Below, one piece after another: positions 1 through 64,000 of a stretch of DNA of 64,000 nucleotides. This DNA is from an uncultured Carboxylicivirga sp. Lineage in GTDB: Bacteria; Bacteroidota; Bacteroidia; Bacteroidales; Marinilabiliaceae. Position 1 is the stretch's first letter; every line of letters starts with the position of its first letter. The stretch spans positions 186,001 through 250,000 of the forward strand of contig CANNEA010000006.1 in NCBI GenBank assembly GCA_947503525.1, in the 5' to 3' direction. A program made the position numbers and the translations under genes. Below the pieces are notes generated by a model. The model was given only the letters and a program-made list of their open reading frames with translations, was not told where the DNA came from and did not search any database.

Positions 1-80
1 ATTCCCATTCCTATTCCCCGCTTGCAACCTGTAACCAAGGCAGTTTTGCCTTCGAGGCTAAATGTATTTAAAATGCTCAT
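1..80 (-). CDS. SDR-family oxidoreductase, N-terminal fragment (KduD / gluconate 5-dehydrogenase-like)
   Basis: The reverse complement of bases 80 to 1 gives an ATG followed by 26 uninterrupted codons that run off the window edge. The peptide begins MSILNTFSLEGKTALVTG and continues with CKRGIG, so it shows the first beta strand and the TGxxxGxG dinucleotide-binding glycine motif of classical short-chain dehydrogenases. The leader 'FSLEGKxALVTGC' resembles KduD (2-dehydro-3-deoxy-gluconate 5-dehydrogenase) and gluconate 5-dehydrogenase proteins. That substrate assignment is an inference, because the catalytic YxxxK region lies outside the window. It is 72 bp downstream of the zinc-type dehydrogenase on the same strand, so it probably belongs to the same sugar-oxidation operon. 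Confidence 0.8.
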   Translation of the reverse strand, partial: MSILNTFSLEGKTALVTGCKRGIGMG

Positions 81-152
81 AGTTTTCTTTTTTTTGTGCA
101 TTGAGCACAATGCAAAGTATTTTTAATGCTTCTATAGTACCAATGGCCAAAG

Positions 153-1166
153 TTACTGACAATCTACCAAATATTTCATGCCATTTGGATTGGTATCAAT
201 CTGTTCAAATAGTTGCTGGATATTATCCAGAGGCTCAACAGCGGTGATTAATGATTCGAAAGGAAGTTCATTTTTGGTAATCAGATTTATTGATTCCTCG
301 TAATCTTCAGCTTCATAAACTCGTGCACCAATTAATTCCAATTCTTTCCAGAAGAACTTAAATAAGTCTACAGGTTTCTTTTCACCATGGATGGCTACCA
401 TCACAATTCGGCCACGTATACCAGCAACCTCTGTCATTACATCCAAGGAAGGTTGAACACCAGCTACTTCAAATACCACATCAGCCAATCCGCCATTGGT
501 TTTTTCTTCTACGTATTGGACTAGATCTGTTTTAACAGGATTAACTACTTCAAAACCCATTTCTTCGGCCATCTTAATGCGAATGTCATTTACTTCTGAG
601 ATAATCACATTAGCGCCTTTGTTTTTAGCCACCATGGCTACCAATAAACCAATAGGACCGCCACCAAGTACAACTGCCGTTTCGCCTTTTACCAATCTAC
701 CACGACGTACATCATGACAAGCTACTGAAAGTGGCTCAATCAAGGCAGCCAATTTTAAGTCGGTGGCTGTATTTAATTTGTGCAATGTAAAGGCCGGTAC
801 ATTCCAATATTGTTGCATGGCACCCGGACTATCAATGCCAATGAACTTAAGTTTCTTGGCAATGTGCGAATGTCCTTTGTCTGATGCTGCTTCAGCCCTG
901 TTGTCCAGCGGACGAACCGTTACTTTTTCACCAATTTCATAGCCACTTACGCCTTCGCCAATGGCATCAACCACACCCGACATCTCATGACCAATAATTT
1001 GCGGAATGCTTACGCGTTGATCCATCATGCCATGATAGATGTGAACGTCAGTCCCACATACGCCACAATAGGCTACTTTAATTCTTACTTCACCTTTGGC
1101 AGGAGCTTCCATTTCTTTGTCAACTACCGAGAAGCTTTTATTTCCTTCGTATAATGTTGCTTTCAT
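153..1166 (-). CDS. Zinc-type medium-chain alcohol/sugar dehydrogenase lacking the structural-zinc lobe cysteines
   Basis: This 337-residue protein is a medium-chain dehydrogenase of the sorbitol/threonine dehydrogenase type, predicted to oxidise a secondary alcohol of a sugar or sugar acid with NAD(P)+. The catalytic zinc ligands are visible: C37 in CGTD, the H60-E61 pair in GHE, and E144 in EPLS. The Rossmann motif GGGPIG lies at about 168-173. Most relatives carry four cysteines at about residues 90-110 that bind a structural zinc. Here that lobe (residues 85-112) has no cysteine at all. It is preceded on the same strand by the Gfo/Idh/MocA gene after a 418-bp repeat-rich gap, so it may be co-transcribed or have its own promoter. 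The substrate cannot be told from sequence. Confidence 0.88.
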   Translation of the reverse strand: MKATLYEGNKSFSVVDKEMEAPAKGEVRIKVAYCGVCGTDVHIYHGMMDQRVSIPQIIGHEMSGVVDAIGEGVSGYEIGEKVTVRPLDNRAEAASDKGHSHIAKKLKFIGIDSPGAMQQYWNVPAFTLHKLNTATDLKLAALIEPLSVACHDVRRGRLVKGETAVVLGGGPIGLLVAMVAKNKGANVIISEVNDIRIKMAEEMGFEVVNPVKTDLVQYVEEKTNGGLADVVFEVAGVQPSLDVMTEVAGIRGRIVMVAIHGEKKPVDLFKFFWKELELIGARVYEAEDYEESINLITKNELPFESLITAVEPLDNIQQLFEQIDTNPNGMKYLVDCQ

Positions 1167-1287
1167 TGTTTGTATTTTTATAAACTTTGGTTCTGATTAT
1201 CCCTTTGTATTTTTTATATTTTAAACTCAATGTGGAAAATCTGGGCAAATGTTTCAGTAATCCATATGTCCTCAAGCCGGACGGGCT

Positions 1288-1451
1288 TTTACTTTCTACC
1301 TGCAGTCGCAGAAAGTAAACAAAGAGGACCGTCGCTGTATTTAAATAGCTAAAAATTTAATTTACAAACTAAACCAAAAGAACTCGCTCCACTCAAACAG
1401 CTTTTGCTTTTAACGTTTGTAAATCAAATTTCATTAACGCTTTTAAATACA
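1288..1451. repeat. Intergenic composite hairpin element (possible MITE-like interspersed repeat)
   Basis: This element fills most of the 418-bp gap 1167-1584, in which I see no gene. A perfect 10-bp inverted repeat, TTTACTTTCT / AGAAAGTAAA (1288-1297 and 1310-1319), is followed by a larger imperfect one with outer arms TGTATTTAAA (1336-1345) and TTTAAATACA (1442-1451). Matching inner blocks are ATTTACAAAC / GTTTGTAAAT and CAAAAG / CTTTTG, so about 45 nt per side could fold into one long stem. A further stretch at about 1530-1570 contains the phrase TTCGTGAAATTCGTGGT, which I recall as recurrent in intergenic DNA of this phylum. Its repeated nature is inferred from that recollection. Confidence 0.5.
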
Positions 1452-1584
1452 AGGCGATTATGAAAACTACAACAAAACCCACTCTATTTCATTTTGAGAC
1501 AGTCACTTTTTTTGCCCACTATTTTTCATAATTAATAAATAGATTCGTGTCAATTCGTGAAATTCGTGGTAAATGAATCGAATA

Positions 1585-2658
1585 TTAAATTGAATCGTAT
1601 TCTGGCTTAACGCCACCGGCATCACTTGAGGCATAAGCGGCTTCAACCACCAACATGGTTTTCATCACATCATCAATAGAGGTGTCCAACACATCTGACT
1701 CGCCATTGGCATAACAGATTAATGAGGACATAGTGCCAATAAAGGCATCAGGGAACCAGGATCCTTCCAAGGTTTTACTTTCCCATTTGGGCTCTTTGCC
1801 TTCTTCAAGTATACAATATTCAAAAGCATCAGGTACGCCGTCAGGGTAATTCATTAATAATCCCATTTTAGCGTAGATAGCGCCTTTGGTACCTTCCCAC
1901 TTTACGTAGCTTTCCTGATGATTTCTTCCAAAAATATGATCATGATTGGTGCTTACCAAGGCCCGAAGCGAATCGCCATAGTCCATGATAACATTAGTAC
2001 GTGTTGACGACATTTCTTTGGCTGGATGACGCAAGGTTTTGGCCATAATGGTTTCCGGATTGCCAAGGAAAGAACGGACCAAATCAATATGATGAATACT
2101 GTGTTGCTGGATTTCCAAACGAGGATGATACATTACGTTAGGAAAAAGTTCCCAGGGCATATGTACACTTACCTTAACTTCCATATCGTAGAGTTCCCCA
2201 ATAGCACCTTTATTAATTAAATCGCGTGCTGCCATAATGTATGGTGCAAAGCGTAACTGGCAATTAACGGCTGCAATTAGCTTTTTTCGCTTACATACCT
2301 CAACTATTTCTTTGGTTTGTTCAAAGTAATCACCCAGTGGTTTTTGAATTAAAACCGGTGCTCCATCAGGCAGTTTCTCCAAGGTAGCCACAAATTGATT
2401 GGGCATAAGCGTTAAATCAAATACAGCATTCTCGGGTGCTTGTGCAATAGCATCATCGATATCGTCAAATACACGAGGAATATCAAATTTTTCAGCTATT
2501 TTTTCAGCACGTGCCTTGGTGCGGTTTGTGATGCCATATACCTCAAAACCGGCTTTGCGGTAGGCCGGCATATGGGCATCGTTTACAATACCTCCGGCTC
2601 CAATAATTATAATTGGTCGTTTTGTTTTTGGTAGGGTATATTGATAATTTATATCCAT
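1585..2658 (-). CDS. Gfo/Idh/MocA-family oxidoreductase
   Basis: This 357-residue protein is an NAD(P)-dependent oxidoreductase of the glucose-fructose/inositol dehydrogenase family. The N-terminal Rossmann motif is GAGGIVNDAH (about 21-30). The family's EKPxG motif appears as QKPLG (about 125-129) and contributes the conserved lysine near the nicotinamide. The C-terminal half is the alpha/beta substrate-binding domain, with a conserved-looking HSIHHIDLVR segment. It has no signal peptide, so it acts in the cytoplasm. It starts 10 bp after the preceding gene in a tightly packed minus-strand operon with a RhaT-like transporter and CoA-transferases, which suggests oxidation or epimerisation of an imported sugar or polyol. 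The exact substrate is unknown. Confidence 0.88.
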   Translation of the reverse strand: MDINYQYTLPKTKRPIIIIGAGGIVNDAHMPAYRKAGFEVYGITNRTKARAEKIAEKFDIPRVFDDIDDAIAQAPENAVFDLTLMPNQFVATLEKLPDGAPVLIQKPLGDYFEQTKEIVEVCKRKKLIAAVNCQLRFAPYIMAARDLINKGAIGELYDMEVKVSVHMPWELFPNVMYHPRLEIQQHSIHHIDLVRSFLGNPETIMAKTLRHPAKEMSSTRTNVIMDYGDSLRALVSTNHDHIFGRNHQESYVKWEGTKGAIYAKMGLLMNYPDGVPDAFEYCILEEGKEPKWESKTLEGSWFPDAFIGTMSSLICYANGESDVLDTSIDDVMKTMLVVEAAYASSDAGGVKPEYDSI

Positions 2659-2668
2659 TATTGTTGAT

Positions 2669-3892
2669 TTATAGGTTTTCTACTTTTGTTTGTGCTTCGT
2701 TTAATATGTCTTCAATACTATCGTTGGAATTTATTACGCGTAATACAAGAGCATCAATAATATCGGCTACCTGCGACCAATTGCTCATGCGGGGCAATGA
2801 GTGGGTATCCTTATGTAATTCTTCCAGTTTGTGATAATAAGGAATTATTTGATTGACTTCGTCGTCGTGCCATGTTGACTTTCTGCAGCCAATCCCACCT
2901 TCGAGGGTAAGGAGTTTGTCATTTTCCTGACTAGCAGCAAAGCGTATAAAATCATAAGCCAGCTGTTGATTTTGGCTTCCGGAACCAATCACATACATCC
3001 AGTAGGCATTTAAAGAAACACCATGACCATTAGGTCCTGCCGGTACATTGGCAATGTCAACCTTGCCTTTAACTTTTGAATCGGCATTGACCTCGCAATT
3101 CGATGCAAAGCCAAACCAGTTCACCATCATGGCCAATTCGCCATTAGCAAACGCCAGGCCTGCCTTTACCGAGTCGAACTCATGTGACTTTGGGTGCAGA
3201 ATATTTTCGTTTTGAAGTGCCTGACGATAAAAGGTCATGCCTTCCAGAGCTGTATTGGAGTTAAGGATAACCCTATTCTCCTTATCCATCAATTCGCCAC
3301 CTCGCGTCCACAGTTGCAGACAAAAGTCAAATACCGTATTGTGTCCATCCGGATAAGCCGCAAAGCTTGTACCGTAAAGGTTTTCATCTGGGCGATTAAA
3401 AAACTCTGCCACCTGAAGCAGATCATCCCATGTTTCAGGAAGTTTTAATTCCTTTCCATATTTGTCCTTAAAAGCTTCCTTTTCTTTATTGGATTCAATA
3501 AGGTCTTTACGATAGACCATGCACTCCGGACCATTATGAAAGGGTAGTCCGACAAAACGATCATCGAATTGCTGCATCCCCAATAGAGAACTAGACCAGC
3601 CATTGGGAAACAATTCTGGGGCGTCCTTCTCAATGAGAGGCTTCAGATTTGTTATCGCACCGGAACTATTGGCTTCAGTTATCCAATCGGTATTCATCAA
3701 GGCCACGTCCCAATTGCCATTTTTTAATCCATCCTCTTTTAATATGCTATCATATAAAGGATGAAGATCCATGGCAATGGCTTCCAGCTCAAGTTCACAA
3801 TTGTATTGTTGGCAGAATTTAGTCCATATTTTTTCAATGGCTGTTTCAAAAGGACCAAACTTCCTTACTGCTATCCTAAATTTCTTCGCCAT
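2669..3892 (-). CDS. Solute-binding-protein-like (family 1) protein without signal peptide
   Basis: This 407-residue protein has the fold signature of sugar-type periplasmic binding proteins. It has an N-terminal alpha/beta lobe starting directly at residue 4 (KFRIAVRKFGPFE), a GLPFHNGPECMVYRKDL hinge-like region at about 123, a WTRGGELMD segment near 200, and a C-terminal YDFIRFAASQ region typical of family 1 binding proteins. Known relatives are exported, but this one lacks any hydrophobic leader or lipobox. The start is fixed by the neighbouring CoA-transferase, whose stop lies 5 bp upstream, and no leader is encoded upstream in frame. No ABC permease or ATPase is present. A cytosolic ligand-binding or enzymatic role in this operon is an inference. 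Confidence 0.82.
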   Translation of the reverse strand: MAKKFRIAVRKFGPFETAIEKIWTKFCQQYNCELELEAIAMDLHPLYDSILKEDGLKNGNWDVALMNTDWITEANSSGAITNLKPLIEKDAPELFPNGWSSSLLGMQQFDDRFVGLPFHNGPECMVYRKDLIESNKEKEAFKDKYGKELKLPETWDDLLQVAEFFNRPDENLYGTSFAAYPDGHNTVFDFCLQLWTRGGELMDKENRVILNSNTALEGMTFYRQALQNENILHPKSHEFDSVKAGLAFANGELAMMVNWFGFASNCEVNADSKVKGKVDIANVPAGPNGHGVSLNAYWMYVIGSGSQNQQLAYDFIRFAASQENDKLLTLEGGIGCRKSTWHDDEVNQIIPYYHKLEELHKDTHSLPRMSNWSQVADIIDALVLRVINSNDSIEDILNEAQTKVENL

Positions 3893-3897
3893 TACAC

Positions 3898-5040
3898 CTA
3901 TTTTATCAGTTCGTTGAAAATGGAGCTGGTGTGTTCACCAATATTAGGTGATCCAATGGATGAAGTCAAGCGTTGGCCATCAATTTTAATGGGGCATCGG
4001 GTGGTTTCATATTCAAATCCATCACCCATCTTAACCTTTTGAATCATCTCCAAAGCTTTAAATCCATCATGATCAAACAGACGCTCCCAGTTCATTACAT
4101 CGGCACACCAAATATCGGCGGGCTCAAGAATTGAAAGCCATTTTTCAGTTGTACCGGTTTTCAAATGATCCGCTAATATCTGCTTTATCTCATCACGCTG
4201 TGTAAACCATGAGTCCGGCTCGGGATATGCCTTTAGGACTTCGCAAGCTAATAAATCACCTAATACAGGAATGGCGCCCATGGCTAAAGCAAAGTGTCCA
4301 TTTTCTGTTTCGTAAACACCATATGGTGCGCCAAGGTAGGCATGCGCATTATTACTTTCTGTACGTTGTATTGCTTCACCACCATCATGATAATAGGTAG
4401 TAATGGTCTCAAACTGAAAATCCAATATGGATTCCAGCATACTGATTGATACTTTGGAGCCTTCTCCCGTTTTTGATCGTTTGATCAATGATGCCAATAT
4501 CCCTTGTGCCAAATGCGATCCGGCTAAGATATCGACTATGGCTATCCCCATTGGAACCGGTCCTTTATTGGCATTTCCGCTTAACCAGGTTAAGCCAGAT
4601 AATGATTGTAGTAATAAGTCCTGACCCGGTTTTTCAGCCCATGGACCTTCAGAACCATAACCAGAAATGTCACCATAAACAATGGATGGGTTAATGGCTT
4701 TGATTGTTTCGTAATCCAAACCTAAGCGTTCGATCACGCCCGGACGGAAGTTGTGAACCAGTACATCGGCTTTGGCGATTAGTTTTAATACTTTGGCTTT
4801 ATCATCTTCTTGCTTAAGATCAGCCTGAAAGCTTTCCTTATTACGGTTGATGGCTCTGAATACAGATGATTCGCCATTGAGCATCACATTTGATACGTAT
4901 AACTGACGACAGATATCTCCTGTAACTGGTCGTTCAACTTTAATAACCCTGGCGCCTAAATCAGCCAGTCGAAGGGTTGCTGAAGGAGCCGAAAGAAATT
5001 GGCTCAGGTCAACAACTAGTATATCCTTAAGTGGTAGCAT
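3898..5040 (-). CDS. CaiB/BaiF family (class III) CoA-transferase, copy 1
   Basis: This 380-residue protein is a class III CoA-transferase, which moves CoA between carboxylic acids through an enzyme-bound aspartyl-CoA intermediate. The N-terminal motif [17 protein letters not shown] (about 22-38) binds CoA. It is followed by NRNKES, HNFRPGV and ISGYG. The expected catalytic aspartate is D170 in the IVDILAGSH segment, aligning with D169 of formyl-CoA transferase. The length fits the family (about 380-430). It is paralogous to the gene 12 bp upstream and sits between binding-protein homologues. The pair may form a heterodimer or act on two different acids. The acyl substrate is unknown, and the context suggests an acid derived from a deoxy sugar. 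Confidence 0.9.
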
Positions 5041-5051
5041 ATTGATTTGTT

Positions 5052-6200
5052 TTAAGCGTTGAGGTTAAATTCTTTAGTAATGGCTTCGGTATCTTGACCA
5101 ACACGAGGCGCAGGTTTTGAGGCAAACAATCTTTCGTCATTCAAACGGATAGGACAACGTGTGGTGTGAATTTCTTCACCAGTATCCAGTTGAAGTTTCT
5201 GATCCATTTGTAAGGTTAAATAGCCATCGTGTTCCAACAGTTTCTTATAGTCAAATACATCGGAGCACCATATATCCTCAGGTTCAAGCAGGCTCAACCA
5301 TTCTTTGGTGGTTTTCAGTGCTAACTGACCTCGAAGGATATCCATTATTTCATCACGCTTTGTAAACCAAGATTCACTATCGGTATAAGCTTCCAGCTCT
5401 TTATTACCTGTTAGTTTGGCAATGCGAAGCAAGGATCCCATGGCCAATGAAATGTAGCCATCTTTGGTAGGATAAACACCATATGGAGCGCTAAGGTAGG
5501 CGTGAGCGGTCCCTTCTTTGGCCCTTTTGGGTAATTTGTTGCCATCATTTAAGTAAGTAGTAATAACTTCAAACTGAAAGTCCAGCATGGATTCCAATAG
5601 ACTCACCTCAACCAAGGCGCCCTTATTGCTTTTGCTTCGGCGCAATAATGCCGCCAATATGCCATGCACCAAGTGGCTACCTGTTACAATGTCGGCTACT
5701 GCCAGTCCAAATGGAGTTGGTCCATCGCCTTCGTCACCGCTAAGATTAGCCAAGCCAGACATGCATTGAACCAATAAGTCCTGACCCGGTTTGGCTGCCC
5801 ATGGCCCTTCGGTTCCATAGCCGGTAACACTTGCATAAACAATTTGATCATTAATGGTTTTAACCGTATCATGATCCAGACCAATTTTTTCCATAACACC
5901 CGGACGGAAGTTATGGGTCATAACATCAGCCTTGGCAATCAACGCTTTTACCGCTGCCAGATCATCCGCATCCTTAAGGTTGGCGGCGTACGATTCTTTA
6001 TTGCGATTCACCGTGTGAAATACCAAACTACTGCCATCTACCTTTAGATTTTTAATGGCAATTTGTCGTCCACCTTCACCATGAATCGGACGTTCTATTT
6101 TAATCACTCTGGCTCCTAAATCGGCAAGCCGTAATCCGGCTGATGGCCCTGCCATAAACTGACAGAACTCAAGTACCAATATCCCCTCTAGTGGCTTCAT
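5052..6200 (-). CDS. CaiB/BaiF family (class III) CoA-transferase, copy 2
   Basis: This 382-residue paralogue of the downstream CoA-transferase shares the same block order: [15 protein letters not shown] (about 24-38), [25 protein letters not shown] and [10 protein letters not shown]. Its catalytic aspartate is predicted at D170 in [10 protein letters not shown]. The two copies are clearly homologous along their whole length, so a local duplication is likely. Family members transfer CoA between short-chain acids such as formate/oxalate, carnitine/crotonobetaine or mesaconate/citramalate. Which pair is used here cannot be read from the sequence. It lies 4 bp from the upstream gene, consistent with translational coupling. 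Confidence 0.9.
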
Positions 6201-6204
6201 ATGA

Positions 6205-7359
6205 TTATTTTTCTAAAAGTGACTTTTTATATAGTTCATTTAATTCACCAAGTAAGGCTTTGGCGTCTCCACCGTTCATCATGTATTCGCGAATTGGAGC
6301 ACCCGCCCTGTCCTGGAAATACATATGTCCGTGATAGCGTGGGCGCAGGAATGAACGATCTAAGGCTGGTAATGTGTCAGCAAAGAAATCTAAACATTGT
6401 GAGTTAACTCTGTGATCGGTCCATGCTTTTCTGTGTCCAGGTTGCCCGCCATTATCAAAGAATAGCCCTTTTTGAGTATCCAGGGCACCTACATATTCAG
6501 CATATTTAGCAGCAATATCCATGTGCTTGCATTGCGATGAAATGGCTAACCCCGTTCCACCAAGTGTTGAGATTAGTTTCTGCCCATCAATAGCCACCAT
6601 GTCATGGAATTTCAGCATACGACGCGCATAGCCTTCACGCGAATAATTGGTATAACCGTAGGCAAATGGGGTATATAAGTAATCATCACCCAAGGTCATG
6701 GCTTCGTATACTTTAATCGGATTCCACTCGTAGCTTTCTTTACGAATGTTTTTGCCTAATTCGCGTAACATCTCCAAGGCTGCAATTCCTGTCTTCTCCG
6801 ATACTACAAAGTCAGGAGTTGTACATACATCTTCACCCAATGTAGAACACACCATGTAGAAACTCATTAAAGTATCCTGGGGAATACCCGGGATGGCTAC
6901 CTTACCGGTTTTTGATAAGTCAATCAAATCCTGAAAGGTGGTTGGTAAGCTTAAGTTTTCTTTCTCCAATAAGTCAGGACGACTAGCTGCAACAGGTGTT
7001 GCTGCATCAATGGCCAAAGCCCATTGGTGATCATTAAATGAGTAGCTCTCATGCGATTTACCCACTGAGTTTTCAGCAAGATCCTGCATTAAAGCTTTAT
7101 CCAGAATAGTATCCAAGGGCATTATTACCTTAGTACGTGCCGCAAACCCAGCCCATGGGTGGTCAATAATCAAGAAATCGTAGCGTTGGGCCAGTTGGTC
7201 AATTGGCTCATCAGCAAAGGCTTGTAATGATCGTTTTTCCCATGTGATCTGAACGCCTGGGTTAAGTTCTTCAAAACGTTGAGCCAAGGCTACAATTGAT
7301 GTAAATCCACGACTGTGGTTCCAGGTGATGCCCTTAAGTTGTATGTTTTGATTATCCAT
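6205..7359 (-). CDS. Second solute-binding-protein-like protein without signal peptide
   Basis: This 384-residue protein has a recognisable family 1 solute-binding-protein layout. The first strand/helix begins at residue 9 ([12 protein letters not shown]) and is followed by [16 protein letters not shown] at about 27-42, the hinge region [11 protein letters not shown] at about 60, and the C-terminal [16 protein letters not shown] block. As in the other binding-protein homologue of this operon, the N-terminus is polar (MDNQNIQ) and there is no signal peptide or lipobox. The two proteins are only distantly alike, so this is not a simple recent duplication. With no ABC transporter genes nearby, a cytoplasmic role, for example holding a pathway intermediate for the adjacent CoA-transferases, is a hypothesis only. 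Confidence 0.8.
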
Positions 7360-7442
7360 ATGATGTATTTTTATTTTCTTATATGCAATCTATTGAGGTT
7401 TGGTAGGTCCTCCTTTTAACTTTATACTTTACTGATTTAGTC

Positions 7443-8516
7443 CTAATGTCCAATGGCTTCCGCTCCCAAACTACTTCCATAAGTCATGGTTACAAAAGAT
7501 ATGATGAGTACGGCCAAGGCTAAAAGCAAAGTGCGATAAGTTCGTTTGCTTACTTGCGACCATTCTTTCATCAGAATACCTATTAAGTAGCTGAAGAAGA
7601 TCAGCATTGACATGTGAATGACCCAGCTGGCAAATTTGAATGCGCCCATTCGCACGTGGGCAATGTTATAAAAGAAAAACTGGCCATACCAAAGCGCTCC
7701 ACTTAGTATAGACATTACAAAGTTTAAAGTAATAAGCTTTATTCCCATTCCTTTAACATCCACTATTTCTTTTAAGGTTTTTTGTTTTATGCCAATGGTA
7801 ACAAACCAAAACAGGTTGGTAATAAATGCGCCTATTGTTGAAAGCATTAAGTTGGCATTGCCTTGAAAATCGCCTGCCCCATGTTTTTCTGCAATTTCAG
7901 CTATTGGAGCACCAACTTCAAGCGATATCCCAAATACAGCTGACAATACGCCGGCAATAATGGTTAAGGTAAAGCCTTTTTTCATATTAAACGAAGGACG
8001 TTCACCACCTTGGTCACCAAGGGCTTTAAGATCCTTTTCTTTGCGATAGCCTGAAACGCCACAAAGGCTTATTCCTATTAAAGAGAGAAACATGCCAAAG
8101 AAAATGACACCGCCACCAGGTTCATTAAATTTCTGTATCAATTCGCCATGCATAATTAAAGGCACTATGGTTCCTAATATGGCTGAAATGCCAATTGAAA
8201 TGGTATAGGTTAAGGAATAACCAATGTGCTTGATGGCATATCCAAAACTCATTCCTCCAAATCCATAAATCGCACCCAGAAGTAAAGCATTAATAATTAC
8301 TGTACCTGGAGATTCAGCAAAAACGGTCCATATATTAGGTACGGTGATGTATCCGATTACTAATGGGAAGATTAACCATGCAAAGGTAGCTTGTACTAGC
8401 CAGTATGAGTTCCACGACCATTGTTTTACTTTCTGAAAAGGAACATAACATGTAGAAGCTGAAATACCACCAATGGCATGATACAGCGTTCCGACAATTG
8501 GATTTGATTGAGGCAT
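7443..8516 (-). CDS. RhaT-family sugar:proton symporter
   Basis: This 357-residue, very hydrophobic protein has about ten predicted transmembrane helices. It resembles the L-rhamnose/proton symporter family: the N-terminal GTLYHAIGGISASTCYVPF, KVKQWSWNSYWL and FGAIYGFGGMSFGYAIKHIG segments correspond to conserved RhaT blocks, and E. coli RhaT is similar in length (344). It should sit in the inner membrane and import a sugar, probably a 6-deoxyhexose or related monosaccharide, with H+ or Na+. It is the first gene of the minus-strand catabolic operon and the only clear transporter in it, so it probably defines the substrate entry step. The upstream 250 bp carry two palindromes that could be operators. 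Confidence 0.85.
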   Translation of the reverse strand: MPQSNPIVGTLYHAIGGISASTCYVPFQKVKQWSWNSYWLVQATFAWLIFPLVIGYITVPNIWTVFAESPGTVIINALLLGAIYGFGGMSFGYAIKHIGYSLTYTISIGISAILGTIVPLIMHGELIQKFNEPGGGVIFFGMFLSLIGISLCGVSGYRKEKDLKALGDQGGERPSFNMKKGFTLTIIAGVLSAVFGISLEVGAPIAEIAEKHGAGDFQGNANLMLSTIGAFITNLFWFVTIGIKQKTLKEIVDVKGMGIKLITLNFVMSILSGALWYGQFFFYNIAHVRMGAFKFASWVIHMSMLIFFSYLIGILMKEWSQVSKRTYRTLLLALAVLIISFVTMTYGSSLGAEAIGH

Positions 8517-8595
8517 AATTTAAATATGAATATATAGTTCAAATATGAAATACAAATTAATTGAATTAATTTCTATTAAGCAAGAGGGTAGATTA

Positions 8596-8610
8596 GGTAA
8601 TGCAATTACC
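8596..8610. promoter_or_regulatory. Perfect palindrome upstream of the sugar operon (candidate operator)
   Basis: GGTAAT-GCA-ATTACC is a perfect 6+3+6 palindrome about 80 bp upstream of the RhaT-like start. Its size and GGT...ACC ends resemble half-sites bound by GntR- or LacI-type dimers. No regulator gene is present in the window, so the factor is unknown. Confidence 0.4.
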
Positions 8611-8672
8611 CCCCTTTCTTTGTATTTAAACACGACTGTCTAATCCCTTTTAAGAGATAGGTTTTATTAATT

Positions 8673-8692
8673 TTCCACTTTTAGAAGTGGAA
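8673..8692. promoter_or_regulatory. Second palindrome upstream of the sugar operon
   Basis: Arms TTCCACTT and AAGTGGAA flank a TTAG loop, giving a perfect 8-bp inverted repeat about 160 bp upstream of the operon and between it and the aroA terminator. It lacks a T-run on either side, so it is more likely a binding site or mRNA hairpin than a terminator. Function is unproven. Confidence 0.3.
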
Positions 8693-8728
8693 TTGGTAGG
8701 TATCCGTTGTAGAATTTGGGTAGATACT

Positions 8729-8760
8729 AAAAAAAAAGGATGTCCTATTTGACATCCTTT
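8729..8760 (-). terminator. Rho-independent terminator of the aroB-aroA operon
   Basis: A perfect 10-bp stem (AAAGGATGTC / GACATCCTTT, 6-nt loop) is followed in the minus direction by a run of eight or more T, just 9 bp beyond the aroA stop codon. Confidence 0.88.
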
Positions 8761-8768
8761 TCCTTATT

Positions 8769-9992
8769 TTATTCGTTGGCCTTAATGCCAATTTTTTTGA
8801 GGTCTTCCCAATACTTAGGGTATGATTTGGTAACCACCATAGGATCTTTAATCATCATATTAAACCCTGATAGTTGACAAGGGGCAAAGGCCATCGCCAT
8901 CCGATGATCTTTGTAGGTGTCTATTTCTATTGGCTTTGCTACTTCTGATTTGTTGCCATCCCAGATGAGATTATCGACATCGTTAGTGCTTAACTTAAAA
9001 CCCATTTTACCCAATTCGTTGATGAGTGCTGAAATACGATCAGTCTCTTTGATTTTAAGGGTTTGTAGTCCTGTGAAATGGAATGGAACATTTAACATGC
9101 AACATGCAACAGCCACTGTTTGTGCTAAATCAGGTTCATTAATAAAGTCGTAATTTAACTTACTTACTTTCTCTCCTGAGTTTATTAAAGTCACACCCTT
9201 TTGCGAGAATTTAGTATTAACACCTAGTTTTTTGAAAATGTGCTGTATGTTTGAATCGCCCTGAAGGCTTATTTTCTTCAGGCCTTTTAAGGTAATTTTC
9301 AGTTCTGGATTTAAGGCTGCAATCTCGTACCAATAACTGGCTGCACTCCAGTCTGATTCAACAGTTGTGCTTTTCGCCTGGTAGTTAGCTTCAGGTATAA
9401 TAATGGAATTGCCTTTCCAAATCCCTTGAACACCAAACTCCTTCATTAAAGCGAGAGTCATGTTCAAATAAGGCTTTGATATAATGTCTCCTGTAAGTTT
9501 TAGCTCAAGCCCATTTTCGATGCTTGGAGCAATCATCATCAAGGCTGAAATATATTGGCTGCTTACATTGCCTGGTAATTCCAATTCACCACCTTTAAGC
9601 GCACTTCCAAATATACGTAGTGGAGGATAGCCTTCTTTTTCGATATATTCAATCTTAGCGCCAAGTTGATTTAATGCATCCACCAAGGTTTTTATGGGGC
9701 GCTCCTTCATTCTTGAAGATCCGGTTATCACCCATTCGCCAACAATCTTTGATAGAAAGGCCGTTAAAAAGCGCATGGATGTTCCAGCTGCTCCAACATC
9801 AAAGGTGTTGCTGTTGGCATTTAATACTTTAAGCATCACCTTGGTGTCATCGCTATCCGAAAGGTTTTTAATTTCAAATGGACTATAGCTTAGGGCATTT
9901 AATAATAATAAGCGATTACTAATACTTTTTGATGAAGGTAATTGAATGTTTACCTCACCAGCTTTTTTATCCAATGACAATGAATATTGCAT
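8769..9992 (-). CDS. aroA: 3-phosphoshikimate 1-carboxyvinyltransferase (EPSP synthase)
   Basis: This 407-residue enzyme joins phosphoenolpyruvate to shikimate 3-phosphate, the sixth step of the shikimate pathway to aromatic amino acids. Visible family motifs in order are LPSSKSISNR (about 18-27), the GTSMRFLTA loop (about 70), SSQYISALMM, ESDWSAASYW, KETDRISAL, YKDHRMAMAFA and VVTKSYP near the C-terminus. In the PEP-site loop many relatives have GTAMR, while here the residue is Ser (GTSMR). It is a cytosolic protein. It lies 14 bp downstream of aroB, forming a two-gene shikimate operon closed by a strong terminator. Confidence 0.95.
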   Translation of the reverse strand: MQYSLSLDKKAGEVNIQLPSSKSISNRLLLLNALSYSPFEIKNLSDSDDTKVMLKVLNANSNTFDVGAAGTSMRFLTAFLSKIVGEWVITGSSRMKERPIKTLVDALNQLGAKIEYIEKEGYPPLRIFGSALKGGELELPGNVSSQYISALMMIAPSIENGLELKLTGDIISKPYLNMTLALMKEFGVQGIWKGNSIIIPEANYQAKSTTVESDWSAASYWYEIAALNPELKITLKGLKKISLQGDSNIQHIFKKLGVNTKFSQKGVTLINSGEKVSKLNYDFINEPDLAQTVAVACCMLNVPFHFTGLQTLKIKETDRISALINELGKMGFKLSTNDVDNLIWDGNKSEVAKPIEIDTYKDHRMAMAFAPCQLSGFNMMIKDPMVVTKSYPKYWEDLKKIGIKANE

Positions 9993-10006
9993 GCTGCTCC
10001 TGGTGT

Positions 10007-11077
10007 TTATTTGAAATTGTTATAAAAGTATAAAGCATCGAACACTTCTTCTTTAGTGGCCTGACAGTTAATCTGAATCTTACCTATTCCTTCAAGTAGG
10101 GTAAAGTTGATTTTGTTAGCTTCGTTCTTTTTGTCATGAGTCATTAGCTTATAGAGCTCTTCGAACTTGTCTTTGCCAAATTCAAAATGTCCATAAATGG
10201 CTTCCAGATATTCGGCAATTTCCATTACTTTTGGCATTGGAAAGCCAAGTCGAATATGCGAGAGATACAATTCGCATATCATACCAAAGGCTACCGCATA
10301 ACCATGCAATATAGCTCTATCTTCATACATGGCCATACTCTCAAAGGCATGACCAAAAGTATGGCCAAAGTTTAGGGCTTTGCGAATATGATTTTCTAGC
10401 GGGTCATTCTGTACAAAGTGATCTTTTATGCGAATGGAATCAGCTACCAAATCTTTAAGCTCATCCAAGTTAGGATTAGCAATATCAAAGACCTTTAATT
10501 GTTCCCATCTCTCAGCAGAGAAGATAAAGGCATGTTTGATCATCTCAGCAAAGCCTGAAATGATATTAGGTTGATCTAAAGTTTCTAAAAAAGTAGTGTC
10601 AATTAATACAGCTGTAGCTTGATTAAAAACGCCAATTTCATTTTTTAGTCCACCAAAATTAATTCCGGTTTTTCCTCCAATTGAAGCATCTACTTGAGCC
10701 AGAAGAGTAGTGGGGATGTTGATAAACTGAATGCCCCGTTTAAAAGTGGAGGCTGCAAACCCACCCAAATCACATGGCATACCCCCACCTAATGTAATCA
10801 AAAGCGATTTACGATCAGCACCGCCATTGCTTAACATTTGCCAGACTTTCTCAATGGTCGATAGTTTTTTATTGTGATCGCCATCAGGTATCACAACGGT
10901 ACGCTCCGGACTTAATCCAGCAGTGTCTTCTATCTTACTAAAGCAATGCTTGTATGATTCTTTGTCAGATAATAGAAAAACTTTTCCATTAGGGAAATTT
11001 CCTATCAGATGTTCGATGTCTTTGGTAAGATCATCAACAATAAAAACATTTGACTCTTTTGATAGTAACGGAAACAT
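10007..11077 (-). CDS. aroB: 3-dehydroquinate synthase
   Basis: This 356-residue, NAD+- and metal-dependent enzyme converts DAHP to 3-dehydroquinate in the shikimate pathway. Diagnostic segments are VIPDGDHNKKLSTIEKVW (about 82-99), ITLGGGMPCDLGGFAASTFKRG (split here; about 114-135), IPTTLLAQVDASIGGKTGINF (split; about 140-160), GFAEMIKHAFI and ALNFGHTFGHAFE, which supplies the zinc-binding histidines. Its length is typical. It is first in the aroB-aroA pair and has a good TAnnTTTG box 24 nt upstream of its start codon. Confidence 0.95.
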   Translation of the reverse strand: MFPLLSKESNVFIVDDLTKDIEHLIGNFPNGKVFLLSDKESYKHCFSKIEDTAGLSPERTVVIPDGDHNKKLSTIEKVWQMLSNGGADRKSLLITLGGGMPCDLGGFAASTFKRGIQFINIPTTLLAQVDASIGGKTGINFGGLKNEIGVFNQATAVLIDTTFLETLDQPNIISGFAEMIKHAFIFSAERWEQLKVFDIANPNLDELKDLVADSIRIKDHFVQNDPLENHIRKALNFGHTFGHAFESMAMYEDRAILHGYAVAFGMICELYLSHIRLGFPMPKVMEIAEYLEAIYGHFEFGKDKFEELYKLMTHDKKNEANKINFTLLEGIGKIQINCQATKEEVFDALYFYNNFK

Positions 11078-11101
11078 TGACCAATTTTAAAAGATGAATT
11101 G

Positions 11102-11109
11102 CAAAAATA
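11102..11109 (-). promoter_or_regulatory. Bacteroidota-type -7 box for aroBA
   Basis: On the minus strand the sequence reads TATTTTTG, matching the Bacteroidota -7 consensus TAnnTTTG, and lies 24 nt before the aroB start. The 11-mer CTATTTTTGCA is repeated upstream of nqrA and of the small gene at 55274-55516. No clear -33 TTTG is seen. Confidence 0.5.
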
Positions 11110-11229
11110 GTTAAATTTGGCAATTGAGAATAAGTTTTTAGCAGGGATTAAGTTTTGCTAACGATTTATAATGAGAATGACCATTATTGTGTCAATTTAT
11201 GATTTTCATCACATTTTAATATAGAATCA

Positions 11230-11697
11230 ATGACTGTTAAATTCAATAATAAAAAACAAGTGTCGCCATGGGGTTTATTTTTATCATTTCTTTTCATGGT
11301 TTCTTTGGGCTTGCTGGGGAGTTATTATATCTTTTTAGAAACCCGAATTCAAACTATTGAAGTAGGTTTGTGGCTGTTTTTTTTGGCATGTTCAATCCTC
11401 TTTTATTTTGGAGGGTTTTACTATGTGGATATGGATTTATCCTTGCAAAAAGTAGACGTGAAGTATTATAGGCTTTTTCCATTCGGCAGGCAGTACAAGC
11501 GCATATTGCTGCCGGTTGATAAAATTAAGTCGATAAAAGTAGGAAAGGGACTTGGGCTTATTGGAAGACGATTTATTTTAAGCGGAGTTGTAAAAGGGAA
11601 GTTGGCTTTATATCCCTCGGTGGGTTTGGCAGCTTGTTCCTCGAAGCAAGTGAAAGAAATTAATGCTTTCATCACAGAGTTTAATCGCAATAAATAA
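11230..11697 (+). CDS. Small membrane protein with two N-terminal helices and a PH-like tail
   Basis: This 155-residue protein is of unknown function. Two transmembrane helices (about 13-36 and 43-64) are followed by a roughly 85-residue soluble region predicted to be mostly beta strands (YYVDMDLSLQKVDVKYYRLFPFG, split here; VDKIKSIKVGKG; RRFILSGVVKGKLALYP). That arrangement resembles bacterial PH-domain-like membrane proteins (bPH2 type), but this is an impression of layout and not a firm match. It ends 3 bp before the next gene, so the two are probably co-transcribed. It is divergent from aroB. Confidence 0.65.
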   Translation: MTVKFNNKKQVSPWGLFLSFLFMVSLGLLGSYYIFLETRIQTIEVGLWLFFLACSILFYFGGFYYVDMDLSLQKVDVKYYRLFPFGRQYKRILLPVDKIKSIKVGKGLGLIGRRFILSGVVKGKLALYPSVGLAACSSKQVKEINAFITEFNRNK

Positions 11698-11700
11698 TTT

Positions 11701-12294
11701 ATGCTTAAGCAAATATTACTTTTTGTTTTTCTGGCAACTGGCATATTAGTAAAAGCTCAATATAAGAATGGCGACTGGTATGTGAGCCCAAAAATATCTT
11801 TTGCTGATTTTAGTGATCGTAATGATTGGGCTGGATATAGTATTTCAAAGGTGCCACCAATTTCCATTACTGTTGAACATGGCTTAAATGACTTTTTTAG
11901 CACAGGGCTAATTGTGGGATTTAGCAATGATAAGTATACCAACGATACTTTAAAAACAAATGTGCATCGCTATACGAATCTGGCAATTGGTGGCTTGGCA
12001 ACAATTCATTTTGCCGGATGGATTGAAAAGTGGAGTAATTATTCAGTGTTTTTAGGAGACTGGGATTTTTATTTGACGGGTGGTTTAATGATGGAATGGG
12101 AGAATAGGGATGAAACTGATGTGTGGAATGAAAGCAAGCAGGTCTTTGAGGACTTAGAGTATAGTGAATTTAACTTTAAGGTGCGACCTGCCATAGGAGT
12201 ACGTTACTATGTTACCGATAATTTTTGTATGTTATTAGAAGTTGGTAAGGCCAATTTGGGATTAGTAACAACTGGTGTTTCTTGGCGTTTATAG
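11701..12294 (+). CDS. Outer-membrane beta-barrel protein
   Basis: This 197-residue protein has a clear signal peptide (MLKQILLFVFLATGILVKAQ, cleavage after about residue 19). The mature part is rich in alternating aromatic/polar residues typical of eight-stranded barrels of the OmpW/OprF-N type: GDWYVSPKISFADF, FFSTGLIVGFS, IGGLATIHFAGW, DFYLTGGLMMEWE, FKVRPAIGVRYYVTDNFCML, and a final strand ending in WRL. A hydrophobic residue at the C-terminus fits BAM recognition. No specific function can be assigned. Confidence 0.72.
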   Translation: MLKQILLFVFLATGILVKAQYKNGDWYVSPKISFADFSDRNDWAGYSISKVPPISITVEHGLNDFFSTGLIVGFSNDKYTNDTLKTNVHRYTNLAIGGLATIHFAGWIEKWSNYSVFLGDWDFYLTGGLMMEWENRDETDVWNESKQVFEDLEYSEFNFKVRPAIGVRYYVTDNFCMLLEVGKANLGLVTTGVSWRL

Positions 12295-12427
12295 GTTATT
12301 TTCTTAGTGTTAGTCTTTAGTTATTGAGTAAAATCCATTGAATGTTAAGATTGCTCATATAATAATTGTTGGTTTAAAATATTATTTCTACTTTAATCGC
12401 TGATATTCAAAATCATCGAGCCTAAAC

Positions 12428-13534
12428 TTGAGCGAGTCTTTAAAATATCAAATAGCTTTAAGTCTGATTAAGGGGATTGGCCCTAAATTGGCTCGTAACT
12501 TAGTCGCTTATGTTGGAAGCGAAGAAGACGTATTTAAACAGAATATTAATACTCTGTCTAAAATTCCTGGAATTGGACCGGTGGTTGCACAATCCATAAA
12601 AAGTTCAGATGTGCTCGAAAGAGCTGAAGAGGAAATTGAATTTATCACAAAGCATGAAATTCAAGCTACCTTTTATAACTCAACGAAATATCCAAGTCGA
12701 TTAAGCTATTGCGACGATGCTCCATTGCTTATTTATACTAAAGGTGAATATAATTTGGATAGCACAAAAGTACTAGGTATTGTTGGTACACGACAAGCCA
12801 CGGAAGATGGTAAGTTGAATTGTGAGTCACTAGTTTCTGATCTAGCTATACGCTATCCAGATCTTGTCATTATTAGTGGTTTGGCCTATGGAATTGATGT
12901 TTGTGCACATCGGGCAGCTCTAAAAAATAACCTATCCACTTATGGCGTATTGGCACATGGTTTAGACCGAATTTATCCAAATCTAAATCGAAATACGGCC
13001 AAGCAAATGTTAGAACAAGGTGGTCTGATTACAGAGTTTGTTTCTCAAACAAATCCGGATAAGCCTAATTTTGTTAAGCGAAATCGAATTGTAGCAGGTT
13101 TGGTCGATGCCTTGGTTGTTGTGGAATCAGGAATTAAAGGGGGTGCTGTTATAACGGCTCGTATTGCCAATACCTATAATCGCGATGTATTAGCTTTTCC
13201 CGGAAGTTCAAAGGAAGAATTATCCAAAGGATGTAATTATTTGATTAAGCGAAATATTGCAGCATTAATTGAAAATGCTGAAGATTTGGAGTACGCTTTA
13301 GGATGGGAAAGTACAAATAAAGTGGAAGGTATTCAGAAAAGGATGTTTACAGAATTTAAGACTAAAGAGGAAGAGCGATTATATAAATTATTATTTGAAC
13401 ATAAAGAACTCACAGCGAACGAGCTGTGTTTAAAAAGCCAATTACCCGTAAGCAAAGTGAGTGCTACAATGTTATCATTGGAATTTGCAGGCCTTATTAA
13501 ATGTTTGCCTGGAAATGCCTTTCGTATATTGTAA
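12428..13534 (+). CDS. dprA: DNA-processing protein DprA
   Basis: This 368-residue protein loads RecA onto incoming single-stranded DNA during natural transformation. Its N-terminal helix-hairpin-helix region (IALSLIKGIGPKLARNL, about 9-25; IPGIGPVVAQSI) is followed by the Rossmann-like DNA-binding domain with GIVGTRQATEDG, SGLAYGIDVCAHRAAL, FVKRNRIVAGL, GGAVITARIA and AFPGSSKEELSKGCNYLI. A winged-helix DML1-like tail (about 305-368) completes the usual architecture. The start is a TTG. A TGA lies in frame 30 bp upstream with no ATG between, and the family's N-terminus begins right here, so TTG is chosen. No strong ribosome binding site is seen. Confidence 0.93.
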   Translation: MSESLKYQIALSLIKGIGPKLARNLVAYVGSEEDVFKQNINTLSKIPGIGPVVAQSIKSSDVLERAEEEIEFITKHEIQATFYNSTKYPSRLSYCDDAPLLIYTKGEYNLDSTKVLGIVGTRQATEDGKLNCESLVSDLAIRYPDLVIISGLAYGIDVCAHRAALKNNLSTYGVLAHGLDRIYPNLNRNTAKQMLEQGGLITEFVSQTNPDKPNFVKRNRIVAGLVDALVVVESGIKGGAVITARIANTYNRDVLAFPGSSKEELSKGCNYLIKRNIAALIENAEDLEYALGWESTNKVEGIQKRMFTEFKTKEEERLYKLLFEHKELTANELCLKSQLPVSKVSATMLSLEFAGLIKCLPGNAFRIL

Positions 13535-13550
13535 TGGTTACAAGCTTTAG

Positions 13551-13585
13551 GGCTGTTTTTTGTAAGATTTTGTTAAAAAAACAGC
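13551..13585 (+). terminator. Terminator-like hairpin after dprA
   Basis: An 11-bp stem, GGCTGTTTTTT / AAAAAACAGCC, starts 17 bp after the dprA stop. The T-run lies inside the stem and a T-rich stretch follows, so it may end dprA transcription before the giant-gene promoter. Confidence 0.55.
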
Positions 13586-13586
13586 C

Positions 13587-13615
13587 TTTGGGGCTAACAA
13601 TTTTTGTTAGATTTG
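13587..13615 (+). promoter_or_regulatory. Promoter of the giant adhesin gene (TTTG / TAGATTTG)
   Basis: A TTTG at 13587-13590 and TAGATTTG at 13608-13615, spaced by 17 bp, approximate the Bacteroidota -33 TTTG / -7 TAnnTTTG promoter. They predict a start near 13621 and a ~50-nt leader. The -7 box overlaps a small hairpin (CTAACA / TGTTAG). Confidence 0.5.
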
Positions 13616-13674
13616 CGTAGAACGGCTTAAGAAAAAATTCGAAAGAGCTAGTTTTAAAAAATTAAGGACCAAAT

Positions 13675-16600
13675 ATGGGCATATATACCCAAGCGTTAAT
13701 CAAAAATAGATTAAGTGGAAAGATTGCATCTATGATGTTAATCTTATTGTTGTTTGTAGGTGTTAGTCATAAAATAGATGCAGCCAATATTAATATGACT
13801 GCTAATGTATGTGCTAATCCTGGCGGATCAGTGCTTACCAATGACATATTATCAGTATCAACAGATGTAAATGGGATAAGTATTCCTGCGGCTGATTTAA
13901 CTCCTACATCTGCATGGAATGGACTTCCGGCTCCACTTGTCTCGAACGGAGATGATCAAATCACAGGATCAATTTCTGGGTATGTGTCTGGTTCAACGTA
14001 TACCATGGTATGGGATGCGACTGGTGGAAGTGGAGATCGATATTTCATTGATGTTAAGTTCGTTGATTGTAGTGTTACTCAGGCTGTAGAGGTTTGTCAG
14101 GAAGGTGTTATCCGGCTTGCAAGCTTTCTAACAGACCCTACATACATGGGCGGTAATGCAGCCCCTCCTGGGCACTTAAAAAAGGGTTATTGGTCAAATA
14201 CTGCAGGATTAACACTTTCGAATATAAATGATCCTAATGCGATTATTAGTGATTTTGCTCTTGTAGCTGGTACAACTTACGTATTAACTTGGTATCATGG
14301 TGTTGGACAGACTTATGACATTACTTTAATAGTAACTAACAACGTTTCGCCTGAATACGAATTGTTAAATGAAGATGGCACAACGGATAATGTGCTTTAT
14401 TGTACAAAACCAAATAATTACACCTTCAACGTTGAACCAACTGCACTTAATCCGGGCGCAATAGTATCAACTGTTGATTATGTTATTTATCATGATAATG
14501 GAACAAGTGATAGCTTTGATGATGTTGGAGATCCAAAAAGCTTTAGTCTCAATAACAGTATAAACTATGCTGATTTAGATGTTTTTCAAGCTTTGGTTAG
14601 TGATGGCACTTGTTTGGATATAACAACAAACACTATACAACTTGGTCAGCTAGCAAGCGTAATTATTCAAATTCAAGGTGGAAAATCTGCATGTGACCCC
14701 AATGTTTTTGATGGAACTCATGTTTTGGAGGTGTTGCCATACGATCCAATTAATTTTGATTATCAATGGCGTATTAATGGGGTCAACATACCTGGAGAAA
14801 CTAATTCAACTCATACCCTCCTTCCAGCCAATGGTGCAGGTAATTATTCAGTTGTGGTGACAGATAAGGCAAATAATTGCGGTCCTTTCTTTTCAAGCCC
14901 TGTTATAATTAGTAATATACCTTTACCTTCTATAAATATAAATGATTCGCCGTTAGGGTCGGGAAGATTTGAAATTTGTAACGGAACTATTAGTGCGAAT
15001 TTAACAACAACAGTTAGTGGTGGATTTCCTGTAGGAGTGATACCTAATTATGTATGGTATCAGAATAGTCAGTTTGTTACAGGTAGTGCCAATAATTATA
15101 ATCTTGATGCTGATGTTAATTCATTGGGGTATAATGCCTATGGTGATTATGTAGTAGAGGTTAATGATGCCAATAATCCTGAATGTCGGAGTGTTTCAAC
15201 TCCTGTTTCTGTCATAGTTACTGATATTAGCAGTCTTAGTTTCGTTGCCATTAATGGACCATCATTCTGTGATAATGCCACAGCGGCCGATCGAACGCCT
15301 CAGGTTCGGATTGATGTTGTTGGAGGAAGCAGCCCGTATACGGTTGTAATTAGTGCAAATGGGACCAATTTACCTGCTCGTTCGATCACTAGTGGCGTAC
15401 CATTTAACCTTAGTGCCATATCTGCAAATACATCATACAGTGTTACAAGCATAAGCGATATTAATGGTTGCGTCTACACCGGTGGAATTGTTGCCGGACC
15501 TAGTTATACTGTTTTACCGGCTCCTACAGTACAATCGGTGACCGGTAGTGACCTATGTAAGGCTCCTGCCGATGTAACCACCACAACTATTGGATTATCC
15601 AATAGTGAAAGTGGTGTGACTTATGTGTTGGTTCATGATGATGGTAGCACAGTAACAGAAGGAGAAAATATTATTAGTGGAGGAGGCGCTTTTAATTTTG
15701 CGCCAGTTGGTGCTTATGGGACCTATACCGTATTAGCACGTTTTGGCGACTGTGCGGATGTTGTAATGAATGGGAATGTGTATATCGGAACTTTGCCTGT
15801 TGCTCATAATATGACTCGTATTACGGGTGCAGGCTGCTCAAATGTAACGCATGTCTTTGGTTTAGATGCTTCAGAAGATGGCGTAACCTATACTTTATTT
15901 TTTAATGGCTTGCCTCACCCAACTGTTGCCCCTGTTAATGGGAATGTAGCGGGTACAGCTATTTCTTTTACCGGGGTTACAGCTCCTGGTTCTTACCGAG
16001 TTATGGCCAATAAAAATGGTTGCGAACAATATATGACTGGAACATTCAATATCGTTCAGGCACCTATTGTTACAGGAATAAATATTGTTGGTACTGATGG
16101 TTGTAGTAATGAATTAAAGAATATTGGAATATCGATTAACGAGGCAGGTGTTACCTATGATTTAATTAGAGATGGTAATGTGGCTGTTCCGGTTGCATCA
16201 ATTCTAGGAGATGGTACTGCCGGAATTAAATATTTTTATGGCGCCAATACTACTTTTCTGGAAGGTATTTATACAGTAAGAGTTACTGCTTTAAATGGTT
16301 GTGAAGACTGGTTGGCTGGATCTATTACAATTCATAAGGAGCCGGATGATTTGGCATTTACCACTACCGGACAGGTATGTGGAACAGGAAATGTAATAAT
16401 ACCCGTTGGCGAAGCAGGGGTAAGATATACCCTATATGAAGGGTCGCCTGCTGTATCAACAGGCTTGTTCTTTACAGGAAATGGTACAAATCAAATTGCT
16501 TTTAATAATTTGGGACCTGGTTATTACACTGTTTATGCTGAGGTTGGCACTTGTAGTAAGTTTTTAAGCGATTTTCTAGAGGTTGAAACTCAACCCCTAA

Positions 16601-19600
16601 TGCAAATAGTTAATGTACCTGATGATAATTACTGTTCGAATGAAACAGGTATTGATATTATTGTTAATGCCTCTCAGATAAATTTTGATTACGAGTTGTA
16701 CAATCTAGGTACTTCAACAGTAGATCAAACTATTACAGCGACCAATATTACTGGTGTTACTTTCAGTAATGTTACTGCAGGTAATTATGAAGTAAGGGTG
16801 GTCAATAGCTCATGTACCTTAATGCTGCGCACCAATATTTTAATTGTTGAATATGCAGTAACCAATCCTAATGCTAATATACCTACCAGTTTCTGTTCTG
16901 ATCAGGGTGTACAAACCATATCAGGCTCACCTGCTGTTGTGTCAGGATCTAGTACAGGATTATACACTATTATAGGTGGTGCAGGATTTGATCCAGGACA
17001 TACCACTGATCCTAATGCTGGTTCAATAACTTTCGATCCGGCCAATTGTGCGTTTAGTAATGTTTATACCATTCGTTATGAATATACTGATGGAAATGGC
17101 TGTATCGCTGAGGATATTCAAACAACTATAGTATATGATTTAGCTAATGGAGCTATCACAATAAGTAGTACGGTTCCAGCTAATCCTTGTCAGACCGACA
17201 ATACAGATTATGCTTTACAAGGGCTTTTAAATGGAAGTCCAATAGATGGTACTTTTAGCAGTGCCGCAGCAGGATTAAAAAATATAGATCCGGTTACTGG
17301 CACAGCAGATTTTAATCCTTTTGAAGCCGGTAATGGTGTTCATACCATCGATTTCGATTATGTAGATCCGGCTAGTGGTTGTACGGGGAATGCCAGTATC
17401 ACTATTACAATTGGTACGCCTTTGAACATGGTAGGTTTTACTACCAATTATTGTAGTGCCGATAATACTTATAAAACATTAGATGCTAATCCAGGAGGCG
17501 GAACATTTGCTATTATAAACCCTGCCGGAACCACAATTGAATCAGGTATTCCAAATGGAAACAACGATAAGTTGAATCCTAAAACGTACTTTGATGCCTA
17601 TGGTGATGGTACCTATCAATTGGTTTACACTTATAATAATGCCGGTTGTATCAATACCTTGACAACGGACTTTGAAATAGTTGAATCGATTGATGCCAAC
17701 TTTACTTTCCCATTTAGTGGAGGAGTTGAACAAACCACTTTCTGTGTTAATGATGCTAATGCGACCTTAACACCAATTGGAAACGTGACACCTGCTAATG
17801 TAACAAGCTTTTTTAGTGGCAATGGTATTGCTGGTAATATGTTTTTACCAGGCGATCCTAATGTTGATTATTCGCCAACCGCAAATCCTATTACTCATCA
17901 GGTAACCAATACTGTAGGAGGATTTACTTGTACTACAACAGCTACACGAAATGCATTTGTTGCTCAGGTTGACATAGCCTTTAGTGGATTAAATACTATC
18001 TACTGTGAAAACGATGGAGTAAGTGTTATAGGTTTGAATGGAGCCGATGCTGCTCTTGGAACTGCAACTTTCTCTTCAACAAATAACAGTAACCCTTCAC
18101 TATTTATATCTGATAATGGAGATAACACTGCAGACCTGGATCCTTCTGTAGGACCTGGTGTGTATGAAGTAAAGGTTGAATTTGAAAAAGCTGGAGATTT
18201 ATGTGAGCGAACTTTAATTCAAACTGTAACTGTCGAAGCCATTACACCTGTTAACTTTTCTGGATTTAATGATGGTGATAATGTATGTAGCTCATCTGCC
18301 ATTTTAAATTTATCTGCAAGTCCAGCAGTTGGTACAGGTGCCGGAAACTATATTTTATTGGGTGGTGGTCCTGGTTTAGATAATGGTACTGCCGATAATG
18401 GCCTGGCCACTTTGGATCCTTCATTGATGAGTCCTGGTACTTTCACGGTTCGTTACAATTATATAAATGCAGCAGGATGTGCCACATTCATTGAAAAAGA
18501 TATTATAATTTCAGATGCTCCGGCAACTACTCACATGGTTACTGGTGGTGGAGCATATTGCGATGATACTCCTCCGGCCACTAAGGGGGTAACAATTGGT
18601 TTAGGTTCAGCCACTGTTGGAGTACAATATGAATTGTTACTCAATAATAGTTCAACAAGTCCAGCTGCAACTTATACTCCAACTTCAAGTGGAGCATTTA
18701 ATTTTACTGTTGACAATACCACTATTGGTGCTGATAGATTATTTACTGCTACAGGTACTTATACGGTACGAGCAGTATTAGTTGGATGTTCAGCTATAAT
18801 GACTGGCGATGTTTCTGTTGAACAGTATGAATTAACGCTGACGACCTCAAATGTAACACCAGTTTCATGTAAGGACGGAAATGATGGTTCTCTTACATTA
18901 GTAGGAGGCGGTGGAAGTGGAAGCTACCAATACAGAATGGAAGTGCCGGTTGTTGGTGCATGGACAGCCACGCCAACATTTAATGGTCTGGAAGATGGTA
19001 GCTATGAATTCTCCATCCGCGACCTTTCAACTGCTGCTTGTGAAAAATTAAACTTACTAACAGTTAATATTACCGAACCGGCAGATGCCTTGACGCTTAC
19101 CGAAGATGCAAGTAAAAGAATTAATGTTGGATGTGTACCATGTACTAGTCCGGGTACTTGCGAAGGAAGTGCAACTTTGGTTATTACAGGAGGAACACCT
19201 TTTACTGATTTAGTGACTTACCCTAGTGGATACGATATTACATGGCCGGCATCTGCCAATAATCAAAAAACTATAACAGCAACACAATTGGATGTTGGGA
19301 CTTATGGTGTTCAAGTAGAAGATGCCAATGGTTGTATTGAACTAATCAATATTACCATTTCAGCTGATGTGTCATTAAGCGTAGTTGAATATGATCCTGC
19401 GACTGAACATGATGATAATGTTTGCTTTGGTGGAACAGATGGTGCCTTTATGGTTCAAGCTAGTGGTGGCTCTGGTCAGTATTTATTTAGTATTGATGGA
19501 ACAAATTATTACCCTAGTAATCATGCAACTGATCCAAGTCTGCATACATTTAGCAATTTAGCTGCTGCAAGTTATACAGTTTATGTTCAGGACCTGGTAA

Positions 19601-22600
19601 ATAATCGTTGTAATTATACAATTGGAACCAATATTGTAATAACTGAACCAGCTGCCGGATTAAGTTTAACTGAGATTGCTAACAATCCGGTGAGTTGTTA
19701 CGGAGGTTCAGATGGTTCATTTACTGTTCAGGCAGCAGGTGGCAATGGATTCTATGAGTTTTCAAATGTGAATCCGGCTATTGCAGTACCAGCTGATTGG
19801 ATTGATAATGGAACCAACGAATTTACAGTCAATGCTCTACCTTTCGGTAATCATTCTGTTTGGGTTCGTGATAGAGATAATCCAACATGTCCGCGAAATA
19901 CCTTAGTAGTTAATGTAAATCAGGCACTTCAGTTAAGTGTGACTGCTCCGGTAGTGCAAAATGTAACATGTCATTCGGGCTTAGATGGACAGATTGAACT
20001 TCTGGGAGCAGGAGGAAGCGGTAATTATGTTTACTCTATTGATGGTGGAACCAATTGGCAAGCAAGCAATATTTTCGCATCATTACCAAGTGGAAGCTAT
20101 CAATTCAGTATTGCAGAAAGTTCAGATCCTTTAGTATGTAATCGATTAAATATATTAAGTATCACACTTACGCAACCTGCCGACTTTACAATTACTGAAG
20201 TTGTTGCAAGTCATAAAGATGTGAGTTGTAATGGAGGAATGGATGGTGAGTTTGAAGTGGTGGCTTCAGGCGGAGTTGGACTGAAGGAGTATCGTTTAAA
20301 TGATGGAACAAATTATATTACTGTTTGGGATACCAATCCGGTATTTTCAAATCTGGTAGTTGGAACCTATGAGGTGTCAGTAAGAGACCGAGTTAGTCTG
20401 GCTCCACTTCAATGGTGCGAGAAAGACAGAATACTTTCGGTGACCATTAGTGAACCGGCTGCTGCTTTGAGTATTTCGGCAGAAGCTGTAACTGATGCAC
20501 AATGTTTTGGAGATGCTACAGGTTCTGTTAATATAACAGTGGCCGGAGGAACAGCTCCGTATACTTACCAATGGACGCACGTAGCAACAAATACACCTGT
20601 ATCATTGGCTAATGGAGGTCAGTCGACCAATCCTATTAATTTATTGGCAGGTGAATATCGCGTTGATATAATGGATGCCAATACCATTTGTACATTAAGT
20701 AAGGTGTATACGGTTGGCGAAGAAAGTAGAGTAAATCTAGTATTAGGAGGTACAACGAATCCTGATTGTTATGCGGCAGCCAATGGATCTATTACAGTAA
20801 ATGCTAGTGGTGGTGCAGGAACATATGAGTATCAGGTGAATGGTAGTGGTTGGGTTGGCGGGCCTACGGGAACCCATACATTCAGTGCATTAGGTGCAGG
20901 TACCTATACCATTCAGGTGCGCGATGCTGCGGTAGCCACTTGTGTATCGCCGGATGTTGTTAATGTAAATCTCACTCAACCAAATGAACTCGATTTATTT
21001 GTATCAGCCAAAACAGATATTAGCTGTAATGGAGCTGGTGATGGTTCAATTACCATCGGAGGAATTGGTCGTGCATTGGTAACTGACTATGACTATTATT
21101 GTCAGGAGTTTGGTGCTTGGCAAGCATCGCCAATATTCCCAATTAGTGTTGCCGGTAATTATCACTTTAAGGTAAGAGACCGATTAAATCCAACATGTGA
21201 GTCTGCATTGTCGGCTGCTGTTAATATCCTAGAGCCAGGTGACTTTACAACTACAGTTACAGTTGGTCATGTGTCATGTGCAACAGGTTTTGATGGTCAA
21301 TTGATATTTAATACCTTACCGGCAACCGGAACTTATGAGTATTCATTAGACGGTGGAACGGTATGGCAAAGTTCACCTATATCCGGGTTAACAGCAGGTA
21401 CATACTCTGTGTTGGTTAAAGATTTAAGCACAACATGCGAAAAAGCCATACCAGATCAGGTTATTACTGAACCTTTAACAGCTTTATCAATTGATAATAA
21501 TATAATTACAGAACCGGATTGTAATGGCGATTTAAGCGGAGCGGTTGAGGTTGTAGTAAGTGGAGGAACAGGACCTTATACTTATCAATGGCGCAACATG
21601 TCTACTGGTGTTGATGTACCACCTGCAAATAATGGTGACCAGGCCAAGGCAATTAATCTGCCAGCAGGTGATTATCAGGTGACGATTACAGATGCTGAAT
21701 TATGTACTTTAGTATCTCCAGCATACACCATTATTGAACCAGCAATTCTTAATGCAACTTATAATGTTGATCATATATCTGTTGTAGGTTTAACGGATGG
21801 TAGAATTGTGGTGGATAATCCTGCAACAGGTGGAACTGCTCCTTATACCATTACCTGGGCCGATGGAGCTGCCTTTGATGGATTATGGACCAGAGACAAT
21901 TTATCTGCAGGTACTTATACCTTTACCGTTGAGGATAGTAATGGATGTACTTTCGTTCAGGCTGTTAATGTATTAGCTAATTTAGCTTTAGATGTAAGTG
22001 TTGTACCCAATACTATAAACTGTTACGCTGCACAAACCGGAATAATAGCTGTTAATATTAATGGAGGAACAGGACCATATAATATTGCCTGGTCAGGTAC
22101 GCTATATGATGGTAGTACCGATTCAGATACAGATACCAATATTGCTCCTAACTATGAAATTAAGCCATTATATGCTGGTACTTATTCTGTTACAGTAACG
22201 GATGCTAATAGTGTTTCACAAACCATTACCAATGTTATTATTACTCAGCCTGATGAGCTTGTGATAACTAATCTGATTGAGCAAGACATAAGTTGCTTTG
22301 GTGCCAATGATGGACGAATTCAGGTAGCAGTATCTCATGGAGCAAATGCTACAGGTGCTTACAGTATGAGTTGGACAGGCCCTGGAGGCTATGCTGTTGC
22401 AGGAACAGTCGCTTCTGAAAGTGATCAGACCGGATTAACTATGGCTGGAGATTATGAGGTGATAGTTAATTACAATGGTACGTGTTCAGTATCTGAAACA
22501 TATACTATTGATGAACCAACGGAGATTGTTGTGCTTTACAATGAGTCGCATATTTCTGCGGCTGGCGCCAATGATGGACAAATAGTGGTAACTAATCCGC

Positions 22601-25600
22601 CAACCGGTGGAGTACCTCCTTACACAATAAGCTGGGCCGATGGAGCAGGTGCCTTTGATGGTCAGTGGACTAGAACACTATTAGCTCCAGGTAATTATGA
22701 TTTTACTGTTACAGATGATGCCGGATCAGGATGTTCTGTTACACATACGGCTACTATCCTTGATATAGATGCTCTGGATTATTCCTATACTGTTACTGAT
22801 GTTAACTGTTATTCAGAAAATACGGGAATTATTGCATTGGTGTTAACTGGCGGAACAGCTCAGTTTGATTTAGAATGGAATGCCATATTATATGATGGAA
22901 CAACAGATAGTGATAATGTTAATAATATTACTACCAATTATGAAATAAAAGATCTGAAGGCTGGTGATTATACTGTAAAAATTACTGATGCTAATAATGC
23001 AGAAATATCATATACGATAACTGTTGGTCAGCCAGATGAATTAGTGATTAATACTGTAATACAAGATGATATTTCTTGTGCTGGTGCCAATGATGGTCAT
23101 ATTCAGGTAAGTGTGAGTCAAGGTATAACTGATGTAAGTGCTTATACTATGACATGGACAGGTCCTGGAGGATTCTCTGCATCAGGACCAGTGGCAACAG
23201 CCAGTGACCAAGCTAATTTGGTGTTACCGGGTGACTATACTGTTACAGTTAATTATAATTCAACCTGTAATGTGTCATCACTTATAACGATTGATGAGCC
23301 TACTCCAATTGTTGTAAATGAATTGGAAATTAAACACATCTCGGTTGCAGGTGCTACAGATGGACGAATTGTTATAGAAAACCCACCTACGGGCGGCGAG
23401 TCTCCGTATGCCATTACATGGGCAGATGGTGCTGCTTATGATGATCTTTGGACACGTGATAATTTAGCTGCCGGTAATTATACATATACTGTTACCGATA
23501 ATTTAAACTGTACGGTTTCCAATACCATTATAATTGAAGACCTTGATGCATTGGATTTCACCTTAAGTGCAAATACAATTAATTGTTATGGAGCTAAAAC
23601 TGGAATAATTGCCTTAACTATTTCTGGAGGTGTATCACCATTTGATATTGAATATGATGGTACACTATATGATGGTAGTACGGATAGTGGTTCGGATACT
23701 GGTATCACAACTAATTATGAGATAAAACCTCTGTTTGCAGGTGATTATACCATTAAGATTATTGACGATACCGGTGCTGAACTAACAAAAACCATTACTG
23801 TTGCTCAAGCTGTGGAAGTGGTAATCACACCGGGAGTTAATTCCCCTATAACTTGCTTTGGTGATGGCGATGGAAGTTTACAGGTTAATGTTACACAGGG
23901 TGTAACAGATGTAAGTGCTTATCCAATATACTGGTCTGGTCCTGGTGGTTATTCCTTAAATGGAACTGTTGGAGCTAATTCTACTATTAGTAATCTACTA
24001 CTTGAAGGTACTTATACAGCAACAGTTACTTACAATGGTACTTGTACGGTATCAGAAAACCTTGTGTTGGACGAACCTGATGAGTTATCAGTAAGCCTGG
24101 TTGCAGCTCAAACCAACGATGTTAGCTGTAATGGAGGTATCGATGGTCAGATTGGGGTAAGCGTAAGTGGTGGCTTTGGATTCAGCTATCAATGGGCTAA
24201 ATGGAATGGAGCCGCTTTTGCTGATATTGCTGGCGAAACCAACCCAATTATCACAGGACGCGATGCCGGCCGATACAGAGTGACCGCAACTTTATTAAGT
24301 ACAGGTTGTCCTGCTGAGTTAGAATATGAAATTACTGAACCATCTGCTTTAAGTCTTGTGGTTACACCTATTGATATTAGCACTTGTAATGGTGATGATA
24401 GTGGCCAGTTATCATTGGTTATTGATGGTGGAGTTCCGCCATATCGATATAACTACGGAACTGGAGATATCCCAGTACCTCTTGGTCAAACCAATGTGCT
24501 TATTGAAGATTTATTTGCAGGTTTATATGATATTTTAATTACAGATTACAATAATTGTACGATTTCATCTGTAAATAATGAGATAAAAGAGCCAACTACT
24601 CTTGATGTAATAATTGTGAGTGAAAGCATAAGTTGTGAAGCTGGTGGTGCACTTTGGCCTGATGGTGAATTGGTAATTGATATTCAAGGTGGTCGTGTAA
24701 TAGCGGGAACTCAGAGTTATTTAATGAGTTTACAGCCAGCAAGTGGAGCCGCTATTGTACGTACAGTAAGCAATGTGCCGGCTGCAATTCATACGGAAAC
24801 TTTTGGAGGTTTATTGCCTGATACATATACATTAAACATCTATGATCAAAATTCACAGTCTGTTGATAAGTGTATATTTACATATGGCTTTACCCTTGAA
24901 CTGATTGATATTAATGGTACTCCTGAAAATGCAACTTGTGAGGGTGTAGCCGATGGTAAAATTACCGGAGTAACTATTGATGGTACTTCTGGCACTTATA
25001 CTTTCACCTGGACCACTACAGATGGAGGTACAGGATTTGATCCGAGTACTTTGGATCAGGATGGATTATCTGTTGGGACCTATCGTTTAACGGTTACGGA
25101 TACCAATCGTGGTTGTTCTGTTGATAAGGATTTTGTTATTGGCTATGACAATGAAATTATAGTTGATGGTACCGTATATGACGTTGAATGTTATGGTGAT
25201 GCCTCAGGAGCAATTACTCTTAATATGAGTGGTGTCAGCGGATCAGAAACTTATCTATGGACAGGTCCGGGTATAACACCTGCGAATCAAAATGATAAAG
25301 ATCTTACTGCACTTGTTGCCGGAGATTATACCGTTCAGGTTACAGATGGTATTAATAGCCAAACTTGTGGTGCCATTAAATCATTTACTGTTCGTCAATC
25401 AACTGAAGCACTAGACTTCAAATTAAGATATTTGATAAAAGGCTGTACGCCTTATGTAAGAACCATTGAGATATATGATCTTGTAGGAGGAACAGGTAAT
25501 ACGGATCCTGCCAGTGGTGACTTTAAATATAATGTGTCTGGCCCAGGACCTGTTGTTCAGGATCCTGCCGATTATAAACGATTTGATATAACTGTAGGAG

Positions 25601-28600
25601 GAACATATACTGTCACAGTAACGGATAAGAACGATTGTAACATTAGCTATGATATTAGCATACCAATTGAAATGGGTGTTTCTCCGGTAATTACTGATGT
25701 GAAATGTAACGGAGGAAATACAGGAGCAATAGCCATTAATCTTGTTGGGGGAAGTGGATCATTTACATATGATTGGACTAAAACAGGGGATGCTACCTTT
25801 ACTGCCAATACGCCTAATATTAGCGCCTTAACTGCAGGCGAATATGTTTTGGTAGTAACAGATAATATTGAGTCGGACGGTACAGCATGTGCACGTACCT
25901 ATACACTAACTGTAAATGAGCCTCAGCCTATTGTTATCAGTGTTGATGATAAGGGTGATGTAACTTGTAATGGAGATGCAGATGGTTATGTCAACCTTGA
26001 TATTCAGGGTGGAGTAGCACCATATACTTATAACTGGAATCCTGCTGGTGGAGGTATAATCCAAGGCCAAAGAAATCAAACTGGTTTAATTGGTGGAACC
26101 TATACTGTTATTATCACAGACGATAATTTATGTACTGCATCAACAAATGTTATAATTGATGAACCGGATGTTGTTTCAGGTAGCATTGTGATTACAGATA
26201 CCGAATGTGATGGAACAAATGGTGCATTAACTTTAACGCCTACAGGAGGATCCGGTGCATATACCTATAGCTGGAGTACCAGTGATGGAGATGCAACTGC
26301 AATAATTCCGGGAGCTAAGGATCAAACAGGTTTAACAGGTGGGACTTATACGGTTGTTATTACCGATGCTGATCCTGCACGCTCGGGCTGTCAGTATACT
26401 TTATCTACCACATTAACTAAGGCTATTGATATTGAAAATGTAGTTCTTGATGATGTAAGTTGTGCAGGTAATAATGATGGAAGCATAAGCTTTGATGTTC
26501 TTGGTGGAGATAGTAACTATACCTATAGCTGGACAACAACCGATGGTAATCCGGCTTATTTATCGCCTGGTGTTCGTGATCAGAGTGGTTTAACAGCAGG
26601 TACCTATACGGTTGTAATAAGTGATGGCCGTACAGCAGGTGGAGTAGATTGTGAAATTAGCAGAAGCTTTACCATTGAAGAATCAACCGGACTCGTTGTA
26701 AATGTTAACATAACGCATGTGAAGTGTAATGGGGCATCAACCGGAGCCATAAAAGCATTGGTTACAGGCGGAAGTGGTAATTACGCTTTTGATTGGAATG
26801 GAGGAGCCTTTACTACAGATGATATTAGTAATGTACCTGCAGGTAATTATACCTTAGTGGTTACAGATACTGATTTGCTTTGTACTTATACGAATACTTA
26901 TACCATAACTCAACCTGTAGCACCAATTAATATTAATGTGAATTCTGTGACTGATATCCTTTGTAGGAATGAAGCAACTGGTGAAATAGACGTGACAATA
27001 AGCGGAGGAACTGCGCCATATACCTATTTCTGGACAGGACCAAGTGCTGCATCAGGTGCAAACCCAACAGGACTATTGGCTGGAACATATAATTTAGCAA
27101 TTACCGATGACAATGGCTGTGTTGAAAATTCAGGAGCCATTATAATAATAGAACCTGCAACAAGTGTTGAAGTTTCTAATCCTGTAGTTGTAGATGCTAT
27201 TACACCTGGAGGAACTGAAGGATCGATTACGGTAACCGTTAATGGAGGTTCTTCACCTTATACATTTGAGTGGTATGAACAAGGAGATTTGAGCACCGTT
27301 GTTAGTACAGCAAATCCTGCAACAGGACTAGGGTCTGGCACCTATGATGTGGTGGCTACAGATCAAAACGGATGTAGTTATCGTTTATCAGGAATAAAAG
27401 TGACTGAGCCTGGCGAAGCTTTAGGTTTTGTTAAAACTGTTCATCATGTAAGTCCTTGTAATGGATTAGATAATGGTGAATTAATTATTGAGCCTTTTGG
27501 TGGCTTTAAAATTGACGGTATTGATTACCGTATTCAAATCACTGGTCCTGGAACAAATGAGGATGAGCGAAATACGATTATGGCGCTTAGTGGCCTGGCC
27601 CCTGGAACATATCGTGTTACGGTTAGTGATGCCAGCTCACCAGATGTTACAGAAGACATCGTAATTACAGAGTATAGCCCATTAAATATATCCACTACAA
27701 AAGTTACTGATGTAACATGTTATGGTACTTCTACAGGAGAAATTAGTGTTACTGTAAATGGTGGACGTAATGATGCTTCAGGCTTCTATTTAGTGGAGAT
27801 AAGAAGTGCTGAAGGGTATTTCGATAGTAAAGCGGATGTACTTGAAAACACCGCCTTTAGCTTTACGAATTTACCATTTGGAAATTATACCATTACAGTA
27901 TTTGACCACGCTGGCTCCTTCGATTCAAAATCACCTGATAGAGGAAATTGCGAGGCCAGTGACGTAAAACTGATTACTGAACCACAAGCGGAAGTAGCAA
28001 TTAGTTCACAAGATGGTAGTAGTGATATATGTAATGGAGAAAGCTTTGATTTAGCTTTAACCACAACAAACTGGGATTTTGTTGCTGATGGTAATTTATT
28101 GGTTACAGTATATGATGGCTTTACTTACGATGATATAGTGGTGACTCAAAGTCCTGAGCTAATTACTGTATCACCGAGTTCATCGCGTACATATGAAATA
28201 ACCAAGGTAGCCGATCCGATAACTTCAAGCTGTCTTAAAGGATTTGGAAACGGATCAGTACAATTGTTAGTTAATGAGCTTGCAACAGCAACGATAACTG
28301 GTCCTTCTGAAGTCTGTGAAGATGGAGAAGTTCAATTAAGTGTAGCCTTAACAGGCAAAGCACCATGGACCATTATCTGGGTAGATGATAATAATGGTAC
28401 AACTAACACAATACCTGGTATTGCTTCAAGTCCGTATACATTTACTGATAGCCCTGCAGCTGATGCAAGTTATCGTATAGCTAATGTAACAGATGGCAAT
28501 ACATGTAATAATGCAGGAGTAGGAGTGGTTAATGTAGTTATCAATCCTAAACCTTCAGTTACTTTAACCGGTAGTCAGGATATTTGTGTTGGATCTTCAG

Positions 28601-31600
28601 CAACACTAGTTATAGATTTATCTACAGGTGTAACGCCTTATACAATCACCTACGAAGAGAATGGAATTGAGAAATCAATGGGTGTAACACCAAGTAGCGG
28701 AACGACTTATGATTGGCTTGTTACTCCTATTATTACAAGTACTTATGTAATAACAAATGTGGTAGATGCCAAAGGCTGTGTAATGGATATTACTGGTACA
28801 ATTTCAGCTACTGTAACGGTTAATCAGTTACCTGGTGATATGGGTACTATAAGTACTGCCGAAACAGAAGGTGTTTGTCAAACAGCTACCGGAGTTATTT
28901 ATTCAGTTGATCCGGTAAGTGATGCTGGTGGAGGTTATATCTGGACGGCTCCATTAAACAGCACTATAGTGTCTGGTAATGGATCTACTTCAGTAGTTAT
29001 GAATTTTGATGTCAACTTTACCGGAGGATACCTTCGCGTATATGCAACAAATAGTTGTGGTGATGGCACTGAAAGTGAAATATGGATTGCAGCTAAGTTG
29101 TTGCCAGATGCAGCGGGTGTTATAAGTGGCCCAACTGAATTCTGTCAGGGTACCTCTGGTATAGTATTTAGTTTGGCACCAGTTGCCAACGCAAGCAAAT
29201 ACCGTTGGAGTTTACCAACCGGATTTAATATTGTTGGTGCTGATACTACAGCTAGTATTACTGTTGATTTAGATCCAATGTTAGATGTGATCACAGGTGA
29301 TATTACAGTAACACCATATAATGATTGTGGTGACGGCTTGGTGTCACCGCCATTAACTGTTAACGTTTATCCATTGCCAACTGCTGATGCAGGTGTTGAT
29401 GAAAATATTTGCAGTAATACATATACCTTAAATGCGACTGATCCGGCAAGTATCGATCCTAATTGGTCAGGTAAGTGGGAAGTGATTTCAGGGTATGCTG
29501 TTATTTCGAATGTAAATGCGTTCAATAGTAATGTTAGTAATATGAGCCGCGGTGATGTTACTTTCCGTTGGACGGTGACCAATAATAGCACCGGAGCGCT
29601 TAGCGATTGCTCGGTTTACGATGAAGTAACTATTAGAAATAATACACTTTCAGTAGACGCTAATGCCGCAAATAATAATGTGTGTAATGGAACAACTACA
29701 CTTGTAGGTACTGAAATATCAACAACTAATACCGGCGGACTTTGGGAAGCAGTGTTCCCTGTTGGTTCAACAGCCGTATTTTCAAGTACGACTACTGCCA
29801 ATACCACTGTATCGAACATGATGCCGGACAGAAATGTATTCCGCTGGACTTTGACGCAGAATGGATGTGATAGTTTTGGTGAGGTGGAAATATTTAATAA
29901 TGAGCCATCCGATCCGATTATACAAAACGGATCATCTGTTGCTGTTTGTGATACTGAAATTACATTAATAGCTACTGCTCCAAGTGAAGGAAATGGAACA
30001 TGGACATTGATTAGTGGAGCTGGTGTTATTGCTACTCCAACTAGTGCTACCACTTTGGTTACAGGTTTGGATTATGGGAATAATACATTTAGGTTTACAA
30101 TTGATAAGAATGGCTGTGGAAAATATGCTGAAATAGTTGTTCGAAACAATACTCTACAAGTTGATGCTGGTGCTGATGAAACGGTATGTAATGGTGAGCT
30201 GCAATTAAATGCTACAGTTCCACCTACGGGAGTTAGTGGAAGATGGATTGTAGCGGAAGGAGCCGGTAGCTTTAATGACGGATTTTCACCAACTGCAATT
30301 GTAACAGGTTTGGCTCAAGGAACTAATCGTTTAGTGTGGGAATTGACGCAAGATGGTTGTGTAAGTAGTGATGAAATAATCATTACTAATAACCAACCAA
30401 CAGAAGCAACTGTGGGAAGTAATAGAGTAATATGTGCCGATGAAGTACAGTTAAGTGGTAATGCCCCTTCAGTAGGACAAGGCTACTGGTCTATTGTTTC
30501 TGGTTCAGGGCAGTTTGAAGATGATACGGACCCAATAACAATGGTGCGTCAATTGGGATCAGGAATTAATATTTTCCGATGGACCATTATGAATAATGGG
30601 TGTTCAAGCTCTGCCGATATTTCTATTGAGAACTTACATGTGTATGTTAATGCCGGTAAAGATTCCATTGTTTGTGGAAGAACTACACGATTAAATGCTA
30701 ATATACCTGAGCTTGGAATTGGTGAATGGGGCGTATTACCTGGTGTTGGTGGTGGAACCATAAGTGATCAGAATGATCCAAATACGCAAGTAGGAGGACT
30801 CATGAACGGACCGAATGGTTTTATCTGGAAAGTAAGTTATAGAGGATGTGAGTCACGAGATACAGTGATTATTAATAATAATACACCTTATCCTGTAAAT
30901 GCCGGAACGGACCAGATAATTGCAGGTGGTGCTACTACATTAAATGCAACACCGACAGTTGCCGGTGTTGGTCAATGGACATTGGTAGCGGGAGGTGCTA
31001 CAATAACGGATGATCTCGATCCATTCACGATGGTTTCTGATCTGAGAAGAGGTGATAATGTATTGCGTTGGACAGTTACGAATCTAGGTTGTACTGAGTT
31101 TGACGATGTTACCATAACAAATGGTGAGACCATTGATGCAGATGCCGGATTAGATCAGGTGGTATGTGATAATTTTGCCTTCCTTCAGGCTAATGATCCA
31201 GACGTAGGTATTGGAGAATGGTCGGTTGTTAGTGGTGCCGGACAATTTGAGTCTATCAATAGTCAAAAAACCAGAGTGAATAACTTAGGTAATGGTGATA
31301 ATGTATTCCGTTGGACCATTTATTATACCAACAGTTCTTCGACAGATGAAGTGACAATTACCAATAATAAGGTTACAACCGCTAATGCTGGTCCGGACAG
31401 AGAACTATGTGGAGATGAATATCAGTTGGAAGCTAATATTCCTGCTATAGGTAATGCTGCATGGACTTTAATTAGTGGTAGTGGAACATTTGATAATCCG
31501 AATGATCCAAATACTTTTGTTCGAGGTTTATCGCAAGGAGAGAATGTATTGAAATACGAAATTGCCCAACTGGGTTGTAGTTCAGTAGATTCAGTGATTA

Positions 31601-34600
31601 TAAATAATATGTTGCCAACTCCAGCTTATGCAGGAGAAGATGAAGTGATTTGTACTGATTCCATTGAACTTCGTCCGAATACACCAACATTTGGTGTGGG
31701 CGAGTGGAGAGTGAAAGAAGGATCTGCAGACTTTGATGGTAACTGGGCCAAGAATCTGGCACCTGGACGCAATGTGTTGTCATGGGTGATAACTTCTGGT
31801 AGATGTACATCTTCGGATGATGTCATTATTATTAATAATCAGCCATCAACTGCATTTGCCGGACAGGATAGGATAATATGTGTCGATAATGTTTCTCTAT
31901 CAGCCAATATACCACAGTATGGTATTGGACTGTGGGAACTCATTTCGGGCTCGGGTGATATAACAGATCCTACTGATCCATATACTACCGTTACCAATAT
32001 TGGAAGTGGTAAGAATCGTTTCCGCTGGACAATTGATAATAATGGTTGTACGTCATCCGATGATGTGGAAATAGCTAATAACTTTATTCAGTCCTTTGCT
32101 GGATTCAACCAGATAAACTGTGCCGATACTGCCTTGCTTGAAGCTAATAATGCTTTCCCGGGTGAAGGAACATGGGGAGTTGTTGGAGGATCAGGTTCTG
32201 CTTACTTTGATGAACCGCATAGTCCGTATTCGAAAGTTCGTAATCTTGATCATGGTGATAATGTATTAACATGGACGGTGAGTTATGAAGGTTGTAACTC
32301 CACCAGTCAGATTACAATTACAAATAATAATCCAACACCATCCAAGGCTGGTCCGGATCAGGCGCTATGTGTTAATAATACAGTGCTTGCAGCCAATGTG
32401 CCAACTATAGGTGACGGTGAATGGACCATTAGAAATGGATCTGGTGGATTTAGTTCAATAAGCGATCCAACAGCTAGTGTGAGCAACTTGGCCTTTGGTG
32501 ATAATGTGTTCCGCTGGACAGTGACTCACCAAGGTTGTGTATCTATAGATGATGTACAAGTTAGCTTTAATCGAATTGATGCGGTTGTTGGGCCTGATCA
32601 GTCCGTATGTGAGGACTTTACTCAGCTGGAAGCAAACAATGCCAGTCCTGGAATAGGAACCTGGAGTATCATAGGTGGAAGTAGCCAGGCTGTGTTCGAT
32701 GATCAGAATAATCCAAATACAGTAGTTCGTAATCTTGCTAAAGGTGATAATCAGTTGATGTGGACCATTTTGTATAAAGGATGTGAAACATCTCAAAATG
32801 TAACGATCACGAACAACTCACCAAGTGCGGCTTATGCAGGAAATAGTCAGACGATATGTGATGATGTAACTAATTTGAATGCAACAGCTGTTCTAATTGG
32901 TGTTGGACGATGGGAAGTATTGACAGGTTCCGGAACTATTACTGATATCAATGATCCAAAGTCGGAAGTTCGAGGGCTTTCAAAAGGAGATAATGTATTC
33001 CGTTGGATTGTTCAGAATCAGAGTTGTACCTTAACTGATGAGGTAAGAATAGTTAATAATAAACCATCAATACCATATGCAGGTAAAGATGAAGAGCTAT
33101 GCTCACCTCAAATGACCTTAAAAGCCAGTCCACCGGAATATGGTTCAGGATTATGGACGATAGTATCCGGAGGAGGTAACTTTGATGATCCAACCAGCCC
33201 TTCGGCAACGGTGAGTAATTTAACTCCAGGAACCAATGTGTTGCGCTGGACACTAACACAAGGTCAATGTACTTTATTGGATGAGATTACTATTGAAAAC
33301 AATACGCCAACAATCTCTAACGCCGGACCGGATATTGAAGATTGTAAGGATTGGGTTCAATTAGATGCGAATGCTCCTGTTTATGGAACTGGATCATGGT
33401 CTGTTGTATCAGGTAAAGGTGACTTTGATAGTACTACTGATCCGAAAACGACAATACGTAATCTGGGATTTGGTGATAATATCCTTATGTGGTCTATACA
33501 GAATGGAAATTGTTTCTCTACTGATCAGGTAACGATTTACAATAAAGTTCCGGATGAGGCTGCTGCAGGTTCTGATCGCGAGACTTGTGATGATTATATT
33601 GTTCTGAATGCAAATAACCCTCACGATGGTGCCGGTAACTGGTCTGTAATTAGTGGAGCTGGCACTTTTGATGATCCGGGTGTATTTAACACAACGGTTC
33701 GCAATTTGGGCTATGGAGATAATGTATTTAAATGGACCATTTCAGTAGGTGAATGTACTACCGAAGATGAAGTAATGGTAACCAGTAATAAAGCAGCTCC
33801 TTTTGCTGGAGAAGACGATGTAAGCTATTCGCCTGATTATGCCATGCAAGCCGAGAATCCAGGTAATTTAACAGGAACCTGGACCATTGTTGCAGGAGGT
33901 GGAACATTTGATGATCCTAACTTCTTTAATACTACAGTTCGTGGTATGCCTGAAGGTAAAAGTACTTATCGCTGGACTATTATCACAGATGGTTGTGAGG
34001 CTTACGATGATGTAACGATCGACTATAAAGTGGTTCCTGAATCAGGTTTTACAACAGATGTAGATGCAGGTTGTTATCCCTTGGATGTTAAGTTTACCAA
34101 TTATACGATTGGCGGTACTAGTTTCGAGTGGGACTTTGGTGATGGTTCACCAATTAATACACAACGTAATCCGTCACATACATTTGAGGAAGCAGGTGTT
34201 TTCACAGTGATATTAACTGCGCCGGGGCCTGATGGCAGAGATGCTGTTTCAAGTCAGGTGATAACAGTTCATGAACATCCTGTTGCTGATTTTAATGTTG
34301 GACCTACCGTTGTATGGATTCCTAATGATCCAATTAAGTGCTCCGATCTTTCGATAGATGCGGTTAAGTGGCTATGGAATTTTGGTGACGGAAGTACATC
34401 TGAAGAACAACATCCTACATATACCTATTCGGAGGCAGGACTTTATTCTATTTCACTTTATGTGGAAAACCAGTTTGGATGTGATAATACCTATGTAGTC
34501 AATGATGCTGTAGAAGCTAAATTAAGTGGTTTTATAAGCTTCCCTGACACTTTCGCACCTCGTCCGGGTGGTGGAGGAAATTCTGGTGGTATTGGCGAAC

Positions 34601-34830
34601 GAAACGATGCTATATTTAAACCTAAACACCGAGATGTTGATAAGTTCCATATGCAGATCTTTAATCGATGGGGGCAATTGATTTTTGAAACCAGAGAAAT
34701 TGAAGAAGGATGGGATGGAATGTTTGATGGAAAACTAGCACCTCAAGCTGTTTATGTATTTAAAGCTTCAGGTTCATTTGTTAACGGAGTTGAATTTAGG
34801 GAAGCCGGAAGTGTATTGTTGGTGAGATAA
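13675..34830 (+). CDS. Giant SprB-like T9SS-secreted repeat adhesin (7051 aa)
   Basis: One uninterrupted frame of 7051 codons, a third of the window, encodes a predicted cell-surface protein of roughly 0.7 MDa. The order is: signal peptide 1-36 (LILLLFVGVSHKIDA); Ig-like and ~100-residue repeats 37-1720; about 35 SprB-type repeats (C-x-G-x-x-DG ... GG-x-x-x-Y-x-W) at 1720-4770; Ig-like domains 4770-5236; 19 copies of an ~81-residue repeat with paired cysteines 5236-6784; two PKD domains (WDFGDGS, LWNFGDGS) 6785-6945; and a gliding-type C-terminal domain 6948-7051 (FNRWGQLIFET, EGWDGMFDGK, YVFKASG) that marks type B T9SS cargo. SprB of Flavobacterium is a mobile adhesin driven by the gliding motor, but whether this protein supports gliding or only attachment is an inference. 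The PorP/SprF gene follows by 34 bp. Confidence 0.93.
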   Translation: MGIYTQALIKNRLSGKIASMMLILLLFVGVSHKIDAANINMTANVCANPGGSVLTNDILSVSTDVNGISIPAADLTPTSAWNGLPAPLVSNGDDQITGSISGYVSGSTYTMVWDATGGSGDRYFIDVKFVDCSVTQAVEVCQEGVIRLASFLTDPTYMGGNAAPPGHLKKGYWSNTAGLTLSNINDPNAIISDFALVAGTTYVLTWYHGVGQTYDITLIVTNNVSPEYELLNEDGTTDNVLYCTKPNNYTFNVEPTALNPGAIVSTVDYVIYHDNGTSDSFDDVGDPKSFSLNNSINYADLDVFQALVSDGTCLDITTNTIQLGQLASVIIQIQGGKSACDPNVFDGTHVLEVLPYDPINFDYQWRINGVNIPGETNSTHTLLPANGAGNYSVVVTDKANNCGPFFSSPVIISNIPLPSININDSPLGSGRFEICNGTISANLTTTVSGGFPVGVIPNYVWYQNSQFVTGSANNYNLDADVNSLGYNAYGDYVVEVNDANNPECRSVSTPVSVIVTDISSLSFVAINGPSFCDNATAADRTPQVRIDVVGGSSPYTVVISANGTNLPARSITSGVPFNLSAISANTSYSVTSISDINGCVYTGGIVAGPSYTVLPAPTVQSVTGSDLCKAPADVTTTTIGLSNSESGVTYVLVHDDGSTVTEGENIISGGGAFNFAPVGAYGTYTVLARFGDCADVVMNGNVYIGTLPVAHNMTRITGAGCSNVTHVFGLDASEDGVTYTLFFNGLPHPTVAPVNGNVAGTAISFTGVTAPGSYRVMANKNGCEQYMTGTFNIVQAPIVTGINIVGTDGCSNELKNIGISINEAGVTYDLIRDGNVAVPVASILGDGTAGIKYFYGANTTFLEGIYTVRVTALNGCEDWLAGSITIHKEPDDLAFTTTGQVCGTGNVIIPVGEAGVRYTLYEGSPAVSTGLFFTGNGTNQIAFNNLGPGYYTVYAEVGTCSKFLSDFLEVETQPLMQIVNVPDDNYCSNETGIDIIVNASQINFDYELYNLGTSTVDQTITATNITGVTFSNVTAGNYEVRVVNSSCTLMLRTNILIVEYAVTNPNANIPTSFCSDQGVQTISGSPAVVSGSSTGLYTIIGGAGFDPGHTTDPNAGSITFDPANCAFSNVYTIRYEYTDGNGCIAEDIQTTIVYDLANGAITISSTVPANPCQTDNTDYALQGLLNGSPIDGTFSSAAAGLKNIDPVTGTADFNPFEAGNGVHTIDFDYVDPASGCTGNASITITIGTPLNMVGFTTNYCSADNTYKTLDANPGGGTFAIINPAGTTIESGIPNGNNDKLNPKTYFDAYGDGTYQLVYTYNNAGCINTLTTDFEIVESIDANFTFPFSGGVEQTTFCVNDANATLTPIGNVTPANVTSFFSGNGIAGNMFLPGDPNVDYSPTANPITHQVTNTVGGFTCTTTATRNAFVAQVDIAFSGLNTIYCENDGVSVIGLNGADAALGTATFSSTNNSNPSLFISDNGDNTADLDPSVGPGVYEVKVEFEKAGDLCERTLIQTVTVEAITPVNFSGFNDGDNVCSSSAILNLSASPAVGTGAGNYILLGGGPGLDNGTADNGLATLDPSLMSPGTFTVRYNYINAAGCATFIEKDIIISDAPATTHMVTGGGAYCDDTPPATKGVTIGLGSATVGVQYELLLNNSSTSPAATYTPTSSGAFNFTVDNTTIGADRLFTATGTYTVRAVLVGCSAIMTGDVSVEQYELTLTTSNVTPVSCKDGNDGSLTLVGGGGSGSYQYRMEVPVVGAWTATPTFNGLEDGSYEFSIRDLSTAACEKLNLLTVNITEPADALTLTEDASKRINVGCVPCTSPGTCEGSATLVITGGTPFTDLVTYPSGYDITWPASANNQKTITATQLDVGTYGVQVEDANGCIELINITISADVSLSVVEYDPATEHDDNVCFGGTDGAFMVQASGGSGQYLFSIDGTNYYPSNHATDPSLHTFSNLAAASYTVYVQDLVNNRCNYTIGTNIVITEPAAGLSLTEIANNPVSCYGGSDGSFTVQAAGGNGFYEFSNVNPAIAVPADWIDNGTNEFTVNALPFGNHSVWVRDRDNPTCPRNTLVVNVNQALQLSVTAPVVQNVTCHSGLDGQIELLGAGGSGNYVYSIDGGTNWQASNIFASLPSGSYQFSIAESSDPLVCNRLNILSITLTQPADFTITEVVASHKDVSCNGGMDGEFEVVASGGVGLKEYRLNDGTNYITVWDTNPVFSNLVVGTYEVSVRDRVSLAPLQWCEKDRILSVTISEPAAALSISAEAVTDAQCFGDATGSVNITVAGGTAPYTYQWTHVATNTPVSLANGGQSTNPINLLAGEYRVDIMDANTICTLSKVYTVGEESRVNLVLGGTTNPDCYAAANGSITVNASGGAGTYEYQVNGSGWVGGPTGTHTFSALGAGTYTIQVRDAAVATCVSPDVVNVNLTQPNELDLFVSAKTDISCNGAGDGSITIGGIGRALVTDYDYYCQEFGAWQASPIFPISVAGNYHFKVRDRLNPTCESALSAAVNILEPGDFTTTVTVGHVSCATGFDGQLIFNTLPATGTYEYSLDGGTVWQSSPISGLTAGTYSVLVKDLSTTCEKAIPDQVITEPLTALSIDNNIITEPDCNGDLSGAVEVVVSGGTGPYTYQWRNMSTGVDVPPANNGDQAKAINLPAGDYQVTITDAELCTLVSPAYTIIEPAILNATYNVDHISVVGLTDGRIVVDNPATGGTAPYTITWADGAAFDGLWTRDNLSAGTYTFTVEDSNGCTFVQAVNVLANLALDVSVVPNTINCYAAQTGIIAVNINGGTGPYNIAWSGTLYDGSTDSDTDTNIAPNYEIKPLYAGTYSVTVTDANSVSQTITNVIITQPDELVITNLIEQDISCFGANDGRIQVAVSHGANATGAYSMSWTGPGGYAVAGTVASESDQTGLTMAGDYEVIVNYNGTCSVSETYTIDEPTEIVVLYNESHISAAGANDGQIVVTNPPTGGVPPYTISWADGAGAFDGQWTRTLLAPGNYDFTVTDDAGSGCSVTHTATILDIDALDYSYTVTDVNCYSENTGIIALVLTGGTAQFDLEWNAILYDGTTDSDNVNNITTNYEIKDLKAGDYTVKITDANNAEISYTITVGQPDELVINTVIQDDISCAGANDGHIQVSVSQGITDVSAYTMTWTGPGGFSASGPVATASDQANLVLPGDYTVTVNYNSTCNVSSLITIDEPTPIVVNELEIKHISVAGATDGRIVIENPPTGGESPYAITWADGAAYDDLWTRDNLAAGNYTYTVTDNLNCTVSNTIIIEDLDALDFTLSANTINCYGAKTGIIALTISGGVSPFDIEYDGTLYDGSTDSGSDTGITTNYEIKPLFAGDYTIKIIDDTGAELTKTITVAQAVEVVITPGVNSPITCFGDGDGSLQVNVTQGVTDVSAYPIYWSGPGGYSLNGTVGANSTISNLLLEGTYTATVTYNGTCTVSENLVLDEPDELSVSLVAAQTNDVSCNGGIDGQIGVSVSGGFGFSYQWAKWNGAAFADIAGETNPIITGRDAGRYRVTATLLSTGCPAELEYEITEPSALSLVVTPIDISTCNGDDSGQLSLVIDGGVPPYRYNYGTGDIPVPLGQTNVLIEDLFAGLYDILITDYNNCTISSVNNEIKEPTTLDVIIVSESISCEAGGALWPDGELVIDIQGGRVIAGTQSYLMSLQPASGAAIVRTVSNVPAAIHTETFGGLLPDTYTLNIYDQNSQSVDKCIFTYGFTLELIDINGTPENATCEGVADGKITGVTIDGTSGTYTFTWTTTDGGTGFDPSTLDQDGLSVGTYRLTVTDTNRGCSVDKDFVIGYDNEIIVDGTVYDVECYGDASGAITLNMSGVSGSETYLWTGPGITPANQNDKDLTALVAGDYTVQVTDGINSQTCGAIKSFTVRQSTEALDFKLRYLIKGCTPYVRTIEIYDLVGGTGNTDPASGDFKYNVSGPGPVVQDPADYKRFDITVGGTYTVTVTDKNDCNISYDISIPIEMGVSPVITDVKCNGGNTGAIAINLVGGSGSFTYDWTKTGDATFTANTPNISALTAGEYVLVVTDNIESDGTACARTYTLTVNEPQPIVISVDDKGDVTCNGDADGYVNLDIQGGVAPYTYNWNPAGGGIIQGQRNQTGLIGGTYTVIITDDNLCTASTNVIIDEPDVVSGSIVITDTECDGTNGALTLTPTGGSGAYTYSWSTSDGDATAIIPGAKDQTGLTGGTYTVVITDADPARSGCQYTLSTTLTKAIDIENVVLDDVSCAGNNDGSISFDVLGGDSNYTYSWTTTDGNPAYLSPGVRDQSGLTAGTYTVVISDGRTAGGVDCEISRSFTIEESTGLVVNVNITHVKCNGASTGAIKALVTGGSGNYAFDWNGGAFTTDDISNVPAGNYTLVVTDTDLLCTYTNTYTITQPVAPININVNSVTDILCRNEATGEIDVTISGGTAPYTYFWTGPSAASGANPTGLLAGTYNLAITDDNGCVENSGAIIIIEPATSVEVSNPVVVDAITPGGTEGSITVTVNGGSSPYTFEWYEQGDLSTVVSTANPATGLGSGTYDVVATDQNGCSYRLSGIKVTEPGEALGFVKTVHHVSPCNGLDNGELIIEPFGGFKIDGIDYRIQITGPGTNEDERNTIMALSGLAPGTYRVTVSDASSPDVTEDIVITEYSPLNISTTKVTDVTCYGTSTGEISVTVNGGRNDASGFYLVEIRSAEGYFDSKADVLENTAFSFTNLPFGNYTITVFDHAGSFDSKSPDRGNCEASDVKLITEPQAEVAISSQDGSSDICNGESFDLALTTTNWDFVADGNLLVTVYDGFTYDDIVVTQSPELITVSPSSSRTYEITKVADPITSSCLKGFGNGSVQLLVNELATATITGPSEVCEDGEVQLSVALTGKAPWTIIWVDDNNGTTNTIPGIASSPYTFTDSPAADASYRIANVTDGNTCNNAGVGVVNVVINPKPSVTLTGSQDICVGSSATLVIDLSTGVTPYTITYEENGIEKSMGVTPSSGTTYDWLVTPIITSTYVITNVVDAKGCVMDITGTISATVTVNQLPGDMGTISTAETEGVCQTATGVIYSVDPVSDAGGGYIWTAPLNSTIVSGNGSTSVVMNFDVNFTGGYLRVYATNSCGDGTESEIWIAAKLLPDAAGVISGPTEFCQGTSGIVFSLAPVANASKYRWSLPTGFNIVGADTTASITVDLDPMLDVITGDITVTPYNDCGDGLVSPPLTVNVYPLPTADAGVDENICSNTYTLNATDPASIDPNWSGKWEVISGYAVISNVNAFNSNVSNMSRGDVTFRWTVTNNSTGALSDCSVYDEVTIRNNTLSVDANAANNNVCNGTTTLVGTEISTTNTGGLWEAVFPVGSTAVFSSTTTANTTVSNMMPDRNVFRWTLTQNGCDSFGEVEIFNNEPSDPIIQNGSSVAVCDTEITLIATAPSEGNGTWTLISGAGVIATPTSATTLVTGLDYGNNTFRFTIDKNGCGKYAEIVVRNNTLQVDAGADETVCNGELQLNATVPPTGVSGRWIVAEGAGSFNDGFSPTAIVTGLAQGTNRLVWELTQDGCVSSDEIIITNNQPTEATVGSNRVICADEVQLSGNAPSVGQGYWSIVSGSGQFEDDTDPITMVRQLGSGINIFRWTIMNNGCSSSADISIENLHVYVNAGKDSIVCGRTTRLNANIPELGIGEWGVLPGVGGGTISDQNDPNTQVGGLMNGPNGFIWKVSYRGCESRDTVIINNNTPYPVNAGTDQIIAGGATTLNATPTVAGVGQWTLVAGGATITDDLDPFTMVSDLRRGDNVLRWTVTNLGCTEFDDVTITNGETIDADAGLDQVVCDNFAFLQANDPDVGIGEWSVVSGAGQFESINSQKTRVNNLGNGDNVFRWTIYYTNSSSTDEVTITNNKVTTANAGPDRELCGDEYQLEANIPAIGNAAWTLISGSGTFDNPNDPNTFVRGLSQGENVLKYEIAQLGCSSVDSVIINNMLPTPAYAGEDEVICTDSIELRPNTPTFGVGEWRVKEGSADFDGNWAKNLAPGRNVLSWVITSGRCTSSDDVIIINNQPSTAFAGQDRIICVDNVSLSANIPQYGIGLWELISGSGDITDPTDPYTTVTNIGSGKNRFRWTIDNNGCTSSDDVEIANNFIQSFAGFNQINCADTALLEANNAFPGEGTWGVVGGSGSAYFDEPHSPYSKVRNLDHGDNVLTWTVSYEGCNSTSQITITNNNPTPSKAGPDQALCVNNTVLAANVPTIGDGEWTIRNGSGGFSSISDPTASVSNLAFGDNVFRWTVTHQGCVSIDDVQVSFNRIDAVVGPDQSVCEDFTQLEANNASPGIGTWSIIGGSSQAVFDDQNNPNTVVRNLAKGDNQLMWTILYKGCETSQNVTITNNSPSAAYAGNSQTICDDVTNLNATAVLIGVGRWEVLTGSGTITDINDPKSEVRGLSKGDNVFRWIVQNQSCTLTDEVRIVNNKPSIPYAGKDEELCSPQMTLKASPPEYGSGLWTIVSGGGNFDDPTSPSATVSNLTPGTNVLRWTLTQGQCTLLDEITIENNTPTISNAGPDIEDCKDWVQLDANAPVYGTGSWSVVSGKGDFDSTTDPKTTIRNLGFGDNILMWSIQNGNCFSTDQVTIYNKVPDEAAAGSDRETCDDYIVLNANNPHDGAGNWSVISGAGTFDDPGVFNTTVRNLGYGDNVFKWTISVGECTTEDEVMVTSNKAAPFAGEDDVSYSPDYAMQAENPGNLTGTWTIVAGGGTFDDPNFFNTTVRGMPEGKSTYRWTIITDGCEAYDDVTIDYKVVPESGFTTDVDAGCYPLDVKFTNYTIGGTSFEWDFGDGSPINTQRNPSHTFEEAGVFTVILTAPGPDGRDAVSSQVITVHEHPVADFNVGPTVVWIPNDPIKCSDLSIDAVKWLWNFGDGSTSEEQHPTYTYSEAGLYSISLYVENQFGCDNTYVVNDAVEAKLSGFISFPDTFAPRPGGGGNSGGIGERNDAIFKPKHRDVDKFHMQIFNRWGQLIFETREIEEGWDGMFDGKLAPQAVYVFKASGSFVNGVEFREAGSVLLVR
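18835..27990 (+). repeat. Block of about 35 SprB-like repeats inside the giant gene
   Basis: Residues about 1720-4770 repeat a unit of 75-100 residues. Each unit starts with a short V/I-x-C-x-G-x-x-DG or TG motif, then a GG-x-x-x-Y-x-W strand, and ends L-x-AG-x-Y-x-V-x-V-x-D-x-x-x-C. Counting the C-x-x-x-x-DG/TG motif by eye gives 33-35 copies, a few without the cysteine. Confidence 0.85.
21772..24117 (+). repeat. Triplicated 260-residue super-module within the SprB-like block
   Basis: Three consecutive copies of a three-repeat cassette begin at 21772, 22549 and 23335 and end near 24117, giving spacings of 777, 786 and about 783 bp. Each cassette runs HIS-V/A-x-G-x-x-DG, then a TINCY/DVNCY-type unit with TGII, then DISC/PITC with an -DG- and SAY/GAY strand. 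This points to a recent tandem amplification of about 780 bp. Confidence 0.8.
29380..34020 (+). repeat. 19 tandem ~81-residue repeats with paired cysteines
   Basis: Each unit (residues about 5236-6784) opens with x-AG-x-D-x-x-x-C, followed by L-x-A-x-x-P-x-x-G-x-G-x-W, SG-x-G-x-F, DP-x-x-x-V-x-x-L, G-x-N-x-F-R-W-T and a closing GC-x-x-x-D-x-V-x-I-x-NN. Most copies have one cysteine near each end. Copy 7 lacks the first, copy 8 lacks the second, and copy 19 lacks the first. Confidence 0.85.
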
Positions 34831-34864
34831 TATTATATTTAAATTATAAGTCAGACTTGAAATA

Positions 34865-35917
34865 ATGACGAAAGACCTAAATAAAATTTTAATCCTGCTC
34901 TTAAGCTGTTTGTGTATTGGACAGCTTAAGGCGCAGGATGTGTCTTTTTCTCAAATGTATGCTAGTCCTCTATACCTTAGCCCTTCATTTACTGGGCTTA
35001 CAAATGGTAGTAGGGTCAGTTTAACTTATCGTGACCAGTGGCCTGGGGTGCCAAATACCTATAGGTCATACGCGGTTGCTGCAGATCATTTTTTTGCGGA
35101 TTATAGTAGCGGCGTCGGAATTATGATTTTAAGGGATGATAGTGGTGACGGTAAACTAGTTCGACAAGATATCAGTGCTTTATATGCATATGAATTTGAA
35201 GTTTATGAAGATGTTTTTGTAAGGCCGGGTATTCAATTTAAATATGCAGAGCGTAATATCAATTTGCTCAATGCTGTTTTACCATCGGACCAAGGGAGTG
35301 ATGGATCAGTTATTCCTGGTTCAGGTCAGTATGGCGAGCATAATAAGAAATACTTTGATGCTGCGGCGTCTGGTATGATTTATAGTGATAACTTCTGGTT
35401 TGGAGTGGCTTTGGATAACCTGATTAAAAATGATATTTCGGTTACGGATGTTGAAACCTATAATCCAATTAAGACTTCTGTTTATGGTGGATATAAATAC
35501 AGTTATTCTCCGGGAAGAAATAGAAATGAACAGAGTATTACAGCAGCCTTTAATTATCGCTTACAGCAAGGTTTTAATCAGCTTGATTTTGGTACGTACT
35601 GGTTTATCAACCCAATGGAGTTAGGTGTATGGTATAGGGGTATTCCTTTTGCATCAGAAGATGGATTAATGAATAATGATGGATTAATATTTATTCTTGG
35701 TATCAATGTGGGTACAGTGCGTTTTGCATATAGCTACGATTTAACTTTATCCGATTTAAGTGGATTTAGTAATGGTGCCAATGAAATGACTTTAATTTAT
35801 CGATTTAATCAAGTTTTCAAAAAACGTAAGTCCAGAGGGGCTATTCCTTGCAGTGCTCCGGGTGTTGGAACGGGATCAGGGTCGAAATATCGCAGGCGAA
35901 CGCGTAAAATATTCTAA
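34865..35917 (+). CDS. PorP/SprF family type IX secretion system membrane protein
   Basis: This 350-residue outer-membrane protein has a signal peptide (ILLLSCLCIGQLKAQ, cleavage after about residue 23). The family signature follows at once: QDVSFSQMYASPLYLSPSFTGL, split here over about 24-45, then SYAVAADHFFADYSSGVGIMI. The later strands alternate in beta-barrel style. PorP/SprF proteins bind and help export or anchor a specific giant T9SS cargo, as sprF does for sprB. Here the gene lies 34 bp after the adhesin gene on the same strand, so it is the natural partner. The C-terminus is basic and atypical for a barrel end (GSGSKYRRRTRKIF). Confidence 0.92.
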   Translation: MTKDLNKILILLLSCLCIGQLKAQDVSFSQMYASPLYLSPSFTGLTNGSRVSLTYRDQWPGVPNTYRSYAVAADHFFADYSSGVGIMILRDDSGDGKLVRQDISALYAYEFEVYEDVFVRPGIQFKYAERNINLLNAVLPSDQGSDGSVIPGSGQYGEHNKKYFDAAASGMIYSDNFWFGVALDNLIKNDISVTDVETYNPIKTSVYGGYKYSYSPGRNRNEQSITAAFNYRLQQGFNQLDFGTYWFINPMELGVWYRGIPFASEDGLMNNDGLIFILGINVGTVRFAYSYDLTLSDLSGFSNGANEMTLIYRFNQVFKKRKSRGAIPCSAPGVGTGSGSKYRRRTRKIF

Positions 35918-35981
35918 AGAGGAGAAGTCTTTATTATTAAATTGAGCTTACCAAACTATTAAAATAAATCAGTGTATTAAA

Positions 35982-36051
35982 GGAGAACAGAGAGATAAAA
36001 AAAGTGAGCAAATATTTTTATATGCTAGCTAATCGCTTATATTTGTTCTCC
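35982..36051. repeat. Nested inverted repeat upstream of the OmpH-like gene
   Basis: GGAGAACA (35982-35989) is mirrored by TGTTCTCC (36044-36051), and inside it CAAATAT (36009-36015) is mirrored by ATATTTG (36039-36045). The inner right arm overlaps the TAnnTTTG box, so a fold in DNA or RNA would occlude the promoter. Confidence 0.4.
36038..36045 (+). promoter_or_regulatory. -7 box for the OmpH-like gene
   Basis: TATATTTG matches TAnnTTTG and lies 41 nt before the start codon. A convincing -33 element is not seen. Confidence 0.4.
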
Positions 36052-36086
36052 GTTAAAATAAAAGATTAAAAATCATTAGGGAGAGT

Positions 36087-36692
36087 ATGAAACAACTATC
36101 TACAGTCTTAAATGGCGTTTTGTTAATTGCGGTTATTATTTTATTTGTATTACATTTTTCAGGTAAAAAATCAGAAGCCGTTGGTGCAGGAGAAGGAACT
36201 AGTGCAGTGGCAGCAGGGGATGTATATCCGGTTGCTTATATCAATACCGATTCATTGTTATTAAACTATAATTTTGCGAAGGAAGTTAATGAGCAGTTGA
36301 TGTCAAAAGAAGAGGCTTCACGTGCAGACTTTAATGAAAAAGCAAGAATCTTTCAGCAGGATGCAATGGATTTTCAACGTAAAGTTCAAACCAATGCATT
36401 TCTGTCTCAGGATAGATTTCAGAAAGAGCAGGAGAGGTTAACAAAAGCTGAACAAGACCTTCAGCAGTTAAACCAGAGACTTTCGCAGGAATTGATGCAG
36501 GAGCAAGAAAAGCTTAACCGTCAATTACGTGATACTCTAATTAATTACCTTGACTTATTTGCTAAGGATAAGCCGTACAAAATGATTTTAAGTAATACAC
36601 TAGGTGACAATGTGCTATACGGTGCAAAAGGAGTAGACGTAACTGATCAAATTATTGAAGGTTTAAATGCTCGTCATTCGGCTGAAAAATAA
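36087..36692 (+). CDS. OmpH/Skp-family periplasmic chaperone-like protein
   Basis: This 201-residue protein has an N-terminal hydrophobic helix (about 8-25, VLLIAVIILFVLHF) that is an uncleaved anchor or signal, followed by a low-complexity linker. The OmpH-like body begins at YPVAYINTDSLLLNY (about 47-61), the usual first strand of Skp homologues. It continues with a long coiled-coil arm (about 66-150) rich in Q/E/K and ends with ILSNTLGDNVLYGAKGVDVTDQII. Skp holds unfolded outer-membrane proteins in the periplasm. The position after an adhesin and a barrel gene fits, but a clear -7 box suggests separate transcription. The start is supported by GGGAGAG shortly upstream. Confidence 0.85.
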   Translation: MKQLSTVLNGVLLIAVIILFVLHFSGKKSEAVGAGEGTSAVAAGDVYPVAYINTDSLLLNYNFAKEVNEQLMSKEEASRADFNEKARIFQQDAMDFQRKVQTNAFLSQDRFQKEQERLTKAEQDLQQLNQRLSQELMQEQEKLNRQLRDTLINYLDLFAKDKPYKMILSNTLGDNVLYGAKGVDVTDQIIEGLNARHSAEK

Positions 36693-36711
36693 TTAATACC
36701 ATATTATATTT

Positions 36712-36746
36712 AAAGGCAGTGCTCATAAGAGTTACTGCCTTTTTTA
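36712..36746 (+). terminator. Rho-independent terminator after the OmpH-like gene
   Basis: The stem AAAGGCAGT / ACTGCCTTT (with inner CTC / GAG pairing around ATAA) is followed by a T-run, 20 bp beyond the stop codon. Confidence 0.85.
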
Positions 36747-36932
36747 ATATAAAACGATTCGGATCAGGCAGATTAGATTTCAAATGGTATTTGTATTGAC
36801 TTTCTCGTCTTTGGCCTTCAAATGCTATGTGCTTAGCATTGCTATTGTACTATACTTCTTATCCGCAATTCTTTTCGTTCTGCTATAAGCGTGTGACTTT
36901 GAATTTTAATACCTTTTTAATGTAATACTCTG

Positions 36933-36940
36933 TACTTTTG
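36933..36940 (+). promoter_or_regulatory. -7 box for the glycosyltransferase gene
   Basis: TACTTTTG matches TAnnTTTG and ends 21 nt before the ATG. The 36747-36932 stretch before it holds no other feature I recognise. Confidence 0.42.
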
Positions 36941-36961
36941 TCTTGATGTTATTTTATTGAT

Positions 36962-38215
36962 ATGAATAAACTATTTCAAAAATATTTTTCCCGACATCAG
37001 GTTTATCAATCAGATGCAGATAAAAAATTGAGTTCTGGAATTAGAGTTGTAGTTCCAGTATTTCTTGAAGAGCAATATATTGATACGATGCTTGAATCAT
37101 TGGCATTGGCTGCTCATTCTTTTGATCTGGATATTGAAGTAGTACTTGTTATAAACTATTCGATTGAAGCGTCAGAAAGTGTTAAAAATAGGCAGATAGA
37201 CCTCGCTATGCATTGCCGAATTCAAGCCGGAAAATATAAGGACGTTTATTCTTTAACTGTACTTGAAGCATTTGATTTGCCGGCAAAACATGCCGGAGCC
37301 GGCTTGGCGCGAAAGATTGGAATGGATTATTCGGCTTATCAATTTGGTGATGCTAATAATGAGAAGGGAATAATTGTTGCGCTGGATGCGGATTGCAAAG
37401 TACAAGGGAATTACTTTAGTGAAATTCAACAATATTTTGCCAATGGCAATTTTAATGGATGTACCATTGCTTTTGAGCATCAACGCGAAGATCTGGATGG
37501 AGGTCAGTTCGATGCGATTGCTCAATATGAATTACACTTAAGGTATTATCTGCAAGCATTGCGTTGGACGGGACACCCATATGCTTATCATACAGTTGGA
37601 TCGTGTTTTGCCATTACTGCGGAAACTTATGTGCGAGCAGGTGGAATGCCGCGCAAACAGGCAGGTGAAGATTTTTATTTCTTACAAAAGGTGATTCCAA
37701 TGGGGAAGTTTGGTGAGTTAAACTCAACGTGTGTTTATCCCTCATCACGAAGTTCTGATCGAGTTCCTTTTGGAACCGGTCCTACAGTTGCAAAGCTTTT
37801 GGAAAGCAATGAGGAATATGAGACTTATAATTTACAAGCCTTTATTGAACTAAAGAACCTGTTTGATATGAAGTCGAAATTCTTCAATATTAATGAAGAT
37901 AGGTATGAGGAGTTGGTTCATGAATTAAGTGGAAGACTTCGAAGTTTTTTGGTGAATTCAACGTTTTATTCGGATTTATGTAACGTTAATAATAATTGTT
38001 CATCTCTAGAAGTGTTCAATAAACGTTTTTATGATGTTTTTGATGCATTTAGAGTCGTAAAATACTTAAACTATGTTCATCTTCATTTCCTGACGAAGAT
38101 GCCAGTATTTGATGCTGTATTGGATTTTATGGAGTTGACTGAGCGAGATGATGCTATGCTCAATAACGTGGAGGATGCGTTGGCTTATTTTAGGCGATTA
38201 GAGAAAATTGAGTAG
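36962..38215 (+). CDS. Family 2 glycosyltransferase
   Basis: This 417-residue protein has a GT-A glycosyltransferase domain of family 2. It begins RVVVPVFLEEQYIDTMLESL at about 29-48 and has the metal/nucleotide-binding DAD in VALDADCKVQ near residue 143. The acceptor region contains HTVGSCFAI and the catalytic-type ED in QAGEDFYFL (about 238). No transmembrane helices are seen, so it acts at the cytosolic face. The C-terminal ~150 residues have no assignment. The substrate is unknown. Proximity to a giant surface adhesin could hint at surface glycan or glycoprotein work, but it has its own promoter-like box and this link is speculative. Confidence 0.83.
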   Translation: MNKLFQKYFSRHQVYQSDADKKLSSGIRVVVPVFLEEQYIDTMLESLALAAHSFDLDIEVVLVINYSIEASESVKNRQIDLAMHCRIQAGKYKDVYSLTVLEAFDLPAKHAGAGLARKIGMDYSAYQFGDANNEKGIIVALDADCKVQGNYFSEIQQYFANGNFNGCTIAFEHQREDLDGGQFDAIAQYELHLRYYLQALRWTGHPYAYHTVGSCFAITAETYVRAGGMPRKQAGEDFYFLQKVIPMGKFGELNSTCVYPSSRSSDRVPFGTGPTVAKLLESNEEYETYNLQAFIELKNLFDMKSKFFNINEDRYEELVHELSGRLRSFLVNSTFYSDLCNVNNNCSSLEVFNKRFYDVFDAFRVVKYLNYVHLHFLTKMPVFDAVLDFMELTERDDAMLNNVEDALAYFRRLEKIE

Positions 38216-38336
38216 TTGTTAGTGTTTGGTCTGTAGTTGATAGAACTGATTAATAATAAGAGATTAACAATTAGTAGGATTTAATTTATACAGTGCTGGC
38301 TCGAAAACTTCTGAAAACAAAGAATATTCCAACGCT

Positions 38337-38381
38337 CACCCCTAGCCCTTAAAGGGGAAATCTTTCGCACTTTGTGGGGTG
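38337..38381. repeat. GC-richer intergenic hairpin (CACCCC...GGGGTG)
   Basis: Within the 295-bp non-coding gap 38216-38510, CACCCC and GGGGTG arms enclose CCCTT/AAGGG. CCCTAGCCC-TTAAAGGGG-like strings are familiar intergenic repeats in this phylum (recollection). No gene is seen in the gap. Confidence 0.35.
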
Positions 38382-38510
38382 TAGGTTCTCGATTTAGAGG
38401 GTGTGTGAAAGAAAAAGTAGTATTTTTCTGAGACTTTATTGCTAAAAACTAAAAGTACAGTTGTATATCCTTAATTAGTACATCGTCAAACTGGCACATT
38501 GACAAATTGC

Positions 38511-38834
38511 TTATTTCTTAAATCGGCGAAAGCTGGCAAAAGTATCCAGAACTGCAACCATAAGAATAAATACAACCCAATAGCTTCTCCCTGTATACAT
38601 GGCCCATACTGCTGGTAGCAGAAAAAGTGAACTATAAACTAAAATGGAATTAACTCTGCGGTTTTCAACCAAACCTATAATCCAATTATATATTCGAACT
38701 CCAATAATTGGTAAACTTCCTATTAAAAGTACCATGTAGTTGTATTCTAAATCTGACATGCCCATTAATACTCCAATAAATACCAATGCCATGCCTATGT
38801 AATAGACGATGCTTAAAACTTTTTTAATATCCAT
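38511..38834 (-). CDS. Small four-helix membrane protein
   Basis: This 107-residue protein consists almost entirely of four predicted transmembrane helices (about 6-25, 32-54, 62-80, 84-102) with a basic C-terminus (SFRRFKK). I do not recognise the family. It starts 8 bp after the DivIC-like gene, so the two are likely co-transcribed and it may relate to cell envelope or division only by context. Confidence 0.65.
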   Translation of the reverse strand: MDIKKVLSIVYYIGMALVFIGVLMGMSDLEYNYMVLLIGSLPIIGVRIYNWIIGLVENRRVNSILVYSSLFLLPAVWAMYTGRSYWVVFILMVAVLDTFASFRRFKK

Positions 38835-38842
38835 GTGAATTC

Positions 38843-39148
38843 TTATTCTTCTTCAACGATAAAAAGGACTTCATCTTTTTTCTTCATAAGATACTCTTCG
38901 CGGCCAAACTTCTCAAGATTTTCAGTATTACTCTGAAGTTCCTCCATCTTACGATTGTTTTGCTCAATTTCAATAAGATAGCGTTCTTTTTGTTGTTCCA
39001 GTTTGTTAATGCGCGATTGAAGTTGGAATCGGTCAATGAGGTTATTCTGATCGATAAAAACAAGCCAAATCATAAAAAACACGAAAGCCAAAAAGAATTT
39101 GTTGCTTATAAGTGGTTGAATGTATTTTTTAAAACCGGCCCAATTCAT
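38843..39148 (-). CDS. FtsB/DivIC-family septum formation initiator protein
   Basis: This 101-residue bitopic protein has a short cytoplasmic N-terminus, one transmembrane helix (about 18-34, FFLAFVFFMIWLVF), and then a periplasmic coiled coil (RINKLEQQKERYLIEIEQNNRK, split; about 45-75). The family's characteristic FGREEYLMKKKDEVLFIVEE (split) tail follows, equivalent to the 'ARExlgmvkpgE' motif. In other bacteria it forms the FtsQBL/DivIB-DivIC-FtsL divisome complex. Length and layout are typical. A TAnnTTTG box lies close upstream. Confidence 0.9.
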   Translation of the reverse strand: MNWAGFKKYIQPLISNKFFLAFVFFMIWLVFIDQNNLIDRFQLQSRINKLEQQKERYLIEIEQNNRKMEELQSNTENLEKFGREEYLMKKKDEVLFIVEEE

Positions 39149-39162
39149 CGTTTGTGTTTTTG

Positions 39163-39170
39163 CAAATGTA
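39163..39170 (-). promoter_or_regulatory. -7 box for the divIC-like gene
   Basis: The minus strand reads TACATTTG, matching TAnnTTTG. It is only about 14 nt before the start codon, implying a very short leader. It lies in a small palindrome (GCAAAT / ATTTGC). Confidence 0.33.
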
Positions 39171-39203
39171 ATAAATTTGCAGCCTCAGTGTTTAGATATG
39201 GGG

Positions 39204-39232
39204 TAAAAAAAATCCCGCCAAAGCGGGATTTT
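39204..39232 (-). terminator. Rho-independent terminator of pruA
   Basis: The stem AAAATCCCGC / GCGGGATTTT with a CAAA loop is followed on the minus strand by a run of T, 60 bp past the pruA stop. Confidence 0.88.
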
Positions 39233-39291
39233 AATTTATTTTGAGCGTCTTGCACATAGCTATGAGCCATTGACAATAGGCTGTTAGCTAT

Positions 39292-40920
39292 TTATTCGGC
39301 TAAGAACGGATATTTAAAATCATGAGGAGGAACAAAACACTCCTTGATTGTACGTGGGCTTACCCAACGCATTAGGTTAATTGCCGATCCTGCTTTGTCA
39401 TTGGTTCCTGAACCGCGAGATCCACCAAATGGCTGCTGACCTACAACTGCTCCTGTTGGTTTATCATTGATATAGAAGTTACCTGCCGTATCAACCAAAC
39501 GCTTGGTAGCTTGCTCAACAATGTAACGATCCTGAGCAAAAACACATCCTGTTAAGGCGTAGATTGAAGTTGAGTCAAGGATATCCATTGTTTCTTCAAA
39601 CTTATTGTCATCGTATACATAGATGGTCAATACAGGACCAAATAACTCTTCTTCCATTGTTTGATACTTTGGATTAGTTGTAACAATGATAGTAGGCTCA
39701 ATAAAATAACCAACTGATTTGTCATAACCACCACCGATGATAATTTCTGCCTCATTGCTGGCTTTAGCATCATCAATAGCACCAGAAAGTATATCAAATG
39801 AAGTTTCGTCAATTACTGCATTTACAAAATTACTGAAGTCTTCAGGAGGTCCCATCTTTACTTCTTTCATCTGCTCTTTTACATAGCCAAGAATTTCGTC
39901 CCAACGACCTGCTGGCATATATGCACGAGAAGCAGCAGAACACTTTTGTCCCTGGTATTCGAAAGCACCACGAACAATAGCAGTAGCTACACCTTTAGCG
40001 TCACATGATTTATGAGCTAAAATGTAATCTTTACCACCTGTTTCACCAACGATACGTGGATAAGTCTTATATTTTTGGATGTTATCACCAATAGCTTTCC
40101 AAGTGCTTTGGAATACTCCTGTAGAACCGGTAAAGTGGAATCCGGCAAAATCAGGATGAGAGAAAATTTCTTTAGCTGCAACAGGTCCTGATGCATATAC
40201 CAGGTTAATTACTCCGTCAGGTACACCAGCTTCTTTAAATAATTTCATTAAGAAGTATGCCGAATAAACAGCCGTCTTCGAAGGTTTCCATACAGTAACA
40301 TTACCCATCATAGCAGGAGCTGTTTGCAAGTTACCGGCGATAGACGTAAAGTTAAATGGTGTTAGTGCAAATACAAATCCTTCCAAAGGACGGTATTCAA
40401 CGCGATCCCAAATTCCAGGAGCTGATTCAGGTTGACCTCCATAAATCTCAGTCATGTACTGAACGTTGAAACGGAAGAAGTCAGCTAATTCACAAGCAGA
40501 GTCAATTTCTGCCTGAAATGCATTTTTCGATTGTCCTAACATGGTTGCTGCATTAATAAGCTGACGGTATGGTCCGGCTAATAAATCAGCAGCTTTTAAG
40601 AATATAGCAGCACGGTGTTCCCAACTTAAATTAACCCATTGTTCGCGAGCTTTTAAGGCTGAATCAATAGCCATATGCACGTGAGTCTCATCGCCTTGGT
40701 GATAATGACCTAAGGTATGCTTAATTTCATGAGGTGGGTGGATGCGCTTTAGATTATTTGTTCTAATCTCTTCTCCTCCAATAAACATTGGAATATCCAA
40801 TTCTTCAGAACGAAGCTTTTCTAACATTTCTTTTAGCTCAGCACGCTCTTCTGATCCTGGAGCGTAGCTTTTAATTGGCTCGTTAACAGCCGGCGGTACT
40901 TGAAAAATTCCTTTTGGCAT
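39292..40920 (-). CDS. pruA: L-glutamate gamma-semialdehyde (1-pyrroline-5-carboxylate) dehydrogenase
   Basis: This 542-residue aldehyde dehydrogenase oxidises glutamate semialdehyde, the ring-opened form of pyrroline-5-carboxylate, to glutamate with NAD+ in proline and arginine catabolism. The NAD-binding FTGSTG motif lies at 263-268, the general base E293 in GETGGKD, and the catalytic C327 in GQKCSAAS. The C-terminal PFGGSRGSGTNDKAG block and the starting segment with NEPIKSYAPGS are typical of the stand-alone P5CDH subfamily (about 540 residues). No proline dehydrogenase is fused or adjacent, so putA/prodh must be elsewhere. It is a single-gene unit with its own terminator. Confidence 0.94.
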   Translation of the reverse strand: MPKGIFQVPPAVNEPIKSYAPGSEERAELKEMLEKLRSEELDIPMFIGGEEIRTNNLKRIHPPHEIKHTLGHYHQGDETHVHMAIDSALKAREQWVNLSWEHRAAIFLKAADLLAGPYRQLINAATMLGQSKNAFQAEIDSACELADFFRFNVQYMTEIYGGQPESAPGIWDRVEYRPLEGFVFALTPFNFTSIAGNLQTAPAMMGNVTVWKPSKTAVYSAYFLMKLFKEAGVPDGVINLVYASGPVAAKEIFSHPDFAGFHFTGSTGVFQSTWKAIGDNIQKYKTYPRIVGETGGKDYILAHKSCDAKGVATAIVRGAFEYQGQKCSAASRAYMPAGRWDEILGYVKEQMKEVKMGPPEDFSNFVNAVIDETSFDILSGAIDDAKASNEAEIIIGGGYDKSVGYFIEPTIIVTTNPKYQTMEEELFGPVLTIYVYDDNKFEETMDILDSTSIYALTGCVFAQDRYIVEQATKRLVDTAGNFYINDKPTGAVVGQQPFGGSRGSGTNDKAGSAINLMRWVSPRTIKECFVPPHDFKYPFLAE

Positions 40921-41522
40921 TTGTTCTTGCTTTTATTATTGGTTACTAATTATGCGATATTGGTTGCGGTCAGGCTAATCTCATTGCCATTTGATCAGAA
41001 AAAGTTACAACATTATCTTTTAAAAATAAACGTGTATTTGTTTTCATTACAAAGCACTTAGATCACCGAAAACAAATCTATGGAATTTACAAGATGAAGG
41101 ATATGAAAAAAGTCAGGGTTTTAGGAATAGTTTATATGAGTTTGGTCAGGGTTTAGTGATAACTAATAATGATTAAATATTAAGGATTAATTAGTCCGAA
41201 GGTGACAGGAGCTTGAAGGTATGCTTGAATAAGCTAGTGGCTTTTTTATTGATTAAGGCTTGATTGTAAGTATCAATGATTAAGGATGAGTGACTAGTGA
41301 TAGAGCACATTTTCATTGTTGGTCAGAATTTAGCCGATAGCTATTGATTAAGAGCTAATCGCTCTTTTGGATTTTTATAAGCTTTAGTATAGTTTTAAAA
41401 AGATATATACGAAATAACATAAACTGTTCCAGATAAACACTAGTTGTGTGGCATGCTGAAGGCAATCAATATAATTCCAAATACATCTGTTATATAATGA
41501 CAACCTTTTAACTTTTTTGACT
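40921..41522. other. 600-bp non-coding stretch between pruA and the lipoprotein gene
   Basis: No reading frame with protein-like features is seen. The left part should hold the pruA promoter, though no good TAnnTTTG box is visible. The right part holds dispersed repeat copy A and a small hairpin (AAGC / GCTT plus T-run at 41231-41247). Confidence 0.5.
41265..41401 (+). repeat. Dispersed hairpin/AT element, copy A
   Basis: A TGATTAAGGAT-like start is followed by GGTCAGAATTTAGC, the hairpin AGAGC-TAATC-GCTCT with TTTTGG after it (41351-41368), and a TAAGCTTTAGTATAGTTTT-type tail (41378-41401). Copies B (44715-44812) and C (45398-45486) share these blocks. All three lie upstream of plus-strand orphan genes. 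Confidence 0.6.
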
Positions 41523-41936
41523 ATGAATAAGAAAATTGTATTTCAGATAAGTATTTGTCTTTTGATAATTTGTGGATGTGATAAAGATGATATTACTATG
41601 ACAACAGGAATAATTGGGACTGTTGAATATGGACAAGGCGACTGTATGCCAAGCCCTGATCCTAAGTATAGAGTATATAGCGCTTATAACGGAAGGATTT
41701 TTTTCATTGTAAAAGAAAAATTGGAAAATTTAGGCGATGGTGACTATGACAAATTAAAAAGTAGCAGTATTAATATGAAAGTTAAAAATGGGAATTTATC
41801 GACTAAATTACCTGTAGGGACTTATTTGGTAGAGCCGGAAGATGTTTACGTGTATTCAACGAAAAACACGATAGTCATAAAAACAAATGAGGTAACTTAT
41901 GCAGACTTTAAATTTTTTAAATGTACATCGTATTGA
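41523..41936 (+). CDS. Hypothetical lipoprotein
   Basis: This small protein of 137 residues is counted from the ATG at 41523; a TTG two codons upstream is less likely. A lipoprotein signal (KKIVFQISICLLIICGC) puts the modified cysteine at about residue 19, followed by DKDD, which is common for Bacteroidota surface or outer-membrane lipoproteins. The rest contains GIIGTVEYGQGDCMP, KVKNGNLSTKLPVGTYLVEPEDVYV and a closing YADFKFFKC, which together suggest a small carboxypeptidase-regulatory-like or transthyretin-like beta domain. I do not recognise the family. It is a single-gene unit in a repeat-rich islet. Confidence 0.68.
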   Translation: MNKKIVFQISICLLIICGCDKDDITMTTGIIGTVEYGQGDCMPSPDPKYRVYSAYNGRIFFIVKEKLENLGDGDYDKLKSSSINMKVKNGNLSTKLPVGTYLVEPEDVYVYSTKNTIVIKTNEVTYADFKFFKCTSY

Positions 41937-41943
41937 TAAAAAT

Positions 41944-42040
41944 GAAAAGTACGAACGCACAACAAATTGTATATGGCAGGCGGGTGTTTTGGCGGTATGA
42001 CAAGTCAGCTCCTAAAGCTCGGTACAGATTTTAACTCTGT
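41944..42040. other. Possible interspersed-repeat remnant downstream of the lipoprotein gene
   Basis: The stretch contains GCACAACAAATTGTATATGG and then GGCGGGTGTTTTGGCGGTAT, phrasing I recall from intergenic repeats downstream of genes in Bacteroidota. A 70-codon frame across it looks like chance. The identification rests on memory and is weak. Confidence 0.25.
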
Positions 42041-42135
42041 TGTATTAAAAATTAGTTTTGACCAACAATACCAAGAGCCATATTTTTATCCAAAGTCTTA
42101 TGAACAAGTGTCACTGAAGAATGGCTGTCAGTTCA

Positions 42136-42170
42136 TAAAAAGCAAAGCCCCACCAACTAATGGCAGGGCT
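42136..42170 (-). terminator. Terminator of the DUF6261-like gene
   Basis: On the minus strand AGCCCTGCC / GGTGGGGCT pair (two wobbles) around an ATTAGTT loop, followed by TTGCTTTTT, about 30 bp past the stop. Confidence 0.7.
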
Positions 42171-42200
42171 GAGAACTAATCTCTTTGATATGTATTGTTT

Positions 42201-42911
42201 TTAAGAATCTTGCTTGCCGCGATTACGCACGGCAGCATTGTTTTCGGCAATACGATTGTTTATAAAAGTAGCCAAATCGCCATACACCCCGGTATTGGCT
42301 TTTTGCATAGCACTAAGGTAAGGGCCTAAATCGTCATTGATCAAGGCAATCACCTGCTTTTTAATGACTGATGCAGATTCAAGTTCCTTCTCATCATCTT
42401 TAGCTGAGTTATACTCATTTTGCTTCGTAATAAATGCATTAACCGATGTTTCGAGTTCAGTAAAACGTTGCGCGCAACCCGGCAAATTATTAATGCAAAG
42501 CTGATATTCGGCCGATTGGCTTTCTTTGAGTAAAGAGTTAAGCAATGGATACTCTTCGCTGTAGCTTTTATTTTTTACTTCAAGTCCGTATTTATCAACT
42601 AAGGCAAAAAGTTGCCTGGCAAATTTGGCGATGTTTTCTTCAGGATGATAGGTATACCCTTTACTGAGGCCATGCAAATTTGTAAAACCCATATCTGCCT
42701 GGTTGTCTAACTCAGCCAATTCCGATTCCGTTTTACTACGCATAATGGCATCGCCCAATTCGGTATTACGCCTTAGTAATTGCTCAATCATACTGGTCAG
42801 GTAGCTGTCATTGCTGTAATCTCCTTTTCGGTATTCATCTATCACCTGACGTGTAAGGCCATTGGTTTCACTTACACGGCTGATGCTTAATATTTTTGGT
42901 ATCTTTTCCAT
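42201..42911 (-). CDS. DUF6261-type hypothetical protein
   Basis: This 236-residue, soluble, mostly helical protein has no signal peptide. The N-terminus (KIPKILSISRVSETNGLTRQVIDEY, split) and overall length resemble the Bacteroidota-specific DUF6261 family, which I recognise with moderate confidence. Helical blocks include LRRNTELGDAIMRSKTESEL and AKFARQLFALVDKYGLEV. The function of the family is unknown. A 320-bp upstream gap holds an array of six palindromes at ~42-bp spacing. The gene has its own terminator. Confidence 0.72.
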   Translation of the reverse strand: MEKIPKILSISRVSETNGLTRQVIDEYRKGDYSNDSYLTSMIEQLLRRNTELGDAIMRSKTESELAELDNQADMGFTNLHGLSKGYTYHPEENIAKFARQLFALVDKYGLEVKNKSYSEEYPLLNSLLKESQSAEYQLCINNLPGCAQRFTELETSVNAFITKQNEYNSAKDDEKELESASVIKKQVIALINDDLGPYLSAMQKANTGVYGDLATFINNRIAENNAAVRNRGKQDS

Positions 42912-43004
42912 AATAAATGAATTTTGATTTAATTAAATTATATATCAGAGATTAGTGTTTGCTACTTAAGTTTTTTAGTCGCGGTAACGTTTTGTTTTTT
43001 GCCC

Positions 43005-43226
43005 TTGACTAAATAGTCATGGCTTGTTTTACCTTCAGGTTGACCGTGACTATTTGATTAAAGTTTGTCTTGATCAGTATTCTTACCTTAACTATTTAGT
43101 CAAGGGCTGTTTTAGTATTAATTGGAGCTTTAACTAAATAGTTAAGGCTTGTTTTAGTCTTGGGTGGAGTCGTAACTAAATAGTGAAGCCTTGATTTATG
43201 TTGAGGGGTCTTATGACTAACTCGTT
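43005..43226. repeat. Array of six imperfect palindromes at 41-42 bp spacing
   Basis: ACTAAATAGT-type cores start at 43008, 43049, 43091, 43133, 43175 and 43216, giving spacings of 41, 42, 42, 42 and 41 bp. The best copy is TTAACTA-AA-TAGTTAA, and copy 1 is TTGACTA-AA-TAGTCAT with both arms changed together. Flanks are also shared: GGCTTGTTTTA follows copies 1 and 4, with close variants after copies 3 and 5. The array fills the gap 42912-43231 upstream of the DUF6261-like gene and downstream of the 432-residue orphan, both on the minus strand. Confidence 0.85.
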
Positions 43227-43231
43227 TTCGT

Positions 43232-44530
43232 CTATTCCTGCATGGCTCCACTTAATAATTGTGAATGATCCAATTCATTTAATTCTTGCTTGCTAAGTGT
43301 ATCGCGCTGATGATATTTATTAACGCATTTAACCATATCTTCCCAGTGGGCTTCTTTTTTATTGGCGTTTTTAGGCACGAGAAGCGAATCGTCCAGTTCG
43401 AATAGGGGTAACAATTGACTTTGTTCAAAATAGATGTAGAGAGGATTGTTCGCGCTCATCTCATTAAAAATAAAGGTGTCCATCTTTTCAATGTTCCAAT
43501 AACTCATATCACATTTGTTAAATCCCGTAAGTTCTTGGAATTTATGTCCTTCAGGTGCCGAAGCATGGGTGATGAGAATAAAGGTTTTAATTATTACCTT
43601 GTTGTCGATAAGTTCTGCAATAAAGTAGCCTATTTTGATGCTGTTAACGTACAGTGGAATAAAAATCCTTTGGCCAATAATATCGATCTCATCTAATTGT
43701 AAAAAAGTTATTGTAAAAAATTGCTTAATAATGCATTCGACGATAGGACTTGTTCGTTCTCTCAGGCGTATCATGGCGTGGCTTTGAATATATACAGGCA
43801 TTTGTGTGGGTTCAGCTTTGCACAGGTGTTTTAGTTTTGAACTACATATGCTGATGTTATTATTAGGCTCGCCACTATACTTAGGTACAAAAATTTGGTA
43901 AATGGGACGTCTTTGTCCATTAATCAAAATGTACTCTTTAATCGGATGCTGCAGATACAGGTCAAATACTAAATCAGATGAGTAACGGCGCTCACTATAT
44001 TTGTCTTTTTCAACGTCAAAGCCAAAAGAACAAATGGTTTCATCAGGAAAGTTTTCTGAAAAAAGAATAAGGTTCAAGCAGAAAAACAAGTGCTTGACTA
44101 TTTGGTCCTCCTGCGGCCGATATATTTTAAGTTGAGCCAGGTATTTGTCAACCAGGTGGGGTGCAATAGATTTTGAACCATTAACAAAGGTATTAAGTGC
44201 TTCAATATAGGTGCAATCAATAAAGCTAATGTGAGTTTTCAGTGATTCAATGTAAATGATTTTTGATTTAAAAGTTAGTTTGAGGAGTTTATTGTACAAA
44301 CTTTTGCTTGCATTAATTGAACCTTTGGAAATGACATGACGGACATTGCCAATACGTACTCGTGTACAAGCTAAAATTTGCTTATCCCTATTAGTAGTGA
44401 TGTGTTGCATTACATCGCAGTCAATCATTTCACAAAGCTCATTTAGTCGGATAAGAAATGATTTTATAGCTTCGTTTTTATTACACACCGGTTTTGGATG
44501 CTTCTTTTTACGGGTTTTGGTTTTTGCCAT
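43232..44530 (-). CDS. Hypothetical protein, orphan (432 aa)
   Basis: This 432-residue protein has a strongly basic start (MAKTKTRKKKHPK) and no signal peptide or membrane helix. I do not recognise the family. The only suggestive piece is SHAMIRLRERTSP near residue 260, followed at distance by VIIKTFILITHASAPEGHKF. The H-A-x-x-R-x-x-E-R pattern recalls the start of DUF4258/RelE-like toxin domains, but the surrounding length does not fit and I draw no function. Codon and base composition look like the neighbours. It lies alone between repeats in an accessory islet. Confidence 0.7.
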   Translation of the reverse strand: MAKTKTRKKKHPKPVCNKNEAIKSFLIRLNELCEMIDCDVMQHITTNRDKQILACTRVRIGNVRHVISKGSINASKSLYNKLLKLTFKSKIIYIESLKTHISFIDCTYIEALNTFVNGSKSIAPHLVDKYLAQLKIYRPQEDQIVKHLFFCLNLILFSENFPDETICSFGFDVEKDKYSERRYSSDLVFDLYLQHPIKEYILINGQRRPIYQIFVPKYSGEPNNNISICSSKLKHLCKAEPTQMPVYIQSHAMIRLRERTSPIVECIIKQFFTITFLQLDEIDIIGQRIFIPLYVNSIKIGYFIAELIDNKVIIKTFILITHASAPEGHKFQELTGFNKCDMSYWNIEKMDTFIFNEMSANNPLYIYFEQSQLLPLFELDDSLLVPKNANKKEAHWEDMVKCVNKYHQRDTLSKQELNELDHSQLLSGAMQE

Positions 44531-44714
44531 AATGTAGGGTATGTGGGGTTAACTAAAAGTACATAGCTATGTTTGATTACAGTATGTGTATTAAAGATAA
44601 ATAGTTCTAATTAAAAAGTCAAAAGTGCTTAGTTGTTATTGCTTAGGAGTTAGAGCAGGTAAAAGTCCCTTGTAAAAAGTCCGAAGGCATTCGTTTGCAG
44701 TGATTAGTTGGTAG

Positions 44715-44812
44715 TAGTAATGATTAAGGATTATTGAAAGTGCACAGCTTACCTTGTTGATCAGAATTTAGCTGATAGCTATTGGCTAAGAGCTAATCGC
44801 TTTTTTGGATAT
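44715..44812 (+). repeat. Dispersed hairpin/AT element, copy B
   Basis: It fills part of the 325-bp gap 44531-44855, in which I see no gene. It shares TGATTAAGGAT, TCAGAATTTAGC, GATAGCTATTG and the hairpin AAGAGC-TAATC-GCTTTT (44788-44804, one wobble) with copy A. It ends 44 bp before the next plus-strand gene. A further AGTCCGAAGG near 44677 is shared with the region before copy A. Confidence 0.6.
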
Positions 44813-44855
44813 AATTAAGTGATTATTTAACATTGCGATCTATAAAATTTATGGG

Positions 44856-45254
44856 ATGAGTGAGCAAAAACGGTTTTCAAAACAATGGATGTGGATCAGT
44901 TTCGGTATTTTTATCGCAACGGAATTGATTCTTGGAGGCCTTGTTGGCGGTGTAATAGTTGGTAATTATATGTCAATAAGTCTGCGTTTTATGTTACAGG
45001 GTCTTTTGAACCTATTGGCTTTTTTTATTGGAGGGTTTATTATTGGTCTAATATCACCAGGAGTACGAGTGTATGAGCCTGCAGCAGGAGCTTTCTTATC
45101 AGTCTTAACGATGTTAATTCTTACTTTGTTTACGCCTTTTTCTTTTATTCATTTTAGTATAACAAAAGTAATTATTGGTGGTGGAATTGCCTTCTTTTTA
45201 GCCTTGACTGGGGCCAAAATAGGGGAAAGAGTCGCCGGTAATAAAGTTGAGTGA
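44856..45254 (+). CDS. Small membrane protein, four predicted helices
   Basis: This 132-residue hydrophobic protein has helices at about 11-33, 43-66, 74-96 and 100-122 with small-residue-rich faces (GGLVGGVIVG, GGFIIGLISPG, GGGIAFFLALTGAKIG). The glycine-zipper character and TAKIG-like end resemble small DUF-type membrane proteins, but I cannot name a family. It is preceded at 44 bp by dispersed repeat copy B. No partner gene is evident. Confidence 0.65.
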   Translation: MSEQKRFSKQWMWISFGIFIATELILGGLVGGVIVGNYMSISLRFMLQGLLNLLAFFIGGFIIGLISPGVRVYEPAAGAFLSVLTMLILTLFTPFSFIHFSITKVIIGGGIAFFLALTGAKIGERVAGNKVE

Positions 45255-45283
45255 TAAGTCTGGAACTAATTTGATGTGCCGCC

Positions 45284-45383
45284 TACTGAGTAGAACATTG
45301 AGTTATATACTGGGCTGGACATTGAGCTGTATACTGAGCTGAACATTGAGCTCGTCGAAATGCGTCGAAGTATGTCGAAATAT
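45284..45383. repeat. 24-bp x3 tandem repeat followed by 10-bp x3 tandem repeat
   Basis: Units TACTGAGTAGAACATTGAGT.., TACTGGGCTGGACATTGAGC.. and TACTGAGCTGAACATTGAGC.. start at 45284, 45308 and 45332. They run into GTCGAAATGC / GTCGAAGTAT / GTCGAAATAT (45354-45383). The junction TGAGCTCGTCGAA resembles the widespread TGAGCTTGTCGAAG intergenic element, from which the tract may have grown. Confidence 0.75.
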
Positions 45384-45397
45384 GCCTGGTATGTTTA

Positions 45398-45486
45398 AGG
45401 ATGAGAGATTAGGGATTAAAGAATAAGCAGAAGCTATACACTAGTAGCTTTTTTGGATAGTTGTAAGCTTAGTATAGTTTTAAAAA
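45398..45486 (+). repeat. Dispersed hairpin/AT element, copy C
   Basis: It contains the hairpin AAGCTA / TAGCTT (45431-45450) followed by a T-run and GGAT, then TAAGCTTAGTATAGTTTTAA (from 45464), nearly identical to the tail of copy A. It ends 22 bp before the next start codon, so it carries any promoter or leader of that gene. Confidence 0.6.
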
Positions 45487-45508
45487 ATACCAATTTAAGA
45501 AGATTTAT

Positions 45509-46345
45509 ATGAAGCTAATATTTGGGTTTTTATTAATATGGCTTAATGTTAGCATGGCGAGCGGACAAGGCAATATTAGTACTAAAAAGCTTGTTGAAAA
45601 TTATATTGAAACTGAAAAATGTAAATTAGATTCTACAGCCAAAGCCATGTATTTATTGAATTCAGGTTTAGCTGAATTCTTTTATAGTATTAAACATCGG
45701 GATTATGGTCATAGATTTAAGAAAAAAATAATCTTAAAAATCTTTGATAAGAGTATACTACACGATTCTATTTTTGAGATTACACTTTTGAGTCAGTATA
45801 ATTATAGAACGGATAATTATCATGATCTGAAAATAAATCTATTTAAATTAAATTCAGGTACGATTAAAAAAACAAAAATTAAGAGTAAAAAAATGAAATT
45901 CGCCTATAATGGAGAAGATTTGCTTTTGGATAAAGAATTGTTGTTACAATATTGCGACAATGGGGATATAATTGAAATAAATTATTCGAAAGGGCTTAAT
46001 TATAAGAGTAATTTCCAAAGCTGGCAATTTGATCAACCTATTCCTGTGATGAGTAGCAATTACAAAACAGTTATTCCGGTTTCAATTATTTATAAATACT
46101 CATTACTTGGCGATGTGGAACTTAATGTTAATGAAACTGAAATAACGCCAGGTCCATTGCTTTACTATTCACGTGGAGGAACACCAAATTCTGGATCTAA
46201 AAGGATTATGGTTAATGGTAATCAAGTCACTTACCATCCTGCTCAACCTGACTTAGTTGTTAGAAATGATAAAGCAATAAACCTAAATGCCAAGAGTAGT
46301 GATTATACTAGCGTGGATTATAAATTCGTTTATTCTTATAATTAA
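45509..46345 (+). CDS. Secreted protein with a DUF3857-like domain only
   Basis: This 278-residue protein has a signal peptide (KLIFGFLLIWLNVSMASGQ). The central part, with GDIIEINYSKGLNYKSNFQSW (split; about 150-172) and then FDQPIPVMSSNYKTVIP, looks like the DUF3857 domain that normally precedes a periplasmic transglutaminase-like domain. Here the protein stops after the DUF3857-like region and no transglutaminase follows. It should be periplasmic or on the cell surface. The domain call is from memory of conserved wording and is moderate. The gene is preceded by dispersed repeat copy C. Confidence 0.62.
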   Translation: MKLIFGFLLIWLNVSMASGQGNISTKKLVENYIETEKCKLDSTAKAMYLLNSGLAEFFYSIKHRDYGHRFKKKIILKIFDKSILHDSIFEITLLSQYNYRTDNYHDLKINLFKLNSGTIKKTKIKSKKMKFAYNGEDLLLDKELLLQYCDNGDIIEINYSKGLNYKSNFQSWQFDQPIPVMSSNYKTVIPVSIIYKYSLLGDVELNVNETEITPGPLLYYSRGGTPNSGSKRIMVNGNQVTYHPAQPDLVVRNDKAINLNAKSSDYTSVDYKFVYSYN

Positions 46346-46535
46346 TACCAGCACTGTATAAACTACAATCGATGCTATGATGTAAGCTTCTAATGGTGAT
46401 TAAGAATGGCATTTATGATGAAAAGATAAAAACAAAATCAATGCTTTAGTACGGATCAATTTGTTAAAATAGCTAATAGATACATAGGCACATCTACTCC
46501 ATCTAATATCCTTTCATCCATATGTCTAGCATCCT

Positions 46536-47885
46536 CTATAGTCCCGGTGTATATTTTAGTGAATTGGAAATATTTACCCCAATCAGGCGTTCATAGTTGT
46601 CGCTGACACTGCGATAATAAACATAGATAATATAGTCATTTTCAGCCTGGCCATTATTGCCTTCAAAACGATCAACATCAGCAAAAGTTTTGCCTTTTTC
46701 GAAAAACAAGTATTGATAGTTGTAAAAGCCTTGCTTTAGCAATAAAGTTCGTTCATACATTCTGGTTTGGAGGTTGTATTCCATTTTTGAATTCTCATTA
46801 AATAGCCAGTCCGTTAATCCTCCACTAATGTATACATCACCGTCAATATATGGATCAGGAACTGGTATCTTAAAATGCACATAGGTGTAATCGCCTTCTA
46901 TTTCAGGATCTCTATTTTCGCGCACATCAATATAATATTTGCCATTAAAATCGTCTTTGTAGAAATAGGATCTCTCACCCAGAAACTTGTCGGGGAAGAG
47001 GGTGAAATGGTAGTGAGGATCGTAAAAGGAGATTTTTTCAACATGCTCAGCAGCAAATCGTGTACTTCTAATATCTAACCACCTGTATTCATTACCGCCA
47101 TCAAATAAGTTCTCACGACTATATTCATATGCCAGTTCATCCTTTCGGATAAATAGAGGTTTAAGCTCTGTGTTTCTATTGTCCCATCTGCCATTTTGTT
47201 GAATCACTACTTTAACTTCATCTCTCGGATTGTTAATTGTGAAATTTGGATGAAGTATTTTAAAATTCACTTCCTGCATGGATGCCCGAAGAGATGAGTT
47301 AGCGGTGTATTTAATCCTTGGAGAAATTGTCACCATGGATTCCATCACATAAAATGGACGAATAAGAATTGGATTATCCTCTTCACCTGATTCAAATACT
47401 TTAATGATGTAATTACCGGATAATTTCAATCGTATTTCGTCGTTTGGGAAATCAAGGGTATAATGGATATAATCGAAGGTGGTATTAAATGAGTATTGAT
47501 AATCTAATAATGGATTGGGCATAAAGCCCTGTACATATTCCGTTTGCATCAAATCTGACTCTTCCCAGTCTGAATTACAATGGGTAATACTGTATTGATA
47601 ATTCCGGGTGTCGTAGGCAAATTCATCAAAACTAAGTGTCAGTTGTTCGTCGGCTAAAAGCTGAATAATCGGATAACTCATATTCCAACCTTTTTTATGC
47701 AACTGAACAGTATGAATGTTTGAAGCGGTATAAACGGGGTTGGCTGTGAATGAAGTTTGCCAGAAAAGAACAAAAATAAGCAATAAACAATATTTAGGTA
47801 ATTTCGCCTCTCTTTGCCTAAATATCGTAACTTTTGATGCCGGAGTAAGTTTAAAAGTCCGGTAATTATACTTTTTTCGTATCAT
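46536..47885 (-). CDS. Type IX secretion system Plug protein (DUF5103)
   Basis: This 449-residue protein has an N-terminal signal region with a long basic lead (hydrophobic core about 31-46, KYCLLLIFVLFWQTSF). The body matches the DUF5103/Plug family: YPIIQLLADEQLTLSFDEF, split, at about 70-88; YQYSITHCNSDWEESDL; FYVMESMVTISPRI; and the C-terminal YDPHYHFTLFPDKFLGERSYFYKDDFNGKYYIDVRE stretch (split). In Flavobacterium the Plug protein closes the periplasmic side of the SprA translocon between cargo passages. The gene is transcribed away from nqrA and is not linked to other T9SS genes, except that the giant adhesin and PorP/SprF lie in the same window. Confidence 0.86.
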   Translation of the reverse strand: MIRKKYNYRTFKLTPASKVTIFRQREAKLPKYCLLLIFVLFWQTSFTANPVYTASNIHTVQLHKKGWNMSYPIIQLLADEQLTLSFDEFAYDTRNYQYSITHCNSDWEESDLMQTEYVQGFMPNPLLDYQYSFNTTFDYIHYTLDFPNDEIRLKLSGNYIIKVFESGEEDNPILIRPFYVMESMVTISPRIKYTANSSLRASMQEVNFKILHPNFTINNPRDEVKVVIQQNGRWDNRNTELKPLFIRKDELAYEYSRENLFDGGNEYRWLDIRSTRFAAEHVEKISFYDPHYHFTLFPDKFLGERSYFYKDDFNGKYYIDVRENRDPEIEGDYTYVHFKIPVPDPYIDGDVYISGGLTDWLFNENSKMEYNLQTRMYERTLLLKQGFYNYQYLFFEKGKTFADVDRFEGNNGQAENDYIIYVYYRSVSDNYERLIGVNISNSLKYTPGL

Positions 47886-47935
47886 TTAACTAGTAATTGA
47901 AGCTGTAATATATGTGGAATACTTAATATTTTCTC

Positions 47936-47943
47936 TATTTTTG
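47936..47943 (+). promoter_or_regulatory. -7 box of the nqr operon
   Basis: TATTTTTG (TAnnTTTG) ends 31 nt before the nqrA ATG. The surrounding 11-mer CTATTTTTGCA also precedes aroB and the small gene at 55274-55516. Confidence 0.52.
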
Positions 47944-47974
47944 CAGCTAAAAATAAAAAAACCGTTTTTCAAAC

Positions 47975-49324
47975 ATGTCAGAGGTAATAAAAATTAAGAA
48001 GGGTTTGAATATTCAGCTTGAAGGTAAAGCTGATAAAATATTCGGACAGGCCGATTTACCCGAGCATTTTGCAGTTAAGCCCACCGATTTTCATGGTGTG
48101 GTTCCAAAGATGGCTGCAAAGGTTGGGGACAAGGTGAAAGCGGGTACAGTTTTATTTTTCGACAAATACCGTCCTGAAATAAAATTTGTGTCACCTGTAA
48201 GTGGTGAGTTAGTTGCGGTTAACCGTGGCGAGCGCCGTAAAATTCTGGAAGTTGTTGTAAAATCAGATGGAACAGATGCTGCTGAGCAATTCGAAACTGC
48301 AAATGTTGGAGAATTATCAAAAGAGCAGGTTGTTGAAAAGTTGCAAGCCGCCGGTTTGTGGCCGTTTATTCGAAAACGTCCATATGATGTAATAGCTAAT
48401 CCGGAAGAAACACCAAAAGCATTTTTTATATCAGGATTTGATTCTGCGCCATTAGCACCGGACTATGATTTTGTGTTATCAGGTGAAGAAGTTGCTTTGC
48501 AAGCTGGTATTGATGTTATCAAGCGCTTGTGTGATAATGTACACATAGGTGTTAATAACGATGCTGCTTCAAAAGTATTCAATTCCTTAAATGGAGTAAC
48601 ACTTCATCAATTCGAAGGACCACACCCGGCAGGTAATGTTGGAATCCAAATTCACAATATTTCACCTATGAACAAAGGTGAGGTAGTTTGGGTGGCTCAA
48701 CCACAAGAAATTGTTGCAATTGGAAAATTATTTACTGAAGGTAAATATGACGCTAATCGAATTGTTGTTCTTGCAGGTAGTGAGGTCGAAAAGAAAGGCT
48801 ATTTCCGAACTAAGTTGGGAGCTTGTATTTCAACTTTGATTAAAGACAATGTTAAGAAAGACGGTAATTTGAGATATGTCAGCGGAAATGTGCTAACCGG
48901 AACTCAAATTGAAGATGACGGTTACCTTGGTGCTTATCATTCACAGGTTACTGTTATACCAGAAGGTGATTACTACGAATTTATGGGCTGGGCTACTCCT
49001 GGTTTTAACAAATTCAGTGTATCGCGTACATACTTTAGCTGGTTGTGTCCTAAAAAAGAATATCGTTTAGATGCTAACATGCATGGCGGTCTGCGCTCAT
49101 TCGTAGTATCGGGTGAATACGATAGAGTATTGCCAATGGATATTCTTCCTGAATTCTTATTCCGTTCTATTTTAGTTGAAGACATTGACAAAATGGAACA
49201 ATTGGGAATATATGAATTGGCTGAAGAGGATGTTGCACTTTGTGAGTTTGTTTGTACTTCAAAACAAAATTTACAAGCGATATTGCGTCAAGGAATTGAT
49301 TTAATGATTAAGGAGTTGAGTTAA
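47975..49324 (+). CDS. nqrA: Na+-translocating NADH:quinone reductase subunit A
   Basis: This 449-residue peripheral subunit belongs to the Na+-NQR complex, which oxidises NADH, reduces the quinone pool and pumps Na+ out. The N-terminal lipoyl-like half has KIKKGLNIQLEGKADK (about 5-20), PTDFHGVVPKMAAKVGDKVK (split) and ILEVVVKSDG. The C-terminal half includes EGPHPAGNVGIQIH and SWLCPKKEYRLDAN. The length fits the family (about 445-450). It is first of six consecutive nqr genes, with an 87-bp gap before nqrB. Confidence 0.96.
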   Translation: MSEVIKIKKGLNIQLEGKADKIFGQADLPEHFAVKPTDFHGVVPKMAAKVGDKVKAGTVLFFDKYRPEIKFVSPVSGELVAVNRGERRKILEVVVKSDGTDAAEQFETANVGELSKEQVVEKLQAAGLWPFIRKRPYDVIANPEETPKAFFISGFDSAPLAPDYDFVLSGEEVALQAGIDVIKRLCDNVHIGVNNDAASKVFNSLNGVTLHQFEGPHPAGNVGIQIHNISPMNKGEVVWVAQPQEIVAIGKLFTEGKYDANRIVVLAGSEVEKKGYFRTKLGACISTLIKDNVKKDGNLRYVSGNVLTGTQIEDDGYLGAYHSQVTVIPEGDYYEFMGWATPGFNKFSVSRTYFSWLCPKKEYRLDANMHGGLRSFVVSGEYDRVLPMDILPEFLFRSILVEDIDKMEQLGIYELAEEDVALCEFVCTSKQNLQAILRQGIDLMIKELS

Positions 49325-49411
49325 TACTCAAGTAGCAAGAAGCAAGACATATTATAGTTTTTTGTCTTGATACTTGATACTTTAATCTTGATACTTAAAA
49401 AATAATATACA

Positions 49412-50569
49412 TTGAAAGCGTTAAGAAATTTATTAGATAACATCAAACCTCACGTTCAAAAGGGCGGGAAGTTTGAGAAATTTCATTCGACCTTCGATGC
49501 TCTTGAAACTTTATTTTTTGTTCCGAATACAACGAACAAGAATGGAGTTCATGTGCGTGACGCGGTTGATTTGAAACGTACCATGGCATTGGTAGTGAAA
49601 TCTTTGATTCCTGCCTTGTTGTTTGGTATCTGGAATGTTGGTTACCAGCATTTCCTGGCATTAGGAGTTGATGCTACATTTTGGATGGAAGTAGGGCACG
49701 GTGCTCTTAAAGTATTACCAATTGTAGTTGTATCGTATGGTGTTGGTTTAGGAGTTGAATTTATGTTTGCTCAAATCAGAGGCCACGAGGTTCAGGAAGG
49801 ATTCCTGGTTTCAGGAATGCTTATTCCATTAGTTTTACCGGTGGATGTGCCATTATGGATGGTTGCTGTAGCCACTATCTTTTCTGTGGTTATTGGTAAA
49901 GAAGTATTTGGTGGTACAGGTATGAATATCTGGAACCCTGCTTTAATTGCTCGTGCATTCCTTTTCTTTGCTTACCCTTCAAAAATGTCGGGTGACAAGG
50001 TTTGGATTTCAGGTTTAACTAAAGGAGAAGGTGTTGTAGATGGTTTTTCAGGAGCGACTGCATTAGGTGAGGCTGCTTCAGGAAATGTGCCAAGTGCATC
50101 TATTATGGAAAGCTTTATTGGTACTATACCGGGTTCTATTGGTGAAACTTCAACTCTGGCTATCTTAATTGGTGCCTTTATTCTAATCTATACAGGTGTT
50201 GGAAGCTGGAAAGTTATGGTTTCTGTATTTGCTGGTGGATATTTAATGGGGCTGATATTTAACCTTTGGGGTGCTAACCCATTAATGGAAGTAGATGCTA
50301 TACACCATTTGTTTTTAGGTGGATTTGCATTTGGAGCTGTATTTATGGCAACTGATCCGGTATCGGCTACACGTACTGAAAAAGGTAAGTGGATATATGG
50401 ATTCTTAATTGGATTCTTAGCCATAATGGTTCGTGTGTTTAACCCGGCTTATCCTGAGGGAGTAATGTTGGCCATCTTATTGATGAACACATTTGCACCA
50501 TTAATTGACCACTATGTGGTACAAGGAAATATTAAACGTCGTTTAAAAAGAGCTAAAGTAGCTGCCTAA
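49412..50569 (+). CDS. nqrB: Na+-translocating NADH:quinone reductase subunit B
   Basis: This 385-residue integral membrane subunit has about ten helices and covalently bound FMN. The flavinylation motif SGAT is at 213-216 (predicted FMN-threonine T216), and EVFGGTGMNIWNPALIARAF, split at about 164-183, is highly conserved. The start is TTG. A TAA lies three codons upstream in frame with no ATG, and the family N-terminus KALRNLLDNIKPHVQKGGK begins here. Subunit B carries part of the Na+ channel and the quinone site. FMN is attached by ApbE, encoded downstream of the operon. Confidence 0.96.
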   Translation: MKALRNLLDNIKPHVQKGGKFEKFHSTFDALETLFFVPNTTNKNGVHVRDAVDLKRTMALVVKSLIPALLFGIWNVGYQHFLALGVDATFWMEVGHGALKVLPIVVVSYGVGLGVEFMFAQIRGHEVQEGFLVSGMLIPLVLPVDVPLWMVAVATIFSVVIGKEVFGGTGMNIWNPALIARAFLFFAYPSKMSGDKVWISGLTKGEGVVDGFSGATALGEAASGNVPSASIMESFIGTIPGSIGETSTLAILIGAFILIYTGVGSWKVMVSVFAGGYLMGLIFNLWGANPLMEVDAIHHLFLGGFAFGAVFMATDPVSATRTEKGKWIYGFLIGFLAIMVRVFNPAYPEGVMLAILLMNTFAPLIDHYVVQGNIKRRLKRAKVAA

Positions 50570-50580
50570 ATAATTTGAAA

Positions 50581-51276
50581 ATGGATAGACAAGGAAATAC
50601 ATACACATTTCTGTACGCATCTATTATGGTGATTGTGGTAGCGGCGATATTAGCTTTTCTAGCACAATCGTTAAAACCGCTTCAAGATAAAAATGCCGCT
50701 GTGGCTAAAAAGATGGATATCTTGAAGACCATACAGATTGAAAGTACTGCAAGTGATGCAGAAGCGAAATTTGAAAAATACATTGGTGAAAATGCTTATG
50801 TATTGAATATTGATGGTCAGAAGCAGGAAGGCGAAGCTTTTACTGTTGATTTGGCAAAAGAAATAAAGAAAGATAAAGCTGATCAGGCTTATCCAATTTA
50901 TGAATGTCAATTGGATGATGGATCAAAAAAATACGTTATTCCGGTTCGTGGTAAAGGATTATGGGGCCCTGTTTGGGGTTATGTATCTTTAAACGAAGAT
51001 AAGAATACTGTGTTTGGTGCAACTTTCGGACATAAAGGAGAAACACCGGGATTAGGTGCTGAAATTACAGCAGAAAACTTCCAGAAGCAATTTGCCGGAA
51101 AGCAATTGTTTGATAAAAACGGAGCTTTTGCCTCTATTGCGGTTGTTAAGCAAGGGCAGTCTGCAGGTGATCTTCACAAAGTCGACGGAATCTCGGGTGG
51201 AACGATCACCAGTGTTGGTGTGAGTGACATGTTGCAAGACTGTTTGAGTGGATATGAAAAGTTTTTAAAGAACTAA
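50581..51276 (+). CDS. nqrC: Na+-translocating NADH:quinone reductase subunit C
   Basis: This 231-residue subunit (from ATG 50581; a TTG two codons upstream is less likely) has one N-terminal membrane helix (about 9-30) and a periplasmic FMN-binding domain. The flavinylation motif is DGISGGT at 202-208 with T208 as the predicted FMN site. It carries Gly where the classic motif is SGAT. Other conserved segments are RGKGLWGPVWGY and HKGETPGLGAEI. It lies 11 bp after nqrB. Confidence 0.95.
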   Translation: MDRQGNTYTFLYASIMVIVVAAILAFLAQSLKPLQDKNAAVAKKMDILKTIQIESTASDAEAKFEKYIGENAYVLNIDGQKQEGEAFTVDLAKEIKKDKADQAYPIYECQLDDGSKKYVIPVRGKGLWGPVWGYVSLNEDKNTVFGATFGHKGETPGLGAEITAENFQKQFAGKQLFDKNGAFASIAVVKQGQSAGDLHKVDGISGGTITSVGVSDMLQDCLSGYEKFLKN

Positions 51277-51288
51277 AATATTGTGACG

Positions 51289-51948
51289 ATGAGTAGTGAT
51301 AAAGAACCATTGTTCTCAGCAAAGAATTTAAAGCTGATAACGACTCCTCTGGGAGCACAAAACCCGATTACCATTCAGGTATTGGGTATCTGTTCTGCAC
51401 TAGCAGTAACAGTGAAGTTAGAGCCGGCAATAGTATTGTCGATTTCTGTGATGTTTGTAACGGTATTTTCAAACTTGATTATATCTCTTCTTCGTAATAC
51501 AATACCCGCTCGAATCCGAATTATTGTTCAGCTGGTAGTTGTAGCTGCACTTGTAATTATAGTTGATCAGGTGCTGAAAGCTTTTGCATATGAGGTAAGC
51601 CTGCAGTTATCGGTATTTGTGGGATTGATTATAACCAACTGTATTATTATGGGACGTCTTGAGGCATTCGCCTTGGGTAACAAACCATGGCCAGCTGTAC
51701 TTGACGGCATTGGTAATGGTGCTGGTTATGGCATGATTCTTATAATAGTTGCGTTTGTTCGTGAGTTATTTGGTACAGGTAACCTAACCTTGCCAGGTAT
51801 TGGAGCGATTCAGGTTATACCAGATGTATTTTACGAATGGGGATACGCCAATAATGGATTTATGATTTTACCTCCTATGGCATTAATTGTTGTGGGTATC
51901 ATTATCTGGGTGCAGCGTTCACGTGATAAAGATTTGATTGAATCGTAA
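51289..51948 (+). CDS. nqrD: Na+-translocating NADH:quinone reductase subunit D
   Basis: This 219-residue membrane subunit (ATG at 51289; an in-frame GTG two codons earlier is possible) has about six helices. Recognisable blocks are NPITIQVLGICSALAVTVKL (split), RNTIPARIRIIVQLVVVA and IITNCIIMGRLEAFA, which holds a conserved cysteine. NqrD and NqrE form an inverted pair that binds a membrane-embedded iron centre through conserved cysteines. It lies 12 bp after nqrC. Confidence 0.95.
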   Translation: MSSDKEPLFSAKNLKLITTPLGAQNPITIQVLGICSALAVTVKLEPAIVLSISVMFVTVFSNLIISLLRNTIPARIRIIVQLVVVAALVIIVDQVLKAFAYEVSLQLSVFVGLIITNCIIMGRLEAFALGNKPWPAVLDGIGNGAGYGMILIIVAFVRELFGTGNLTLPGIGAIQVIPDVFYEWGYANNGFMILPPMALIVVGIIIWVQRSRDKDLIES

Positions 51949-51966
51949 CCTTAAAAGAAGAGAAAA

Positions 51967-52599
51967 ATGGATTATATAAATATATTCGTCAAGTCCATCT
52001 TTATTGACAACATGGTATTTGCCTATTTCTTCGGAATGTGCTCCTACCTTGCTGTATCAAAAACGGTGAATACATCACTTGGACTTGGACTTGCAGTGAC
52101 CTTTGTTTTGGGTATTACTGTTCCTGTAAACTACCTGTTAAATCAATATGTGCTTAGCGAAGGTGCATTAGGATGGTTAGACGGTTTGTTTGGTCTTGAA
52201 AATCAATTTGCCACTTACGACTTAAGCTTTTTAAGTTTTATCATGTTTATTGCTGTAATTGCATCCATGGTACAATTGGTTGAAATGATTGTGGAGAAAT
52301 ACGCTCCAACTCTTTATTCTCAGTTGGGTATTTTCTTACCTCTTATTGCGGTAAACTGTGCCATCTTAGGTGGTTCATTATTTATGCAAGAGCGCGATTA
52401 TGCAAACCTTGGTGAGGCAACTGTATTCGGATTAGGTTCTGGTATTGGTTGGTTATTAGCCATTGTTGGTATTGCTGCCATCCGTGAGAAGATTCAATAT
52501 TCAGATATTCCTGCTCCACTTCGTGGACTTGGTATAACTTTTATTGTTACAGGCTTGATGGGTGTAGCATTTATGAGTTTTATGGGAATTCAATTGTAA
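51967..52599 (+). CDS. nqrE: Na+-translocating NADH:quinone reductase subunit E
   Basis: This 210-residue six-helix membrane subunit is paralogous to NqrD. It starts [20 protein letters not shown] with the conserved [11 protein letters not shown] cysteine region following (about 21-31) and the second cysteine in [14 protein letters not shown] (about 133-146). These cysteines belong to the [2Fe-2S]/Fe site shared with NqrD. The gene is 18 bp after nqrD. Confidence 0.96.
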
Positions 52600-52618
52600 A
52601 AAGCTAAAAGGAATAGAA

Positions 52619-53878
52619 ATGATATTATTAGCAATTGATAGTACAGTAATCTTCTCCAGTATAATAATCTTCCTTGCGGTGGTTTTATTATTGGTGTCGA
52701 TATTATTGTTCGCTAAGAAAAAACTAATGCCTTCTGGCGAAGTAACCATTAATATTAATAATGGTGAGCGTGAGTTGGTGGTAGAGCCGGGACAAACATT
52801 GCTTTCGGCATTAGGTGGAAATAAAATATTCTTGCCATCAGCTTGTGGTGGAGGTGGTACTTGTGCCATGTGTCGCTGTCAGGTTGAAAGTGGTGCAGGT
52901 TCGATTTTGCCAACTGAAACCGGATATTTTACCCGTAAGGAAGCTTTGAATGATTGGCGTTTAGCTTGTCAGGTTAAGGTAAAGGAAGACATGGGAATGT
53001 CCATTCCTGCCGAAGTAATGGGTATTAAGAAGTGGGAATGTGAAGTGGTTTCAAACGATGGTCAGGCTACCTTTATTAAGGAGTTTGTAGTGAAGTTACC
53101 TGACGGTGAAATCTTAGACTTTAAATCGGGTGGTTACATTCAGATTGATGTACCTAAGATTGAAGTTGATTTCAAAGACATGATCATTGAAGATGAGTAT
53201 AAAGGTGAATGGGAAAAATTCGGCATGTTCGACTTGAAGATGAAGAACCCTGAAGCAACTTATCGTGCATATTCAATGGCTAACCACCCTGCAGAGGGTA
53301 ATATTGTGATGTTGAACATCCGTATTGCAACTCCACCATGGGATCGTGTTGCCGGTAAATTCCAGAATGTAAATCCGGGTATCTGTTCTTCATTTATCTT
53401 CTCGCGTAAACCGGGAGACAAGGTTACTGTTTCAGGTCCTTATGGAGAATTTTTTATTAAGGAAACTGATAATGAGATGATGTTTATTGGTGGTGGAGCT
53501 GGTATGGCACCGATGCGTTCGCATATCTTCCACTTATTCCAAACAGTGAAGACTGGTCGTAAAGTGACTTTCTGGTATGGAGCCCGTTCTAAGAAAGAAA
53601 TTTTCTACGAAGATCATTTCCGTAAGATTGAAGAGGAATTCCCTAATTTCAAATTTACAATTGCACTTTCAGAACCATTACCAGAAGATAACTGGGAAGG
53701 ATCAAAAGGATTTATTCACCAGGTTATCCATGATGAATACTTAAGTAAACATGAAGAGCCGGAAGATGTGGAATACTACTTATGTGGACCTCCAATGATG
53801 AACGATGCAGTAACTAAGATGCTGTACGATTTAGGTGTGCCGGATGAGATGGTTGACTTTGATGATTTCGGATCATAA
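52619..53878 (+). CDS. nqrF: Na+-translocating NADH:quinone reductase subunit F
   Basis: This 419-residue entry subunit for NADH electrons has an N-terminal anchor helix (about 10-31). It is followed by a plant-type [2Fe-2S] domain with C76, C82, C85 and C117, then FAD-binding (YRAYSMANHP) and NADH-binding (GGGAGMAPMRSH; YYLCGPPMMND) domains of the ferredoxin reductase type. It ends with the usual DFDDFGS-like tail. It is the last nqr gene, followed 8 bp later by a strong terminator. Confidence 0.97.
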   Translation: MILLAIDSTVIFSSIIIFLAVVLLLVSILLFAKKKLMPSGEVTININNGERELVVEPGQTLLSALGGNKIFLPSACGGGGTCAMCRCQVESGAGSILPTETGYFTRKEALNDWRLACQVKVKEDMGMSIPAEVMGIKKWECEVVSNDGQATFIKEFVVKLPDGEILDFKSGGYIQIDVPKIEVDFKDMIIEDEYKGEWEKFGMFDLKMKNPEATYRAYSMANHPAEGNIVMLNIRIATPPWDRVAGKFQNVNPGICSSFIFSRKPGDKVTVSGPYGEFFIKETDNEMMFIGGGAGMAPMRSHIFHLFQTVKTGRKVTFWYGARSKKEIFYEDHFRKIEEEFPNFKFTIALSEPLPEDNWEGSKGFIHQVIHDEYLSKHEEPEDVEYYLCGPPMMNDAVTKMLYDLGVPDEMVDFDDFGS

Positions 53879-53885
53879 ATATTTT

Positions 53886-53913
53886 AAAATCCCGCTTCAG
53901 CGGGATTTTTTTA
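53886..53913 (+). terminator. Rho-independent terminator of the nqr operon
   Basis: AAAATCCCGC / GCGGGATTTT around a TTCA loop is followed by further T. The same stem sequence is used by the pruA terminator at 39204-39232. Confidence 0.92.
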
Positions 53914-53975
53914 TTGCCTTATATTGAAATTGACCTTTTAAGAAGATTAACTTTACGCAAAAGAATTCATTCGTT

Positions 53976-54977
53976 ATGCGCCATTTTATTTTTGCCATTT
54001 TAGTACTTATTGCTTTTTCGTGCACGCCTAAAAAAAGCTTTCATAAAAATGAAGGCTACATATTCGGAACCATTTACCATCTCACATATGAGCACGATAC
54101 TAATTTATCGGAAGAAGTTGAGGCTAAACTCAATGCCTTTGATTGGTCATTGTCGACTTATAAAGAGGAGTCTGTAATTAGTAAAATCAATAAAAATGTA
54201 TCAGATGAGACTGATGAATATTTCAGAATTGTCTTTAATAGGGCCAAGGAAATCACAGCAATAACGAATGGGGCTTTTGATATGACAGTAGCTCCTTTGG
54301 TTAATGCATGGGGTTTTGGATTCTCAAAAAAGGATAGCGTCACCGATGAAATGATTTCAGATTTAATGAACAGTGTAGGAATGAATCTAATATCACTGAA
54401 AGGAGATAAGGTGATAAAAGAACGAAAAGGTGTAATGTTGGATGGAAGTGCCATTGCCAAGGGTTATGCAGTTGATGTAATTGCTGATTTATTCGAGGCA
54501 GAGGGCATCATTAATTATATGGTTGAGATTGGTGGAGAAATGCGAGTTAAAGGACAAAATCCTAAGGGCAATTATTGGAAGGTAGGTATCGATAAGCCAA
54601 TTGACGATCCTGATGTATTACAGCGCGAATTACAGGAGGTAATTACAATTACGGATGTTGCACTTGCCACTTCAGGGAACTATCGTAATTTCTATCTTAA
54701 AGATGGAAAAAAGTATGCACATACGATTAGCCCATTTACAGGTTATCCCGTCGATCATCAATTATTGGGAGCGTCTGTACTGGCTTCTGATTGTATGTCT
54801 GCTGATGCTTATGCTACAGCATTTATGGTGTTAGGTGTTGAACAGAGCATGGTTATAGTAGAGGCAGATAAAAGCCTGGAAGCATACTTTATATCAGAAG
54901 GTGAAAATGGAGAATACAACATTGTGATGAGTTCGGGTTTTAAAAAAGTACTTGATGATACTAGAAAAGGGAGCTGA
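53976..54977 (+). CDS. apbE: FAD:protein FMN transferase (ApbE), lipoprotein
   Basis: This 333-residue protein has a lipoprotein signal (HFIFAILVLIAFSC, lipid cysteine at about residue 16). ApbE transfers FMN from FAD to a threonine in target proteins, here most likely NqrB T216 and NqrC T208. Family motifs are GTIYHLTYEH, FDMTVAPLVNAWGFG, LDGSAIAKGYAVDVIAD (the ApbE D-G/S-A-K-G-Y motif) and VEIGGEMRVKGQNP. The TSGNYRNFYLKDGKKYAHTI (split) and SDCMSADAYATAFMVLG parts give the metal and flavin site. It lies downstream of the nqr terminator, so it is probably separately expressed. Confidence 0.94.
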   Translation: MRHFIFAILVLIAFSCTPKKSFHKNEGYIFGTIYHLTYEHDTNLSEEVEAKLNAFDWSLSTYKEESVISKINKNVSDETDEYFRIVFNRAKEITAITNGAFDMTVAPLVNAWGFGFSKKDSVTDEMISDLMNSVGMNLISLKGDKVIKERKGVMLDGSAIAKGYAVDVIADLFEAEGIINYMVEIGGEMRVKGQNPKGNYWKVGIDKPIDDPDVLQRELQEVITITDVALATSGNYRNFYLKDGKKYAHTISPFTGYPVDHQLLGASVLASDCMSADAYATAFMVLGVEQSMVIVEADKSLEAYFISEGENGEYNIVMSSGFKKVLDDTRKGS

Positions 54978-55273
54978 TGAAGCCCCCTTTAGTGATAATC
55001 CAAAAAAAATGTTGCATGAGCAACCTTGTTCTGCATGATCCAACACCCGCCTTTAGTTGGACAAGCAGCATCAAGTTCTTAATTTGGAATAATATTCCAG
55101 ACAGAGTAGTAGTTTCTTTAAATCTAAACTGTGAATGGTACAAGCAGCTTAGCACTTTACCAAAGATACTAAAAATAATAAAAGATACAAAAGTCTGAAA
55201 ATAGGATTTTTATCCTCAGTTTAATATTTTGCAAGCCGGGAATTAGAATGTATATTGTAGACTTGGATAAAAA
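54978..55273. other. 296-bp stretch after apbE without a convincing gene
   Basis: Short frames exist on both strands but show no recognisable features. A hairpin across the apbE stop (AAAGGG-x-GCT / AGC-xx-CCCTTT, 54966-54990) and a small one at 55203-55216 (AGGAT / ATCCT, followed by ATTTT on the minus strand) may act as weak terminators for apbE and for the minus-strand small gene. Confidence 0.4.
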
Positions 55274-55516
55274 TTAACAGCTGGTTGTATTACTCTCATA
55301 TTCACTATCAAGCTTCAGAGGTTTGATAGAAAATGCCGTTTTACGAGCTAGCTTATCCTGAGTGGTTGCACATTGAATGCCTTTGTCATTTAAGGCTTTA
55401 TTTCCACCAATATGAGTATTGGGGAACTTGCCATTTTTTTGAAGTAAGATACGTATGGAGAATAGAGCAAATACAATGCCCATTAAAAAAATTGATAATA
55501 TTAAAACCTGCCACAT
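55274..55516 (-). CDS. Small single-span membrane protein (possible Nqr accessory factor)
   Basis: This 80-residue protein has one N-terminal membrane helix (about 3-24, VLILSIFLMGIVFALFSIRI). A soluble tail follows, with KNGKFPNTHIGGNKAL (about 28-43), a lone conserved-looking cysteine in KGIQCATTQDKLARK (about 45-59), and a terminal SC. I recall similar 'PNTHIGxNKxL...GIxCA' small proteins across Bacteroidota, so it is probably real. Position beside nqr-apbE and layout (one helix, then a cysteine-bearing tail) recall NqrM, the Fe-delivery factor of Na+-NQR, but the NqrM cysteine cluster is absent and that link is a hypothesis. A clear TATTTTTG box lies 23 nt upstream. Confidence 0.7.
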   Translation of the reverse strand: MWQVLILSIFLMGIVFALFSIRILLQKNGKFPNTHIGGNKALNDKGIQCATTQDKLARKTAFSIKPLKLDSEYESNTTSC

Positions 55517-55539
55517 AATGCTTTCCCTTTATTTGAATG

Positions 55540-55547
55540 CAAAAATA
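55540..55547 (-). promoter_or_regulatory. -7 box of the small membrane protein gene
   Basis: The minus strand reads TATTTTTG inside CTATTTTTGCA, the same 11-mer as upstream of nqrA and aroB, 23 nt before the start codon. Confidence 0.5.
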
Positions 55548-55594
55548 GATAAAAAAACAAATCATCCATAGTTTAAAACAAACTTACAATCTCA

Positions 55595-55602
55595 TATGTT
55601 TG
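55595..55602 (+). promoter_or_regulatory. -7 box of the 2-oxoacid dehydrogenase E1 gene
   Basis: TATGTTTG matches TAnnTTTG, 83 nt upstream of the ATG at 55686. No good -33 element is visible. Confidence 0.38.
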
Positions 55603-55685
55603 ATTAGTGCCTGAAATAAAATGCAAGCGTGAAACGTTTGCCAGCAGAAGAATACAACGCAGTAACAATTTGAAATTTAAGTCAT

Positions 55686-58109
55686 ATGTCTGAAAAAGCA
55701 GCTGAACTAAGCTTTGAAGATTTTAAGAAAGAAGTTAACAACGATTATAAAATAGCCTGTGTCAGTAGGAATATGAGTTTGTTAGCCCGAAAGGAAGTGC
55801 TTGGAGGAAAGGCCAAGTTTGGAATTTTTGGTGATGGCAAAGAGGTTCCGCAAATAGCAATGGCTAAGCAGTTTAAGAAAGGTGATTGGCGTTCGGGATA
55901 TTACCGTGATCAAACCTTTATTTTGGCTGCAGGCATGACAACTCCTAAGGAGTTTTTTGCCTTGCTATACGGTGAGACAAGAACTGAATTAAATCCTGAC
56001 AATGGGGGAAGATCATTCAATAATCATTTTGGAACCAGATTAATAGACAAGGACGGAAATTGGAAGGATTTGGCCCAAATGAAGTGTACCGCTTCCGATA
56101 TATCACCTACAGCCGGTCAAATGCCTCGTTTGGTTGGTTTAGCCATGGCATCGAAGCTGTATCGTAATAATCCGGGATTAAAAGATTTTACTCAATTCAG
56201 TACCAACGGAAATGAAGTTGCATTCGGAACCATTGGGGATGCTAGTACTTCAGAAGGTCATTTTTTCGAAACATTAAATGCGGCAGGAGTACTTCAAATT
56301 CCTATGGCAGTTTCGGTGTGGGATGATGGTTATGGTATCTCAGTTCCTAAGAAAATGCAGACCACCAAGGAAAGCATTAGTAAGGCTTTAAAAGGTTTTG
56401 AAAAAGGTCCAAAAGATACTACCGGAATGCTGATATACAATGCAAAGGGATGGGATTATGCCGGTCTCTGCCAAATGTATGAAGAAGGTGTGAAAAAGTG
56501 CCGTGAAGAACATGTTCCGGTTTTATTTCATGTTGAAGATTTAACTCAACCTGTTGGGCATTCTACCAGTGGTTCGCATGAAAGATATAAGTCGAAAGAA
56601 CGATTGGCATGGGAGAAGGAATATGACTGTTTGGTTCAGATGCGTAAATGGATGATTGAATCAAATCTTGCGGATGATAATGAATTAGATCAAATAGAAG
56701 CTGAAGCAACTGCTGAGGTAAAAGCCGCTCAAAAAGAAGCCAACAAAGAATTTGTTGATGCCATAAAAGAGGAGCGTCAGGAATTATTGGATATTATTTC
56801 ACGCAAGGACTGTGTTTGTAATGAAATAAAGCAAGCTAAGATTGATGAAGTCATTAAAGGATTAAAACTATCCATAGCTCCATCAAGGAAAGAAATATTG
56901 AGTGCTGCACGTAAGGTCTTGCGATACTACTGTTCAGCTTGTTCAAAGCCGAGCAGCATGAAGGTTCAATTAAAAGCTTGGGTAAAAAAATATTTTGAGC
57001 AAGGCTGGGAGGATTATAGTGCATGGCTCTATAGCGAAGATGAGCATTCAGCCTTACGTGTTCCGGTTGTGAACCCTGCTTTTGATGAGCATGTGGTAAA
57101 TGTGCCCGGTAGAGAGATTCTTCGTGATAATTTCGATTATATATTCGCAAACAATCCCAAAGTAGTGACCTTTGGTGAGGATACCGGATTTCTTGGTGGT
57201 GTTAACCAAAGCCTTGAAGGTATGCAGGCTAAGTATGGTGATTTGCGAATTAGAGATGCGGGGATTCGGGAAACAACCATAATGGGGAAGGGTATTGGTA
57301 TGGCGCTTAGAGGTCTGAGGCCAATCGCTGAAATACAATATTTCGATTATTTATTGTATGCATTACAAACCATGAGTGATGATTTGGCAACAACCAGATA
57401 CAGAACTAAAAATGGTCAGAAAGCACCTGTTATAGTGCGCACCCGTGGTCACCGATTGGAAGGAATATGGCATAGTGGATCGCCTTTGAGTATGGTGATT
57501 AATTCTATTCGGGGAGTGTACGTTTGTGTGCCTCGTGATATGACACGAGCTGCAGGCTTTTACAATACGCTTTTAGCAGGTGATGATCCAGCTTTGGTTA
57601 TTGAACCATTAAATGGATATCGTTTACGTGAACCTCAGCCTAATAATATTGGCGAGTTTAATATACCATTAGGTGTCCCTGAAGTAATGACAGAAGGCAA
57701 GGATGTAACATTAGTTACCTATGGCTCATGCGTTCGCATTGCTGAGGAAGCAGCAAAACAATTAAATGAAATTGGTGTTTCAGTTGAGCTTATTGATGTT
57801 CAGACACTATTACCATTTGACATTAATGGAATTATTGGTGAATCGGTGAAGAAAACAAGTAGGGTTGTTTTCTTTGATGAAGATGTTCCGGGTGGTGCAA
57901 CTGCTTATATGATGAATAAAGTGCTTGAAGAACAAAAGGCTTTTGTTTACTTAGATTCTGCTCCACGTACCGTTACTGCTAAAGATCATCGACCGGCATA
58001 TGGAACGGATGGCGATTACTTTAGCAATCCAAATGCAGAAGATGTATACGAAACCATTTATGATATGATGGCGGAATCAGACCCACTTCGATTCCCACCT
58101 ATTTATTAG
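55686..58109 (+). CDS. Branched-chain 2-oxoacid dehydrogenase E1, alpha-beta fusion
   Basis: This 807-residue thiamine-diphosphate enzyme decarboxylates 2-oxoacids and passes the acyl group to the E2 lipoyl domain. The alpha half (about 1-390) shows YYRDQTFILAAGM, HFGTRL and the TPP motif GDASTSEGHFFETLNAA (split), then WDDGYGISVP and HVPVLFHVEDLTQPVGHSTSGSHERYKS (split). A ~90-residue helical linker follows. The beta half (about 470-807) has NPKVVTFGEDTGFLGGVNQ, RIRDAGIRETTIMGKGIGMA (split), EIQYFDYLLYA and the C-terminal transketolase domain (TLVTYGSCVRIAEEAA). Fused E1 of this size is common in Bacteroidota and is usually annotated as 2-oxoisovalerate dehydrogenase. Substrate range (branched-chain oxoacids versus pyruvate) is inferred. 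E2 and E3 are not adjacent. Confidence 0.92.
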   Translation: MSEKAAELSFEDFKKEVNNDYKIACVSRNMSLLARKEVLGGKAKFGIFGDGKEVPQIAMAKQFKKGDWRSGYYRDQTFILAAGMTTPKEFFALLYGETRTELNPDNGGRSFNNHFGTRLIDKDGNWKDLAQMKCTASDISPTAGQMPRLVGLAMASKLYRNNPGLKDFTQFSTNGNEVAFGTIGDASTSEGHFFETLNAAGVLQIPMAVSVWDDGYGISVPKKMQTTKESISKALKGFEKGPKDTTGMLIYNAKGWDYAGLCQMYEEGVKKCREEHVPVLFHVEDLTQPVGHSTSGSHERYKSKERLAWEKEYDCLVQMRKWMIESNLADDNELDQIEAEATAEVKAAQKEANKEFVDAIKEERQELLDIISRKDCVCNEIKQAKIDEVIKGLKLSIAPSRKEILSAARKVLRYYCSACSKPSSMKVQLKAWVKKYFEQGWEDYSAWLYSEDEHSALRVPVVNPAFDEHVVNVPGREILRDNFDYIFANNPKVVTFGEDTGFLGGVNQSLEGMQAKYGDLRIRDAGIRETTIMGKGIGMALRGLRPIAEIQYFDYLLYALQTMSDDLATTRYRTKNGQKAPVIVRTRGHRLEGIWHSGSPLSMVINSIRGVYVCVPRDMTRAAGFYNTLLAGDDPALVIEPLNGYRLREPQPNNIGEFNIPLGVPEVMTEGKDVTLVTYGSCVRIAEEAAKQLNEIGVSVELIDVQTLLPFDINGIIGESVKKTSRVVFFDEDVPGGATAYMMNKVLEEQKAFVYLDSAPRTVTAKDHRPAYGTDGDYFSNPNAEDVYETIYDMMAESDPLRFPPIY

Positions 58110-58135
58110 ATGAGCGATTTACACAAAATAGATAC

Positions 58136-58171
58136 AGGCGTAAGGAAATAATCTTTACGCCTCTTTTTTTT
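58136..58171 (+). terminator. Rho-independent terminator after the E1 gene
   Basis: The 10-bp stem AGGCGTAAGG / CTTTACGCCT (one wobble) is followed by C and eight T. The T-run overlaps the stop codon of the convergent antiporter gene. Confidence 0.9.
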
Positions 58172-60089
58172 AGGCATGTTTTCCCAATAAGCGAATGCTG
58201 ACATACAGTAATCCAAAAGCAATTATGTAGGATATCCACACAGGAAAACCAAAAGCAACAGGAATGGTTCCACATATTAGCGCAATTGAAGCTACTGTTA
58301 TGGCATATGGCATTTGAGTTTTTACATGATGAATATGATCACATGAGCAGGCCAATGAACTTAAAATAGTTGTGTCGGATATTGGAGAGCAGTGATCGCC
58401 CAATACCGAACCCGCAAGTACTGATGAAACAACATTGTAAAAAAGAGGTAATATCTCTGATTGCTCCAGGCCGGCATCTAATCCTAATTTCCAAACCGCG
58501 GGAAGCATCAAAGGATATATAATGGCCATGGTTCCCCAACTCGATCCTGTGCTAAAGGCGATAAAAGCCGAAAATATAAAAGTCAAAGCCGGAATTAGAA
58601 GAGGACTGATGTTGATGCTGGTTAATAAATTGGTAATGAAGTCTGCTGTGTGAAGATGCTTTGTTAATAAAGCTAATGACCAAGCCAGAGAAAGAATTAA
58701 TAAAGCATGAAACATGGTTTTAAAACCATTTACAACTCCCTCTATACTTTCTTTAAGAGGTAATATTTTTTGAATTGAAGTTAAGAAGATGGCCATAAAT
58801 ACACCAGCCAGAGATGACCATACCAAGGCAACAAATACATCGGCATCACCAATGGTTTGTGATAATTTGGTCATGAAGCTTAATTGGGTGTTGTTCCAAA
58901 CGGATTGATCCCATCCTGTGTATACCAATCCGATAATAGTACCAAATACGACTACCAATACCGGAATCATGGCATTATACCAGCGCGCTTTTATACCTTC
59001 GGTAAGAGCTAATTCTTTAATTATTTGAGGCCCCTTTTTTTGATGCTTCCGTTGCAAGTCATATTCATTCCTAAGCGCTTGTTTCTCGGCTTTAAGCATT
59101 GGCCCAAAATCTCTTTTCTGCCAAATCAGAAATCCAACGAAGGCAAGAGTAAGAATAGGATAGAAGGAATATTGTAGGGAATTAAGAAATACAGAGTAAG
59201 CTGTGGTTTGTAAACCAATAGTTGTAATGCCTTCTTGAATGTAACTGAGTTCTGCTCCAATCCAGGTGGTTATAAAGGCAATTGCTGCAATTGGCGCGGA
59301 AGTCGAATCAACTATATATGCCAGCTTTTCTCTTGATATTTTTAAGCGATCAGTTACCGGGCGCATCGTGTTTCCAACCACCAAGGTATTGGCATAGTCA
59401 TCGAAGAATATAAGAAGGCCCATTATAAAGGTAATAAACTGTCCTGATCTTCTGTTTTTAGCATATTTCGAAAGAATATTAACTATGCCCATCATTCCTC
59501 CATTCATAGAAATAAGAGCAACCATTCCGCCAATAAGCATGCTAAAAATAATTATTGACATATGGCCGCTATCAAGTAATGCCTCCATTAAATAGGTATC
59601 TACTATGGCAAGGCCACCTTTTCCTATAGCAATAAAGAAACTGGCTCCGGCATATTTATAAATTGTTGCGGTACCAAATAATAATCCTATAAATAAGGAT
59701 GAAAACACTTCCTTTGTGATCAAAGCCATAATAATGGCGATTAACGGAGGTAGTATGGAAAGCCACAAAGGGATTGGGTCAATCGTTTTTGTAATAACCT
59801 GACTAGCACTGATCAACTGAATATCGGTTTTTTTGGCAAATATATGCTGCGCATAATACCCTTGATCGTCTTGTTTTAAATCTATGCGAACACCTTTTAT
59901 GAGTACAATGGGAATAAAAGCACTGTTTTCTGGATGGCCTTCAATACGAATTATCGTTTTCATTCCTTTCATTACAGCTGGAGGTAATTGTAAGGAAAGT
60001 GAATTTGATGCCTGAGTAAAATGTATAATGCTAAAGAAAAGGCATAAAGTTAGTAGCCTGTGATACTTTAAGATATTTAGAATTCGCAT
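58170..60089 (-). CDS. NhaC-family Na+/H+ antiporter with N-terminal periplasmic domain
   Basis: This 639-residue inner-membrane protein has a signal-like helix (about 9-27, RLLTLCLFFSIIHFTQAS), then an ~80-residue extracytoplasmic beta-rich segment. A ~530-residue transporter domain follows with about twelve helices starting at PIPLWLSILPPLIAIIMAL. Conserved-looking motifs are GGMMGIVNILSKYAKNRRSG, FDDYANTLVVGNTMRP (the charged DDYAN stretch), STSAPIAAIAFITTWIGAEL (split), FSTGSSWGTMAIIYPLMLP and GDHCSPISDTTILSS. These match the NhaC / 'Na+/H+ antiporter NhaC-like' family found in many Bacteroidota. Together with the Na+-NQR it suggests a sodium-based energy economy. Specificity for Na+/H+ rather than a dicarboxylate or lysine exchange is inferred. 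Confidence 0.86.
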   Translation of the reverse strand: MRILNILKYHRLLTLCLFFSIIHFTQASNSLSLQLPPAVMKGMKTIIRIEGHPENSAFIPIVLIKGVRIDLKQDDQGYYAQHIFAKKTDIQLISASQVITKTIDPIPLWLSILPPLIAIIMALITKEVFSSLFIGLLFGTATIYKYAGASFFIAIGKGGLAIVDTYLMEALLDSGHMSIIIFSMLIGGMVALISMNGGMMGIVNILSKYAKNRRSGQFITFIMGLLIFFDDYANTLVVGNTMRPVTDRLKISREKLAYIVDSTSAPIAAIAFITTWIGAELSYIQEGITTIGLQTTAYSVFLNSLQYSFYPILTLAFVGFLIWQKRDFGPMLKAEKQALRNEYDLQRKHQKKGPQIIKELALTEGIKARWYNAMIPVLVVVFGTIIGLVYTGWDQSVWNNTQLSFMTKLSQTIGDADVFVALVWSSLAGVFMAIFLTSIQKILPLKESIEGVVNGFKTMFHALLILSLAWSLALLTKHLHTADFITNLLTSINISPLLIPALTFIFSAFIAFSTGSSWGTMAIIYPLMLPAVWKLGLDAGLEQSEILPLFYNVVSSVLAGSVLGDHCSPISDTTILSSLACSCDHIHHVKTQMPYAITVASIALICGTIPVAFGFPVWISYIIAFGLLYVSIRLLGKHA

Positions 60090-60312
60090 GGTTATTAAGC
60101 CCTTTAAACTACACTAAATGCAAGAAACAGTCTATTTTTCGAACAATCAAATTAATTATACCTTAATTTTTTGATTAAACTATTGAATGGAAAAGGAATA
60201 ATTGTTAATTTAATGTTTGAATTCAATCGGGTGAACCTAATTTAATGTTGTAGTGTTCATCTTAATAGGGGATAGCGAGAAGTTTTTATTGAAATAAATT
60301 ACCAATAAAACA

Positions 60313-60318
60313 AGGAGG
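60313..60318 (+). promoter_or_regulatory. Strong Shine-Dalgarno sequence of yqgE
   Basis: AAGGAGGT lies 8-9 nt before the ATG at 60327. It is unusually complete for this phylum and decides the start over an out-of-frame ATG at 60323, which opens only a 7-codon frame. Confidence 0.7.
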
Positions 60319-60326
60319 TTTGATGA

Positions 60327-60920
60327 ATGAAAGATTTAGAATTTAATATTTTTGACACAAAGTTACCAAAGATTAATCCTGCAAAGGGACGCATTTTAAT
60401 TGCTGAGCCATTTTTGCAAGGACCATATTTTAATCGGTCTATAGTCTTCTTAACAGAACATGGTGATGATGGTGCTGTAGGTTTTGTTCTTAATAAATCA
60501 TCTGATTTATATCCGGATGAGGTGATTGAAGATCTGTTTAATTTTAAAGGTGAAATGTTTATTGGAGGGCCAGTTTCGTCTAATACTTTGCATTTTCTTC
60601 ATACTTTGGGAGATGCGGTTCCGGATTCTATTAAGGTTACTGATAATTTGTATTGGGGTGGTGATTTTGAAGTGATAAAAGAGATGATTAATTCTGGTAA
60701 AGCAGATTATGAATCAGTTAAGTTTTTCGCAGGGTATTCAGGATGGTCACCGGGTCAATTGGAGGAGGAAATTGAAAGTAATTCGTGGATAGTTGCTACA
60801 CTCGATGATAAAACCATAATGGAATGTGAGATTGACAACTTTTGGAAAGAGGCTATGGAAAGCCTTGGCGATATATGTAAAGTGTGGACTAACTTTCCTG
60901 AAAATCCATCAAGTAATTAG
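60327..60920 (+). CDS. yqgE: YqgE/AlgH family protein
   Basis: This 197-residue cytosolic protein has a conserved core: KGRILIAEPFLQGPYFNRSI (split; about 20-39), VFLTEHGDDGAVGFVLNKSS, IGGPVSSNTLHFLHTLG, VKFFAGYSGWSPGQLEEEI (split) and the C-terminal SNSWIVA region. AlgH is linked to alginate regulation in Pseudomonas, but its molecular role is not settled, so only the family is assigned. Its 3' end overlaps the convergent aminotransferase gene by 32 bp. Confidence 0.9.
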   Translation: MKDLEFNIFDTKLPKINPAKGRILIAEPFLQGPYFNRSIVFLTEHGDDGAVGFVLNKSSDLYPDEVIEDLFNFKGEMFIGGPVSSNTLHFLHTLGDAVPDSIKVTDNLYWGGDFEVIKEMINSGKADYESVKFFAGYSGWSPGQLEEEIESNSWIVATLDDKTIMECEIDNFWKEAMESLGDICKVWTNFPENPSSN

Positions 60921-61767
60921 CGGCGTAGTCATTCAAATGCCGATTTATCTGTTTCGATACCTTACAATAATATCTTTTAGATTGCAGGCCTACAACCCAT
61001 TGAATTCCTTGAATGGCATTGCTAAGAAATATCTCATCGGCTAATAGTAATTCATTGACTGTTGTGCCTTCTACTTCTTCAAATTTGTAAGCTTCTTTCT
61101 CAAAAAGAAACAATAGCTGTTTCCGCATTATCCCATCAACACAGCCCGATGTTCTTCTGGGTGTATAAATTACATTGTCTTTAACCCAATAGATGTTGGA
61201 TGCAAGTGCCTCAATTAGCTGATCATTTTGATTGTATATAAATACATCATCAAGATTGTTTTCTTTTTTATAATGACCAGCCATTACAAATAGTAATGAA
61301 TTGGCTGTTTTATAAGGATTGAACCTACTCTGTACTTTTTTGTCATTTTCATAAGTGCCCATTATCAAGCCTTTGCTATTGAGCGTATATTTCTGGGTTT
61401 CGAGGTGAGTAGCTTCAATGAGGTAATTTACTTTATCACTGGCAGGTGTATACAAACCCCCTTCTTCTCTGAATACTGTCAAACGAATACGAACATCACC
61501 AAATAGCCTGTTTTTTGTTATTAAGCTTGAGATTTGGCCGCGAAGAATATTAATTGGAGGTAAGGTGCGACTTTGCATCTTTAATAAAGTCATACCGCTT
61601 AAAAGTCGTTGATAATGGCTTTCAAAAAACATTGGCACTTGTTGAATGCATCTGATGGTTTCAAATAAGGCATCGCCGTAACGAAACGATCTGTTGCCAA
61701 CCATTAATACAGGATTAGCGGCATTGAATCGTTCTCCATTCAAACAAATGTATTGCTCCTTATTCAT
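60889..61767 (-). CDS. Aminotransferase class IV (aminodeoxychorismate lyase / branched-chain aminotransferase-like)
   Basis: This 292-residue PLP enzyme is of fold type IV. The N-terminal FRYGDALFETIR (about 28-39) and the PLP lysine K153 in NPYKTANSL are clear, as are LIEALASNIYWVKD (about 187-200) and RRTSGCVDGIMRKQLL, which bind the cofactor phosphate. The family includes 4-amino-4-deoxychorismate lyase (PabC, folate synthesis), branched-chain and D-amino-acid aminotransferases. The size and FETIR segment make PabC-like most likely, though not certain. It starts within the TAATG overlap with the upstream gmhB stop, so it is translationally coupled. Confidence 0.82.
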   Translation of the reverse strand: MNKEQYICLNGERFNAANPVLMVGNRSFRYGDALFETIRCIQQVPMFFESHYQRLLSGMTLLKMQSRTLPPINILRGQISSLITKNRLFGDVRIRLTVFREEGGLYTPASDKVNYLIEATHLETQKYTLNSKGLIMGTYENDKKVQSRFNPYKTANSLLFVMAGHYKKENNLDDVFIYNQNDQLIEALASNIYWVKDNVIYTPRRTSGCVDGIMRKQLLFLFEKEAYKFEEVEGTTVNELLLADEIFLSNAIQGIQWVVGLQSKRYYCKVSKQINRHLNDYAANYLMDFQES

Positions 61768-62258
61768 TAGCCAATAATAGATTTACATGCTGGTAAAATG
61801 GAGCTATTGGTTTCTATCTTAAAACATTGTTTTAAACCAGCACTTTGCCCAGCTTCAATATCGCGAGGTGAATCACCAATTAAATAGGATGTTTTAGGAT
61901 TAATATCATGTTCGTCAATGGCTTGTAAAATCATCCCTGGCTTTGGTTTGCGACAATCGCAATCTTCAACAGAATCATGGTGTGGACAATGATAAATATC
62001 CGTGATACGAATGTCATTATCAAACATTAGCTGCAAAAAATGACCATGAACCCTCTCCATATCATCCTCAGTATATTCCCCTTTAGCGATACCTCCCTGG
62101 TTGGTGATAATAATAAGTTTATAACCTGCGTCTTGCAATTGCTGCAGACCTTGGATGACATCCGTGTTAAGCTTAAAATCCCTCTTTTTATAGATGTAGT
62201 AATGACCTTCATCATTATTAATGACACCATCTCTATCGATAAATACCGCTTTATTCAT
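61767..62258 (-). CDS. gmhB: D-glycero-manno-heptose 1,7-bisphosphate 7-phosphatase-like HAD protein
   Basis: This 163-residue HAD-superfamily phosphatase has the nucleophile/acid pair D8 and D10 in FIDRDGVINND and motif II IITNQGG (about 50-56). The zinc loop C-P-H-H-D...C-D-C-R-K-P (about 92-106) is diagnostic of GmhB/HisB-N types, and IGDSPRDIEAG is motif IV. GmhB removes the 7-phosphate in ADP-heptose synthesis for LPS. The length is slightly short (E. coli about 190), and histidinol-phosphatase activity is an alternative. It shares a TAATG overlap with the downstream aminotransferase. Confidence 0.87.
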   Translation of the reverse strand: MNKAVFIDRDGVINNDEGHYYIYKKRDFKLNTDVIQGLQQLQDAGYKLIIITNQGGIAKGEYTEDDMERVHGHFLQLMFDNDIRITDIYHCPHHDSVEDCDCRKPKPGMILQAIDEHDINPKTSYLIGDSPRDIEAGQSAGLKQCFKIETNSSILPACKSIIG

Positions 62259-62267
62259 TTCGCAAAA

Positions 62268-62885
62268 TTAAAGAAAATTGAATACTTCTTCCACAAATTC
62301 CCTCAATAATGAAGGTTTAAACAGTACCGGAAAAACAAAACCATAAACAGCTCCCCAGAAGTGTGCATCGTGCCCAATGTTATCCACATTCCGTTTGGCC
62401 ATATAATAAGAATAGATAAGGTAAAGAACTCCAAATATTATATTATAGAATTCAAATGGGATTAAGATGATTCCCATGGTTCCAAAAGGGTTAAATAATA
62501 TATTAGCATATACAATTGCTGAAACAGCTCCTGAAGCGCCAATAGCATTATAGTTGTAATTGTCTTTTTCTTTTCCAAAAGAGTACAATGATGAGAACAG
62601 AATTGCAGAAAGAAAAAATACCAGAAAAAGCAAACCACTATTCCCCGGTAGATCTCTTTGGAAATAAGAGAGAACTGCTTGGCCAAATGAAAAAAGCACA
62701 AACATGTTAAAAATAAGATGCATCCAACTCCCATGAAAAAAACCATGGCTAATAAATCGTACGTATTCTTTTCTGTGTTTAATCTGCCAGGCATTAAACT
62801 GATACCTGTAAACTAATTCAGGCTGACTAAAGCCAGCAATACTAATAGCACTAATGGCAAGTATGATAATAATTGATATATCCAT
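62268..62885 (-). CDS. Rhomboid-family intramembrane serine protease
   Basis: This 205-residue membrane protein has about six helices. The rhomboid signature is present: MHLIFNMFVLFSFG (about 55-68, with the oxyanion-type H and N), the catalytic serine S118 in IGASGAVSA, and the catalytic histidine H175 in HFWGAVYGF. Rhomboids cleave substrate helices inside the membrane. The natural substrate is unknown. It lies 9 bp upstream of gmhB on the same strand and is probably co-transcribed. Confidence 0.92.
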   Translation of the reverse strand: MDISIIIILAISAISIAGFSQPELVYRYQFNAWQIKHRKEYVRFISHGFFHGSWMHLIFNMFVLFSFGQAVLSYFQRDLPGNSGLLFLVFFLSAILFSSLYSFGKEKDNYNYNAIGASGAVSAIVYANILFNPFGTMGIILIPFEFYNIIFGVLYLIYSYYMAKRNVDNIGHDAHFWGAVYGFVFPVLFKPSLLREFVEEVFNFL

Positions 62886-62971
62886 TCGGAATGGTTAATT
62901 TATAGTTGTGTGTGCTTGAAGTAATGGATTATTGATTACATAAATCATTAACGACTGATTACAATAATTAG

Positions 62972-63973
62972 TTAATGCATTATTTTGAAAATCATTTCTT
63001 TTAGTAGTTCACCGGGTTCGGTAGTTGAACTGTTGAATCCCTTCGATTTCATATCGTACTCGCGAAGAAGACTGATTATCTGAACAACTTTACGTGCCGG
63101 ATAGTTTTTGGCACCAGTCACATAGTCCTGTACAAAAAAAGGATTAATTCGAAGTGCAGAAGCCACACTATGTTTTGATTTATCCGGTAAATAATAATAG
63201 GATAGAAGTTTAACGAACGCACCAAACAATGTTATCGTCGTGACCTGAATTGGGTAGGCTTTAGGATTTTTACCAAATGCGAGTATAATTTTATTGGCCT
63301 TTGGAATGTCTCTTGAAAGAACTGCCTTTTGTAATTCAAAGTTATTGTAATCTTTACTTACGCCTATGTTTTTCTCAATATGGGCAGAGGTAATTTGTTT
63401 AACAGAACTACCAATGGCCAGCTCCAACTTATCTAGTTCATGTGTTATTTTAGATAAATCGTTCCCTAAAAATTCAGTTAAGAGAGCAGCAGACTTAGGA
63501 TCAATTGTTTTGCCTTTTGATTGTAAATATGAACTCACCCATTTGGGTATTTCATAGTCCCGAAGTGCTTTTGATTCAAATATTAGCCCGGCTTTGGCAA
63601 TGCTTTTATAAACCTTTTTACGTTTGTCGAGTGTTTTGTATCTGTAGTTGATAACCAAAACTGTAGACGTAAGCGGATTATCGGCATATATGCTTAAGGC
63701 ATCAAGGTTAGAAATGTTTTGAGCTTCCTTTACTATTATAACTTGATGTTGAGCCATCATGGGATAACGACGGGCTGCCATTACGATATCTTCAGCCTCA
63801 ACATCCTTGCCATAAAGGACAGTTTGATTAAAGCCTCGTTCTTCTTCGCTTAGTACATTATTGGCAATATAATCGGTTATTTGATCGATGTAATATCCTT
63901 CATCACCCATTAAAAAATAAATGGGCTTATAAACCTTCTGCTTTAAATCGTTTATGATTTGCTCAAAACTCAT
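62972..63973 (-). CDS. holA: DNA polymerase III subunit delta
   Basis: This 333-residue clamp-loader subunit opens the beta sliding clamp during replication. The N-terminal domain starts YKPIYFLMGDEGYYIDQI (about 16-33), and RYPMMAQHQVIIVKEAQN (about 68-85) holds the clamp-binding segment of delta. SAALLTEFLGNDLSKITHELDKLEL (split) and the C-terminal collar region with RINPFFVQDYVTGAKNYP are further family blocks. No full Walker A is expected in delta and none is seen. The gene is separated from the rhomboid gene by 86 bp. The 27 bp upstream to the window end show nothing more. Confidence 0.93.
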   Translation of the reverse strand: MSFEQIINDLKQKVYKPIYFLMGDEGYYIDQITDYIANNVLSEEERGFNQTVLYGKDVEAEDIVMAARRYPMMAQHQVIIVKEAQNISNLDALSIYADNPLTSTVLVINYRYKTLDKRKKVYKSIAKAGLIFESKALRDYEIPKWVSSYLQSKGKTIDPKSAALLTEFLGNDLSKITHELDKLELAIGSSVKQITSAHIEKNIGVSKDYNNFELQKAVLSRDIPKANKIILAFGKNPKAYPIQVTTITLFGAFVKLLSYYYLPDKSKHSVASALRINPFFVQDYVTGAKNYPARKVVQIISLLREYDMKSKGFNSSTTEPGELLKEMIFKIMH

Positions 63974-64000
63974 TCTAATCCGTCGTATTAATTGCCAAAT

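Follow-up and report, generated by a model that had tools for sequence, protein, structure and literature searches.

A gene set of seaweed-feeding and soil bacteria that appears to degrade fucose-like sugars via coenzyme A

Results

The window, meaning the whole stretch of 64,000 nucleotides that was analysed, opens with a minus-strand operon that runs on beyond the window's first position (Table 1). Its strand and the core gaps of 4, 11, 5 and 10 bp given in the original prediction were borne out by the coordinates; RhaT and SBP1 are separated by 83 bp, the Gfo/Idh/MocA and zinc dehydrogenase (ADH) genes by 418 bp. The gene content as first read (RhaT, two CaiB/BaiF paralogues, two solute-binding-protein homologues, Gfo/Idh/MocA and zinc dehydrogenase) also stands, each gene call in the window exceeding its Pfam cut-off. 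RhaT passed that of PF06379, with all NCBIfam RhaT models under their cut-offs (best 297.9 of 468). No NCBIfam equivalog reached its cut-off for Gfo/Idh/MocA, and tdh, the best model for the zinc dehydrogenase, gave 191.3 of the 458 needed. The zinc dehydrogenase and the SDR, first read as following the core, belong with it: they follow Gfo on the same strand in 13/13 loci having all three, with Gfo-ADH gaps ranging from 2 to 418 bp. The claim that no dehydratase is present is correct inside the window and fails for the whole operon, which includes a MaoC hydratase gene outside the window. Beyond MaoC lie a divergent IclR regulator and then a 7-bladed lactonase, likewise outside the window.

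Table 1. Genes of the operon, their positions and the profile matches that support them
Feature	Position	Strand	Support
RhaT-family sugar/H+ symporter, 357 aa, probable importer	7443..8516	minus	PF06379 184.5 bits, cut-off 27
SBP1, leaderless solute-binding-protein homologue, 384 aa, module marker gene	6205..7359	minus	PF01547 (SBP_bac_1) 47.2 bits
CaiB-A, first class III CoA-transferase paralogue, 382 aa	5052..6200	minus	PF02515 (CoA_transf_3) 321.6 bits
CaiB-B, second class III CoA-transferase paralogue, 380 aa	3898..5040	minus	PF02515 325.4 bits
SBP2, second leaderless solute-binding-protein homologue, 407 aa	2669..3892	minus	PF01547 97.8 bits
Gfo/Idh/MocA oxidoreductase, 357 aa	1585..2658	minus	PF01408 (GFO_IDH_MocA) 47.3 bits, PF22725 31.1 bits
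Zinc-type medium-chain dehydrogenase (ADH), 337 aa	153..1166	minus	PF00107 89.3 bits, PF08240 (ADH_N) 85.6 bits
KduD-like SDR, 5' end only in window	1..80 (ATG at 80); whole gene L004:13310-14080	minus	kduD 333.9 bits, cut-off 338.85
MaoC hydratase, outside window, after SDR	C6:184356-184799 = L004:12356-12799	same strand as operon	PF01575 83.3 bits

Related loci were collected via SBP1 only (n = 82). Of 247 genomes from the window's phylum 14 contain relatives, as do 16 of 349 from a second phylum. CaiB is present in 81 of these loci, as members of the CaiB cluster in 79 and as a CaiB-CaiB fusion in two more, and 72/82 keep SBP1-CaiB-CaiB in this order on one strand with median gaps of 4.5 and 2 bp. 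In the remaining locus, from Flavobacterium sp. UMI-01 (L051), a crotonase and an aldehyde dehydrogenase gene come after SBP1 and CaiB is missing within 10 kb, so the tie is not absolute. Other genes recur less often: a RhaT of the same cluster in 30/82 loci including the window, the Gfo/Idh/MocA cluster in 40/82 and the zinc dehydrogenase cluster in 14. The window's own genome has three PF02515 genes, each at most one gene away from an SBP1 homologue, and module parts at two further loci, C4 and C2. The neighbourhood comparison proposed beforehand thus found the arrangement conserved within Bacteroidota and Pseudomonadota, which supports, at the level of gene order, the predicted functional unit tying a deoxy-sugar to CoA-thioester chemistry. 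We found no paper describing this module.

A MaoC hydratase or crotonase occurs in 71/82 SBP1 loci; 7 of the 11 loci with neither are shorter stretches. Two layouts prevail, SBP2-Gfo-(ADH-SDR)-MaoC and one with a crotonase and an AldA-like aldehyde dehydrogenase, the latter scoring 488.9 bits against a cut-off of 500 for a model that we take to be AldA. The MaoC of the operon carries GDFFPHH, and the pattern G-D/E-x-x-P-(x)-H, with the Asp and His residues expected of a hydratase-2, is found in 27/32 MaoC cluster members. The crotonase Glu positions are kept in 35/45 and 43/45.

CaiB-A and CaiB-B share 53% identity, and PF02515 (cut-off 23.3 bits) spans model positions 1-366 of 366 in both. 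Each has Asp170 in the catalytic region of the family, aligned to an Asp of SUGCT; in formyl-CoA transferase the catalytic Asp is Asp169. The Asp column is invariant (36/36 alignment rows), and a pattern scan found the residue in 144/157. Eight of the 13 misses were inspected: four have a longer start that shifts the numbering, three have the Asp beside other letters, and the last, the C4 paralogue, keeps it in different surroundings. None of the named CoA-transferase equivalogs of NCBIfam (SUGCT, mesaconate, oxalate, formyl-CoA, carnitine) was passed, the highest score being 227.8 of 750. In a tree that took in 104 of 182 rows, CaiB-A and CaiB-B form separate clades (support 99/99 and 99/96), each across two phyla; the paralogues are co-inherited. 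In two Hymenobacter they are naturally fused into a single ORF of 793/794 aa. The CaiB family also holds racemases.

Both binding proteins had been called leaderless, and a hydrophobicity scan of N-termini agrees: those of SBP1 and SBP2 in the window are not hydrophobic, nor is any among 82 SBP1 homologues (0/82) and 40 SBP2 cluster members (0/40), and secreted GH29 (10/10) and GH2 (13/13) neighbours passed as controls. As each ORF was taken from the first ATG, GTG or TTG after a stop, no in-frame start further 5' could supply a leader. A hydrophobic N-terminus is equally absent from SBP1 in six named plasmid loci; in those of Roseibium, Martelella and Pararhizobium, a nearby ABC receptor has one and SBP1 does not. 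The predicted lack of an ABC permease in the window was upheld by tblastn with four CUT1-type and one ribose-type permease queries from related loci (E ≤ 1e-4), which also found none at the C2 locus of the same genome (L152) or in 81/82 SBP1 loci. The sole positive locus, in Vibrio ulleungensis (L100), has its permease 3 to 5 kb away, encoded on the opposite strand; an ABC-ATPase query matched in 5/82 loci. SBP1 is confidently predicted to be a complete two-lobe sugar-SBP fold (SBP_bac_1/8; AF2 model, pLDDT 93.2, pTM 0.90). The model resembles the sugar ABC receptors TMBP 1eu8, SmoF 7yzs and MalE3 6dtq (Z 37.0-37.8, 362-373 residues), with Z 37.8 and rmsd 2.6 over 373 residues to the trehalose/maltose-binding protein 1eu8; unlike these receptors, SBP1 lacks leader and permease and is genetically linked to CaiB. 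Across loci SBP1, not SBP2, is the constant CaiB partner. SBP2 has MalE3 6dtq as its best PDB sequence match (E 4.7e-25), and relatives of it act as receptors for true ABC importers elsewhere.

The context, with alpha-L-fucosidase, rhamnosidase and annotated fuconate dehydratase genes, points to L-fucose/L-rhamnose-type sugars. On Persicobacter pPP8 the entire operon adjoins an alpha-L-fucosidase and a sulfatase, and the C2 locus reads alpha-L-fucosidase - MaoC - SBP2-like. Loci of S. meliloti, Roseibium, Martelella and Pararhizobium have an annotated L-fuconate dehydratase, L-rhamnose mutarotase and FAH-family hydrolase alongside (in Roseibium, no model for fuconolactonase, rhamnonate-pathway hydrolase or mutarotase reached its NCBIfam cut-off). 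The genes annotated in the window operon and its flank include no recognised fuconate dehydratase or FAH/KDF hydrolase. The same genome also encodes a fucose isomerase (C1:672237), a point against the reading favoured below. Glycosidases near SBP1 include GH29 in 8/82 loci, GH106 in 7/82 and GH78 in 6/82. GH29 occurs in 14/14 genomes with SBP1 versus 65/233 without (p 5e-8, a statistic that ignores relatedness). However, this association is confounded because the control family GH16 is also found in all SBP1 genomes (14/14 versus 133/233 others, p 0.001, likewise ignoring relatedness).

Discussion

In many seaweed-feeding and soil bacteria, this gene set appears to degrade fucose-like sugars via coenzyme A. 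Tentatively, we read the operon as encoding CoA-thioester breakdown of a sugar acid in the cytosol, with L-fucose or a close 6-deoxyhexose as the most likely source of that acid and SBP1 presenting the substrate. We infer the reactions, the substrate and the roles of SBP1 and SBP2 as follows. The sugar would be imported by RhaT, or by an ABC importer in Alphaproteobacteria, and oxidised by Gfo/Idh/MocA and/or the zinc dehydrogenase and SDR, the lactonase opening the lactone. The CaiB/BaiF paralogues, as a putative heteromer, would then transfer CoA to the sugar acid, and MaoC (the crotonase in the second layout) would eliminate or shift the beta-hydroxyl of the thioester. The CoA of the product could be exchanged onto the next sugar acid, as with CaiB and CaiD on carnitine. 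Where the layout has a crotonase, the thioester may subsequently be cleaved and the freed aldehyde oxidised by the AldA-like dehydrogenase. Although sugar-binding proteins of this kind normally act outside the cell, SBP1 would be a cytosolic protein and no transport receptor, binding the sugar or sugar acid and handing it to CaiB; SBP2 may likewise serve Gfo.

Carnitine CaiB/CaiD is a class III CoA-transferase with a crotonase. As in that system, a class III CoA-transferase and an enoyl-CoA hydratase are clustered here (81/82 and 71/82 loci), and by analogy the chemistry would allow a beta-hydroxy acid to be dehydrated while CoA is recycled. Unlike it, the module has two CaiB paralogues, leaderless SBP partner(s), sugar dehydrogenases and a sugar importer, and the L-carnitine CoA-transferase model stays far under its cut-off (77.4 of 413 bits). 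Two adjoining paralogues are also seen in the heteromeric class III CoA-transferases SmtAB and benzylsuccinate CoA-transferase (9fn0), from which the module differs by its sugar operon, its SBP partner and the natural fusion in Hymenobacter. The ferulate-type system combines a hydratase-lyase with an aldehyde dehydrogenase; the second layout similarly has a crotonase adjoining an aldehyde dehydrogenase, but the module uses CoA-transferases rather than a CoA ligase and lies in a sugar context.

A rather unlikely alternative, though one with a real chance, is classical non-phosphorylative fucose/rhamnose breakdown (by fuconolactonase, fuconate dehydratase, KDF dehydrogenase and FAH hydrolase), in which CaiB would activate only a C3/C4 end product (lactate, glycolate or a pyruvate-derived acid) and MaoC would act downstream. 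Alphaproteobacterial loci place the module next to annotated genes of this pathway, and the AldA-like dehydrogenase of the second layout would fit. An annotated L-fuconate dehydratase is already present in those loci, which leaves no obvious need for another way to dehydrate the acid and counts against our main reading. However, the known pathway contains no CoA chemistry, a sugar-SBP fold as regular CaiB partner would be left unexplained and, to our knowledge, lactate and pyruvate require no dedicated CoA-transferase pair.

Alternatively, and with little probability, the substrate could be a 3-linked aldobionic acid made from an imported disaccharide at its reducing end; SBPs would bind the disaccharide acid, CaiB would form its thioester, and MaoC or crotonase would expel the 3-O-glycosyl group by CoA-activated beta-elimination. 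3-linked units are known from agar, porphyran and fucoidan, many of the nearest solved folds hold di- or oligosaccharides by their structure titles, and the alphaproteobacterial stretches show sugar ABC importers and no annotated exo-glycosidase in gene tables that are incomplete (S. meliloti has one GH25). Yet RhaT-family proteins are monosaccharide-type symporters, glycosidases are present in many Bacteroidota loci, and we know of no precedent for such cleavage of a glycosidic bond.

Highly improbable is an AMACR-like racemase or epimerase function of CaiB on sugar-acid CoA esters: its PDB relatives include AMACR chains and a benzylsuccinate CoA-transferase subunit (9fn0), but the best are transferases, led by SUGCT (E 3.5e-53) and followed by formyl-CoA transferases and others, and no acyl-CoA ligase was found among the annotated conserved clusters, which cover part of the neighbouring ORFs. 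Scarcely credible is that the SBPs are drifting leftovers or orphaned receptors of an ABC importer that has been lost, unconnected to a CaiB acting on an unrelated acid: leadered ABC receptors of proteobacterial loci are 26-31% identical to SBP2, fold and nearest PDB chains are those of ABC receptors and L051 retains SBP1 without CaiB, but about 100 invariant columns in an alignment of 41 SBP1 sequences, adjacency to CaiB in two phyla and a missing leader also where an ABC importer lies nearby are not expected of a decaying gene.

The enzymes classically known to dehydrate sugar acids belong to the enolase superfamily or are of the Fe-S or UxuA type. The CoA-thioester route that we favour would, if true, be a new entry to sugar breakdown, spread among alga-degrading Bacteroidota. 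More speculatively, and on balance improbably, an SBP fold was recruited to the cytosol as a CoA-transferase subunit, and an SBP1-CaiB(-CaiB)-hydratase complex would act in two phyla as a general CoA-dependent sugar-acid dehydratase/lyase, possibly expelling glycosyl groups that are 3-linked, with no need for a glycoside hydrolase. An enzyme-tied cytosolic SBP would, if true, alter the reading of some 'extracellular solute-binding protein' annotations. The sulfated methyl pentose polymers of algae are described as resisting degradation and as potentially forming a carbon sink (PMC8857213), so a further fucose/rhamnose route would bear on marine carbon turnover. Some other SBP1 loci lie among agarase-like, GH2 and mannosidase genes, and the substrate may therefore vary by layout.

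Conservation of the module across genomes

The operon at the start of the window is a real, conserved module in which known families form a new combination. Its core is the near-constant tie between SBP1, one of two leaderless solute-binding-protein homologues, and class III CoA-transferases of the CaiB type. If SBP1 proved to be an enzyme subunit, the module would be more than a new combination of known families. A search of titles and abstract beginnings found no description of it, and passages from PMC3454389, PMC11378808, PMC5613140, PMC8857213 and PMC5698469 do not mention it.

Relatives were sought with SBP1 as the sole query. This search of genome contigs gave 521 confirmed stretches, and the counts over 82 loci refer to the best 80 of these plus two loci of the genome holding the window, a sample biased to near relatives of the window SBP1. 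CaiB cluster members occur in 79/82 loci (157 genes in total). Two of the remaining loci, L094 and L096, carry both CaiBs in one fused ORF, which brings the count to 81/82. The one true exception is L051 (Flavobacterium sp. UMI-01): here CaiB is missing within 10 kb, and upstream of SBP1 lie genes for GH29, Gfo and MaoC. The direct order SBP1-CaiB-CaiB on one strand is kept in 72/82 loci, with median gaps of 4.5 and 2 bp.

Two layouts are equally frequent: layout A, with the second binding-protein homologue SBP2 and the Gfo/Idh/MocA enzyme (Gfo), and layout B, with crotonase and aldehyde dehydrogenase, each account for 36/82 loci, while 3/82 have both and 7/82 neither. MaoC-type hydratases are found in 30/82 loci, crotonases in 45/82 and at least one of the two in 71/82; an IclR regulator is present in 52/82. 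Among whole genomes, an SBP1 homologue occurs in 14/247 of Bacteroidota, the phylum of the window, and in 16/349 of the phylum of Hirschia, where all 18 stretches around SBP1 contain a CaiB-family gene. Three of these 18 stretches (L136, L137, L139) have other genes between CaiB and SBP1, and in three more (L126, L127, L133) the SBP1 frame was found by genome search and missed by ORF picking.

The window operon and its continuation

The window (C6:186001-250000) is part of a 6.56-Mb draft genome. The original prediction had placed a six-gene core and a zinc-type dehydrogenase (ADH) here; ORF listing reproduced their positions and the core gaps exactly, and Pfam supports each of the gene families named. 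Past the window edge, in a stretch whose positions minus 14000 equal window positions (L004), a KduD-like SDR and a MaoC-type hydratase follow on the operon strand, and after these come an IclR regulator in divergent orientation and a 7-bladed lactonase. Gfo, ADH and SDR are consecutive on one strand in 13/13 loci having all three (12 related and the window), and we therefore regard ADH, SDR and MaoC as members of the operon unit. The Gfo-ADH gap ranges from 2 to 418 bp in these loci and is longest in the window. Two short partial copies of this longest gap lie at other places, one on C5 (70% over 136 bp) and one on C6 (92% over 38 bp), and it is possibly a repeat or insertion remnant within the operon. 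Promoter-like sites in the gap are no commoner than in shuffles, and these results speak neither for nor against a separate ADH-SDR-MaoC transcript in the window strain. Directly upstream of the operon, EPSP and DHQ synthase genes of the ordinary shikimate type lie on the same strand. A very long ORF further along the window resembles a secreted, SprB-like repeat protein of the gliding/T9SS kind.

Features of the window and of selected loci
Feature	Position	Strand	Content
Gfo-ADH gap	window 1175-1580		418 bp
Shikimate genes	window 8769-11077	-	EPSP synthase, DHQ synthase
Long ORF	window 13675-34830	+	7051 aa
C4 locus (L005)	C4:545000-564000		MFS sugar porter, cupin-like, RraA-like, SDR, SBP1 homologue, crotonase, CaiB, UxuA-like
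C2 locus (L152:10310-14784)	C2:798310-802784		alpha-L-fucosidase, 167-aa MaoC-domain protein, SBP2-like, URO-D-family protein
Exceptional locus	L051:10001-13582		SBP1, directly followed by crotonase and aldehyde dehydrogenase

Related loci in the same genome

Three PF02515 genes are present, two in the window and one on contig C4, each at most one gene from an SBP1 homologue. The C4 locus, whose SBP1 homologue has 34% identity to that of the window, represents a third layout of the module, made up of SBP1, CaiB, crotonase, SDR, RraA-like and UxuA-like genes. Its cupin-like gene was assigned by eye and is without a Pfam match. One GH38 and one GH92 gene adjoin the locus, and a second GH38 and GH92, again assigned by eye, flank the stretch. 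L137 has a comparable set that includes, by eye, ABC-type transporter genes, and L136 and L139 show related gene orders. At the C2 locus, the SBP2-like protein is leaderless (408 aa) and the cluster has a divergent AraC-type regulator. A PF13416 search of this genome listed three binding-protein places (C2, C4 and the window SBP2); this list is incomplete because the window SBP1 is missing from it despite 39.8 bits in hmmscan.

Two CaiB paralogues

CaiB-A and CaiB-B of the window share 53% identity, and both keep an Asp at position 170, in the catalytic region of the family. A tree built from 104 of 182 rows places first and second genes in distinct clades (99/99 and 99/96), each with members from Bacteroidota and Gammaproteobacteria; within these clades the pair thus stems from a single duplication and has been co-inherited. 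Outside both clades fall the C4 CaiB and 19 of the 21 rows from proteobacterial stretches, including the pairs of L134 and L138; the tree is midpoint-rooted and carries a long-branch warning for this part. The CaiB-CaiB pair is a single ORF in Hymenobacter armeniacus and H. negativus (793 and 794 aa), and MAFFT aligned all single CaiB rows to the C-terminal half of the fusion. The sequences fit a putative CaiB-A/CaiB-B heterodimer.

Fold and location of the binding proteins

The AF2 model of SBP1, built from 41 of 81 rows (window and 80 loci), has a mean pLDDT of 93.2 and a pTM of 0.90. It represents a complete sugar-receptor fold, with Z 37.8 to the trehalose/maltose-binding protein 1eu8 and Z 35.6 to 37.1 to the sulfoquinovosyl-binding SmoF. 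Among the 50 PDB matches listed, all are ABC-type binding proteins as far as titles show, and the absence of an enzyme from this listing carries no weight.

A Kyte-Doolittle scan of the N-terminus (12 residues, threshold 1.8) gave a hydrophobic N-terminus in 0/82 SBP1 (maximum 1.07) and 0/40 SBP2 cluster members (maximum 1.05) of the same loci. Neighbouring GH29 (10/10) and GH2 (13/13) proteins passed, and the scan over-calls if anything, as 17/40 Gfo proteins pass. The strongest argument for a predicted cytosolic SBP1 is the contrast within single loci of Roseibium, Martelella and Pararhizobium, where the ABC receptor scores 2.15 to 2.44 and SBP1 0.04 to 0.15. The Roseibium receptor has no Pfam family match at E 0.001, and its kinship with SBP2 is therefore judged from its position and from similar receptors in other genomes. 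One could regard the binding proteins as remnants of an ABC importer; this is improbable, since even alongside such an importer SBP1 has no leader and keeps its place beside CaiB.

Proposed chemistry

In carnitine dehydration, the class III CoA-transferase CaiB acts with the enoyl-CoA hydratase CaiD: once the acid carries CoA, its beta-hydroxyl is removed by the hydratase, and CoA then passes from the product to the next acid. The module likewise pairs a class III CoA-transferase with an enoyl-CoA hydratase, and a sugar acid might be dehydrated by CaiB and the hydratase in a similar way. As the beta-hydroxyl of aldonic acids is at C3, such chemistry would yield a 2-keto-3-deoxy acid. SBP1 may deliver the sugar acid to CaiB, a role suggested by the near-constant tie between the two. 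In layout B, a lyase step might then release an aldehyde, fitting the aldehyde dehydrogenase, which is AldA-like at 488.9 bits (cut-off 500).

The MaoC pattern G-D/E-x-x-P-(x)-H is present in 27/32 cluster members from the 82 loci, and by pattern the two crotonase Glu positions are kept in 35/45 and 43/45. The five MaoC proteins without the usual Asp/His pattern represent a second, 167-aa form between the two CaiB genes of L053, L059, L070, L079 and L082; L059 and L070 also have an ordinary MaoC further on. This form may be the partner subunit of a heteromeric hydratase.

Substrate context

Our best guess for the substrate of layout A is L-fucose or a near relative; for layout B it may be a different deoxy- or galacto-sugar. 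On the Persicobacter plasmid pPP8, an alpha-L-fucosidase and a sulfatase adjoin a complete window-type operon on the opposite strand. In Sinorhizobium meliloti, Roseibium, Martelella and Pararhizobium, genes for CaiB, SBP1, Gfo and MaoC or a "dehydratase" lie together with genes annotated as L-fuconate dehydratase, FAH hydrolase, SDR, L-rhamnose mutarotase, amidohydrolase and IclR, and with a sugar ABC importer. In S. meliloti, ~9 kb separate CaiB-SBP1 from the annotated L-fuconate dehydratase group. The Roseibium matches to models for 2,4-didehydro-3-deoxy-L-rhamnonate hydrolase (417 of 500), L-fuconolactonase (104 of 400) and the mutarotase (54.5 of 99.6) are all under cut-off.

GH29 lies within 10 kb of SBP1 in 8/82 loci, GH106 in 7/82, GH78 in 6/82 and a FucP-type permease in 8/82, the identity of each cluster being taken from one member (fucP 375.4 bits, cut-off 280.4). 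GH29 occurs in 14/14 genomes with SBP1 vs 65/233 without (p 5e-8). The GH16 control is likewise enriched (14/14 vs 133/233, p 0.001), and part of the GH29 enrichment therefore reflects polysaccharide degraders in general. Fucose isomerase gave no substrate signal, being over cut-off in 1/14 genomes with SBP1 (the one holding the window) vs 11/233 without (p 0.51). Some other loci contain agarase-like genes and GH2. In the first 6 kb of L066, L062, L053 and L079, P450, ferredoxin, ferredoxin-reductase, esterase and zinc dehydrogenase genes were recognized by eye upstream of the module, a neighbourhood that resembles porphyran demethylation genes.
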